Below are positions 1 through 64,000 of a stretch of DNA of 64,000 bases, in pieces. The notes under the pieces were generated by a model. That model worked only from the letters and a program-made list of their open reading frames with translations, made no database searches and was not told where the DNA came from. The position numbers were made by a program, and so were the translations under genes. This stretch comes from Daphnia pulex (Eukaryota > Arthropoda > Branchiopoda > Diplostraca > Daphniidae): assembly GCF_021134715.1 (NCBI RefSeq), contig NC_060020.1, positions 7,254,001-7,318,000 of the forward strand, in the 5' to 3' direction. The first letter of the stretch is position 1; the number at the start of each line of letters is the position of its first letter.

Positions 1-1220
1 GTGTTCCGCTTAATATCGACGAGTATTGGTTGTTTGTTTTTTAAGTTAGAAATGTATTGTTCGGACGATACACTATACAGGCCAACATACAAGAGTGGAC
101 AATATGGGAGCGCGTCAGCTTATTACACAGCACACAAAACATACGATATAGCGAAACGGACCACAAAAGGGCGTGGGCATTCTCTAGCTTTTTCTTGTTT
201 TAGCGAAGAAGTCCGTCCGTTCAAAAACACCTGGATTTCGGCTGTTACGATTTCATCAATGTCACTGTTTATTATAACAGCCCAGGCCGTCTATTCTTTG
301 CTTTCCATTTCGATCGATGTGGACCACGCGCTTCGATACTATTTTTACGAATGCGGTCACGCTGTTGATTCTGCCGATTTCACACGTCTAAGACACGCGA
401 AATCCACCTCATTCCAATATATCAATATGTAATTAGACTTGATGGTATATACCAATGCCCATGGACAGTTGTGTGGCTTTGTTTTCCGTACACGGACTTT
501 CTACTAGCAATATACCAATTAGTGTGTTGTACAAATGAGTGAAAAGTTGGAACGAATGAGAGATGCCGGTGTGTGTGTGTGTGTGTGTTCAAGTTTCCAG
601 CAGGGACGCAAACTTGTTATAAACCAATCGGTATCTTATTATGTAGTATTATCAAACAGATGCCAATCCAATTTTTATTCTAGACAAAATAGTATAATGA
701 ACGTGATGGATTTGTTGAGAGTAATATAGTATTACGATGTAGGACTTGAATAGCCGTGCTACGAGGAGATGCAAATTTCATACGGCAATCAGGAGGACTT
801 CATGACTGACTGATATATCTTTTTTGAAAAAGCAACTCCGTCTGGGAAAGATGAAGTCGAAAAAATAAATCGAGAATTTCAAAAAATAATTAAAAATAAA
901 AATTCTACGACTTGGGCCAACACATCAAAGTGATAATTATGAGGTGAATTCAACTTAATTATTTAAAAAAAAATTGCATTTCCATTATTTTTTTTGCACA
1001 CGATAAAGAAATAAGAAAGTGACTTAGAATTAAATATCTGATAGACGGGATCAATTCAAAATATAGCAAAGAGAAAGAGTTATACAATTTATAAGTATTT
1101 TTTTTTTTCATCTTCGAATTAACGACCAACTTGTGATGCGCGCGCCATACATTTTGCGGCAGATTTATGCAGAGCTCAAAACTCGTGATGATCGAGAGAT
1201 CGGGTTTTCGGGGGATGGAC
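1..1220. other. Noncoding DNA beyond the 3' end of the follistatin-like gene
   Basis: No reading frame here resembles a protein family. The stretch includes a GT dinucleotide run near 571-589 and becomes AT-rich after about 820. The part next to 1,221 is probably 3' UTR of the minus-strand follistatin-like gene, because its stop codon lies at 1,221-1,223. Confidence 0.6.
571..589. repeat. (GT)n microsatellite
   Basis: An uninterrupted run of about nine GT units, read directly from the sequence. It lies in noncoding DNA beyond the 3' end of the follistatin-like gene. Confidence 0.9.
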
Positions 1221-4200
1221 TCACGGCCGGGAATTGATCCAGCTGACGTGTCGCGGGTGCACCAATCCGCCGATTTCGCAGTTGACAGTGCGCGTGTCTC
1301 CGTTGATGACAAAAATGGCTTCGTTGGCTGGACTAATCAGGTAGGTACCGAAAAGGCCGGCGCTGGCAATCGGGCGATTTGGGGCACCCCATTCGCTCAA
1401 GTGACTGTCCAGTGGTTTACCCACTCCCGTAATGATATCAACTTTTCCTGCGAAGCACAAATTTGAAAATTCAATTTTTTTCTTATTTTCGCGGGCTCAT
1501 ATAAAAATTTGAAACTAGTGGGGAAAAATGGTCTCACCTGCTTCCAGATTGAGGAAGAGGACGTCCCCCTTGTCGGCCGACGTCGCGTACAGGTCGTAGC
1601 TGTGCGATGTGGTCGACGGATGAAAGATAACGTGACTGACGTTCAAAGTTGTTCGCACGTCAAAGGCAAATTTCAGCCCGTCTTCTATAGTGTCACAAAG
1701 AAAACCAACAAAACAAATTCCCACGTTGTAATGTCTCACCCAGGTGTGGCATTTCACGATTTCCGGTTGAAATCAACACATAAGGACAGGACACATATGA
1801 TAGAAACGCGATACCTGTGGTGTGCTGGACGATGAGGGTGACACTGGTCTTTTCACGATGAACCGTGACGACGATGCGGCTGTCGGGAGTGATGTACGGC
1901 TGGCCGAGCAGAGTCACTTTGTGACTGAGGACGGTGTCTGTCAGGTAATCCATGACGATCTGACCGGTTGGTCGTCTGGTGACGGGCTCTTCGCACTCCA
2001 TGATAACGAGGCCATCTGATTGGGTATAGCACAGATAGAGATAGAGATAGAGAGAGATGAACGGTATTGATTGCGCTATCAGTTAGCCCGCCAAGAGATA
2101 ATTGGCCGAACAGCAAGAGAGAGAGTTGGCGAGTGAAACTTACATAAAGAAGAGTACTGGAGTGAGCGCGGGACGCAGTTGTACGGAGCCAAATCGATGG
2201 CTTTGACATACTTCATGGCTGGCAGACTCAGTTTGTAAAGGCCGCGCTGATTGGTATGCGATACGTAGCCGTACTTGTAACGATGCCCGTACTCCTGCCG
2301 TTCCCGGAAGTGAGCAAAATGTATGAGATATTATATATTGTGCTGCTGGACATGGTATATTAAACGGATTAGGAAAAAAAAGAAAGAAAGGAAACCGAAC
2401 CTGCATGGGCGGAATGAAGAGCGAATAAACCAAATCAAAGTGGCCGTCGATCGGCTCCGGATGAACGGTGTGGTGCTTCTTCTTCTGACTGGCTTCGCGA
2501 ATCACCTGGATCGTCTTGACGCCGTGATCCTCCTCATCTCGCCAATTGACGATCCAGACCTGGTCCAGATGTTCCACGTAAAAGATGTCTACCGGGTATC
2601 GATCGGTCATGATGACCTGCACTCGTCAAAAAAGAAAACGGACAAAGGACCAGAATGATGATGATGATGGCGGGGCGCAGTATAATAAACTCTTTCTTTC
2701 TCTCTCTCTAGTGCTCTGCTGCCGATGGCTATTTGGGAGTCAAACAAAAGCGCCGAAAAGAACGCCAAGCCATGCAGCAGCAGCAGCCGTAAAAAGAAAG
2801 AAAGAAAAAGAAAATGGCCGTATGAAACTTACGTCAACGACGACCATTTGTATGTTGCTGATGACGAGAACGCGGTCTTTGTTGGGTTGCGTGACGTAGA
2901 TGTAGCGATCCGCCACGGCGATGGCACGTCCCCAGCTGCAGTTGACGCCCTTGGAGCCGCAAACGTAGTCCTATAAACAGCACACAAGACATGATATGAC
3001 ATATACAGACTAGGCCATAACCGATAATGCCTCCGTCTATATAGTTATACACATCTAGCGGAATGCTGCATATAAGCGGGAGTGGCTGCCATCGACATGA
3101 AATGAATCGAGAACGACTCGACGACGACTTTGGAATGGTTAAGAGATATGGCTGCTGTGGCACAGCGCGCATTTTGCACTCTATCAATATTCTTTGTGTC
3201 AAAGCATCGACTGTCATGAGCCGCACAACGGTGGTAGAGAGAGAGAGATGGATGTAGCACAATCCAGTCGAACAACTCCCCAACGTGTCCCGCCGCGACT
3301 CGAGTCCGTGACAATTCCAGCTGCGCTACATCATCAGTTTGAGTATAGATAGCAGAGCAGCAAAAGCCAATATAAAACGAATCTACCGCGAGCGTCGAAA
3401 ATATGTACACATCCATCGAGGCGGCGCTATATGTGTACAGGGACGACGGGGGGATATAATGCGGCTCGTGAACGATGTTGTGGTGCACTGGGAATGTCAA
3501 TACGAACAGGAGAGAAGAGAAAAAGTCTCTTTTCTTTTTTTTCTTTTTATATTTCGGTTGCGGTCTCATGTTATCTGTCTATTCCATCCATTTCTTTTTT
3601 GGCCTCCCGCGTGTCTTTTTTCCCTCCGCCAGACTGACTTGGTTATATGGACGGTAATAGTAGTAGTATAGGAGCTGCTGCTGCTAGAAGTCTATAGTAC
3701 AAGTCTATATAGAGTGCTTACTTGCGTTCCAGGCATGATGTCCGTTGACTGGATCATGTGTAGCAGCCGACAGTTCTGCGGCTCGTAGACGGAAACACCC
3801 CAATCATGAAAGACGAAAAACTTCTTATTGCTCTCGCTCAGCAGGCTGCTTTCTTCTGGTGTGTTCCATCCAAAAGGAGCCGGGCAGGAAGAAGAAACAA
3901 GAAACAAGAAACAAAAAAAGACAGATACAAAAGGGAAATAAACAAAAGAGCTTGATTAGATTCTTTTTGGTCGACAATGCGTTCGGTAACGAAGCGAGAT
4001 CTAATCACGCCGAGCAGCGATGACGGCCGTGTGCTGGCCTCGACAGCAGCGCACGTAACCCACACACAGCAGCAGTGCGCATCCATCAGACGAAGGAAAA
4101 TAATAAGAAAAAGAAGAAAAAGAAAAACAAAAAATGAGGGCGTGACGTCGGAAACCTACTGGGCGTGGAGTCATCTTGGACGACTAAAGAAGAAATGTCG

Positions 4201-7200
4201 CGGGCGAGTCCTCCGATGCTGCTGGCCTGGCACATGTAGGCCCCCGTATCGGCAAAGTTGATGGAGTGGATTTTCAGTCCGCTGTAAGAGCCGATCGACT
4301 CGATCCGCTCGCCGGCGCTGCTCCGCAGCGGCTCGTCGTTCTTGAGCCACTCCACCTGATGAACGCCCCCACAAAAAAGGAGGGAGAAAAGAAAAAAACA
4401 AGACAATCAATTTTAAAACACACAGGCCAGCTCAGGTCCTCCGTGCATGTCACTTGTGTATATATATTATATGCGCAGCCTGGACGCATGTGTGTGTGCG
4501 GTCTCCCGCAAACAGAACCAGCCGAGGGACGACGACAATTTATCTATTGACAGGGACAAACCGATCGATGTCTCCAAGGCTGTCCAGGTATATGCACACG
4601 CTATAAATATATACACGGAGAAGCAGCAGAGAATCTACTGTGTGTATATACACACACAACAGTGTGTGTGTGTGTGTGTGGTGTGTATACAGTAGCCTAC
4701 ACCGAGTTATTGATCGAAATCCCGTCCGCCCGCCTGCCCGCCGAGCGGCTAGATCGGCCAGCCCAGCTGACGAGTGCACACCGTAAAAACCTAGACATAT
4801 GTAAGCTGTGACAGGCATCAGCATCAGTCTAGCACATCATCAGCCCTTTTGCCTTTTGGGCCTCGGCAGCAGTACGTCTAAATCTACTCAATAAAACAGG
4901 AGACGGGCGACGGGCGATGTATATAGTACCGGGCTGATGAATAAATGAGTTGCCGGCAACTTACTTTTGGGAAAGGCACTCCTACGGCGTGGCATTTCAT
5001 CAGGCTGTCGTCCCCAGGCCGGCGCGATTGTATCCGCGGTGTCACGCGAACTTCGGGCAAAGCTGTTCGGTTGTAAGACACGAAAGAAGAAGGAAAGACC
5101 CGGCAGGAAACAACAACAGCAACGAGAAAGAAAAAAACAAAAAAACAAACACGAAAAGTTAGTCAAGTTGCACACAGCAGCAGCAGTCGCTGCAACGTCA
5201 CAGCCCCCCTCACTTTTGTGTGGATCCCTAAAGTGAATCAGCTGACAAATCAATAGTTACCTCCTCCAATAGACCAGATCCAGGAAAAGCCAACGAAGGG
5301 AGAGAAGGAGGGGGGCGGGCTGACGGGTGGGGTTGGGGGGAGAAAAAAAGTTGGTGGATTCGCTTGATTGGCTTCGTTACGTATGCAAAGCAGTCACATC
5401 CAGTAAGTAACTATGGGGCGACTTTTTTTCTTCTTCTTTTGAGTATTATTAGGATTCGACAAACTTCCCCATTGCTGTACGCAGCACGCAAACGGCTTTA
5501 TTATATTTTGAGGGAGGGTTGAGGTTTTATCTAAGAGCCGTTGTAAACATCGATCCATCTTGAATGATATGATCGAGGGTGGGGCTCTCCGTGTACAAAC
5601 CTCCATGTTTTTATTTAAATAAAAAAAAGGAAGGAATCTGAAATTCTACTTGTCTACGTCTTCCCATTTGTTACGCAATTTCTTCTAGTGTATAGGCAGC
5701 TAGCACTACAGCTAGCGTGATCCACCGAAGATGTGCAATGCAATACGCCGGCCACCCCGACCAGCAAACCAATGACCTACTCCCCCTTATCCCCCACATC
5801 GCGGCCATTGTGACGCTGGCCTCGGGACACAATAACAACAAACAACAACAATAACTATATACTATTCCGTCGCGGTTGACTCCTGCCTTTACTGAACGGA
5901 CGGGATATTATTTGGTTTGGGCTGGGCTGGGCAACGAGTACAATAAGAGAAATAAGAAAATATAAGAGATGGACATAAGCAAATAAGAAAAGAAAAAAAG
6001 GACCAGTTGTTACGTACTGTGAACGTGGAGAGCGTGCGTTTGGACGACGTCTTTGTTGCGCTGGGCGTGGCAGGTGTAGTTGCCGGCGTGAATGAGCCGG
6101 ACGTTGTTAATGTAAAGGGCTCCGTCGGGGAAGACTTTGAGCTCGTCTTCGGCCAACTGGGCCAAGTCCAGTCCGTGCCGCCGCCAAACGATCGGAGGTG
6201 TCGGCGATCCCGTCACGTCGCACTTGATCTCGATATTGTCGCCAACTCGGGCCGAAACTTGATTCAATTCCAGGGCTTTGTCCAGCGACACAACAGATAC
6301 GCCTACACACACGAGAAAAGAAATGGAAAAATGTCAACGTCTTTTAAAAATTGATTGGAGCGACAGCCGAGCGATAGACGCCAGAGATGTTTGGATAGTC
6401 GCATGTAAACAGCACACACGACATCAAAAGGAAGTAGAAATCCTTCGTCAAACAAGCGAGAAAAATTGCTTTTTCTCTCGTCTTATTTTCTTTTTTTTAG
6501 GCCGTGATTTTATATAGTATATAACAACCGGAGCCTCTTTACCAGTTCCACACACACCGAAACAAATTGGGTCTGTACTTTTTATTTTGACTCGTTCAAA
6601 GTTGAATCACTATGACTACGTTAGAGAGCGAAAGGAAAGGACCACGGGGATCGGCAAACGAAATCAACGCTCTCTCGTTTCTTAAACTTTCCAGCTAGAC
6701 AAAACCTCCCTGGATAGTTCTCATCATCATATTCGACCTTTTATCCCTTTGCATATCTTTCTTCCTTCTCTCATCATTTTACTTGGCTGGCCCTTTTATT
6801 TGCTTTCTTTTATTCCCCTCGTCTATACTCACATATATCCCGACCGATATTGAATTTCAAGCAGAAGCGCGTCAATTCAATCCGCCCGAGGAGCTCCATT
6901 ATTCGGCACCTACTTAAGCGCCAGCATACGATGGAGGAAAATGGCCAGCGCTCTGGCGCACCAGACAAAACGAAAGGCCAAAGAATTGACGAATCAAAGA
7001 TTAGAAGGAGGAAAGTTGAATGGAGTAACTCGAGGAGAGAGAGAAAAAAAGTCTGTTAAGAAAAAGAACAAATATAACGAAAAAAAGAAAAAAGTGTCGG
7101 AGCAGAAAGGCGCGGCTGATGTGCTCAACAACGTGATCCATGCGGGAATATAAAGTCTATATTTGAACGCGGACAAGTCTGAGATTATCAGTTTCGCGGT

Positions 7201-10200
7201 TGACTGGCTACATGTAGGCCCATTCCTATATCTACACATCTAACAGAACCCCCCTATATACATGTACGACTGGCGTTGGCTCTTTCGTGCGCGCGGCACA
7301 GACTTTCTTTTTGTCTCTGATGATTTACGATCCGTGAAATCGACTCAAAGAAAAGGACCAGAAACGGGGGCGTCTCGCTAACTGTCCAGATTCCCTCACA
7401 CACGCTCCTCCCGGGGAGAGAATGTCTTGAAGAGGCCTACTAGCTACTAGAACTGTCTGAAACATATGTGTAAAATAGGAAGAAGGGGATTACCGGCCAA
7501 CTTATATATTCCTCTTGTTGTTGGGTCTGATCCGCGCCCGTTTCCCCCACCCTTTATTTCGCCTAGCTGTTTACCAGGAAAGCCAAGACGCATCTCATAT
7601 TCGCCTGCTGTTCCTATTTTCTCTTTGTTCTCCGGAATCCGGAAAGACATCAAACGAGAGAAAGCCGAGAACAGCCGGAATTGAAATTTTGGCCATCAAG
7701 CCAGCGGACCTCGACTCTTTTTTTTCTCTTCACACACAAAGGTGACGACGACACGACCCACGCCGCACTCTCCGCCCAGCTGAGAATGTCGCCACACCAT
7801 CACAACACAACACCAACTGGAGTCTTAACTAAATAAGGAGGTCCATAAGCAGTGTGCAATGTCTACACACATCACAGGATCCAACTTCCGCTAAAAAACA
7901 AAGAAAAAGGGGAAATGGCCTAGAAAAAGAAGGTGAAATTTGCCCTATCTTAGGTATAACATACACCACAGCAGTATATGTATAGAGCCATCCATCGTCG
8001 CTATGGCAACGCTATCTGTCGCTATTACGTGACTGTGCTGTGCGCCTTGACGGCTATTATTCTGCCATATCCAGCGCCGGCACGGAAAATAAGAAAGTTG
8101 CGGGGGCTCCGGTGTGCTCCCGCAGAGCGCACATCGTGTATAGATCAAACGGTCTAGACGCACACTGTGTCGTTCTATATCTATGCATAAGCCTGTCTCA
8201 TTGCGAATGCGAAACGACGACTCAAAAGCCCGTCGTTCCCTCTCTCTCTCTCGCCAAGGCGCAGCAGAGCTGGATCGCGCATAAAAGCGAGAACCAAGAG
8301 AAAGAAAGAGAAAGAACAAAACGGGAAAAGACAAGATAAAGTAAATAACCCAAGACGACGGCTTGTCTCGTTTTCAAAATGATTTGACAGGCGTAAAATG
8401 TTGTCGTGTGTCGCGGCGGATAAACCGGAGAGACACGGGAGCGCAGCAGCCAGCAAGATAGATGAATAAAAAAAGAAAACTGATGTCGGTAGATTTGTTT
8501 TCAATTCCGCGCTCCGCCATCACAATCCAACAGCGCACACACAAACATCAACATCTAGTACATTTATGCATGTTTTTCGCAGTTCTAAATGGCTCTGCCT
8601 TGTAAGTAAGTAGAAAATGTAGAGAGAGTGAAAAGTCTAGACGACAGCATCGGCCGAGAGTGGCACTGAGAGAGAATAGAAAGAAAGAGACGATAGGGGC
8701 TTACTGTAAAGCTTGCTGAAGGCGGCGTAGAACTCGTTGAGATTGAGATGGGTGTCGTGATCGACGTCATCGTAGGCCAACATGTCCGACAAGGAACACT
8801 CTTTGGACAGCTGAGAAAGATGTTCATCCTCAAACGTCTATAGGGGAGAGAGAGAGACGAAGAAAAATAACAATAACACAGTATAGGAAAAAAAGAAGAA
8901 GAAGAAGGATAGCGTTCCACATTTCAATCATCTCTAAGCTGCTTTGGGAAACCGGGAACTCTGCTGCTGGCGGGTATCATTTGAATAATGCGCCAGGAGT
9001 GAAATGGGGAAAAGAAAAAAAAGAAATGGGGAGAGGGCGAAGCAGCTCTATATAGTAGGAGGATCGATATGCTGTGTATAGTATACCTTGGACAGCTCTT
9101 GTGCTTCGAGTAATCCGTTATTGTTGAGATCGTAGTGGCTGAACATGAGACTGACCAGGTAGTCTTTGCTTCCGGCGTTGCTGTGTCCGTCTTCCATGGA
9201 CGAGAGCCGGGCGTGATTATACAACAATAAGTTGTCCTGTGTGTACAAAGGAAAGGCGTGAACCAACGGGATGATGATGGAATGGAACGGGATAGCGAAA
9301 AAGGGCCAACAAAGAATCAAGAAAAAAAAACGAAACTCGACTCTGAGAAACTAAACAGCTGACACTTTTTCTTCCCTCCATGGTGATGGATAAAAGCATC
9401 CATCCATCCAGCTAGGCAGGCCAGCCATCGGGAGCCAATAAGATGATGCGTGCTGTCGAATTTCTTCCTTGTTGCTGGCGCGCTTCTTATAGTACACAGA
9501 GCTAGAAAAAAAAGAAGAAGAGAAGAGACTTGCCTTGAGGATTTCGTAATCTTGTTGGGAGCAGATTGAAGAAGAAGCTGGCGTCAAGAAGGAATCGATT
9601 GGGAGCGGCTCCGACTGACTGGTGCTGCTGCTGCTACTCCTGGCATGCGGCTCGGCCTGGTCCGTCTCTGACGTCGTGGATATCATCGAATACGAGTCAA
9701 CCGATCCGGCGACTGATGTCTCAACGGAGAAAGTCGACTGGACCGTGGCCGTTGTCCAACTGTTTCTGTCACTTTTCACAGAATGTTGCTGCTGCTGCTG
9801 GACTCCATCATCTTCGTTGGAGATAGGACTGCTGCTGCTGCTGCTGCTGCTATCGCCGCTGCTTTTGTTGCCTTCTAACCGCACAAAAGGATACGCCGTG
9901 AAAATATTTGAATCGCGTATTAGATATAGTATGTACAGAACGTCCAAAATATCCATTAGACCTATTCTTCTTCTTTTCTTAGATTATTATGTATATGTAC
10001 GCTGCTGCACCGGCTGTGTGTGCGCCTTACAAAAAAAAAATAAATGAATAAAAAAGGGAATAACTTCTTCTTCTTTTGCGGCGGTTACGTCCCTCTCCGC
10101 AGGAGCGGTGGAGCGCGGACCGTGCCCCGCGCGCGCTTTGATGGATCACTTCGATCGCGGATGTTGATAGCGACCGCAAGAGAGAACGCGAGCTGGTCCA

Positions 10201-13200
10201 GCCCCCCGTATATAATACATCACGAGTTCTATATGTATATACGCTTCAACGAAAGCTCTCACTGATGATGATGATGCTATATCATCGAAATAATAAAGCA
10301 CGTGATGTCCAGATAGAGGAAAACCCCCCGCCCGACGTCTCATGTCGTGCCCTTATTATTACACAGACTGGCTGCTGGCTGGCCAACTATATATCGCCCG
10401 CTGGACTCTCTCGTTACGCAGCGCAAAAAAAAAATAAATGAAAAAATAATAATAACAAAAAAGGAACGTGGCACGCGACCCGGACGCCGACCGATTACCG
10501 GGCTACCGCTGAACGAAACACGACAAGCAATTTCCACAAAAGAAATTGCTTTCGCTTGAGAAATGGAGTTACAGTTACAACGAATCCTCTTTACTCGATG
10601 GTCGTACATATATGAGGGCCCCTGGAATGGCAGAAAAGGTTCTTGCATTACAGTACAGCACAGCAGCAGTACATAACTCGTTTCTCCTGGAAGGGCAAAT
10701 AGAAGAAGGAAAAGGAAAGAAGAAAGTGGTTCCGAATTATTCCAACTCTCTAGCGCCGGTCTTTGAATAAATCGCACGCATTCAAAACTGACTGAATGGT
10801 AGCGGGTGCGTGTGCACAAGGGCATAAGCGCAAACACAACAATGGCAGTGTGTGCAACAACAATCAAATGAAATAAAAAGGAAGAAAAAAGGGACGACAG
10901 AAAATTTGAGTTGCGCCATTTTCTGCTTCTTTCACCGCGCCGCTCGATATAGAAAAGTAAAGCGGAAGCGCGTGCCAAGCGGCGCCGTCGCCTCCGGCAG
11001 CGTCCGTGCTCGATAACCATAACTCACGGCATAGTCAACACTCGCACCTAATGACTGCAACCCCACCCCCTCTTTTCTCCCCGTGAACAAACTTAGCCCG
11101 TATACATAAAACACCGTGGCGTGAAGATAGAGAAGTATATGTGCGTCTTTGTCGTTATATACGGAACGCCATTTTCTCAGGGTAGGCCTACATATATTGC
11201 ATTCCGGGCGGCGCAGACCAATAAGCGGCGAGCAGTTTCACTAATTGCAATTTGTTTTCTTTTTGTATTTCTTTGGGATATTCGTTTTGTTATTTTACCT
11301 CTCCGACGTAGACAGAGGTAAGTGTGATCGATAGCGATGGGCTGATTGGATAAGCAAGCGGACCGGTGCAGCTCGCAGTGGCTGGAATAAAGAATTCCGT
11401 CCGTGCCTAGGAAAAAAAAAATAACAAATTCGCAATCAATTCAAAATTTAGCGCCCAAATGTTATGTTAAACAAACATGATTATGCCATTTATTATTAAA
11501 ACTTGACAAAAAAGAACTAGAGAGAATAGAAAACGAATGCAAATGAGATTTTCAAAGGCTCTAAATTGATTAAACTAATTAGCATTTTTAATCTTTTCCC
11601 CCTTGTTCTTACCGCAGATTAATTTGTGATGTCGGCGGCACTTCCTGACGCAAACGCACTCCGGGTGACCCTGTGAGTTCATCTGGCACTCGCGTCCGCG
11701 GCCGCAAAACAGACTGCTGCATGAATCTGTAATCGTTCAATAATAACAAACAAAGCAATCATCAGTCATTTATGTCAGTCCTGTTCCTTTTCACTTGTAA
11801 TTCGATTTCATTGTCTTGCACCCCCTCACGAATTCTACTCTCAAACGACAACAATGCAACAGACATGCATGCAGCACTTGCTGTACTAGTAATACTCCAT
11901 AGACACTAACAGTCGGTTCTATTGTTCTTTTGTGTCGTCGTATCTTGTCGTATGCTGAATCCACTAACTGGATATGTACACGATCGGCTCCCATAAAATA
12001 TGCATAGCCGAGCAACCTTCCAAAAAACACAAAAAATACCGATAAAAGTCTGAAATTCAGACCAACTTGTGAGGCATTACAGTACGAATAGTTCTATTAT
12101 ATGGCTGACTATATCATTTTCCTAATAAAAGGGCCTTTATTTCCTATTTTATTACGTCTCGTATTTCTTAGTCTCACAATCAAATTCGCTATAGACTAAC
12201 GGGTCTTCTTTGAAACCCGATCGTCGCTTAATGAGAGAGGCATCGTGAAATTCGCCTATCCATCTAATGACAGTGCGCCATTACGGCCCAAAACGACATG
12301 TCACATCAGTAATGGAGAGGATGACAAAAAAATGACATTTATTCATCTTATAATTGGGTCGCTTCATTAGCTTCAAAGCTATATATACATGGGGATTGAT
12401 TACGCGCGCTGCCTTGTTTCGACAGCGTTTCCATCCAAGTCGATATGATGGACGTTGTCGGATTAGGCGGATCAAATGTCAAATCTAAAAGGCCGTACCG
12501 TACCGTTCCGTGCCGTGTGTGTGTTTGTAGTCGGATTCTCTTTCTTCCTTTTGCAACTATATTTTTCGACTTTGCAATTGTTTCTTCTGCGCCCTCATTA
12601 CATCAAAAGGTACACACTATAGCTATATATATAAGGCAACGAGCTGAATGTCCGATGCCTCTTTTGTCAGCTGGATTGTCGTCAATGCGCCTGTGCTCTT
12701 TTCTTTTCTTCGTGTGTGTATATAACTCAATTTTCACTCGTGAACACAATGGAGGGGTGGGGGGGGGGATGGATGGGTCGCGTTTGTTCAAAGAAAACAG
12801 CATCAGCGCCTTCTTCTCGCTTCTTTTTACGTCCGTGATTTTCGTCGTCACGGAAAAAGTCGCGACGACCCGCTGCCAGAATCACGCACTCTTATATATC
12901 CCGGCACTTTTGCAATATCTTGTCTCTTTTGTTGAACGCGCCCGGCCAATGGACATTTTCCGTGTTATTTCTTCGCTCCTTTTTTTCTTTCTTTTCATTA
13001 TATACGTATATTTTTTCTTCTTCTTCTTCTTCTTTCGACATCTTGACTTATTCTTCCCTCCTCTCCTTTTTTCTTCTGCTAACCTACAAACAGTTTTCTT
13101 TTTTTCTTTTCTCCTTTTATTACTTGGTTTCTTTTTCTTTTTTTCTTTTTAAGGTTGTGTTCCGCGGGTGCAAGGTTAAAGTGGGGAACCGGATCGATTC

Positions 13201-15566
13201 CCGCGGGACGAATGCCAGCGTGAATCCTAGGCTATAACACGCATTCGGCCACACCCGTCTCTCTCTCTCTCTCGTTTCTTTTTTTACTCTGCGGTCGTTT
13301 CCTTTTCTTTTTTCTTTCCACGTTGATTCTTTTTCTCCTCTTTAAGTCTCTTTTCAACCATTTCCCCATTACCAATCGGCGGGGCGATCCTGGGGAGGAA
13401 CCCGACCGAGTTCTAAGGAGGAGCCCAGCACCAGCTGCAAATTCAAACGTCGCCGATAGAAAAAAAAACCGGAACGCGTGGGAGCCAATGCGACATTTCG
13501 CAGTGTCAATTATCGGAACGTCTTTGGCTTTGGCTGGCTGGCTGGAGTTGCTGGAATTGCTGACTCTACACTTTCACACGTTGTCTTCATTTTCCTTGTC
13601 CTTTCGCAGCCGAGCAGTAATACGCACTCGTTGCCGTACCTCATTCCTTTCCGTTTGCAGCAGCTCACAGGGTCAAAGTGGGCGATGAAAAGCGGCCACT
13701 TATATAACGGCCGTGGCTTCGTCCGGCAGTTTTGGCACGCCTCATGAGAGGGTGACAGACTAGCTGGACCTTCGCTCAAGGGCTACACTGTATAGCTACT
13801 ACTGTTCTCACATAGCGGAAATATCCTGGGCGCCGAAAAGTAGCCAAATGTTATTTTCCCTGTCGCTTTCATAGGCCTCTTAAGGTCGTGCTGACTCGGC
13901 TAAACACCTTGGACTTTGGCGTTTAAGACTTCTTTTCGGGGGGGTCGACGTCCTTTTTTCCATTTCTTTAGTATAGGCTAATACTCTCCGTTAGTCTCCT
14001 GCCAGGGCAACCACAAAAGGTTGCGAGTTCGATCGTTGCCTTCCCCCAAAAACTTTGAACCCATTTTTCTTTTTCTTTATTCTTTTGGGGGCCCGCGTGT
14101 CGATTAGGAGGTTTCACGGGCTCCGTTTCAAATGTAATTACTCGCCGGTCATCATCACGCCTTGGCTCAGTATATATATAGTGGACTGGTCCCTGTCTGT
14201 ATGAGAGATAGACGGGATTCATCAGCTTGTCCAAATAATACACGTCGACTAACCAACTCCATAAGGAAGGCAGTCAAGAGTGAGAGAGAAAGAGAGAGTC
14301 TCTCCTGCTGCCATGGCCACGCACAAAGATGATACAGTCTGTACACACACACGAAGAGAGAGAGAGAGACAAGTCAGCAGGAGCAGTGCCTTGGTTGCTT
14401 GCTTGTGTGTGCTATATATGCGATGGTATTGATCGCCTAATAGCCACCGCAAAACTCTCTCTCTCTCTTACAGGCTGGCTGGTGCTGGGGCTGAAACCCA
14501 AAGGAGAAGCACACGGCCTCCTCCGTCTGTACATCTACACACTAGCCATCATTAGATATTGCGATTCGGTTCATCACACCCCACCCCACCCCACCGCCAG
14601 TCTATGTGTGTGTACTAGAGAAGGTAAAGGATTGAGGGCGCCAGCGCTGGCGAGAGGGAGAGAGAAGATGATGATACACCTAGTCTTATATACCCCCGCT
14701 ACATCCACTCACGGCAACTGATCCCGCGTCTACACACCGGGATTCAAAAGAAAAAAGAAAAAAAGGAGGAGGGAAAGAAAACCTCTTAACAGAGTCGACA
14801 CTGTGTGAACATAATGTTGTCGAAAAGAAACGTCAAAGAGAGTGGGGCGGGAGAAGCCAACAATAAAGACACTATGCGTTGATTGACTCGCCTTTCCCCT
14901 CCAGACTGCCACCCATCCAACAGCATGCACCACCCGAAAAACTTTGATGAAAAGACGGACGCCGGAGAGAGATGAGGTAGTGCACCAGAAGCGCTTTCCT
15001 CTCTATACACTCACATGCAGAATCGCTGATGAAAATTTTTCTCAAACTCAAACAAGTTTCCCCCTAAAGACTTTCTCATCCGCCGGTTCTTCCGACTTTT
15101 TCTTTTTTTGGACGTTATATTTTCATTTTTCATCCATCCAGTTTTAAATTTCCCCTTCACCGACAGACTTCTTCTTCTTCTTCTTTCCAATTTTTTCTTT
15201 TTTCATCTCGCTTCTATAGTTGCCTTTTTCTTTAAAAAAAAATAATTACCGCGCTTGACGGCGATGGTGATTTCCTGGCGGAGTAGAGCTTCGACGTCGT
15301 ATTCAGACGACGACGCGTCACGGTGTCTTCGTGATTTCTGGAGCGAAAGGCAAATCAAAATTGCATTAGAGAGAGCCAGCAGAATCAAAAGGAGAGAACA
15401 ATTTATATGACGAGACAGATTTCCCATCAGGTGTGTGCAATTCTGGACGTACCACGAGCTGTTCGATGCTCTTCATCGACGATTCGGCGGGGACGAGGAG
15501 GATGGCACTGAGTAGCAACAGGGCGGCGCAGAGGTTTCGACACCTCGCCACATCACCGGAAGCCAT
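1221..15566 (-). CDS. Fstl5: Follistatin-related protein 4/5-like secreted protein (Kazal, EF-hands, two Ig domains)
   Basis: Spliced minus-strand gene of 17 coding exons and 946 residues: 15453-15566, 15250-15337, 11613-11726, 11299-11406, 9534-9874, 9087-9236, 8705-8837, 6018-6302, 4965-5062, 4160-4355, 3722-3855, 2833-2970, 2401-2616, 2144-2294, 1815-2015, 1538-1684, 1221-1447. All phases agree. Domain order is that of vertebrate FSTL4/FSTL5. A signal peptide comes first (LCAALLLLSAILLVPA). A follistatin/Kazal module follows at about 69-137, with CGRGRECQ and CGTDGILYSSHCELHR. EF-hand loops are at 291-302 and 329-340, Ig domains at about 350-444 and 445-542, and a propeller-like C-terminal half ends near LFGTYLISPANEAIF. 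A Ser/Gln-rich block (142-255) is extra. The start at 15,566 puts the signal peptide near the N-terminus; an in-frame ATG at 15,599 is possible. Likely a secreted extracellular protein with a neural or matrix role (inferred from family). Intron 5 has a GC donor. Confidence 0.92.
4632..4687. repeat. CA/GT-rich microsatellite cluster in a follistatin-like gene intron
   Basis: Short CA repeats are followed by a GT run of about ten units and then imperfect GT/TA units, all within the intron between exons 9 and 10 of the follistatin-like gene. The adjoining CA and GT runs are complementary and could form a weak hairpin. Confidence 0.8.
12540..13150. repeat. Pyrimidine-rich low-complexity tract in a large intron
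   Basis: Within intron 2 of the follistatin-like gene (11,727-15,249) there is a long T/C-rich stretch, including consecutive TTC units at about 13,017-13,035 and many TTTTC runs. It yields long but meaningless reading frames made of Phe, Leu and Ser. No gene is seen in it. Confidence 0.7.
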
Positions 15567-18500
15567 GGCGAAATTCTTTTCGAATGAATCAAACAACAAT
15601 CACGGTATTGGAAACTTTTGCACTGGCCGGGAATTTGCACGACGGGTGGAAAGAGAGAGGGGAGGAAAACAGTTGGAAAAATCCGAACCGACAACACAAA
15701 CGACGAGAAGAGTTGAACTGCTGTTGGTTATTATATTGACGACGTTGGCCAATTCACGTCTACACTCTACCGGGGCTGAGCTGCGACTGCCGATGCCGAC
15801 CTCCCAACCAACCAACGCGCGCACCCATCGCACGCCCTCTATACCCTCCTTGCTCCTTGTCATCCCTCTTTCTATAGAGGACACGCCATCTACTTTGCTT
15901 TCAGACATTATATCCAGTCTTATTTAGTTAGAAACCCATTTGAAAATTTGATTCCCTTTCACCTGCTGCTGCTGCTCCGAGAACGACGACGACGGACCTT
16001 TTTCAATAATTATCGCCACATCTCGGCCAAAATAAAATCGAAATCAACCGCGCATATTCGGCGGAACACAATCTCGAAGAAACGATTGAATCTTCAGATA
16101 CGTTTCACTCGTCATCTACATGCGAAATATCAGTAGAATAAAAAAAAAATCTATTTGAAGAAATAGTAAATAGTCTGAACCTTTTTTTTTCGCCCTTCTT
16201 TGTTATTCAGGTCTACCTGGTCCGGGGGGGGGTCGTGTGTTATTATTGGCGATGGTCGTGCGCGCGCGCGCGGTCCATCATGCGGCCAAATGAGAAGAAG
16301 ACGAAGAAAGGAAACAGGTAGAAGAAGAAGAAGCCAGGTGCGTCGATTTTTTCGCTCTGAAGGCTTTTTATTTTTATATTTTTTTCCCAAACACTCTCGG
16401 CTGCTTCTGCTGTGTGAGTTGGGGAGGAGTGAAGGATACTATAATTCGCCCCCACGAAACCCCAATTTGTTTCCCAAAAAAGGTTTCTTTTTTTCCTTGT
16501 ACACAATAACGGGCAGATTCTATATGCGCCTTCGTTAGGGAGCCTCTTTAGATGGCAGTAAATCCTCGTTCATTCCCTTCATCTTTTTTCTTTACCGTTT
16601 TCTTCCTTTTCTACTTTTTTTTTCGGGGTTATGGAGAGGGAGGAGGGGAGGAGAGAAAGTCTTATATATATATATACTGTATATATATCTATTTTTTGTG
16701 GGCTTGTTTGTGTAAAGTTGAAAAATGCTCGTTTTTTCCACTGGAGAAGAAGAGCTCGTCGCTCCGTGGCCCCCTCCAGGTAACTGCGTTAGCTGCATGG
16801 CTCCGTGTTATTTTCTTTTTTCTTCATCCCTGCCAGGCTGCTCCTCTATATACCCCATTATGTTAGCCACTGGACATTTGAGTGACCCCCGAGCGAACGG
16901 GTCGAGAGTTTATTTTTTATTTCTTCCCTAAATTTCACCCCATTTAGTTTGTTAATTCCAAAGACTACTCCGTAGCTCTTTTTCTTCTTCTTTTGTGTTT
17001 TTTCCCCCCACTTATTATCTTAGTAGGTAGTTGGGAATAGCAATTTAGAACCACCGAAAAAACAGCGGCCAGCAAGCACCTGCTCTTGTTGATCCCTCAT
17101 CGTTCCGACCCCTGGCAGCACCCAGCGCGGAACGCAACCCAGAAAAATCAAATCCATCCGCCGTAACTATAATAACAGACTCGACACCTCGTCCATCCAT
17201 TTCAACGCTAATCAAAATGCCATCCGTTTTCCATCCAACAGTTTGTCCCGCCAGCCCAACTCCAATCGCTCCAACTCCGATCCTTCCATAAATTGCGTGG
17301 TGCGGATGGTGTTTTTTAACGGCGGCGGCTGTAAACATCTGAGCTCGGCCATTGTCAACCGGATCGAATAAAAGAAGCGGGGGCCACCGAGGCCGAATAC
17401 ACGATCATAATAATAATAATAATAATAACATAGCAGCAGCTCCGTCACATATATAGAAGGACTAGTATATAATACTACCCCGGCCAACCGGCGGCGGTGG
17501 TGATTGAATGATCCAAACGACACCGTACGCAAAATCGTTGAAGCGTGAGTTGCAAGTCAGCGCACATAGACAGACAAACACACACACACACACGCTATAC
17601 CGACTGGCTGCTGCTAGTCGACGGTAGCTGTGTGTGCCAAGTTGGATGTGTAGCGGACAGTTGCCGGGGGGGTTGCGTGACTGGAATAGTAGCGAACGAA
17701 ACGCGGGGGCAAACTACCGACGACGTTTCGCCTCAACTTATTGCTACTGCGTGGGACCAGTCAGTTTCTCCATAGCCTCTCCTGAAGGACATCCAACAGT
17801 GCAGTTGTAACATGTTGGCCAACGTCTAGTATATACTATATAGCCGGTATATAGCACACGGCACACGACACGCAATAGCCGAGTCTAAACGAGGCTATAG
17901 AATGCCGGACAAGAAGTGCGTCATTAGATAAATAAAAGAAGACGAAATAAAAGGGACGGATCAGCCCCCCCCCCCAAAAAAAAAAATGTGAAACAAAAGA
18001 GGAAAATCCTGAAGAAATTGCGATCAATCAAAAGTAGAGATTTCGGCTGCTGCTCCAAATTGAGTATGAATGGAATACTACTATATAGAGGCCAGCGGCT
18101 GTCCGCTTTATATAATATCCATGGCTGGATTGAGTTGTACGCCTCCATATCATCTCCGTGAAGGACGAGGGAGCCAAATGGCTAGTAATCTAGAAGATGG
18201 GAGCGTTGAATCAAGTCTCAAAAGGTAGCCGGGGCTAGCAGCTAGCTAGTATAACCGGATCTGATCGAGTCTAGAGAGTCTGATAGGTCCCTTAAGGGAT
18301 GGACGGTATATAGACCTTCCGCGTTCTTCTTTCGTCCATCTTTTCCACCCTCGCAATATCTAGCATCCACTGCCATATAGTGCGGAATGGATATGTACTG
18401 GTACTGCTGAACTACCGTACATGTTTCCATCAGCCATATAATAAGGTTACCATGGCGACGGGGGGACGGCTGCTGTCGGGAGTAACACACAGGCCCAACA

Positions 18501-21500
18501 CGATCTATGATGAAAAGAAGAAGCAACTCCAGATGGACGGATGCGCGAAAAGGAATAGATGAAACGTGAGAAATGGAAAAAGAAGAAGAAATAAAAAGAC
18601 TGTGCTGCTGTGCTAAAGTTGGTTTGCCATCCAGCGCAAGCGACGAGTCAAATGGAAAGCGACAGAAAAGGAGAAGGAAATAAAGTCGAGCAGAGAAAGA
18701 AGAAATGAAAAAAGAGGGGCCCACATGAGAGGACGGAGGGTGGTAGTGGTAGTAGTAGTAGTACAGTAGGAGGGGCTGGTGGTTGCCAAGACAACAAGGA
18801 TCTAACACGGTATTGATCGTTCATGATTCAACCTTCTTCTCCCGGCCTCCTTTGCACAACACAACACACCCTCCGCTCGACGCTATACAGCGATTTAGAC
18901 TATACAGAATCCACAGCAGAGCAATATACTCTGATGGCAGTATAGCAGTATAGTAGTAGTGTAGCTTCAGTTGCAGCAGGAGGAGGAGGAGGAGGAACAA
19001 GCTACTGGGAAAAACTTTCACAGTCACCCAGGAACAACGGGACACGTCACCCTGCCCGTTGGTCGACCATCATCTCTCCCTTTTGGGAGGGGCCGTCTCA
19101 TCCCTCTTATTCCCCCCCATCCCCCATCCCTATTATAAGAGGACCAGCAACTCTAATGGTCTAACCCCAATCTTGATGCAGTATATAGAGGAAAGACGAA
19201 GGAGTTCTGACTCATCCATTCAAGTCCTCTCGACGTGGACCGCTCGATCCGCGACGCCCTGCGACGCTCTCTATAACATGACTGACTCCCTCCTTCTTCT
19301 TCCTCTTCTGTTTTCTCTCCTTATATTCTGCCAGATATATATTGTCTTCATAACGAACATTCTTCACGGCTCGGCAGCCATGCCCCCGGTGGGGTTATGG
19401 GACCGTCTGATGGTCTAGTCAGTCCGAATCCCAACGACGTCTTTTCTCTATAGGCAATATCTTTTCCTTTTATTATTATGACGATCTGACTGTCAAACTC
19501 CGGAGGGAAGGAAAAGATTGTCTCACTTGTGTGTTTGCCGTCCTAAACGGATATAAGAAAAAAAAGATCCTGCTGCTTATTTCCTTATAGATAGAGTTTC
19601 GTCCTTTTCCTTGAGTGCGTATATGTAATATGGCGATGGCCTTTGAAATCGAACGCTGCTGCTTGCGTTTTCCTTCTATATATATTTTTACCTTTTGGGC
19701 AGCCATTTCATTGGGTTCACCGATTCTCATTGCAAATCCAATGAAATATTCAAATACGCGCGACTCACGTTTCACCGTCCCGCTCGACGTCCGTTTCGTT
19801 TCGTGTGTTCATTCAATATTCATTCAATGACGCGCATTCCGCACGTCTTTTATATCTCCTATATACACTTCCGTTTGCCCGCGAATAACAAGAAGCATTT
19901 AACTTGAACTGACACTGCTGCGCATACATTAACTCCCCCCTGTAAACAGAGTACCGACGACGCCCGTCCTCTTGTGTCTTTGACAAATAAGTCGACATGT
20001 AGACACTGTGTTTAACATTTCGTGAATGCGAACAACACACATCAAAGATTCGATTATTGGCAGCAACGAGTAAAGAGAGGGAGGGATAAGAAAAGCCAAT
20101 CGATCGGCGCTGGACGCAACACTTGGCATCTCTCTCCGTGATGCCACGGGTTACACGCATAAAGAGAAGCGCCCGTGCACGACATATGGCCAAATTTGAA
20201 TATCTTTGTACAGTCGCTGTGCACACAGACGAGGAGTTCAGGAGCTTTGCGGACGATTGAACAAAGAAAACGGACACGCCGAGCTGCTGGTGCTTCGACC
20301 TTTTTTTGATTTATTTTTATTTTCTAGACATTCCTGGGCCAGCAGCTAATAGAGTGACTGCTCAATGCATCTAAAGGGATAGGAATCGGACATTGAATAG
20401 AGAGGAGCAGGCACGTTGGGGTCTCCTATGACCCCCCGAAAGTCTATACAAACTAGTCGTCGAGGATAGTCGAGCCTCTTTCGCTGTCAGCTCAATTGAA
20501 TGAACCGGCCCAGCAACTATGAGAGCAAAAAGGCGACGGGGCTATTGTGAACAGCAGCGATGGTGGCCGCCAGTCGTCTGCGGGATATATGAACAAGATG
20601 GGGGCCGAGAAAGTTTCGACTAAAGGTACTATAGTCCATACACTATGCAGCTCTAGCTAAATCAGGCTCAAGCATCACATGACCTCAATCCCCTCTGTTG
20701 TACAAGATGTAAGAAGATATTGTATAATAGACGCTGCTGCTGCTGCTGCTCTATGCGATTCAGTTCTGTTTCCTACATATATAAACTCACTGCATCATGT
20801 TTGTTTGTTTGTCTGTCGAGCTTCTTTATATGACATCTCGTCACGACGGGGCTTATTATTAAATGTCTTTGGTTCATCGTCTCAGATGACTCGACAGCAA
20901 TCGTACAACCATTGACCCGCTCCCCAGGTGTTATTGTGTATTCCACCGTCGTAAAATTCTCCAAATGTCTAGAAGAGAGGGGAGAGACTTACAATACTGT
21001 CGCATTTTTTTCTTCTTCCTTCCTCCCCAGCTTTTTAATTGTTCCTTTGGTTCACGTTTCACAATTGCCGGAGAAATCGCCCGTCCATTATATGCGCAAT
21101 CCTAGTCTCGATTGTTATAGCCCCTCGCTGATTGAATCCGCCTGGCATTGTCTGCGCTGCCGTTCAAATGGATGGATCAAGATCAATAACGCTCCGCTGC
21201 GTCTAATAAGGCATTGAAAATTCTTCTTCTTCTTCTGTTATTGCCGCAAAATGGATGTCTCATATTAGATCGTTCTAACCGAGCGCTATATAGACGCGCG
21301 TTTATTTTTTCCCTCGTACCGCCGCCGCATCAGCTATATAGGAGGCAGCTATAATCTAAAAAGGACGGGCGTCAGCTGATCGATAAATACTATTTTAATG
21401 GGTCGGCTTTTTGAACTTTCCGTGTGTATGTACATAAGACACACAAAAGACTGTTGGAGCTGATAAGAAGGCCGTGGAAAACTCTAGAGACTAGACGGCG

Positions 21501-24500
21501 ATTCACGGCCGACTGTATATAGCAGAGGCCCTGCGTTTCAAATGTCTAAATCTCTGTGCACACACACACACACAAGACTATAGACCCCTTTGGAGAGATG
21601 TGCCACACAGGAGCGGGAGCGCATTCATCATCATCATCTCTCGCTCCCGGCTCGAGCAGTGTTGGTATGGGCCTCGTCTTTTACTCTAGTCCGCGTTACG
21701 CGGAACGGGGCAGCGGGAGCGAGGCTTTTTCATTGGAATCCATGGCGCATTTCGCTCTTTTCATTCATTTCACTGTCGGTTATAATGACGTGAAATAAGA
21801 AGGGAATCAGCAGTGAATTTACTCTCGGCGCGAGTGTATACACACACACCGCGCGCTCGCTGAGATTAGATGCATATAACAGCAGCAGTTGGTGAACAGG
21901 CGGCGGCGGTACTATATAAAGTGCTATATGATGGGAACTTGGCCATCGCCAGCGCTGAAATTTCAGTTGAACAAGTTTCTTATGGTCCCCGGCTTTTATA
22001 TATATTCTTCTTCTTTCTATACACCCTCCTCTTTACATTCGATGTCATGTGTGTTCATTCCACGATTTATTTCACTGCCACTACAGATTTACTGCTGGGC
22101 GTTGGGAAGAGCAAAGAAGAAGAAGACACCCTCCTCTCTCCCACCAGACCTTATATAACTCCCCCGTCGCCAGGTTTTTTTCCGCTGTAATTCTCCAGGT
22201 TCTTATTTTTCCTCCTAGCTCTTTCTATCTTTCTCCCCTTGAAAGTTGCAACCCCTCTTCGACGTGAAATAGGCCCTAGAGTCCCCCCCCTCCAATTCAT
22301 ACGTGGTACTACCTCATAACGACGCAGTGTTAAAGTCACCGGAGCCAGGGGATAAATCAAACCAAGAGTTAACACACAAGGTGGAGGAGCCAGCAAAAGA
22401 TGTTTAGAGTTGGCTCATCATCCGAGGAGCGGATCGTAAAGTTAAAGAAACCACAATGAGTCACAGACAAAAAAAGAAGAATATATAAGAGTCGCTTCTT
22501 CTTCATTTTGTTGTGTGTTCTCAGTTCAGGTACCTACGTACATAATGTGACGGAAAGTGTAGCCATGAACCGCGACGAACGTTGCGCCATGCAGGGTCGG
22601 TGAATCATCATTATGTGACGCGCACTTGACATTGCGCTATCGTCGTCGAGGGCCATCGACGCAAGTAAAGAAAAAAGGATCCGCACATCAGGATCAGTGG
22701 ATGATTTTTTTGTTGACTCAAACGAGACCAAGCGAACAAGAACGAGGATGAATGGCGGTCCCTTCTATTTATCTTCTTCTCCCGGCATGTTTATTTGCTG
22801 TTTTTATTTTTTTTAATTCCCAAACTTCTTTTTCACTATTATACGTTATCTTATCCTTTCCCGTCCATGTTTAAAACGAGATTCCAGGAAGATGGCGCAG
22901 CAAAGGCAGCGCCGGAATCTTCTTCCGTCTATAGGCTATTTAGCTGCACCCTTAAACCTTTTGAGAGCTATATGAGAATCAAAGATAAGCAGGAGCAGAA
23001 GAATAAAACAATTCTTTTGCTTTCATTTCCGATTGTATCATTAACTTGACTCGTCGTCCTTGTTATCGGAGCGTGAATGCAACTTGGGTCTTCGGGATTT
23101 CCCTTTTTTTCTTCTTCTTCTTCTTCTTCTTTCGACTTGAGCGTGGCCAAATCTGTGGTCCCCGGTCGATATGTGCAGGATGACAACACAAAAAAGAAAG
23201 AAGCAGGAAAGATGGTAGACGGAGCAATAAACAAGGCAAACATCCGAAAACGATTGCAGCATCGTTCCTAGCTGGGTGGCCACCGGACGACCATTCCTTA
23301 TTCCTTCACATACGCAGTTTTACCAGTTCTAATAAGGAAACAAGCTGAAAATAAGATTTTTTGATTCATTCGGGGAAAAAATTTGGCCATCGCCGTCATA
23401 TTAAATTAGAACTAATGGTTGCCTTGACGTGTAAAGACATTTCTTAAACGGTTAATTTCTCTTGTGGTCTGACACATGAGAGGATTCATTTTTTGGTGTG
23501 AATAATATACTCATCCACACCAATTTACCACCATTTTGATGTGGTGGTGACTTTGGTAGGCCCCGTATACGGGACAAGGAGGGGCAGGAAGGAAGCCAAT
23601 CTAAATCACGAAGCTTTTCACAACTGTTTTAAACATATATATTTTCGTTTCCTTTTGTGTTGTGCTGTCTAAAAGGTGGCAGCCATTGTGCTGCACTCGC
23701 TGGTGTGATTCTTTAGACTTGATAACTTGCAACGCTTCCTCTTCCTCCTCTTTTTTCCGCTTTGACTTTTATTTTCAGTTAATTATAATACCATAACATC
23801 GTATTACGGTTTATCTGCTGGTCGGCCGCGATACAGATTAAATGTTCCCTATTCACTTAGACCTTCTGTGACGTCCGCCGCAGCCCCATACAACCGCTTA
23901 AAAGCTTTATTGATGATCAGAAAACCGTTGCTGGGCAGCGATTGAAACGAATAAGAAAAGCGCAGCAATTTGTCTCGAGTGCTATCTGGCCATTAGATCG
24001 AACTCCAGCAGGTACATGAGTGTATTTTTAGACATTTTTACGGTCTCGTGGCAGAGATTTGTTTACGACGTGTAACAGGATGACGAATCGTCAAGAACCA
24101 TTTCTCTACGTCGTTCGGTGGCATGCGGCGATGCACTAGAAAAAAGCACCACAGATCCATCTAGTATACTTTTATATACGCCACGGATCATGGAAGATAC
24201 GAGAGAATGGAATAGAAATTGAAGAGACGCTACAGACGGATGATGGGATTTCTGAGCCTTTTCAGCGCAACAAGAGTTTCCAATCCCGTTTTCGATCGGA
24301 TCTTTACATTCTCTGATGATATTCTTTTACAGCGTTGCGTTCATGTCGTGAAAACGGATAGACGTCGGCGTAACCGAATTAGATTTTTTTTAGCTGCACA
24401 AGTATATATAAGAGACGAGAGGCCAACGGTTACGACTGCGGCGATGGTCTTAAACGAATACGAAATCGATCGGGAGAGGTGCCGCTCGTTAGTTGTTGTG

Positions 24501-25403
24501 CGCGCGGCCTCAACAGGAAGTGATTCCACGCCAGCTAGCTCCTTTGTCGTCACGAAACCACAAACGTACGTTATACATTCACCACCTCGTATGTTCGAGT
24601 GCCAGTTAAATACCTAGTCACGCCCAAAGCACGTTACGATGTCGGGACAGCGCATTGTTGTCGCAAATGGATGATGCGTTTGTTCGGGAGTGTACACCAT
24701 AACCCTAATGATGTTCGTCTACCGAAAAATAAGGTTAATTCTTTAGGCCTACTTAGCGGGTGATTTAGTACACATTTACGTAAACACAGATTTTTTAATA
24801 ATGAAAAATGATTTTTTTAAAAGTGACGTAGAGAAACATTAGGTTAATAGAAGAGTTGAAGTTCTGTCCTATACATCTTCTGCTACCAACAGAACTTGCC
24901 AGTCTGAATTTAAAAAAATATTTGCTGAAGATGTCTCCTAGGATTATGAATGGATATTTAAAAAAAATGTAACACCTTAAACACGATCACGCAGTCACGA
25001 ATTTGAATTTCTCACGTAACCTAAAATTCGACAAACACCGGATGAACGCCATCTGTTGGTCACAGTTTGTGATTTCGATTCAATTTTTGGGTTATGGTGC
25101 AAACCATTAGCGCCACTTTTGTACACAAAGCAATCACCTGATTTCAAACCATAACGAAAGAAACAGTCACAAAGAAGAAAAGAGTCTAACTCTAATTGTC
25201 GTTTCAATCGATTTCAGTTAACATTTTCTGAACTAAGAAACAAGTGTTCCCTACTTTACAGAGTATTGAAAATCTACATACATTTCCAGGTGAGACGAAA
25301 ACGAAATGTTCTTTCAAAATGGTTTTCATTGTTTGAATCTTTTCATTTGAAAATTGATCATTTGCCTTTAATGTGTTGTTTTTCAACTTTTTTTTCTATC
25401 AGA
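15567..25403. other. Gene-poor region with simple repeats between the follistatin-like gene and KNTC1
   Basis: No reading frame in this 9.8-kb stretch shows a recognisable domain. The longest frames, such as 18,242-18,808 minus, consist of low-complexity Tyr, Ser, Leu and Phe. Simple repeats are common: TA runs near 16,662-16,688, an ATA/TAA run near 17,407-17,428, CTT runs near 15,171-15,186 and 23,107-23,131, GGA near 18,981-18,995, and CA near 21,559-21,573. The left part may hold the promoter and 5' UTR of the follistatin-like gene. The right end holds a probable KNTC1 5' UTR intron: a GTGAG donor near 25,291 and a polypyrimidine acceptor at 25,402, one base before the KNTC1 ATG. Confidence 0.6.
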
Positions 25404-28400
25404 ATGGCGGCTTGCTGGAATGTTATTAATACTGAGTGGGATCCAGATCAAGAGACTGTCAATTTTGGTACAAGGCAGTGTGTTGTAGTCGATTCAGCTA
25501 TCTTTGATGTTGTTACATTGGCCACAGTAGAATGCACCAATCCTGTAAGCAATAACTTCAAGTTTTTATAATTCTGTTTTCTAACTGTAAATTTTAAAAA
25601 TATTTCAGGGGACAAAGTCTGAACCAAGAGTCAATGGAAGCATGTGGGAACAATTTACCGTTCTGGCAGTTGATAGCTATTGCCATATTCTCACCGACAA
25701 CTGCCAGACTGTTTTAAAAAGTTTCTCTTTGGATTCATTCCCAAATTGTTTGGGCTGGTCTTTGGATGGAAAATTCCTGTTTATTGTCACAGAAGGAGGC
25801 TTCATGAGTGTAATCTACATTCCAGACAGCTTGCTGCTTGCAACTATGCCTTTGCCAAACTTTAGTATTCCAAACCAGGCAGTTTACATTACCGTAAGAA
25901 AGGATGAAGTTCTTCTGCTCAATAGCAGTGGGGTTTTGTTGAGGTAAAGAAAAACAGGCAACCAATGATTAAGAAAGCATCATATTATTAGTGTCAAACT
26001 AATAACAAAACTTCCTTCATTCTAGATTAAGCAATTTGAATCTTGAAAGTCTTGCAACAGCCTTGTCCAATAAAAATGGACCAAAAGCTCAAGAAATTCA
26101 GAGTGCAATGAAACAAGAAGTTGTGGAATGTTTACTAAAAACAAAGGTATTTTCTTCAGGTTTTAGAATGTATTTTTCTCTTCTAGTTTACTCACAAAAT
26201 ATTTTTCGATTCACCAATTCTACTTTATGTGTAGGTAACAGCTGCAACAGTAATTGATTACTTAAACGGCGATGCCCTTCTGGTGATTGGTAGTATTCAC
26301 GGAATTTTCCTTTGGGATTTTACGAAAAACGTGATTGTTACTGGTGCACCTTTGAGCTGTATCTTACGGCAAATTGAAGCAACTAGTTGCAGCAAGTAAT
26401 AGTGATTTTCTCGACTTATGATATGCCATTTGTTGTGCAAACACTTAACATATATTACGATGAAGGTTCATAATCGCACTGGACGATGAGGGTCGATTGA
26501 TTTGCTACGACGTCGATTTTCTTTTGCCTGTTTACTACATTGAATCGAACGGGCAATTTGTGTTTCTTGAGCTTGATAAAACGACCAAGCGCATTTTGAC
26601 CACAGACTTGTCCGATATGGAAAATCGATCGATCATAATGAGATCATTCAAAGGTAACATTTCCAATCTCGTAGTGTCTTAATCAATCCTTACTAACGAA
26701 CGAATTTTCAGGATCTGAGATAGAATATCGAGTTCTTGTAAGCGATTTCTGCTATTTGATTTCGTCTTCAAGTAAGCAGAATGACATCATGTTTATTGAG
26801 GGTGCACGTGACAGGGACGGAAATGTAACTACTTTGCGAATAAGGAAAATGGCAGAAGGACGACCAATTGATAGGTAAATTCCCAGTAGTATTTCTCGAT
26901 TTTGTTGTCAACATCAGAATTGCTTATTTTCCAATTTAAGGTTAAGACGATTAATCGCGCGAGGGAGATTTGACGAAGGGCTTCACTTTGCTCAAAATTT
27001 CGACTTGGATATGCAACTAGTATACACCGCTAAAGCCACCCGGCTCTCACATGAATTATCTGTTTGGGCAAATACGAAGCCGGAAGTAATTTCTGGCAAA
27101 TTTAAGGATTTCATCGACACGTTAGACTGCATTACTGAGCTTCGGTTCGTGGTAGAAAGTTGTTTGAAATGCGCCCCTACTACCGTTGAGTACATCCGTA
27201 GTTCGCTCTCATATGCCAGGAAAAGACTAAATCTAAACAAAAACAAGGTAATTACCATATTCAAATTCCCAAACTTTCAAATAATTTCGTACGATTAACG
27301 GTTATCCCACTTGTTTATAGGACGAAGAATGTGAGCGGGTACCGTACATTTTGGAAGTGTGTAACGTCCAAGAGAAGCTCGATACGTTCGAATTAATCTA
27401 CGGCCAGAAATTGATCCAATATTGGTATACTATCGACATGAAGGATATGTTCAACACTCTAATAGAGATTTTAAACCTGGTATGTTATTTCATTTTTAAA
27501 TAAAACTATTGTGTCATTTCTTCATCATTTCCGTCATTTATTTTCAGGAAGAAATGACCAGTGCTCTAATCCTGTGGCAAAGGCATAGTGTTGAAATTGT
27601 CACTGATCCTGCCTTCGGAGAAGAAGAAACGCTTCAACTTCTTGGAAGTATACCTTCGGATATGAATTCGACCATCCTTCTACCTTGGCTTCAACACGTT
27701 TTGCCAAGTTTGGTTCAATTTGACAGCGAACGCATTCCACTGGTGATTGACTGGATCATCAGAAAAGCTGCGTAAGTGAATTGGTGGAACATTCTATTTT
27801 TTGGGCAATTTATATGTGTTTACCTGTTATTCTTTCCCGGTGCAGTTCTTTCGAAAGTACTGAAAGACAAGAATGGCCCCGAAATGCCCTCAAATTCGCC
27901 GACATTTTGCTAACGTCTTTAAAGAAAGTGAGTGATTCCCCTGATGGCCCAATGGCACCACTATTTGATTCAATCCAAGACCTCAAGGAGATGGTTGTAC
28001 TGTATGAAAATTACAAAATTCCTATTACCTTCAGCAAATTTACTCAGGTACGAGTTTTGTCTCATTTTCAGACTGTATTTTATCTTAATTTAAATCGTAC
28101 CTCAGGAGAACAAGTTGGCTACAATCATTCTCCTGTTGAATTGGCTGCCGACAGCTGCAGACGTTGGTCCGTTTTTGGATGTGTTTCTGTTGCCATTTAT
28201 GCGTCGACGAGCCATGGACATTGATGAGAGCATATTTCACTACATCTTGGTACTACTATTCTAATTTCGGCACAGACGGTCCGCTACTATAACATTTTTA
28301 TCATATGTTCCGTTAGAATTTACTTCACAACTCTGTGAGTTGGTGGCATAGTGGACAAGCACAATGGGAACAAATTGTTGCTACATTGATCACTTACATT

Positions 28401-31400
28401 AAGAGTATTGAGGTATTTTATATTTTTAACAACTTCTCATCAGTGAACTTCAAGCCTTCCGTTTTGTCCAGGTCCAAGCCAAATCCATACTTGCTGCACT
28501 TTGCCAAGCCCCCGTGCCTTGGAGTTCGACAGTAACAGAACTTGCAGAGAAAGGGAAAAAGCTTGAACATCCGCTAGCCGAGAAAATTAAAGAAGAACAT
28601 TCCATTGTTCCCCTTAAAACGGTCTTACGACACTACAATATTCATGTCTTCGATTTGACTGATACGCTTCTCATGAATTGCATCGTGCGGAATATTCTGA
28701 AGGTATGTTGTTGACCAAGTTGAAAACCAAAATGCTAATCGCATGACTAATTTATTATATTTTTGCAGCAACAAACAAAGGACTGCCTTGAACACGCACT
28801 CACTGTGGCAATGACATCGAGTGCAATCGCTGAAAATAACGTACGCACGACCTACCTTACAAGTTTGATGTGCAGTGACAAGCATGATCTGATTGTAGAG
28901 ACGCTAGGTCAAATGTCAAACGATGAACGAGCTGACTGTTGCCGGAATCTCATGTATTTTATTGAAGGCTCTGTTAATTCATACGTTAAAAAGTATAAAG
29001 TTTGTTTCATTGTAAAATTTCTGCTTTGCTGCTATCGATATCTAATATTGCACTTTCTTCTTACAGGCCTAATCAGATGACTCAAAAGCGAGCTGATGCT
29101 TGCATGAATTGTCTCAACGGAATTTGGAAGAGTTACACATCAACAAACAAACAACAAATCGTCAGTAGTTGGACTGATCGTATTTCAGATTTGAGAAATG
29201 TACATCGTCTAATGTCTCACGGTGTGGCTATATCTACGAACAGCTACTGTTACCTGAAAGAGCGGCAAAATACTTTGCGTAATTTTTGCAATTTTCTCAT
29301 TGAGAAGGAAGTGATGGACTACACGGAGCTGAACAGTGTTGCCCACCTCTTGTCGCTTCCCGAGTCATTTGCTCTACAAGAACAAATTCTGTGTGCACGG
29401 TCGTCTGGAAAAGACGAAGTGATGGTGACCTGTTCACAAAGGTTGTTAGTTTGCCTTGCAGGTACAGAAATGGCCGAAGCTTGTTACTTAGCAGCACAGT
29501 GTTTGAACCAAAGTAGCCACGCTCACGATACGATTGAACTCCAGAGTCAACTAGCCGCTAAAGCTGCAACATACTGTTCAAGTGAATCTTTGATGGATCC
29601 CAGTGAACTTTGCTGCCTGGTCAATTTAAGGAATCTCATTCTGAAGCGTTCCTCGGCAGTTGGCACACCTGACATTTACAGCAGCATTTCATCTTTGGGA
29701 GTTTATCAAGATTTTACAACACCCATTCTCAATCGCGATATTATGAAATATCTCTCTACAGCTCAAGCTCGAGTATTGCCATGTCTTGAACTTACCAAGG
29801 GAACCAATTCGATTGTGGGTCTGTCAGCCCGAGTCCAAATTTCAGAAGCAGCCGAGGCCTTGCGGGAGTTTGCCAAAGAATGTCTTGGTGTAATCCAGGT
29901 GTTGCGGGGCTGTCGACAGTTGATGCCTGCTCTCTATTTGGCGTACGCCTCGGACTCGCTAGTTCATCTTATGTTTCTTCAGCTACCTAATCTGGATTTG
30001 GTGGCGGTATACAATAAGACCATCTCCAAGCATTTTGACGAGCTATCTTCCCAACTTCTAGTTCGAGTGATGACTGCAAATCGACCTGATATCCCAGATA
30101 TGGCACTAGCTACTTCATGCCTTTTGATTCTGGGACCCACCGAAGGCTTTAAATATCTTGGTGCGTATATGAAATTATTTGTTTTGTTTTCTATTTTTGT
30201 CTAAATTTTTTTTTACTCGTGTCTCTACTATAGTGGATCTTGTTAAGCGTTCCACATCTGATCGACGTCGGGTTTTCTACATTGGATTTCTTGGCCGTTT
30301 GCTTTTTAAACTTGCGGCAACAGGCGGCGAAGAAGAAGAGTTTTTTGATTCCGTTATCCTTCGCTGTCATTGGAGTATGAAGCTTGCACCTTTCGGGATT
30401 CACGTCCAGAGTAAGCATTGCTCTGTTCAGCTAAAATGATTTTAAACCTGCAATGTATTAATTATTTTTTTTTTAATTACTTTTTTTTTGCAGTACCGCC
30501 AGTCGACGAAATGCTACCAATTATGGACACTTTGGTTACTTTAGAGGACGTTCCACTCGAACTGATAAGCTCATTTTGCTCGAATTTCCCTTTAAATCTC
30601 AGTGCGGCGTATATTTCTAGAGCACAGTATCTGATCGTATCCACGGATGCTACTAATATGAAAGGAAGAATTGGCAAAATCCACGATGTTTTGTCTCAGC
30701 TGGCACCAATCGAAGTTCAAAAACTGGTTCAAAGTGTACGCTGCAAAGTCAGTCCTTATAACTATGAACTGCTCTCCTGCTTATTGGGAATTCTGTATGA
30801 CCTGCAACCTGATGCGCTAGAAGTCAAGACAATGCTAGAGCTATTGGAGTTCCTGTCTTGCTATGAAAGATCCGTTCCACCAGGAATCATGGAACAACAG
30901 ACTTCATTTTATCGACTTCCTGGTTCGGATGAATGGCCCCAAAAACGTTTGCCCATGTACTACCAGATTGATTCCAGCTTGGCTAAAAACATCTACTATG
31001 AAGAATTTCACATTTCCAACTGGACTATTTGGTATAATTCACCTTCCCTTCTACCAATCAACCGCGACGAAATTTGTATGATGGCGGTCAACAATACTGT
31101 TAAACGCTATAACAAGGATTATCTAGATCAGGTAACATAAAAAAGTACATTACTCGCCGATTTATAAAGTGTTTATGCTCAAAATTTAATTTAATTTTTT
31201 AAATATTTGTTTTAATTCTTTTTATTTTGAAAATCAAGGCCCAAGTTGAGTCCGTATTCCACAAAATCAAACAATGTTTAGATTGTATTAGTACTGTTTC
31301 TCGGGCTGCAGCTTGCGCTGGAGATATTACACAAAGACTGACCACTAGCCCTGAAAATTATTATGCCGCTGAATTGCACATGCAACAGTGCGAGAAATGG

Positions 31401-32984
31401 AAGAACGAAAATGATCCGTCAGGTATGTTATATCGCTGTGGTTTTATAATTATGTGAACTTCTCCTTGAAATGCTTTTTTAATCTTAAAGGTGTTGCCGC
31501 CTACAATAAAAGTGTCAAAGTTCATCAAAGGGTTCAAACTGAAGAGAGTTTGGCATACTTTAAGTTGTGGAACAAGCGACATGAAACACTGACTCCATAT
31601 CCTGAGCGTCTCATTCGTTCTCTGTTTGAAGACTGTGGCACTCCTGATCGGTTTCAAGATATTAATTCTGCAGCAGAAAATATTTGCCAAATATTTAACT
31701 TGAATCTGAAGGTTCTAAAGCATTCAATGATGCAAGAATGGTTGCCTATGATTGAACAATATCAGCAAGAAGATTTTTATCAACCTTATGGAATGGAATC
31801 AAATGGAGCTGCACAGTAACTATTTAAAGTTTCCTTATGTTAAAGGACTGATTATGTAAATAATTGTTTTTTTTTTCATCTTTTAGAGATTTAAGTGTTG
31901 AATTACAAAATAAGCAAAATTTGGAACGCGTGATTTGCTTGTTGAGCGGTTCTGATTACGTTTCGTGGGTCGCATATCTCCGTGAAAAAGCTTTAAACGA
32001 CGAAGAACGTCCAGCTGTCCGAATGAGGGCTTTAACGGCTCTGCAAGCTGCTTTAACTGAAGATCAAATGATGGAACACATGGAACTCCATTCCTACACT
32101 TTAAATTTACGCATTAAAGTATTAAACTTCTTGAGTCGCCTTGAAGTTCTGGGTTTGGTTTATAAGGTACTGTATGCATCAACGTATGCGTTTTCCGCCT
32201 GTCGTAACTATACTTTTCCCTATTTCTGCTGAACTTTAAACATCGTTATACAAACTTTCTTTTCCATAAACAGGAAGACGAATTTGAAGTGACAGATAAA
32301 GCAGATTTGATTCGCGCTTTACTTCAGAGTGGAGCTAGTACTCAGCGTTGCATTACTTTGGCCATGGATCTGGCAACTTGCAACATTATTCAAGATGCTG
32401 ATATTTGGTCCAGTATTTTAGAGCGAGTGGTCAAGTTCAACCTGCTCGAAACGGCTCATTCTCTCATCAAAGATATTTCAGAGATTCGATATTTATGGAT
32501 CAATCCAGTTATGGCACCTGTATGGAACTTAATCTTACAAGCGCCATTCAAGCAAAGTAAGCAAATGCATCAAACTGAAAAGATGAGAAGAGCTTTTGCT
32601 ACCCGTAAATATTTGTTTAGATAGCAGTGATGTAAACTGCTGCATTTCCGCCCTCGAGATGCTGTGGAGTTGCCCAATTCTCGAAGATATAGATTTGGAT
32701 TCTCTTGAAAAGTGCGTCCTCAACCATGATTACCCATATTTGGCCGCCTTACTATTGCCATTCATCAGAAATAAGAAACGGTTAGACTTAATTCAGGTAA
32801 GATAAAGTAATGTTTTGCAAACAACAACAAAAATTATACTAATAATTTTCGTTTTATTTATCATCTTATTTAGAAATTGCAAGGTTTTGGGACATCAGAG
32901 ATTTTAGAAAAGAAACTATTCGAAAAATGTCCAACATTTCCTTATCTAAATCTAATCAAATCACTACTTTCACACAACTCATAG
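25404..32984 (+). CDS. KNTC1: Kinetochore-associated protein 1 (Rough deal/Rod), RZZ complex subunit
   Basis: 23 coding exons and 1,987 residues; the human protein is about 2,209. Exons: 25404-25544, 25609-25943, 26026-26146, 26235-26395, 26466-26653, 26712-26874, 26941-27247, 27321-27479, 27548-27771, 27846-28047, 28106-28249, 28317-28412, 28472-28702, 28769-28992, 29067-30160, 30234-30410, 30494-31131, 31239-31422, 31491-31815, 31887-32166, 32274-32556, 32621-32796, 32874-32984. Phases agree throughout. The N-terminus begins MAACWNVINTEWD and reads as a beta-propeller (segments such as LGWSLDGKFLFIVTEGG), followed by a long alpha-helical solenoid. Rod with ZW10 and Zwilch forms the RZZ complex, which recruits Spindly/dynein and the spindle checkpoint to unattached kinetochores. 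The start follows a polypyrimidine acceptor one base upstream, so the 5' UTR is probably spliced. An AATAAA lies at 33,071. Identification rests on overall family resemblance rather than a catalytic motif. Confidence 0.88.
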
Positions 32985-33197
32985 TCTGGAATCAGGACTC
33001 AATTCAGTGATTCTTATTGTTATTGGGTGTGCTGAAATCCAAAATTCAGAAAATATATAATCAAATATTAAATAAAGGCCTAAAGGATTTTTGTTTTTTA
33101 ATTTTCCTTGTAATTGATTACAACGTATCGGAGTAAGACAAAATTTACTGTATTATCAACAAAGTAATGTAAGAAAACTTCGAAAAAAATTAGAATT

Positions 33198-34262
33198 TCA
33201 AATAAAAATCGGGTGAATTTTGCGAATATCCAATTTTTGACGGCAGCTTGGGCACTGTTGTGTAGTTCCAATTAGCTTTTTGATACAGGGACCGCAAAAC
33301 AGATGTCCACAAATCGTCGAATGCATCTGCTGGTTAGCTTCCTTGACTTGAGACAACGAGTCAAGACATATGGGGCAGTGTATTCCATGAGAACCTCCTT
33401 CTTGGACTGTAGGGGGTGCAGATGCCGGCGGAGCTTGGAATACGACAGGATTTTCTGTTGAAACTGAGCAACGCATATTTAATTGCATATCATTTTTAAC
33501 ATTTACTTCAAATAACAAATAATAATCATACCAGATCTACTTGAAAATGTAGAACGAAGATTTCTTGGTGCCAATACTCTGGTTCTTGGTGGGCTACTAC
33601 CTAACATTATTGGGAGATCAGATAAGTTGGTTCTTCGTGATGGGTTCACTATATCTTCCTACAGAAAAATGAGTATTAATTGGGTTGCATCAGTGAATAA
33701 TAATAAATGTGTTTTTTTTAAATATACACATACATACCAAAACAACAAAAACTTCATCATCCAAGTCACATGTTAAATCAACTTCTAATGGCCTTCTAGC
33801 CCTAACAACTGGAATTTGAGGTTGTACTGCAGGAGTTATTAGATCAACAACTTGAACATTATTTTGTTCATTTTCTGGTGTAATTGGAGTAGTTGGATTT
33901 CCTCCCTCATTCTCTCCAGTATTTGCAATTTGAATTTCAACCTCAGGCACAACAATAGGCACAACAACATTAGATTGCCTCGCAGTTCTGGCGCGTCTGA
34001 CAGTAGTTGCTGAACTTCTATACACAAGGAGTCATCTATGAATCCGCTGATATCAGTAAGTCAATGAATATTAATGTGAATACCTAGAAGGTGCAACTCT
34101 CCTTGTTGGAGCTTCACCTGATGATGTAGAAGCTGCGGCAATAACATTGTTTATCATTGCTATTGAAGGTGTTGTCCGACTAGATTGAGACCTTGTCACT
34201 CTGTCTATTGCAGTTCTAGTCGATCGTTTCACCGTAGTTTTCACTTTAGTTGTTGGGCTCAT
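33198..34262 (-). CDS. Rnf4: RNF4-like RING E3 ubiquitin ligase with SUMO-interaction motifs
   Basis: Four exons and 283 residues: 34084-34262, 33738-34017, 33532-33658, 33198-33463. The C-terminus is a C3HC4 RING from CPIC at residues 225-228 through CGHLFCGPC to CPSC, ending at IHPIFI close to the chain end, as in RNF4. The middle carries hydrophobic-acidic SUMO-interaction candidates: VQVVDL and VDLTCDLDDEVFVVL, plus a weaker VPIVVPEVEI. The N-terminus is basic and Ser/Thr-rich. By family, RNF4 (Drosophila Degringolade) binds poly-SUMO chains through such motifs and ubiquitinates the modified protein in the nucleus. The gene is head-to-head with SENP8. It could be another small RING protein, but the SIM-then-terminal-RING layout argues for the SUMO-targeted ligase class. 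Confidence 0.82.
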
Positions 34263-34717
34263 TTTTTTACAATTATGATTGCTATTAATAACACGTGAGG
34301 TGTGTAATGACCACTTATGAAATTTTGAAAGAAAATTACAGAATATTCTCGTCTTTACTAATTTAAGCGAAAATTCTAATAACGAATGATTTTCCCCTTT
34401 CAATGCGAATTACACATAAGTAAAATGTGCTTAAACTAGGATTAACCAGACTACCAAAGGCCACGACACTCGACAGGAGAAAAATCGGAACAACAAAGGA
34501 GACAGACTTAACCACAGCAGATAGCAGAGTGGCCAAACTACAGAATTTGAAAAGTAACAATTGTTAATAAAGAAAATTTTGCATTGACCTATTCTATTAT
34601 AAAATTAATAACTTAATTTTTTAAAATAAAACTGTGAACCATACTCGTTTTCTAACTTTCTTAAAACATTTTGAATTTTACAGACGGGAACAAATACATA
34701 AATCTGAAACATTGCAG

Positions 34718-34846
34718 ATGGTGATATTGCTATTTTTCGTTTTTTTCGCCTGCTTCTTATCATTTGAATTTTGCACACCTGAAACCACAAGTACTGCACA
34801 ATGCACATGCTGTGCAAACATCTGTAATTCTAATTCTAATAAGTAA
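34718..34846 (+). CDS. Possible 42-residue secreted cysteine-rich peptide
   Basis: A short frame with an N-terminal hydrophobic stretch typical of a signal peptide (MVILLFFVFFACFLSFEF), followed by five cysteines in about 20 residues, including CTCCANIC. It lies between the divergent RNF4-like and SENP8 genes, in the SENP8 orientation. No homologue is recognised and no splice site is needed. It may equally be chance in SENP8 5' flanking DNA. Confidence 0.2.
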   Translation: MVILLFFVFFACFLSFEFCTPETTSTAQCTCCANICNSNSNK

Positions 34847-35051
34847 CTACAGTTTATCCTCTGTGAAAGTAATGATCTAATTAAAAATATTTTTAAGTGT
34901 TTAAATAATAAATATCAATTGTATTTGTCCAAAATGTAGGTAGCTGACGTTATCAGGACTTCAGTAATAAAATATTGTTGCTAACACCTGATCCAGCACA
35001 CTACTGATTGTGTTAATAACACTTTATAACTGTATCAAGTTCTTTCCAGCC

Positions 35052-35672
35052 ATGTCTGATAATGAAATTGTATTGAATTATCATAATTCTCTTTTGAGAA
35101 AATCAGATGTGGATCTTCTGAGAAATCCGCACTGGTTAAATGATAGGTTAATTGGTTTTTGGTTTGAATATCTCGAAAATTCCATTCTGGATGAATCAGT
35201 ATGCCTAGTCTGCCCAGAAGTTTCACAGTTTATCAAACTTGGAGAATTATCAGAAACATCTGCATTTGTTGATCCACTTAATTTGCACTCAAGATCTCTA
35301 GTTCTATTGCCTGTAAATGATTCTGTGTTATTGGATCACCCAGGAGGGTCACATTGGAGTTTACTTGTTTATGACTGTTTTGCCAAGAAGTATTACCATT
35401 TTGATTCTTTAATTGGATCCAACTTGAACCATGCCAAGAAAATTGCATATAACTTGAATCTGTCCAATAAGATTGTTGAAGTTAGATGTACCCAACAGCA
35501 GAACTCTTTTGATTGTGGAGTGTTTGTTTGTTGCAATGCCGAAAATATCATGAAGCATTGTTCAGTGAACAAAGGTGAATTAAAATCTGTTTCCCCACTG
35601 AGTATTGATGTTTTTAAAAATCAAAGGAACCATATGCTTCAGGTTATATCAACTCTGTTATGTAACTGTTAA
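35052..35672 (+). CDS. SENP8: Sentrin-specific protease 8 (NEDD8 protease, DEN1/NEDP1)
   Basis: Intronless coding region of 206 residues, close to the 212 of human SENP8. It is a C48 cysteine protease: the catalytic triad is visible as His101 (GGSHWSLL), Asp118 (HFDS) and Cys155 (NSFDCGVFVC), with the oxyanion glutamine in the preceding QQQ (148-150). The N-terminal DVDLLRNPHWLNDRLIGFWF matches the substrate-entry region of the family. By family it processes NEDD8 precursor and removes NEDD8 from cullins and other proteins. The start at 35,052 follows an acceptor-like CTTTCCAG and gives the usual family N-terminus; an in-frame ATG at 35,010 would add 14 residues. A polyadenylation signal lies at 35,679-35,684, only a few bases after the stop. 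Confidence 0.9.
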   Translation: MSDNEIVLNYHNSLLRKSDVDLLRNPHWLNDRLIGFWFEYLENSILDESVCLVCPEVSQFIKLGELSETSAFVDPLNLHSRSLVLLPVNDSVLLDHPGGSHWSLLVYDCFAKKYYHFDSLIGSNLNHAKKIAYNLNLSNKIVEVRCTQQQNSFDCGVFVCCNAENIMKHCSVNKGELKSVSPLSIDVFKNQRNHMLQVISTLLCNC

Positions 35673-35799
35673 TTGATCAATAAAATTCTGTGAAATTAAA
35701 TTAAAATTCTAGAGCATTTGTATATTTCATTGTGACCTACACTGTACCAAAACAAATCATAGATTTAGTTTTCCAGTAACAGAAATATAGTTGTGAACA

Positions 35800-36866
35800 T
35801 CAATAAGGAATAATATTCCCATCCCACCCAATGCACTTCCCTGTATCTTCAACTGAAAGCTTATCTATGATAGTCATCAAAAAGTTCACGGATTTTTCGG
35901 CAGAAAACAGTTTGTCAGCAGGGACACCTTTATGATAAGGACGGGAAAGGTCCGTGTCGACAGTTCCTTCAAAATAAACAAAAAGAATTAGCTTTCAATA
36001 AAACACATTATTTATCATTATTACCTGGATGCATCGCTACACATATTACTTTAGATTTCCCTCGCCCCAACTCAATACTTAAATTTTTTGTCGCCATATT
36101 CAGTGCTGTTAAATAAAAAGGTTTGGTAATTTGATTTGCTTTAGTAATTATCAGAACACTATTTCACCCTGGATTTTCCATTTATACCTGTTTTTGACAG
36201 TCTGTAGCTGTACCAACCCCCAATTTGATTATCTATTCCATTTAATAGTAAAATAGTAATAAGAATCAGGTTATCCAATGCATTAATTTTATATTGGGGA
36301 AAAAACTTGCCAGATATGGATGATACTTTAGCTGTCATGTTGACTAGGATTCCAGAATGTTTTTTTCCAGACTGATTTCCAAACAAGCCAGAACTTTTCA
36401 ACAACAATGGTGAAAAATACTTCGCAGTTAAAAGTGGTCCAATTGTGTTGGTCTCAAAAGTACTTCTTAGTCCCTGTGTAATTTTTCAAAAACTATGAGT
36501 TTTCCTTGATAATTCAAAATTACTTGTAATAATAAATAATACTTCAAAAGAAACATCACGTAAGCTTGTTTCTCCTTTTCCAGAAGGATGTAGAATAGCA
36601 CTACAGTTTAAGACAAGATCTAGTTTTCCACCGGATTTTTCTGTGATTATTGGAACAATTCTTTTGATATTATCCTCTTTTGTAATATCAACATTTATAA
36701 GCACAAGTTTCTTAGGAAATTGTTTTTGTATGTCAAGAAGCACTGCTTCATTTTCTGCACCTCGACTGGTAGCTATTACTTTTGCCACATCAGCTCTAGC
36801 AGTTAAAACTTTGGAAAACTGAAGACCAAGTCCCTTTGAGGCACCTTGAATTAGTGCAACTGCCAT
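35800..36866 (-). CDS. Short-chain dehydrogenase/reductase (C-factor/sniffer-like)
   Basis: Five exons and 259 residues: 36543-36866, 36311-36473, 36188-36232, 36025-36105, 35800-35966. The cofactor-binding turn GASKGLG is at residues 8-14. NCSA stands in place of NNAG after beta-4. The catalytic Tyr172-x3-Lys176 is in the segment GGWYSYRLSK, and the C-terminal loop reads AMHPGTVDTDLS. This is the layout of classical SDRs of the CsgA/C-factor and sniffer group, which are NAD(P)-dependent carbonyl reductases; the substrate cannot be told from sequence. The gene is head-to-head with DNAJC24 across 365 bp. Intron 2 (36,233-36,310) begins with GCAAGT; using the GT four bases downstream would create an immediate stop, so a GC donor is required. 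Confidence 0.85.
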
Positions 36867-37231
36867 CGATTAACAACAAGAACTGCTAAAATTTTTAATT
36901 GCCTCAGCTCAAGCTCAACTTATATAACAATAACATTCAAAAACAAGCAGACGCCTTTTCGACCTTTTCGGCATTTCATTTGTTTATCTAGACAAAAAAC
37001 TAAGCAACGTAAGAAAATTAGACGTGCCTGTTTATTTGTAACAATTTTTAGGTACAGCAATTTAAAATACTTATCTTTTCTGTTTTTAAATTAGAAAATC
37101 GTTTATTATTTTAATGGAAAATGGACTGTTTTATTATTAGATGACAACATTGCCACGTTACTTTGCATATGCAGACGATCTTTAGTGAAATTATTTGTTC
37201 CAAACAAACTTGTTGACACTGAGCTATATAA
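36867..37231. promoter_or_regulatory. Shared divergent promoter region, dehydrogenase / DNAJC24
   Basis: A 365-bp AT-rich gap between two start codons pointing away from each other, so both promoters and 5' UTRs must lie here unless either gene has upstream untranslated exons. No clear TATA box position can be assigned. Confidence 0.5.
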
Positions 37232-37645
37232 ATGGATACTATCGCGGATTTCCCAGACTTTTATCGAGTTTTAGGTGTTGAGTCAGATGTCAGTTCGGCT
37301 GAGATGAAACTAAGATATCACCAGCTTTCTTTGAAATATCACCCCGATAAAAATCAAACTGCCACCAACGAGGACTTTCTCAAAGTTAAATTGGCCTTCC
37401 AAGTTCTTAGTGATCCTAATCTGAAGCAGCATTACGATTTGCAATATGTAGCACATAAAAACAAATCTGTCACAATCCACGATCAGTTCTCCCTAAGTGA
37501 ACTCAATTTCGATGGCTGTGTGTACGAAACAAATTGTCGTTGCGGTGGAAGTTTCATTTTATTCAAGGAGGCCACTGAATTGTCCTTAGCAGCTATTTAT
37601 GTTACCTGTGACACATGTTCTTTATGCATCTCAGTTAACTTATAG
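37232..37645 (+). CDS. DNAJC24: DnaJ homolog C24 / diphthamide biosynthesis protein 4
   Basis: Single-exon frame of 137 residues. An N-terminal J domain (about 10-75) carries the HPD tripeptide at residues 37-39. It is followed by a DPH-type zinc-binding domain with the paired cysteines of CRCGGSF and CDTCS near the end. This J-domain plus CSL zinc ribbon layout defines DPH4/DNAJC24, which supports electron transfer and chaperoning in diphthamide synthesis on elongation factor 2. Length matches the family (about 150). It lies divergently from the dehydrogenase and upstream of RPS28. Confidence 0.92.
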   Translation: MDTIADFPDFYRVLGVESDVSSAEMKLRYHQLSLKYHPDKNQTATNEDFLKVKLAFQVLSDPNLKQHYDLQYVAHKNKSVTIHDQFSLSELNFDGCVYETNCRCGGSFILFKEATELSLAAIYVTCDTCSLCISVNL

Positions 37646-38041
37646 CTGTTAACCTATGTATGCATTACTCAACTTTGTTGGCTGTTTTTTGCGTGTAAAA
37701 ATTTGTTTACTTTCCACTACTGTATTGCCGTTACTTACGAGGCTGTGAAATTCATATTGTTGTAAAAATACTATTTATGTTCACTCAGTCAATTTTGTAA
37801 TTCCCTTTTTTTTTTTAGAAAAAAAAAACAAAAAAAAAACACTTTAGTTTTTCCGCTAGGGTTAATTTGGCCTCTGGCTTTTCAACCCCTTCCCCCTTTG
37901 AAGTAGCCATATAAAAAGCGAATCGTGTGCTCAAATAGTCCTCTCTGACAACGTAGCATAGCAAACCTATTTCCTCTCCTCGTTTTCGGTCTTTTGGTCT
38001 CTACTGCATTTCTTGGTCGCCGCCATCAAACTTCTCTTGAA
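37646..38041 (+). promoter_or_regulatory. RPS28 promoter and 5' UTR with TATA box and TOP-like start
   Basis: A TATAAAAAG box lies at 37,910-37,918. About 29 bases downstream, at 37,939-37,947, is the pyrimidine run TCCTCTCTG, fitting a 5' terminal oligopyrimidine transcription start as used by ribosomal protein genes. The proposed 5' UTR up to the ATG is itself pyrimidine-rich. The left part holds an A/T-rich homopolymer patch around 37,807-37,842. Confidence 0.6.
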
Positions 38042-38580
38042 ATGGACAAGCCCAACGTTCTCGCCCGTGTAAGTTATAAATACTTTTAGATTATCCATAT
38101 TTCAGTCAGTTTTAAATTTAAAATATAAATTTTGATTATTCGTGTAGTTGAATCAAATAGATTTAGTTTGTATACTTATATTGATGTTGGTCCCTCTTAG
38201 ACACGTGATGACGCAAATGGCTGGATATGTTTTAGTGATATTAAATTGTAACGTGCAGTATATCCAGAGTTTTATTTTGCAGTGCCACTTTGGTTGTGTG
38301 CAAAAAACAAAACAAATTTGATAATAACTGAATTTTCTTGACAGGTCACCAAAGTTTTGGGCCGAACTGGTTCCCAGGGACAGTGTACCCAGGTAAATTT
38401 TGTGAAAAAAGAATAATTGTATGTTTTATCTAATGAATAACCATTGTACTTGACTAGGTTAAAGTGGAGTTTTTGGGAGAACCAAACAGATCAATCATCA
38501 GGAATGTAAAGGGACCTGTTCGGGAAGGAGACATTCTTACCCTGCTGGAATCTGAACGTGAAGCCAGAAGACTACGCTAA
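38042..38580 (+). CDS. RpS28: 40S ribosomal protein S28
   Basis: Three exons (38042-38068, 38345-38392, 38458-38580) encode 65 residues, the usual arthropod length. The chain is typical eS28, with [19 protein letters not shown], then [17 protein letters not shown] and the C-terminal [12 protein letters not shown]. It is a component of the small ribosomal subunit head near the mRNA exit. The first exon holds only nine codons. A further intron probably lies in the 3' UTR (38,598-38,659, GTAAG...TTACAG). Confidence 0.97.
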
Positions 38581-38842
38581 TCACTTGGTGACTTGATGTA
38601 AGCTTATAAATTAGTTTGAGTGTACTGAGTGTCTCATAATGTATATTTAATTATTACAGGTATTCTAAAAGGAGTAATTTTGTTGCTTCTGTGAACTGAA
38701 TACAATTGATGGCTCCAAAAAATACTTTTAATCATTTTATGGATAGTTAAATAGCAAATTCAGGGAAAGATACCAAAAAATTTCATTCAAGAACATGTGT
38801 AATTTCTTTTACATAAGTACAGCTTCAAGTGAAATTGAAAAT

Positions 38843-41800
38843 TTAGGAATTGTACTGAAATCCAAATTGAAACAAATGACCGGTAAGGGGGCAAACGTGC
38901 CGACTCGTAGCACATTTTGAATGGGTTAGCACTCCATTAGGATATCGAACGAAACCATCGGTCACTACAAAACGTTTCTTACAAACACAGCAGTAACTAG
39001 AGGGTTGAATAGAAAATGACTCTGTTTCCAATATTTTCAATTCATATTTATTTGTCAAGTTGTCCATTTTATGTAATGCCTTCTCGATCTAGAAATAACA
39101 AAAAAAATTATATGGATTAACACCCTATTTGACTACAGTAATACCGTCTTCATCCTCTTTTCGTGTAATGCTTCACGAACCGCGAAGTTGACGAACGGGG
39201 CGATTACATTGAATTTTGTGCTATCAGGAAGACAGAGCAGGGCTGTTGGAACGTCAAACTGATGTGGCCGGCGACGCAATAAATCTGCCACACGGTCAAA
39301 CATATGAACGTTCGCTTCAGTCACACAGGCAGCCAACAGGGCATTCCAAGCTTTTGGATCATCTAGACATGCACAATATTCCTCAGCAGCATCAAAATCC
39401 TGATAAAGATTGATTAAATTACATTATTTGCTTTATATTAAGAGGTTAACTACCTTAAGATAGTTGATAAAGGTATTAATAGCAGTGGAATGTTGACCAA
39501 GTCTTCCACAAACGATTGCGTGCTCATGTGGAAAGCCAGGCGTATCAAGTATTTCCAACAGTTTAACTAGTTCAAGTTTTTGAGAAGTTCTAAGAAGACT
39601 TCGTAGTTTGTTAATTGTCATTCGATGGCCTGGGCTATTGCGGTTCAGATCGGAGCGTTTGATGTCATCTATATACATCATAGCTAGTTGAGTGTGAACC
39701 GACTCCTCGTCGATTTTCTTCTCGATCAAGAATTCGAGGAAAATTCTTAAACTTTTGGGATAGTTGCGTAAATAATCTATTACAGCTCGCGGCTTAACGG
39801 CTGGTATCTTTTCTGAAGTAAATATTTTAGCGCCCATCTCTTCATCCCTCTTTAAGATTTCTCCACTAAAGCGCCAAATCAGTGAGATGTCTCCACACCT
39901 AAGTAGAAATCGCAAAAACTTATGAAAATGATTTACAAACAACTTTAAAGAATTCATACTTAGTCAGCTGCTCGGCCACATGAGGGTATCCTAAAAAATG
40001 CACGTCTTCAATGTCCGACTTCATCAATCGATCCCAAATGCAAAAGGCTTCCTCCCATTTTTGTTTAGAAATATAGTAGGTCGCTAAGCAATGGAACCTT
40101 TGAAAAGTTTTCAAGCAGTCGCATGTTTCACTTGAGTCGGCTTGGCAGTCTACGATGAAATCCATCAACTGCACTCCTTCGTCGTCATTCCTTGCTAAAT
40201 ACTTGAGAAGTGCCAAATCGACTGCCTAAAAAATTTTTACATCAAATTTAGATGCGATGACACGAAAAACTACGGAAACACAACTAGCATACCATCCTCT
40301 GATCTGGCGTCAAGCACTTGAGTCTCCATCGCTGAAGAAAATCGAGGAAAACCACTAAAGAACTGTTGCGCATTTCTTCTTCTGGGAACATTTGTTCAAG
40401 GTCCAAGTCAATCACCTAAATAGTTGCACAAGTTATTTAATATGCTATGCATGTACATTGTACACAAATGTAAAAAACAAACAGACCTTTCGAGGATCAA
40501 TGTTGCATGTTTCAAACAATTCCATTGCATCCAAAAAGCGTCCAGAAGAAAATCGTAGCAAAGCCACTTTTTCTTCAAGATCCTTAATCATGAGTTTATG
40601 CTGTTCTCTATCGTTAGAAGAGATATGGGCATTAGCAGCTAATACGAGGGCCTCTTCTATGCGATTGTCAGCAAGTAATTTCTCTAATTGCGTCTCCCAA
40701 GAAATAGGAAGTAGAGCAAACAAGTCAATCAGTGTCGAGGCAAAGATTCGACCATCACCATTTACTATAGACCGAACATTGTCAATAGCTATCGTTTGTT
40801 TGCATTGCTGATCAATAATGCTGTAATTATGAAATTTACAAATAAAATTATCAAATCAGATTGAATTTTTTTTTTTCTTCAAATACCTGTAAAAACAGAT
40901 TCCTTGTCTACACACTGCAATTATGTATGGGTGATGAAAGGCTAAAGCTGAGACTTGACTGGAAAAATTTATTGGAGGTTTATCTGAAAAACCTTGTGAC
41001 AACACAAATACTCCTAATCCACCAGGTCCACTCAATAAAAATTCTCCCTATAATTAGGAGAAAAGTTAAAACAGGTGCAATATTTTGCAACATTTAAATT
41101 TAAACACCTTTGAGACTCTGTGAATGATGAGTGGTTGCTGTGGGTTGTCTACAGCAAATAGCTGTTGAATCTCTCCAGAAAGAATATCCAGCATGCAATA
41201 TTCAAAGCCCATAGCAAAACAAATGTGAGCTCCATCCATCACCAGTGTTGAAGGTGTTAAGCTAGTTGAGACTTCTTTAATTATTTTAACATGCTCATCA
41301 CTAAGGTGAATATACAATATTTTTTTCTTGGACCCAGCACAAATCTCCACTGTGAATGGATCTTCATTGAGTGGATTCTCATTAAGATGGAAAGAAGTGA
41401 TGGATTTGAACTTTAATGTTCTGACTAGAGCTAAAGTTTCCAAATCAAGCACAGTCAAGGTTTCATTAGAAAGCACAAGCAGCTGTGTCAAGGCTGATAT
41501 GGCTTTCATCTGTACTATAGGACTGGTAGTTGAGTAGCAGTGAGTGGCTTTGTTGATAATTACTGTTTGTTCAGGTAAGATTGAAGATTTCTTGAAGCTA
41601 CACCTCAGTAAGTTTCTGTGATACAATAATTCGAAATTTTTATTACATTCAATGGTATAAAAAAGGGAAGCCAACAGTATAGCAAATTTACCCTTCTTTG
41701 CACCCTAGATATAAGAAATCGCCACATATTTCCAGGCAGGTTATCTAAATGACATTTTATTCATTAATGTCTTTGAAAAATCATATTTATACATACAACA

Positions 41801-41904
41801 AGAATATTTTAGATACAAAGACTTACATTTGTAGAAGGAGATCCATCAATGAAGAGATTGGGTAAATTACCAGCAAATATGATGTCAAATGCCTGTGCAC
41901 TCAT
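38843..41904 (-). CDS. TGFBRAP1: TGF-beta receptor-associated protein 1 (Vps3-like CORVET subunit)
   Basis: Ten exons and 822 residues (human about 860): 41827-41904, 41692-41744, 41108-41615, 40887-41047, 40487-40820, 40293-40415, 39960-40225, 39454-39898, 39145-39399, 38843-39088. An N-terminal citron-homology propeller includes the segment LNENPLNEDPFTVEIC, which closely recalls the vertebrate protein. A clathrin-like helical repeat region follows, with the Vps39/TRAP1-type block VIDYLRNYPKSL and LEFLIEKKID. A C-terminal zinc-binding segment reads CCVCKKRF...RYPNGVLTHSKC...SRH. That SRH ending and the propeller text favour TGFBRAP1 over its relative VPS39. By family it is the CORVET-specific subunit that binds Rab5 and promotes early endosome fusion. 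It is divergent from PLA2G12 and convergent with RPS28. Confidence 0.9.
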
Positions 41905-42441
41905 TTTAAGATTGCTCAAATTAATGAGATCAAACAAATGGTAGCAGCTGAAGCGTTGTGTTACTAATTATATGTACTCTTTAGTTAAATATCGTGTACA
42001 CAAATGGACACAAATCCAATAAAAACTAAAAAAAAATCTTACGTCAAAACAAACCCCACTAATCGATATAGAAAGTTTATCGATTCAATAAGGAAAATCA
42101 AATCCGATTTCGATTTGAAATTACGTGGGCATTCAAACTACGCTATATTTTCGTAGTATCCAATTTGTTTATATTTATGACCAATGGCCGCGATTATAAC
42201 TTAAAAAACAAATTTATTTCGTAATTCAACGTAATATAAAAGGTATCGTATCGAGATATCAATATATGTATCGCGTGTTGCAATTGCAAATCCCTTCTAT
42301 CAATATATAGGGAAGGTTCGAAGGGGCGGGCGGAGTGCACCGTTTACTTCTTAGTGAAATAAAATACCGGACTGTAGTTGTGTAACCTGCAAATTGTCTG
42401 GAATTCTCTCAGAGTTATCGTCCCATATCGGACGATGTACG
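41905..42441. promoter_or_regulatory. Shared divergent promoter region, TGFBRAP1 / PLA2G12, with DRE-like sites
   Basis: A 537-bp AT-rich gap between divergent starts. ATCGAT cores occur at 42,062-42,067 and 42,080-42,085, in contexts close to the arthropod DRE (TATCGATA). Further TATCG steps lie near 42,243-42,272. DRE sites are an established core-promoter feature of housekeeping genes in Drosophila; their use here is inferred. Confidence 0.45.
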
Positions 42442-43322
42442 ATGAAGAATTCACATGTAGCCATCATACTAGTAACTTTATTTTTCCTGGATGGTTGGTG
42501 GACCGGAATACTTAGATGGATTATCTTCAAAATGATGTCTACTGGAATTATTGGTGCTACTTTCAGTACTCTTGTAGATTTTTGCGCTTATCACCCAAAG
42601 ATCTGGGAATCCTCAATCAATCTTTTGTCACAGCCTTCCAGTTCTGAATTGAAGTTTGATTGCCCACCTGGTTAAGTATACAATATTCTGACCCCCTTGC
42701 AGTTTACTAATAAATCAATAATTAAATGTATACCTACATTCTTGCAGGATTTATAGCAGCGCCAAACCAAAGTCATTTCCCGACTAGTAATGGCTGTGGA
42801 GCTGATGGACTCAAAGTAACGATACAAATAAAATCAGCCCAGAATTTTCTTTTATCTATTTTCCGCTATTTTTTTCTTTATATAATGTAGATAGACGTTG
42901 AATGTTTGCCATATAAAGACCAAGAGCTATGCTGCAACACTCACGATATGTGTTACGATAAATGCCACATCATTTCGTCAATGGAAGCTGACGTGCACCG
43001 AGGCCAATGCGATAAAGAATTTAAAAACTGTTTGATAAAAATTTGTTCATTTAAAAGCTGGCAGCGGTACTTGATTTGCCCATTTCGCATCGTACTTACT
43101 AATAAATTCTGGAATGAGAACTGCGAGCAGCCTTTAATCGATGATCGGGAGAAAAGTGAGTTATTACTTTACCAAATATTTATTTCGTCTCCTAACAGTA
43201 TAAAATATTTTTTCTTAGAGTGCGAAGCATCTGTTGAAGTTCTTTATCAATCCGTCCATGGTTGGGGATTTAGTGCTTACTTAAAGGCTCAATCACAAGC
43301 TTGCGTCTGCGTCCCCGGTTGA
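42442..43322 (+). CDS. PLA2G12: Group XII secretory phospholipase A2
   Basis: Four exons (42442-42670, 42748-42815, 42891-43155, 43219-43322) encode 221 residues. A signal peptide starts at the chosen ATG (AIILVTLFFLDGWW). The NGCGADG segment fits the unusual calcium loop of group XII. The catalytic helix reads ELCCNTHDMCYDKC with His117 and Asp118, and the C-terminal half keeps the XII-type cysteine spacing (CEASVEVLYQSV, ending ACVCVPG). By family these are secreted, low-activity enzymes hydrolysing the sn-2 ester of phospholipids. The gene is divergent from TGFBRAP1. Confidence 0.9.
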
Positions 43323-44281
43323 AAACACAAACACAAATGATTTCGTAATTTTAATGATGTCTTTCATAATTTATTTTCATGATTTCGTATTTTGCATATT
43401 TACTGCCTAGAATACAGACAACAAATTGAAAAATAACGCGTTATGCTGCCTACTTATTATTATAGTCAGCCCCTAATATGTCTAAAATACTTCCTTGTTT
43501 TTTCATCATAGAATATAATTACGACTTCTATTATTAAACCGGTTTAATTTGAAATTGATTGGTTGAAGAAGAATCTAGTGAAAATGATGCAATGTTTTTA
43601 AGAGCACATACAGCGCATATCACACGACTCGATCAATAAGAAACCAATATATGCAGCAGTGGGTTAGTCTAAACCCTATCGCACCATAGCTGAGCGAGCT
43701 GCATGGGATGTGCGATACAGAACAGAAGAAGGTAGTAGCCCTTACGGTGTGTGTCATTTAGTTTTCCTCTTGTATTTCCTCTTTCTCTGGTGCACGACCA
43801 TAGCTGCAATTTGGTTACGAGTCGTTAACGCATCCACATCTTACGGATGGCAGCTTAATTGCCGGAAGTCCGCTCGGCTTGAAAATATCAAGTGCATCGG
43901 CCTCCAGCTGCTTGCTCACACCCGTTTGGTCGTTGTGTTTTACTTTTTAGGTGTTCGAGCTTTCGATCAAATACGTGCAGTGCTCGCTCTTCCAACCAAC
44001 AAACAAATTGAAATATCTCGTCAATTTGTTTTACGCAAATACTGTCAGAAACAGAACAAACATTTCTTATCTAAGTAACAGACTAACAGATTCGATTGAT
44101 TTGTTTGTTGGCCATTGGTCCTCATACTCGCCTTGTGTGTTGGCTAGAAGAGGGTTCACGTGCCCCTCCCTCTCTCTTTCTTCCTTAAGGGCAAATTGGC
44201 ATTGAGTCGGAACTGACGTGAAAAAAAAAGTGTTCCTACTAAAACTTTCAAGTATTTTAAGTTATTGAGAGCTGTGTAATC
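43323..44281. other. Intergenic DNA and probable 5' UTR/promoter of kinesin heavy chain
   Basis: AT-rich, with no recognisable domain. A 122-residue frame at 43,710-44,078 has no family resemblance and no splice context. An acceptor-like TTTTTAG at about 43,945-43,951 suggests that part of this stretch is a 5' UTR intron of the kinesin gene. Confidence 0.5.
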
Positions 44282-47200
44282 ATGTCAGCCGAAAGAGAAG
44301 CGCCGGGAGAAGATAGTATTCGTGTAGTGTGTCGTTTTCGACCTTTAAACGATGCCGAAGAGAGAGCTGGATCGAAATTCGTCGTCAAGTTTCCACCCGG
44401 CACTGACGACCAATGTATAAATTTAGGGGTAAGAATCCTGCAACACCGATAATGTAATTTAATTAAATCAAATAACCACGAGTTCTACTTTTAATGTAGG
44501 GAAAAGTTTACATGTTTGATAAAGTATTCAAACCCAATGCCAGTCAAGAGAAAGTGTACAATGAAGCAGCAAAGAGTATTGTAAAAGGTATTTCTATTTC
44601 TTCTATTAACACTCATTTGAGAAATATCCTTGATCTAAAACACACCTTTTTTCCTGATTAGATGTCCTAATGGGCTATAATGGAACTATATTTGCATACG
44701 GGCAAACATCCTCGGGTAAAACCCACACAATGGAAGGAGTCATGGGAGATCCACATCTACAGGGTATCATCCCACGAATTGTCAACGATATCTTCAATCA
44801 CATCTATGCTATGGAAGAAAACTTGGAGTTCCACATTAAAGTCTCTTATTTTGAAATCTACATGGACAAAATTAGGGATCTTCTTGATGGTAAAACTACT
44901 AAAGAAATTATTGTGTTGTTAGCAGAATAATACCAAACTGTTTTTATTGCAGTATCTAAAGTCAATTTGAGTGTGCATGAAGATAAGAATCGCATCCCTT
45001 ATGTAAAGGGTGTAACAGAAAGATTTGTTACAAGTCCTGAAGAGGTATTTGAAGTGATTGAAGAAGGAAAAGCTAATCGACACATCGCTGTAACAAGTAA
45101 GAATTATTTAGAGACGTAAATTGTGCATCAATTTTCATTGTTTATTTTCAATTACAGACATGAATGAGCACTCCTCTAGGAGCCACTCAGTTTTCCTAAT
45201 TAACGTAAAACAAGAAAACTTAGAAAATCAAAAGAAACTATCGGGTAAACTTTACCTTGTCGATTTAGCTGGAAGTGAGAAAGTAAGTAAAACAAATCAA
45301 CTTTTGGTGTCCTTCGTGAACTTATCGCGTATAATCTTAATTTTCCAGGTGAGCAAAACAGGTGCTGAGGGAACCGTCTTGGATGAGGCAAAAAATATTA
45401 ACAAATCCTTGTCGGCATTGGGAAATGTTATATCTGCATTGGCCGATGGAAATAAATCTCACATACCTTACCGTGATTCAAAATTGACACGTATTCTTCA
45501 AGAATCATTGGGTGGTAATGCCAGAACGACAATTGTTACTTGTTGTTCTCCAGCGTCATTCAATGAATCGGAAACTAAGACTACTCTGGACTTTGGCCGA
45601 AGGTATTGATGAAACAATGTTTATGCTTCTCTCTAAATTATGCCATTTGTTTTGTATTTGTAGAGCAAAAACTATTAAAAACGCCGTCACAGTAAATGAA
45701 GAACTTACTGCCGAAGAATGGAAACGCCGCTTCGAAAAAGAACGCGAGAAGGCTCAACGCTATAAAACAAAATTGGAGATTGCCGAAGCAGAACTCACTC
45801 GTTGGAGATCTGGCGAATCTGTTGGGCAAGAAGAACAAGTATGAAAATTCATTTTGAGATTACTAGATCAACAATCCTGATCTTTGGTTTTATTTAGGTT
45901 AATCTTCGAGATGCTATGGACGTATCTACCATCAGTGTTGACCTGACTCCTGTGGCACCGGTTGCTCCCGTTTTGCCACCTGTTCTTGCTGCCCCTGCCG
46001 TTCGAGCTGATTGGGATTCTGAGCGTGAAAGACTGTACCAACAGTTGGATGATAAGGTTGGTTTGTTGTCCAAGTTTTTCAGTACACCGAACTAAATTTT
46101 TAAAAATCCCTATAGGATGAAGAAATAAATCAGCAAAGTCAGTTAGTGGAAAAGCTTAAGGAACAAATGATGGAACAGGAGGAACTTATTGGTGCTACCC
46201 GCAGAGATTATGAATCGCTACAACAAGAAATGAACCGCATCCAGGCTGAAAACGAATCAGCAAAAGAAGAAGTCAAAGAAGTTTTGCAAGTATGTCACTT
46301 TCATCCCCTCCACGTTCCCCAATACTAAACTTTTCTATCTGTCAAGGCTTTAGAAGAATTGGCAGTTAATTACGATCAGAAGTCTCAGGAAGTGGAAGCT
46401 AAGAACCGCGACAATGAAACAGTCACTGAAGAGTTATCTCAACGTCAAAGCCAGCTTAACAGCACTATGTCTGAACTAGCACAGGTGCGCCACATTTTCG
46501 TAATATTTGATTTTTATTTACGTCATGCTCATATTGCTTTTTAAAGGTGAAAGACACATCTGCCCATCAGCGTCGAAAACTCAACGACTTGTTAACTAGT
46601 TTATTCAAAGATTTGAATGAGATGGGCGTGGCATTTGGGGCTGATTTAAAGTCTTCGCTGCAACCATTTGATTCTAATAGTAGCAAGTCAGAGGAGGAGT
46701 TCACTATGGCTAGAATATATGTATCCAAGATGAAATCGGAGGTGAAAAACCTTGTTCAACGCTGCCAGACTTTAGAATCTTCCCAAAGTGAATCTTCCAA
46801 AAAGATGGACGAATCGGAACGTGAACTGGTGGATTTGCGTCTCTTGATAACCCAACATGAAGCGAAAATGAAAGCGCTTCAAGAGAACATGAAGGTTTGC
46901 CGCTTGAATATATTAAATCTCGTTTCGTTAGATGCAGCCTCGTTTTGTACATTTTAGGAGGTAGAAAACAAGAAGCGTAATCTTGAGGAAGCAGTGGATT
47001 CCTTGAACGAAGAGTGTGCTAAACTTAAAGCTGCCGAACAAATGCAAGCCGTATCCACTATAGACAAGGCAGCTGAACAAGAGCAAGCTCTTTTGATCAA
47101 GGGAGCGCTTGAGCAACAACTTGATCAACACAGAGAAGCTCATCAGAAACAGGTAAGTCTAATATTTTGAAGTAAAAAAATTCTTTAAAATAAATAATAC

Positions 47201-48105
47201 GTTTCCGTAATTTTTATAGGTGGCAATGTTGCGTGATGAGATCACGGACAAACAAACAGTCATCGAAGACTTGCGCGATTCCAAACGAGAACTGACGCTC
47301 ATCCACGAGCAACTTGTTCGTGACCATGAACGGCTTAAACAAGAGGAATCGGATAAGAGTCACAAACTTCATGAGCTTCTCGGTGCAAATGAGCGTCGTG
47401 AACAAGCTAGACAAGATTTGAAGGTACAATTTTGCTTTTCTGCTACATGTTCTAATATAGTTTGATTTATACAATTTTCTATTTAGGGTTTGGAAGAGAC
47501 GGTTGCCAAAGAACTTCAAACATTACATAATTTGCGCAAGCTCTTTGTGCAAGATCTACAATCGCGTGTTAAAAAATCATTGAGTGGGGAGGAACCGGAA
47601 GATGGAGGCGGTTCCCTGGCACAGAAACAAAAGATCAGTTTCTTGGAGAATAATCTAGACCAATTGACTAAAGTTCACAAGCAACTGGTAAGTGGTTTCC
47701 TCCTTCAGCTTATCAAAATCTTTAACCTTACGGTGTTTTTTTTAATTTTATTTATTTCAGGTTAGAGATAACGCTGATTTACGTTGTGAATTGCCCAAAC
47801 TTGAAAAACGTCTTCGAGCAACGATGGAACGAGTAAAGGTGTTGGAAGCAGCTCTCAAAGAAGCGAAGGAAGGTGCTATGCGTGATAGAAAACGCTATCA
47901 GTATGAGGTAGATCGCATCAAGGAAGCAGTCCGACAAAAGAACTTGGCTCGTCGAGGTCATGCTGCTCAAATCGCTAAACCGATTCGCGCTGGTCAGCAT
48001 CCTCACCAGCAAGCAACTAATCAGCCAACGGCAATCGTGGCACCTTCAATGGCTGTCCCCAAACGCATCCTAAGTGCCGGAGCTCAACCGAGAAATGATA
48101 GCTAA
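44282..48105 (+). CDS. Khc: Kinesin-1 heavy chain
   Basis: Fifteen exons and 974 residues, essentially the length of Drosophila Khc: 44282-44428, 44500-44587, 44662-44889, 44953-45096, 45158-45282, 45349-45602, 45664-45838, 45898-46056, 46116-46289, 46347-46484, 46547-46894, 46958-47152, 47220-47423, 47487-47687, 47761-48105. The motor domain starts [12 protein letters not shown], with P-loop GQTSSGKT at 92-99, switch [10 protein letters not shown], switch [10 protein letters not shown], and [14 protein letters not shown] neck and long coiled-coil stalk follow. The tail carries the autoinhibitory IAK motif QIAKPIR at 930-936. It is the plus-end microtubule motor for vesicles, mitochondria and mRNPs. 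All junction phases agree and no residue needed for ATP hydrolysis appears lost. Confidence 0.97.
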
Positions 48106-48774
48106 ACGTTTGTTTTGCATGTTCTGATAAGCAGCCTCAACGCATACTCGTAATTGATTTCCATCCTACACATTGGTTAAAGGTATTTGGTAAATCGTCG
48201 GTGCGGTTAAGTCTTCAGGAAATCGCAGCGTCAAGAACGTTCCGTTAAAAGAATGTTTTCGCCTATATTTAATGCACGCACTTTTGGGGCCATTGCTTTT
48301 CTATTTCAAGGAATCACAGCAAAACACTGCACGGCACTTGAAAACGGCAATCCCTAAGTTACAATAGCTAGCAAATATCCAGTGATCCTCTTTATCCAAC
48401 CGCAGATATCCCCACTACAGTATAACAGTCAGCTGGTACTTCTTGTTGATTTATTCCGGTTCATGTTCCGTTAATTTAGTTTTTTTTTTTTTTTTTTTCA
48501 ATTGTGTTTGGGGCAGCAATATTTCTTTTCCTCTTTTCTCACTTTTCACGGTCGATACCAAAGAAAGCCGGGAAAGAAATTATATGGCTGATATCGCTGA
48601 ATTCAAGAAAATGGCCTTCTATATGATTTTCCTGCACCCATTATTTCGTTGTACTTGCCGATCTATCTTTTACGGGGTCTTTCCCAATGTATGCTAAGTA
48701 TTCCTTAAGACACCTAGGTTTAATTTGCAGTAATTAAGAAATAAGATAAGTCAATCGTACGAAAAAGGGTTATC
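48106..48774 (+). other. Probable 3' UTR of kinesin heavy chain and intergenic DNA
   Basis: No coding signal. The stretch contains a poly-T run at about 48,479-48,499 and is convergent with the small minus-strand ORF that ends at 48,775. A short plus frame at 48,443-48,697 has no domain. Confidence 0.5.
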
Positions 48775-49023
48775 TTATAGCAACTGATTCGAACATTTAA
48801 AAATTTCTCTCATACCCTCCCAATCCCCAAACATTTCTTTCCACCACTTTTCCTCCATCAAACTTGATCTGTCTTCTAGGATCTTGGCGTATGTTTTCTC
48901 TTGATTGCTCCTCGATTCAAATACCTCTTCTTTCAATTCTGTTTTCACCTGTGTTGTCATTGAATTCGCCTTTGGTGTAAATAGAATTTTGCTTGGCTCG
49001 ATGGACGAGCTACTATCATTCAT
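48775..49023 (-). CDS. Hypothetical 82-residue hydrophilic protein
   Basis: An intronless frame with protein-like composition: an acidic and Ser/Lys-rich first half (SPSKILFTPKAN would be the general flavour; the actual text is EPSKILFTPKANS) and a compact aromatic C-terminal segment EKWWKEMFGDWEGMREIF. It sits between convergent kinesin and co-directional spermidine synthase with little spare DNA, which favours a real gene. No family is recognised; the WW/MFGDW segment looks like a short conserved helix. Either a genuine microprotein or a chance frame. Confidence 0.4.
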   Translation of the reverse strand: MNDSSSSIEPSKILFTPKANSMTTQVKTELKEEVFESRSNQEKTYAKILEDRSSLMEEKWWKEMFGDWEGMREIFKCSNQLL

Positions 49024-49294
49024 TATTTAAACTGTCATCTTTAACATTAAAGAGAAGAGACATAGAGTAAAAAGCGGCAGTAAGTATTTTTTGTTTAGTA
49101 CCAAGCAGAAAATTATTATAAATGAACATATCAGCGTATATGAGTTAGCTTAGCAACTTTTTTACAGAATGTACGAAACTACGAACTGTTTTGGAAACGT
49201 TGCAGTTGCCAATATAAGTAAAAAACTAATTCCCCAGAGTAGTGTGCGAAAAATTTAGACCCATCAACTAAATTCAAGGTATTTCGGAATTACT

Positions 49295-51413
<2,119 letters not shown>

Positions 51414-54400
51414 ATGTTTACACTTAAACGTATATTTATTCTTTTTATAAGTCTCGTCACTGTTACGGCAAACCAGCTGCCGCTACCTTCTCATTTGTTG
51501 GCAACGTCACCTGAAGTAAGTCTTATAATTGAAACATATTTAGAAATGTTTCTTTACCATTAATAACTTTGTAAAGCCACCATTTGTAGAAATTCCTGGA
51601 ATTAAAAGCAGTTACAATGCTTTGATTGCAAGCGATACCTTAAATCTGCTGGCCGCGCGTCTTCAATTTTCGTATGCTTAATTTCTTAATATCAAAGGGA
51701 TATCTTGTTTACAAAAAAATATCCGCTTTAGTTTGACTATAACGCACCCGCCTGATTTTCTGTTTGGAGGTTTCAAAAATGGGCAATGGGATGGAATCGT
51801 TGGGCAGCTTCTGCGAAAAGTAAATTTTTTTGAAATATCCAGTAAGAATTTCTTTTACTACAGATTTTTTATCATTAAGGAAGCTGATATGGGGGCTAGT
51901 TTGAATGCCATAACTTACGCGCGATACACCGCAGTCGATTTCAGTGTCCCTGTGATTTACGATGTTACAGGAATACTGATTCCTTTTCCAGATGAAACTT
52001 CAAAAATCATGGCGGCCTTTCTACCATTCAGCATAGAGGTTATTTTCATTTTATTAATATTAATTGAAGTAATTAATATTTCATTCTGTAGGTGTGGATA
52101 GCTTTCATCTCCTCCACCTTTCTGGTTTACTTTACTTTATTAATTGAAGGAAAGATAAATTCGAGCAGAAAAAAATTTGGAGACCATGCAATGTGGGTTG
52201 TAGGCATCATTACTGGTCAAGGTAACATTTAAAAAAACTCTGTAATTAATAACTATTAAAGTAAGCTATAGCTTAAAAACTAAAAAGTCATGGAGACCAA
52301 AATAATGGTGCATAGAAAAAGTGGTTTTAATTGCAGGAAAAAAATAAAGATGAGCATACATCATAAGTCACCACATTTACACTTTTGCCTTAGCTTGAAC
52401 AGGTAAATAGAGTTTGAATTCAGCAGGTAATTCATCTTCAGAATAGAGTCTGTCAGAAAAGTAAATGCGACGAATTCTGCAATTTGCATGAATTTGAATC
52501 CTTAAAGTTTCGACGTAATTTGTTCCGTAAGCACGCCTTGTGAAGTCAGCTAAATTAAATTGGATCTGGTTCCATCCTTCATCAAGCCGCATAGGCATAG
52601 TGCAAATGAAAGGTTTCACTCTTGTAGTTGATTGATAGTTGCTTGCTCTGAATCTACGTCTCACATTTTTATCATCTAGAATCTAAAATGTTTGCAAACT
52701 AAGTAATTATTAAAGATCAATGCATGTGAATTATATATCACTAACCTGAACTTCAAAAGTGAAATACTTTTTCATGTTTTTGACAATCATAACAAGATAT
52801 GGAAGTTTGATTCCAAGAGTTTTCTTTGGATCAGCAGGGCATGTAATGTATGTTGTTGAAACATTAGTTCCAACAATTTCTAAGACAAGGGACTTCATAT
52901 TCATAAAAAAATCAGTTAATTTCTAAGTTTAACGCTGCTTTAAACTGTTTTTTTTTTTTTACCTGAATATCGTTGTCAGTTATTCGCTTGATATGACCGT
53001 TTCGTACGATTTTGTCCCAGAGCTGCAGAGGTTTACTTCCAATGCTATAAAGAACGGATAGAAATCCACTTTGAAAAGTGTTTTTAAACATTTTGCCGGT
53101 TTCAACTATGGACTTATTAGGCTAGAACTAGACTAAGAAATAAGTTTCGAGTAAAATCAGTTGTTTGTGTCAATTGTGTGTTTATTCAATAAACAAACGA
53201 TCGTCATAGCAACGCACCGCTGCCAGATTTTTTCGCTTCCAAGTGCATATTGAAATAAATTTTTAGATTATTATTTTATTTAGTATTTTTTGTTTTAATT
53301 CTAGTTTGAAAATAGTTGGAGTAATTTACTTTATTGTTAATTATAATTGTTTTTCCTCATGCATAAAAGGTGTTGGATATAATGAAAATCGCTTGGGTTT
53401 GCGTCTTGCAGGTGAAACAGTTTAATTTATACGATTTCTTGAATCTTTGTCATTTAAAATATTATCTATTTTTTTGTTTCATTTCCTTAATAGCGGCCAC
53501 ATGGTGTTTAACGATGGTAGTATTCATATACGTTTACACTGGGGTGCTTACGGCTTTGTTAGCTGTTCCCAACTACGTTCCTATAATAAATACTTTAGAT
53601 GAATTAGCTACGAGCTCCACCATCAAGCCGGTCACGATTAAGAGTACCGCAGTCGATGATATCATGCTGGTTTGAGATTTAAGATATTCCAAACATTGAT
53701 ATCAGGGTAACGGTTTTTATATCTTTATTCAGAATGCCAAAAATGGTACCTATAAACTAATCGGCGACACCTTTCGCAAATACCCAAATGAAACTTTAGT
53801 AGCCAACACTTTAATTGGTGTTCAACGTGCAGTCGAAGGAAAATATGGATTTTTAGAGGTAGGCCAAAATACAAAAGTACAAAATTTCAGCAAGTAGATT
53901 GGAGCTGCCACTGTAATCAGCATATCTGAATACGTATTTTTAGCCACGAATGTCCCTTTTGTCGCTGATGGAAAACGATCGCAAGGAACACAACAGTTGT
54001 CGTGTAACTTTGGCTAAACAAACATTTTATCCTCGTGCTTTCGCATACTTTTTGCCAAAGAAAAGTCCGTTTAAAGATGCATTTGATCGACAGTAAGTAC
54101 GAAATTTATGGGGTGCGGAATGAACACTTTTTCCAAAAAAAATGTTCAATAATCGATTACCATATTTGATGTGAAAACAAATTGATAATCGATTTGAATA
54201 TTGAAATCAAGTTGAAAATATATTCAAAAATTGAAAACGTTTTGAAAACGATTTCATAAATTGAAAATGATTTTGAAAAATGAAAACGATTTCGAAAAAC
54301 TAAAATGAATTTGAAAAACTAAAATGATTTCGAAAAATGAAAACGAATTTGAAAAATGAAAATGAACTTGAAAAATGAAAATGAACTTGAATATCCATAC

Positions 54401-56161
54401 AATTTCGGGAGTGCGATATGACACCACCCTACTCTATCCCCAGCTCTCTCCGGATGCTATAGCCACCCCGAGACAACCGACTAGCCATTGATGGCTATGT
54501 CGCTGATTCCAGCCAGCTAGGCCGTCAGCGATACTGTCAGCCCTTGCCGGGCGGTGCTGGCCACCGCTGCCGCCACAACGGCAGCCGCTAAAGTCTCTCT
54601 CGACCGCAGACCGAGTATTACCCTACACAAAAATAGGTTACACGATCCAACGTGTGAAAAGTTTCATGTTCCTGCAGTAAATGACACACAGCCTACCCAG
54701 CAACGATGAAGACGGAACGGCCGAATGGGTGGCTTTCACCTGAGAAAAGTTCCAGTCACGCCTCGGTATGACGTTCTCGCGAAGTTCTCGTCATTCCACT
54801 AACTGCCAACTGCCCGGAAAGAAGTGTTCTGGTACGTTTCGCTGGATAGGCCTATGCGTCCTGTATTGCTGCGATACTCTGCCGTTCAATCCGACGAGAA
54901 GAAGAAGGCGGACACGCCTTCTTGCTGACGTGGATCCTCATGTTGGTGCTGGCCCTGCTGGAAATTATCCGCTATCTAAGCGGATTGGGGAGCTGGACTT
55001 CTCTATTGTCTCTACGTCAATTTGCCATGTGGTCCACGTGCGCCGGAAGTGTTACCTACCCGATACTCTACGGCATTTATATAAAAATGGGCCATTCCAA
55101 GGAAGAGTTCATTGGAAGGATGGCTCTGTCTCAGCTGCAGCGACGGATTGAACACCAAAAATTGGCGCAACGTCTATCTTTTCTACCATCATGGAGGCAG
55201 CGGACATGGCGGTGGAGGCCAAAGAAGAGGATCCAAATGGTCATGTTGCCCATGTCCGTTTCAACAGAAAAGCTTTTTTTTTCATGGCCGGCCTCAAATA
55301 AAAGTAGTCGTATAGGAACATGAAACTTTTCACGTTGGATCGTGTAACCTATTTTTGTGTAGGGTAATACTCGGTCTGCGGTCGAGAGAGACTTTAGCGG
55401 CTGCCGTTGTGGCGGCAGCGGTGGCCAGCACCGCCCGGCAAGGGCTGACAGTATCGCTGACGGCCTAGCTGGCTGGAATCAGCGACATAGCCATCAATGG
55501 CTAGTCGGTTGTCTCGGGGTGGCTATAGCATCCGGAGAGAGCTGGGGATAGAGTAGGGTGGTGTCATATCGCACTCCCGAAATTGTATGGATATTCAAGT
55601 TCATTTTCATTTTTCAAGTTCATTTTCATTTTTCAAATTCGTTTTCATTTTTCGAAATCATTTTAGTTTTTCAAATTCATTTTAGTTTTTCGAAATCGTT
55701 TTCATTTTTCAAAATCATTTTCCATTTATGAAATCGTTTTCAAAAGATTTTCAATTTTTGAATATATTTTCAACTTGATTTCAATATTCAAATCGATTAT
55801 CAATTTGTTTTCACATCAAATATGGTAATCGATTATTGAACATTTTTTTTGGAAAAAGTGTTCATTCCGCACCCCATAGAAATTCTAAAATTTTGAATAA
55901 CTTTTGAACAATACTTAAAATTCTCATAGGATATTGTTGATGCAACAGTATGGATTCATTATTCATTTCCAGACGAAAATTGTTCTGCAGAGCAATCGCT
56001 GCCTGTTGCTTAAAAAGAAAGTTCGAAGCCGTCCCCCTATTTTTACTTTGAATCATGTTAGTAGTTCATTCGTCATTCTTGTTTTTGGTTATGCCGTCTC
56101 ATTTTTGTGTTTCATCTTTGAGAACATGTGGAATCTTATCGACTATCTCTACGATTTTTAA
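51414..56161 (+). CDS. Ionotropic glutamate receptor-like chemoreceptor (IR family)
   Basis: Ten exons and 432 residues: 51414-51515, 51577-51671, 51732-51819, 51880-52038, 52092-52221, 53370-53411, 53494-53669, 53733-53858, 53944-54092, 55930-56161. A signal peptide begins [19 protein letters not shown]. There is no large amino-terminal domain, as in many divergent IRs. The S1 ligand-binding half includes [23 protein letters not shown], and Arg110 ([12 protein letters not shown]) aligns with the glutamate-binding arginine of iGluRs. Membrane helices are near [33 protein letters not shown] and [18 protein letters not shown], with S2 between. Likely a ligand-gated cation channel subunit in sensory cells (inferred from family). 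The exon 2 acceptor is AAAG at 51,573-51,576; the later TGTAG would cause a stop. Intron 5 contains CFAP20 on the other strand and intron 9 contains a foldback element, yet the frame stays open. Confidence 0.88.
52377..53091 (-). CDS. CFAP20: Cilia- and flagella-associated protein 20 (Bug22)
   Basis: Three exons (52963-53091, 52746-52892, 52377-52682) give 193 residues, exactly the usual CFAP20 length. The start [20 protein letters not shown] and the segments [36 protein letters not shown] and [15 protein letters not shown] are characteristic; this is one of the most conserved ciliary proteins. It is a microtubule inner protein of the doublet inner junction and affects tubulin modification and sperm/cilia motility. 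The whole gene lies inside intron 5 of the ionotropic receptor, in the opposite direction. Confidence 0.97.
54109..54673 (+). repeat. Left inverted-repeat arm of the foldback element
   Basis: 565 bp, inverse of 55,314-55,876. Its outer third (about 54,180-54,395) is built from degenerate repeats of a roughly 16-18-bp unit of the form TTGAAAAATGAAAACGA, alternating ACGATTTCG and ATGAATTTG variants. The inner part is GC-richer and non-repetitive. Confidence 0.9.
55314..55876 (-). repeat. Right inverted-repeat arm of the foldback element
   Basis: 563 bp, inverse of 54,109-54,673 with only a few small differences visible, for example around 55,722-55,760 where the short tandem units differ slightly in length. 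Confidence 0.9.
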
Positions 56162-56934
56162 AAGGCAATTTACGTTGAGTAGTCAAATTACGACGTAGTG
56201 TAAAAGTTAAAGTAGAGTTCGCCATTTCTTACATAGGTACAATAAATGGAAAATACACGTAGCGTAACATAAGAAAAGTATAGGAGAAGTTGTATTTCTT
56301 TACACGCAAGCGCTGCACGCCGTGAAATTGTCGATATGAATTATTTTTCGTAGTTGCCTCGGCACACCTTTGATATGGTTGAGCTTGAAAGGTTCATTTT
56401 TTAAATCGTCCCGATGTTGTCCTGTTCCGCAATTCTCACGGCTTTCGCGCAGCAAGTTTCCAGACCTAAAACACCACCGACCGAAAAAATAGGTAAGAAG
56501 ATTGATTGAACCTCCAACTTTTAATTAGTTATTGTCGTGTGGTGTTGAATATATATGAGAAGCCCAGACGGAACGTTCCACCACAATCGCTCCAGCCCAG
56601 CAACGCACAGCAAGGTAACAAAGGAACCTATATGTGTCATAACATGAAGGGTCAATACCACGTACCTGGCTGTACCAATCGGGAGGAGTGGAAGTATAAG
56701 GCGTAGGGCTTATATTACTTTCTCTGTTCCCCTACCAACAGAACTTGAATCTATATATCATTCTAGTGAATCACATGTGGCATTTGCGTCAAGAGTGACT
56801 CAGTGATGGCATTGACAAAGCGATGATATTTTGAGCTACAATGTCTGCGTCCAATAATACATAAATATTTAATATTCGTTTGATAGAATTTATAACTTTA
56901 TAATCTATATTATGTTTTATTCTCCTATTTTTCC
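56162..56934. other. Noncoding DNA between the ionotropic receptor and the SMKR1-like ORF
   Basis: AT-rich DNA with one feature of note: an ATG at 56,414 opens 26 codons ending at a good GTAAGA donor (56,493). Its phase would join correctly to an acceptor at 56,940-56,941 just before the SMKR1-like coding sequence. A 66-residue frame at 56,506-56,706 lies in that candidate intron and has no recognised relatives. Confidence 0.4.
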
Positions 56935-57111
56935 ATGAAAGTTAACTTGGAGAGTGACATCCTCAGCGTAGCAGCGTTGGCTAATGCATACGCCACTTGC
57001 CACAACGTGCAGGACTTGCTATATTTTCGTGGATTTTCGTCGAAACCAGCTCACGCAAAGCGCGGGAAAAAAGGAGGGAAACCAAGGCCCAAAAAGAAAG
57101 GTGCGTGTTGA
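56935..57111 (+). CDS. SMKR1: Small lysine-rich protein 1-like (SMKR1) microprotein
   Basis: A 58-residue frame that is open from an ATG. Its core, SDILSVAALANAY, then HNVQDLL and FRGF, matches what I recall of vertebrate SMKR1 (DILS..A..N.Y...HNV...L..RGF). It is followed by the same kind of Lys/Gly-rich tail (RGKKGGKPRPKKKG). SMKR1 has no established biochemical role. The vertebrate protein also has a lysine-rich N-terminus, which is missing here. A spliced alternative starts at 56,414 (exon 56414-56492, then 56942-57111; 82 residues) and has matching phase. Either form keeps the same conserved core. Identification is from memory of a short protein, so it is moderate. Confidence 0.6.
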   Translation: MKVNLESDILSVAALANAYATCHNVQDLLYFRGFSSKPAHAKRGKKGGKPRPKKKGAC

Positions 57112-57900
57112 CAAAATGATTAGTCAACCGCATGTTGTAGGAAAACATTTCCTAAACATGATCGATATTATTGTTCTGCAAAGCTGTTACAGGTGTAAGC
57201 CTGGTGGGTTTTGTTGTAAGATTGTATTGGCAAAACACCACAACTTTTTGTCACATTTCTTTTATAGCTCTATACGTTAATGTTTTTATTATGTAACTAG
57301 GCAAGAAAAACAAAAAATGAATAAATAATTCGGAATTTCAAAACAAAATATCTTCTAATAAAAAATTGCAACGTTGTTGAAACTCGCCGATTTCAAAATT
57401 TCGTTTCTTTAACAAAAAAAAGTAAAAATCGACAAAACAAACGTGCCAAACGTGCTAAAACTTAATAGTCTTAAACTAACAAGTGAACAGTGAACAAACT
57501 CTTATTATCTCACTGATCGATTAGACTCATCGAGGTACTGAGTGTAAAATTGCCAGCACGACATTTTTAACATCAATTCATTTTCATCCCAATGAGTAGC
57601 CCACCTCAACTGCTGCTGACTTTGATGCCATTTGAACTCTTTCCCATGGTAAGTGCTTTCTACTTCATAGTTACTGTAAATTAAGACGTGGCAAGATATC
57701 AGCAATACGCTGCTTTCATTATAATCGCCGGGGGAATGTTTTGAATTCGTAGTAGAGGTTAGAACGGGCAATATATAGTAGATAAGGGCAGGAATATGCT
57801 GTTCGTCAATATTCTGCAGCATAATAAAAGAATCAGGTAGTCTGCTATTGATTTATTATGCTGCCATGTGTTACAAAGCAATGATATAATCGGATATAAT
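57112..57900. other. Noncoding DNA downstream of the carboxypeptidase and SMKR1-like genes
   Basis: AT-rich DNA between two genes that converge on it. It contains a minus-strand frame of 105 codons at 57,505-57,822 with protein-like composition but no recognised family. It is otherwise likely to be 3' UTR of the two neighbours. Confidence 0.4.
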
Positions 57901-59669
57901 CTAAAGGATTTCAAGGGCCATAGCTTTAATTCCATTCCATGTTTCAACAGCTGTTTCCATGATTTGTGATGCAGGTAATTCAAAACCGAATTCTCCCGTG
58001 TCTCGCAATTCGAGAAGATAGGCATATAAGATATCCTCTGCTGTGTAAGCGTGATCTAACGTCGTTCCAGATGCAATATCTGCAATAAATAGGTCAAATT
58101 TTTATAAGAAGCTAGAATCGTTGGCAGAAAAGTCTAGAATATTTGGTTGTACATATTGTGTCGGCATGATTTCCATATTGATACTGAGTTCCGTAAGTAT
58201 TTTGAAGAGCTTGGACTCCAATGGACATTACGCGCAACTAGTACGTAACAAACAGAATAGAAAGTCAATCAGTTTCTTTTTTAATAAGTGTTTTCAAGCA
58301 ATCGATTACCATTTCGTCATACTCTGCTGGTAGATCATAAGTATAGCCGTAAGGTGACATCCACTTTAAGTAGATCATTGCAGGATCGTCGATTATCCCA
58401 GAAAATGGAACAAGATGAAAACAGTTTCCATAGAGTAGTAAATTCTTTAAACATATTCACGTACGAGTTGAGAGTAGGTGTGAATTGATATGGCAGCCTT
58501 TACTCGAGGTCGATTGGCTATCAGCACATCCCTGACAGCGCTTGATTCTGCTTCAGAGAAACTGTTGGGGCCGTGATATGTATCAATGCAGGGTACATCT
58601 GACGATCCAGCTCCACCAAAGTTTGTGTCGAAATTTCGGTTAATGTCGACGCCAAAGCAGGTGCCGGTCGGCATGCGATTTTTCCGCCATAAACGATCCT
58701 GTCGCAGGTTTCTTCTTAGAAATTGTTCTTTCAATTAGACTTAATGTAATTGTTCTACATACCGTAGTCCACGAGTAAGTGTAGCCATCAGGGTTAGTTA
58801 CCGGCGTAATTTTCCAATCGAATCCGTCAACCAAACGAGTAATTTCGCTATCGCTTCCGTATTTAGTAGCTAACTATAAAATCATACAAATATTTTTAAA
58901 AATTCGCTTTTATAAATCAGATGGAAAAAGAAATTATTCATAAGTATCTTACTTCGTTTATAAACCAAAGGCAGGTGGACGGGGCGGCCCATTCTCTGGC
59001 GTGAACTGCGCATTCGAAAACGATCACTTGTTTCTCTGGATCACTTCCGGTGCTAATGGTAGCCATAGTTAAACTACGATTCTCGTAAGTCCCGCCGATA
59101 GACGAAACAGAAACGAGAGGATTTTCCAAGGCCAGGTTTTCCAGATAGCTAACAATCTATAGCAAAAAATTATGATCTAACGACCTTTTATTACAAGATG
59201 AATAATTTATTGTTTTACCTCCTCGTAAGTGTGGTAATTTTCAAAATCGAAAGCTTTTTGATTTTTGGTGAGTTCCCGACGGAGTTCAATACTTGTGCGC
59301 TCTTCTTCTATAGCTCGTCCGAGGTCTTCGACTTTAATGTGGTGTTGTATTCCGGCCGATTTCAACGAATGCGCTAAATTGTCGTAATTAGCTGGAGTGA
59401 CATGGATATCCACTGGCTGACCGACATGAAACGGCTCCGACCAAAAGTCTAAGGTTTCATCCAAATTTTGCAAGTTCCGCAAATAGCTCAGTTGAACTAC
59501 ATTTGCTGCTCGGGATCGAACTACCTTATGACTTTTTGTAACGAATTAAAAAATGAAAAATTGTTCTGAATTTTGTACTGCTTACCCAGTATAATCGACC
59601 CGATCGCCTAATGAAGATGAGATGTAAACAACGAGAACGAAAGCAACAGTAAAAAAATAAAGCCTCATT
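57901..59669 (-). CDS. Zinc carboxypeptidase A-type zymogen (M14A)
   Basis: Eight exons and 418 residues, the normal procarboxypeptidase length: 59586-59669, 59219-59524, 58953-59156, 58763-58873, 58465-58698, 58310-58363, 58153-58237, 57901-58079. A signal peptide ([21 protein letters not shown]) and an activation propeptide run to about residue 115. The catalytic domain has zinc ligands His182 and Glu185 (HAREW) and His308 (ISIHTYSQL), the substrate-binding [11 protein letters not shown] and DINRNFD, and catalytic Glu383 in [12 protein letters not shown]. The residue equivalent to bovine position 255 is Leu367 ([10 protein letters not shown]), which favours hydrophobic C-terminal side chains (A-type) rather than basic ones. 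Likely a secreted digestive exopeptidase, activated by trypsin-like cleavage. Confidence 0.95.
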
Positions 59670-60034
59670 TTGTTAATAACTTCAGAAAGTTGAAACTCTA
59701 AAGTACAACTGCGTTGTCCACTAATATTCGTGTTGGTAATACACTAATACCTCGCTAACCAAATCTGCTGGTATCTTGGTTATTTGTTTAATTTCATCTT
59801 CAGTGATAGCGCGCTGTAATTTTTTTTAAATAGTAGCGATATTAACGCAACTCCATTTATTTATTTTTGATCGTTATCGCTACTAAAGAGGTCATATTTT
59901 TCAAGATTACATAAGCTTAACCTTGTACTTTTTTCCACTATTGGATCAACATCAATAACAGACTTTATAGAAAATGAAATTAAAGCGATAAAATTCTTAA
60001 CTGAAATTAAAGAATAACGCTATGAGACTCTTTA
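59670..60034. other. Gap between the carboxypeptidase start and the integrin stop
   Basis: 365 bp of AT-rich DNA. It should contain the carboxypeptidase promoter and the integrin 3' UTR, since both genes run on the minus strand. No clear element is seen. Confidence 0.5.
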
Positions 60035-62561
60035 TCAAGAATTAGTTTCCTTTTGTGAATCGTCGGCCTTTGTCAATTCTTCTCCATCGGTTTGTTGGGT
60101 GGGTGGCTTTTTCCTTTTGAAAAATCCCAACTGTGAAAAAAAAAATTCGTGATTCATTTTGAACGACTGAATAAATTTGTTTGAATCGTTTTACCTTGTA
60201 CAAAATGCCCGTAATGATTGCGAGTATGAGAAAGGCTCCCAAGCCACTGGCAACATAAACCCACCATGGAATAGCATCGACAACCGCGTTTGCTTTACTG
60301 TCAATCATGAAAGTGAGTGAGTTGGTGCTAATGATGTTGCTATTTTCCTTGGAGAAGATAGGCAACAACCGATTAGGTTTTGTTGTTTTGTCAACCGGCT
60401 CAATAGTCATTTTCGCTTGGGCGGTTGAAGCGAAATCTTGGATGCCAGGTATGGCGTAGATGGTATTAGTTAGACATTTCTTCGATCCTGACGTAAAATT
60501 CAATTCTCGAAATAATTGATTGCGATTGTTTTCTAAGAATAAGATTCGGCTGTTGTCCTTTTCGGCGTTGAAATCCAGTACTATTGAGACCCGAAATTCC
60601 ATTTCTTTCTCGACACTCGAACCGGAGTATGTTATACAGAAGCTGATGTCTTCGCAAGCTACCGGGATGGTGGTTACACCATCGGTGGAATTAGTGATGG
60701 AGCATTTACTCGTCTGCTGTAGTTTAATGATTTTGGAGACGAAATTTAGGTCGCTGGTTATTTTGGCTATTGGACGAGCGGGGATGTAAACAACAGCGGC
60801 AGACTCGTAGGCACCGATGATTACATCACTATATTTGTTCCCATCGAAATCACCTCCCGCGATGGAAAATCCAAACGTTTTCAGATGCGGACTAAACATA
60901 TTTCCGGAAATGATTTGAGGGTTATCTCGCAGGCCGTTCTCTGACCCTTGATAAATATAAACTGTCCCAAGTCCGTCGTTCTCGTACGGTGCCCCAATAG
61001 CCAAGTCGTTGAATCCATCCGCATTAGTATCGCCAATCGCCGCCACAGCATACCCGAACCTACTACCGGATGTTAGCCCTCTGAGTTCTTGAGGTCTATC
61101 TTGGCTATCAAAGGTGTTCTTTGATGTTTGATAGTAAATGTAGACGGCGCCAATTTCAACTTTAAGTTCGGTACCGTTGTAATCGGTGTGGTGAGGAGCG
61201 CCGACGACAATGTCATCCCTGCCATCACCCGTGAAATCCGATACGGCTAGCGAAGCTCCAAAGTGCTCACCTGGCTGGTATCCTACTAAACTTTCTATCT
61301 CCTTTTTAGTGTCTTTGTTTAACATGTATACCTGCCAGAAAAGACAGCGCATCGTTCAGGTTTTGTTTAGCACAGGAACTGGCCAAGGTTTTGAATAAAG
61401 CGCGGGAGATTATCTAGATACCTTTCCAGCAAAGGATGAATTGATGTGGAAAGCAACAGAGGCGAGCAGGAACTCTTGTCCAAACTTGCGCATTCCGTAC
61501 GTTCCGGATGCCATGGCGTAACCTAGATACCATTTATCCAAGAATGGATAAGCCGCTGGATAAAGCAAACTCGCTACATCATTTGGTTTGTCATCCTTGA
61601 GGCAAGTTGGACCTCCAAGGAGAGGCTTCAGCGAACCCTTCGCAGTCTGTAAAAGAGATGAATTTTTGTTTGAAGAGTTTAAAAGAAAAAAAAAATAGTC
61701 TGAAGGAAGTAGATTTAAAAGGAGGTCAAACTCACTGTCATGTATGTTGCTGAAAATCCGGACAAACAAACACCTTGAAAAGAAAATGCGTTAAAATCAT
61801 ATATCCATACCTTACTAAAGGAAATTGTATTAATGCTTCCTTACGCCGTGGAAGAAAAAGTTTAACTTTGCTAAAGCTTTGAAGATTATTTTCACTTGTG
61901 AAGCATTCCCCTTCAGCCTGGGATCCAGCACGAGGTGAACATAACTGTAAAATGATTGAGAATCGTATCATTTCGTAGAGCTATCTCAAAATTTAATTTA
62001 AAAAAGAGCGTACTAAAGAAAACTCTCGGTTGCTAACAACGGTGGCACCAAACCACCCATTTTTGACTGGTTCTAAGGTTATCCGTTCTAAGAGATTGAA
62101 ATCATAATATAATGTAAAGACGTTATGTTATGTTTCATAATTTTGCTTGTTTGCCACTTACCACTGAGTGAGCTTATTCTAACTTTTTTGCAAAGGAAAC
62201 CAGCTTCGAGGTCAACTGAAGTATTACATTTATAAACCGCTCCTTGAAATACATTTTCACCTGGCGACCCAACCAACCATCTATACCAACGATTAGCCAC
62301 CAAATGGGAAATTGAATTAGATTTATGTAGCTTCACTCACAAAATAAGCAAGGTAAAATGGGTTGATATATACTCTGCTGGTGTTTCGGTTAAACGATGT
62401 GCGCTCAAACTATAGCCAAAATAGGATTTTGGGGAATTTGTAAAGACTCGTTCCTTCCTGACGTCCAAATTGTGAATAAATGAAGCGTGAACAATCCAGG
62501 GAAATAAGAAGATAAACAAAATTTTAAGAGTGACCCATCGAGCGATGATCATGTTGACCAT
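60035..62561 (-). CDS. Short integrin alpha subunit lacking calf domains
   Basis: Eight exons and 669 residues: 62341-62561, 62162-62280, 62014-62087, 61845-61944, 61736-61773, 61422-61646, 60195-61331, 60035-60130. A signal peptide is followed by propeller blades: FGYSLSAH, LVGSPGENVFQGAVYKC, WFGATVVS, and CLSGFSA. Blades 5-7 carry calcium loops at 291-299 (DFTGDGRDD), 360-368 (DTNADGFND) and 420-428. A single thigh-like beta domain (about 440-600) with four or five cysteines follows. The chain then enters a membrane helix at about 615-637, and the tail has the hallmark GFFKR at 640-644. Typical alpha subunits are about 1,000 residues with calf-1 and calf-2 after the thigh; here a single uninterrupted 1,137-nt exon joins thigh to membrane. 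No inserted I domain is present. It may pair with a beta subunit as a short-legged receptor, or act as a regulator; neither is shown. Confidence 0.9.
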
Positions 62562-64000
62562 AGTTTCTTAGGACCAATTCTACTCGCTGTTAACTATTCA
62601 AGACTAAAAAACTAAAAACTAGAGACTCAAATCTAATACTCACTGTCGAATAAAAAAACGATCCATGTTTGCACAATGTTATAGGATATGGTTTGCGGTT
62701 TCGATGATATTGTCGGTCGTCGTCAGTTCCTGCTTTCTTTATCGTTAAACATGTATATCTAAAGTCTTATCTGTATTATTGCAAACCATGGAAAGGGAAC
62801 ATGTATGTTAGTCTGGGAGCTGGGCGACAAAAAAATGACAATGATTTAGCAAAAGGTTTTTGAGGCTAAAATATGGTTAGGGGGGGGGGGGTATGACACA
62901 CACGAAAAGCCACGTCTGTCGACTGGCGGCCGGGGCGTTCAAGCGTGACACTATCCCGAAGTCGGTGGGAACAGTAAAAAAATCCACTTTGTTTAGAAAA
63001 TCTGAACTATCTTAAATTATATGGGACGCGGATGTACAGTATCCTTCATATAAATCCAAACCCCTTTTGGTATCCTTCTTTATTTAAAAAAAATATTTCG
63101 GCATTTTTTCTTAATTCTAATAAATGAACTTTGTAAAACAATTAATTCTACACGTAATATGAAGTCTTGAAAGTTAAAAACAAAAAATATAAATTAAACT
63201 GGGCTTTTGAAAAAGAACTGCGTTCGGATTTTAATCTTTTATTGCAGGATACTGTACAACTAAACTCGGCGGTTGAGATGACGGGAAGCTTCTTCTTTGT
63301 TTCGTCCCATCCGTGTGCTGTGACCAATAATAACATGTGCGTGTCTCTCTCCCAAACCCCAACGTGCAAAGCCACTCCTGATGAAGACATTCGAACATCT
63401 TACACACAAACATAACACACTGATCTATAAAACAAAACGAAATAAAAATTCTACAACAAAGGGATGCTACTTTTTCTAAAAAAAAAGATCTTCTTTTGAC
63501 ATACTCTGTAGCGGAGAAAATGAGAATCGGGGGAGATTCATTTAGACCGTCGTATAGATCGTATTGTCGTCAGTTTGCGTTTGTTATATTGAGGTATTAT
63601 AAATAGTCGTATATAGTAAAAGAGCTGCGCAGACAACAAAAGTATAGAGGACGGTAGAACGGAGAACGGTATTTATCTTATCGCATTTCGTCGCTGAGGA
63701 AACTCATGCTGCAACCGCGTCGGATCAGATAGATAAAGGCAGACAAAAGTTATATATATACAGAGTTTGGTAGAAGACAGGGTAAAAACCATAACGTCTG
63801 TTAGTCAAGAGTTTCCCGAGACGTTCGGTATGCTCTCACGAAAGAGGAGCAGAAAAAAACGGGTAATATAGGGAAGAAATTTGAACCGCCAAAAATTTAG
63901 CTGCCAATAACACTAACCAAATAATGAAAAAGTAATCGGTTAAACAAAATAAATGCATAATTAAAAAAAAAAAAAAAAACAGTTTACTGCATTTTCTGTT
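62562..64000. other. Noncoding DNA upstream of the integrin gene to the window edge
   Basis: No recognisable coding region. The part nearest 62,562 should include the integrin promoter. A run of 13 G lies at about 62,879-62,891 and an A-rich run at 63,963-63,979. AATAAA-like sites near 63,438 are not tied to a gene. Frames at 63,148-63,415 on both strands have no domain. Confidence 0.5.

Follow-up and report, generated by a model that had tools for sequence, protein, structure and literature searches.

In ordinary integrins, calf-1 and calf-2 of the alpha chain lie beside I-EGF2–4 and the beta tail domain of the beta chain, and the change from the bent to the extended state occurs at the genu (between thigh and calf-1) and at the knee (between I-EGF1 and I-EGF2). 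These two hinges, where the receptor bends and extends, are central to models of integrin activation. Among natural integrins, the atypical alpha-V beta-8 makes no use of the bent state. The bent and extended states and the separation of the tails are described in sections of PMC7203660. For the oyster Crassostrea gigas, a study that relied on gene models and on homology modelling reports alpha integrins with no conserved thigh or calf regions and with legs as short as about 146 amino acids (PMC7390872); the sections of that paper on these chains describe no fusion of the thigh to the membrane and no matching short beta chain. In the portions of the open-access literature that were searched, we found neither a calf-less arthropod alpha chain nor an EGF-less beta chain, and in the main text of a Daphnia pulex immune-gene survey (PMC2685406) a search for the word 'integrin' gave no match.

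The window analysed here is a stretch of 64,000 nucleotides of the Daphnia pulex genome. Splicing from genomic sequence alone, we modelled on its minus strand a gene of eight exons, with GT–AG boundaries at 7 of 7 introns, that runs from an ATG at 62,561 to a TGA stop at 60,037–60,035 and encodes a short alpha chain of 658 amino acids (copy A). Exon 1 (62,374–62,561) encodes a hydrophobic leader, judged by eye to be a signal peptide, and the start of the propeller, and ends at a GT donor. The propeller continues through exons 2 (62,162–62,280, with AG and GT ends), 3 (62,014–62,087), 4 (61,845–61,944), 5 (61,736–61,773; 38 bp) and 6 (61,422–61,646). Exon 7 (60,195–61,331) is a single open frame of 379 codons that spans blades 5–7, the thigh and the transmembrane helix, without calf-1 or calf-2. 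Exon 8 (60,035–60,130) supplies the cytoplasmic tail LGFFKRKK and the stop, with GFFKR at 60,127–60,113. The first-pass annotation had described a frame passing from blade 5 through the thigh into the membrane helix, followed by an LGFFKRKK exon, and our model reproduces both features together with its start at 62,561, its stop and the boundaries of its last two exons (61,331–60,195 and 60,130–60,035). It had also predicted 669 residues, a length that our model replaces with 658, the difference presumably reflecting other splice choices in the 5' exons.

Several other genes were seen in the window. A carboxypeptidase-type gene, with limits set by eye at about 57,900–59,670, lies downstream of the short alpha on the minus strand, and a Propep_M14 activation peptide scored 71 bits in its frame at 59,207–59,545 (Pfam). 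Pfam matches also marked pieces of an Ulp1-type protease (34,992–35,672), a group XII phospholipase A2 (42,891–43,322), a kinesin motor (45,112–45,609), a spermine/spermidine synthase (49,783–50,145) and a glutamate-receptor ligand-binding region (51,682–52,101).

Human alpha-V, alpha-5 and alpha-IIb, which have no I domain, resemble the short alpha in that propeller, thigh, helix and GFFKR tail all align. In a phmmer search of the PDB the best matches were alpha-V (4.9e-51) and alpha-5 (1.7e-46); residues 31–539 aligned to human alpha-5, and residues 567–651 to alpha-V, where the match covers the membrane-proximal end, the helix and the tail. A Pfam scan of the protein found FG-GAP repeats (PF01839) three times, at 84.9 bits. 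Directly after the propeller it found the thigh domain (Integrin_A_Ig_1, PF08441; minus strand, 60,339–60,779; residues 433–579), which scored 53.8 bits against a cut-off of 26 and covered profile positions 1–145 of 157; the same family scored 57.5 bits in the genome search. The translation has calcium loops in blade 5 (DFTGDGRDD; minus strand, 61,212–61,238; residues 280–288), blade 6 (DTNADGFND; minus strand, 61,005–61,031; residues 349–357) and blade 7 (DFDGNKYSD; minus strand, 60,825–60,851; residues 409–417). The loops had been said to look intact; those of blades 5 and 6 are canonical, blade 7 has K where G is usual, and we did not see a blade 4 loop. The transmembrane helix WWVYVASGLGAFLILAIITGILY (minus strand, 60,198–60,266; residues 604–626) was matched by phmmer to the membrane segments of alpha-V and alpha-IIb and corresponds to a helix at exon residues 356–378 in an AlphaFold (AF2) model of exon 7. 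It is followed by a KLGFFKR tail, and phmmer aligned helix and tail to those of alpha-V at 1.9e-8. The tail motif PF00357 scored 20.7 bits in the genome search and 17.7 bits in the protein scan, for which the cut-off is 20.2. Having propeller, thigh, helix and GFFKR, the short alpha is, to judge from its sequence, an integrin alpha chain by descent.

The AF2 model was made from exon 7 alone, with an alignment depth of three sequences, and had a mean pLDDT of 65.2, falling below 50 between exon residues 316 and 361. Structure searches matched it to integrin alpha headpieces, with one set of matches spanning residues 1–333 and PDB 6om1 (alpha-V beta-8) among the hits. A structure prediction of residues 440–640 had been proposed as a check; carried out on exon 7, it recovered the headpiece fold but gave pLDDT values below 50 across the junction between thigh and helix.

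The predicted chain differs from alpha-V chains (1,018–1,048 amino acids) in its length and in having neither the two calf domains nor the cysteine pair of the genu. Neither calf-1 (PF20805) nor calf-2 (PF20806) matched the short alpha in the Pfam scan of the protein, in line with the earlier reading of a propeller, one thigh, a helix and a tail but no calf domains. We searched the genome (133,188,837 bases in 13 contigs) with the same profiles, and neither domain appeared in the 64-kb window among the best candidates scored. Nothing in the short alpha corresponds to the genu disulphide loop CGSDDIC found in the full-length paralogue; the chain keeps the four thigh cysteines and has lost the genu pair. 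With calf-1, calf-2 and the genu loop all absent, the predicted protein does not have the canonical four-part ectodomain. An exon hidden between thigh and membrane helix was considered and rejected: both lie in one open exon, and therefore the calves cannot come from a hidden exon. Calf domains elsewhere near the short gene were likewise rejected, since the sole calf-1 match on its contig, C4, belongs to a full-length neighbour; calf-2 gave no match above the search threshold on C4 in the whole-genome profile search.

The layout of the full-length paralogue bears on how the calves were lost. There, the exon that holds the thigh stops shortly after calf-1 has begun; calf exons follow, then a last exon with the end of calf-2 and the helix, and then an intron before GFFKR. 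The intron directly before GFFKR is in the same place in the short gene, where the thigh and helix parts share one exon. On the simplest account, about 300 codons, together with introns, were deleted from the genome in frame (964 versus 658 residues). The joint lies somewhere in residues 562–596, a region (limits approximate) with no convincing homology to the end of the thigh or to the end of calf-2 in two paralogues. When it was aligned pairwise with these ends and scored against 500 shuffles, none of four comparisons stood out, and the score of the best was reached by 73 of 500 shuffles. Unlike the shuffle test, phmmer aligned the junction region to the calf-2 end of alpha-V; the isolated junction (82 amino acids) had no phmmer match at E up to 10. 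The last strand of calf-2 is the most that may survive in the short alpha, on the phmmer alignment, which the shuffle alignments did not confirm. The predicted product is an alpha chain with calf-1 and calf-2 deleted in frame, and head and thigh set almost directly on the membrane helix and GFFKR tail.

The first-pass annotation does not mention a duplicate copy of the short gene, a full-length neighbour or an EGF-less beta chain, each of which we found. The genome search returned a second copy of exon 7 at C4:7,367,343–7,368,479, 100% identical over 379 residues. It lies in a duplicated block of 3.3 kb on the minus strand, in which window positions 59,515–62,808 are 98.0% identical to C4:7,366,663–7,369,954 (copy B); the copies are 53 kb apart in the same orientation. 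They have zero differing columns over window positions 59,700–61,799 (at least 2.1 kb, introns included), and 39 substitutions (about 4%) plus 28 gap columns among the 1,013 columns of 61,800–62,799. Exonic differences amount to 36 alignment columns, all in exons 1–4, and include three indels of 3 bp each. The 25 differing codons (10 synonymous, 15 non-synonymous) are all in codons 1–160 (window 61,850–62,561) and fall in the leader and the beginning of the propeller. Over codons 1–160 dN was 0.047 and dS 0.113, a dN/dS ratio of about 0.42 that points to only moderate constraint on the 5' exons. The pattern looks like an older duplication whose 3' part was homogenised later; the identity of the 3' parts may reflect gene conversion or assembly collapse. 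A repeat of ~205 bp (window 62,809–63,016) borders the 5' end of copy A, and it recurs in inverted orientation at about 7,366,395–7,366,598 of C4, close to the 3' end of copy B, and at about 7,318,197–7,318,399 of the same contig; perhaps it is a small mobile element that was involved in the duplication.

A full-length alpha paralogue of 12 exons and 964 amino acids (C4:7,370,083–7,373,764) lies 380 bp upstream of copy B. It shares with the short alpha the order of propeller and thigh and the intron just before GFFKR, but has a longer tail and both calf domains (Pfam scan of the protein: calf-1, 73.8 bits; calf-2, 24.0 bits against a cut-off of 23.6). The two chains are 55% identical over blades 5–7. 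Their synonymous distance is saturated, and therefore the split between them is old and the short frame has long been preserved. We compared constraint by counting residues unique to each chain over 322 shared columns of exon 7, with the alpha chain on C6 as the outgroup. In blades 5–7 (182 columns) the short alpha had 14 unique residues and the full-length chain 18; in the thigh (140 columns) the counts were 26 and 17. The overall excess in the short alpha (40 versus 35 over all 322 columns) arises because its thigh is freer. By these counts its head evolves no faster than that of its paralogue and its thigh is somewhat freer, which is expected if the lower contacts of the thigh were lost. 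Taking constraint to mean function, this conservation suggests that the short alpha is most likely kept as a working gene by selection.

Seven alpha loci were found in the genome: three on C4 (the two short copies and the full-length gene) and one each on C6, C2, C3 and C11, the last recognised from calf matches only. In the genome search calf-1 scored above the cut-off at the C6, full-length C4, C2 and C11 loci, and the C3 locus had two calf-1 matches below it (15.4 and 17.6 bits), so that only the two short copies among the seven were without any calf-1 match. FG-GAP-like fragments were also seen at C12:6,286,328 and C12:6,305,655, about 19 kb apart and with identical scores, and an FG-GAP-like match occurred at C11:5,984,897.

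Searches of the genome with the betaI and cytoplasmic-tail families identified three beta loci, on C9, C7 and C3. The C9 and C3 genes have EGF exons, and EGF-family matches exceeded the cut-off at both loci; when EGF pieces were scanned singly, one of six scored nothing. In our model the C7 gene (C7:3,287,366–3,290,298, plus strand) has 14 exons, with 13 of 13 introns GT–AG, and encodes 608 amino acids arranged as PSI, hybrid, betaI, hybrid end, putative divergent beta tail domain, helix and a tail with NPLY and NPAF. Its N-terminal part was recognised by PSI (PF17205, 35.5 bits) and betaI (PF00362, 291.3 bits) and has the MIDAS motif DLSNS, and its cytoplasmic tail, with the two motifs NPLY and NPAF, scored 68.3 bits (PF08725). 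The beta tail domain scored 16.8 bits against a cut-off of 33.6 (PF07965), and the phmmer alignment runs across the region; the genome search with this family gave matches at C3 and C9 only. No EGF family matched the C7 protein in the Pfam scan, and none of the 13 and 9 matches listed in the EGF-family genome searches was on C7. Against human beta-3, phmmer aligned residues 28–450 to 11–450 and residues 437–602 to 598–759, and the beta-3 stretch of about 450–598, which holds the I-EGF modules, is missing from the C7 chain. The end of its hybrid domain (...IECDECPCERADS) is separated by an intron of 80 bp from the stretch that continues into the putative beta tail domain (SCPHQCDELTYC...). In a partial model of the C9 gene, phase-0 introns follow CEKPGNP and precede TCPSRCDDF, and the EGF exons lie between these introns; a single C7 intron joins the two positions, and therefore loss of the EGF exon block would have been frame-neutral. 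The C7 gene does not look decayed, because its second-half betaI exon (91.4 bits) scores alongside those of C9 (98.0 bits) and C3 (80.9 bits). Its betaI domain is without a short cysteine loop found in the C9 chain (ESCGGPPIGC) and in human beta-3.

We hold, with somewhat more confidence than doubt, that the calf-deleted alpha is a genuine gene maintained by selection and most likely pairing with the EGF-less C7 beta chain. From their matched architecture the two could pair: both legs would be shortened by a similar amount, and the short alpha leg would roughly match a beta chain whose hybrid domain joins its tail domain directly. More tentatively, and at slightly less than even confidence, we propose a matched short-legged integrin, an alpha without calf-1 and calf-2 joined to a beta without I-EGF1–4, in which both hinges have been removed, no bent state exists, regulation is by headpiece opening and leg separation only, and the ligand is held much closer to the membrane. 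The head of such a heterodimer would stand at perhaps half the usual height. A receptor without genu or knee would have nothing to bend at and would be unable to fold up and switch off; the thigh and hybrid domains would be the sole link between ligand binding and tail separation. The ligand-binding metal motifs of the predicted dimer would be the usual ones (DLSNS in beta, the calcium loops in alpha), as would its membrane clasp (GFFKR in alpha, DRKEYAKF in beta). Alpha-V beta-8 differs from this pair in keeping the beta-8 legs; in the proposed short pair the legs themselves would be gone.

Under an alternative that we consider rather unlikely, the partner is one of the ordinary EGF-containing beta chains, from C9 or C3, and the short alpha serves as a regulator or decoy: the unequal legs would leave the dimer locked, poorly adhesive or intracellular. 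One beta commonly serves many alphas, two of the three beta loci have EGF exons, and the membrane helix and tail of the short alpha are intact. However, a length-matched beta exists in the genome, and integrin structures imply that a full-length beta, once extended, would carry its head to a height that a membrane-fused thigh could hardly reach. The earlier view that this is not a decayed gene also bears on a further alternative, in which the calf deletion abolished function, the short genes are relics or unexpressed duplicates that are drifting, and their 3' identity records recent gene conversion. Such a history would fit the moderate dN/dS of the 5' part and the somewhat accelerated thigh, but both copies are fully open, with GT–AG introns and indels of 3 bp that keep the frame, blades 5–7 are constrained as in the paralogue and evolve no faster, and the saturated synonymous distance to it indicates a long-lived frame. 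A pseudogene is disfavoured on these grounds, and we regard the relic history as improbable.

Least probable of all, and very improbable in our judgement, is an artefact in which mis-assembly or missed exons conceal the calf domains. The data come from one assembly, in which collapse could also produce identity of the copies over at least 2.1 kb. Against this, one exon holds thigh and membrane helix with no intron between them, and every calf match on the contig belongs to the separate full-length gene. Mis-assembly, which the first-pass annotation named as one finding that would overturn its reading, is unlikely because the junction, inside a single open exon, recurs at two loci whose 5' parts have diverged and whose flanks differ.

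If the matched short-legged integrin is real, a receptor that is without both hinges and keeps the ligand-binding head and the transmembrane and tail switch would separate extension from headpiece opening and leg separation, and it would be a possible natural test of the need for bending and extension. It would also show that the alpha and beta legs can change length together, as a unit, in evolution. The gap between membrane and ligand would be much smaller, and this should be of consequence for adhesion at close contact or for engulfment.
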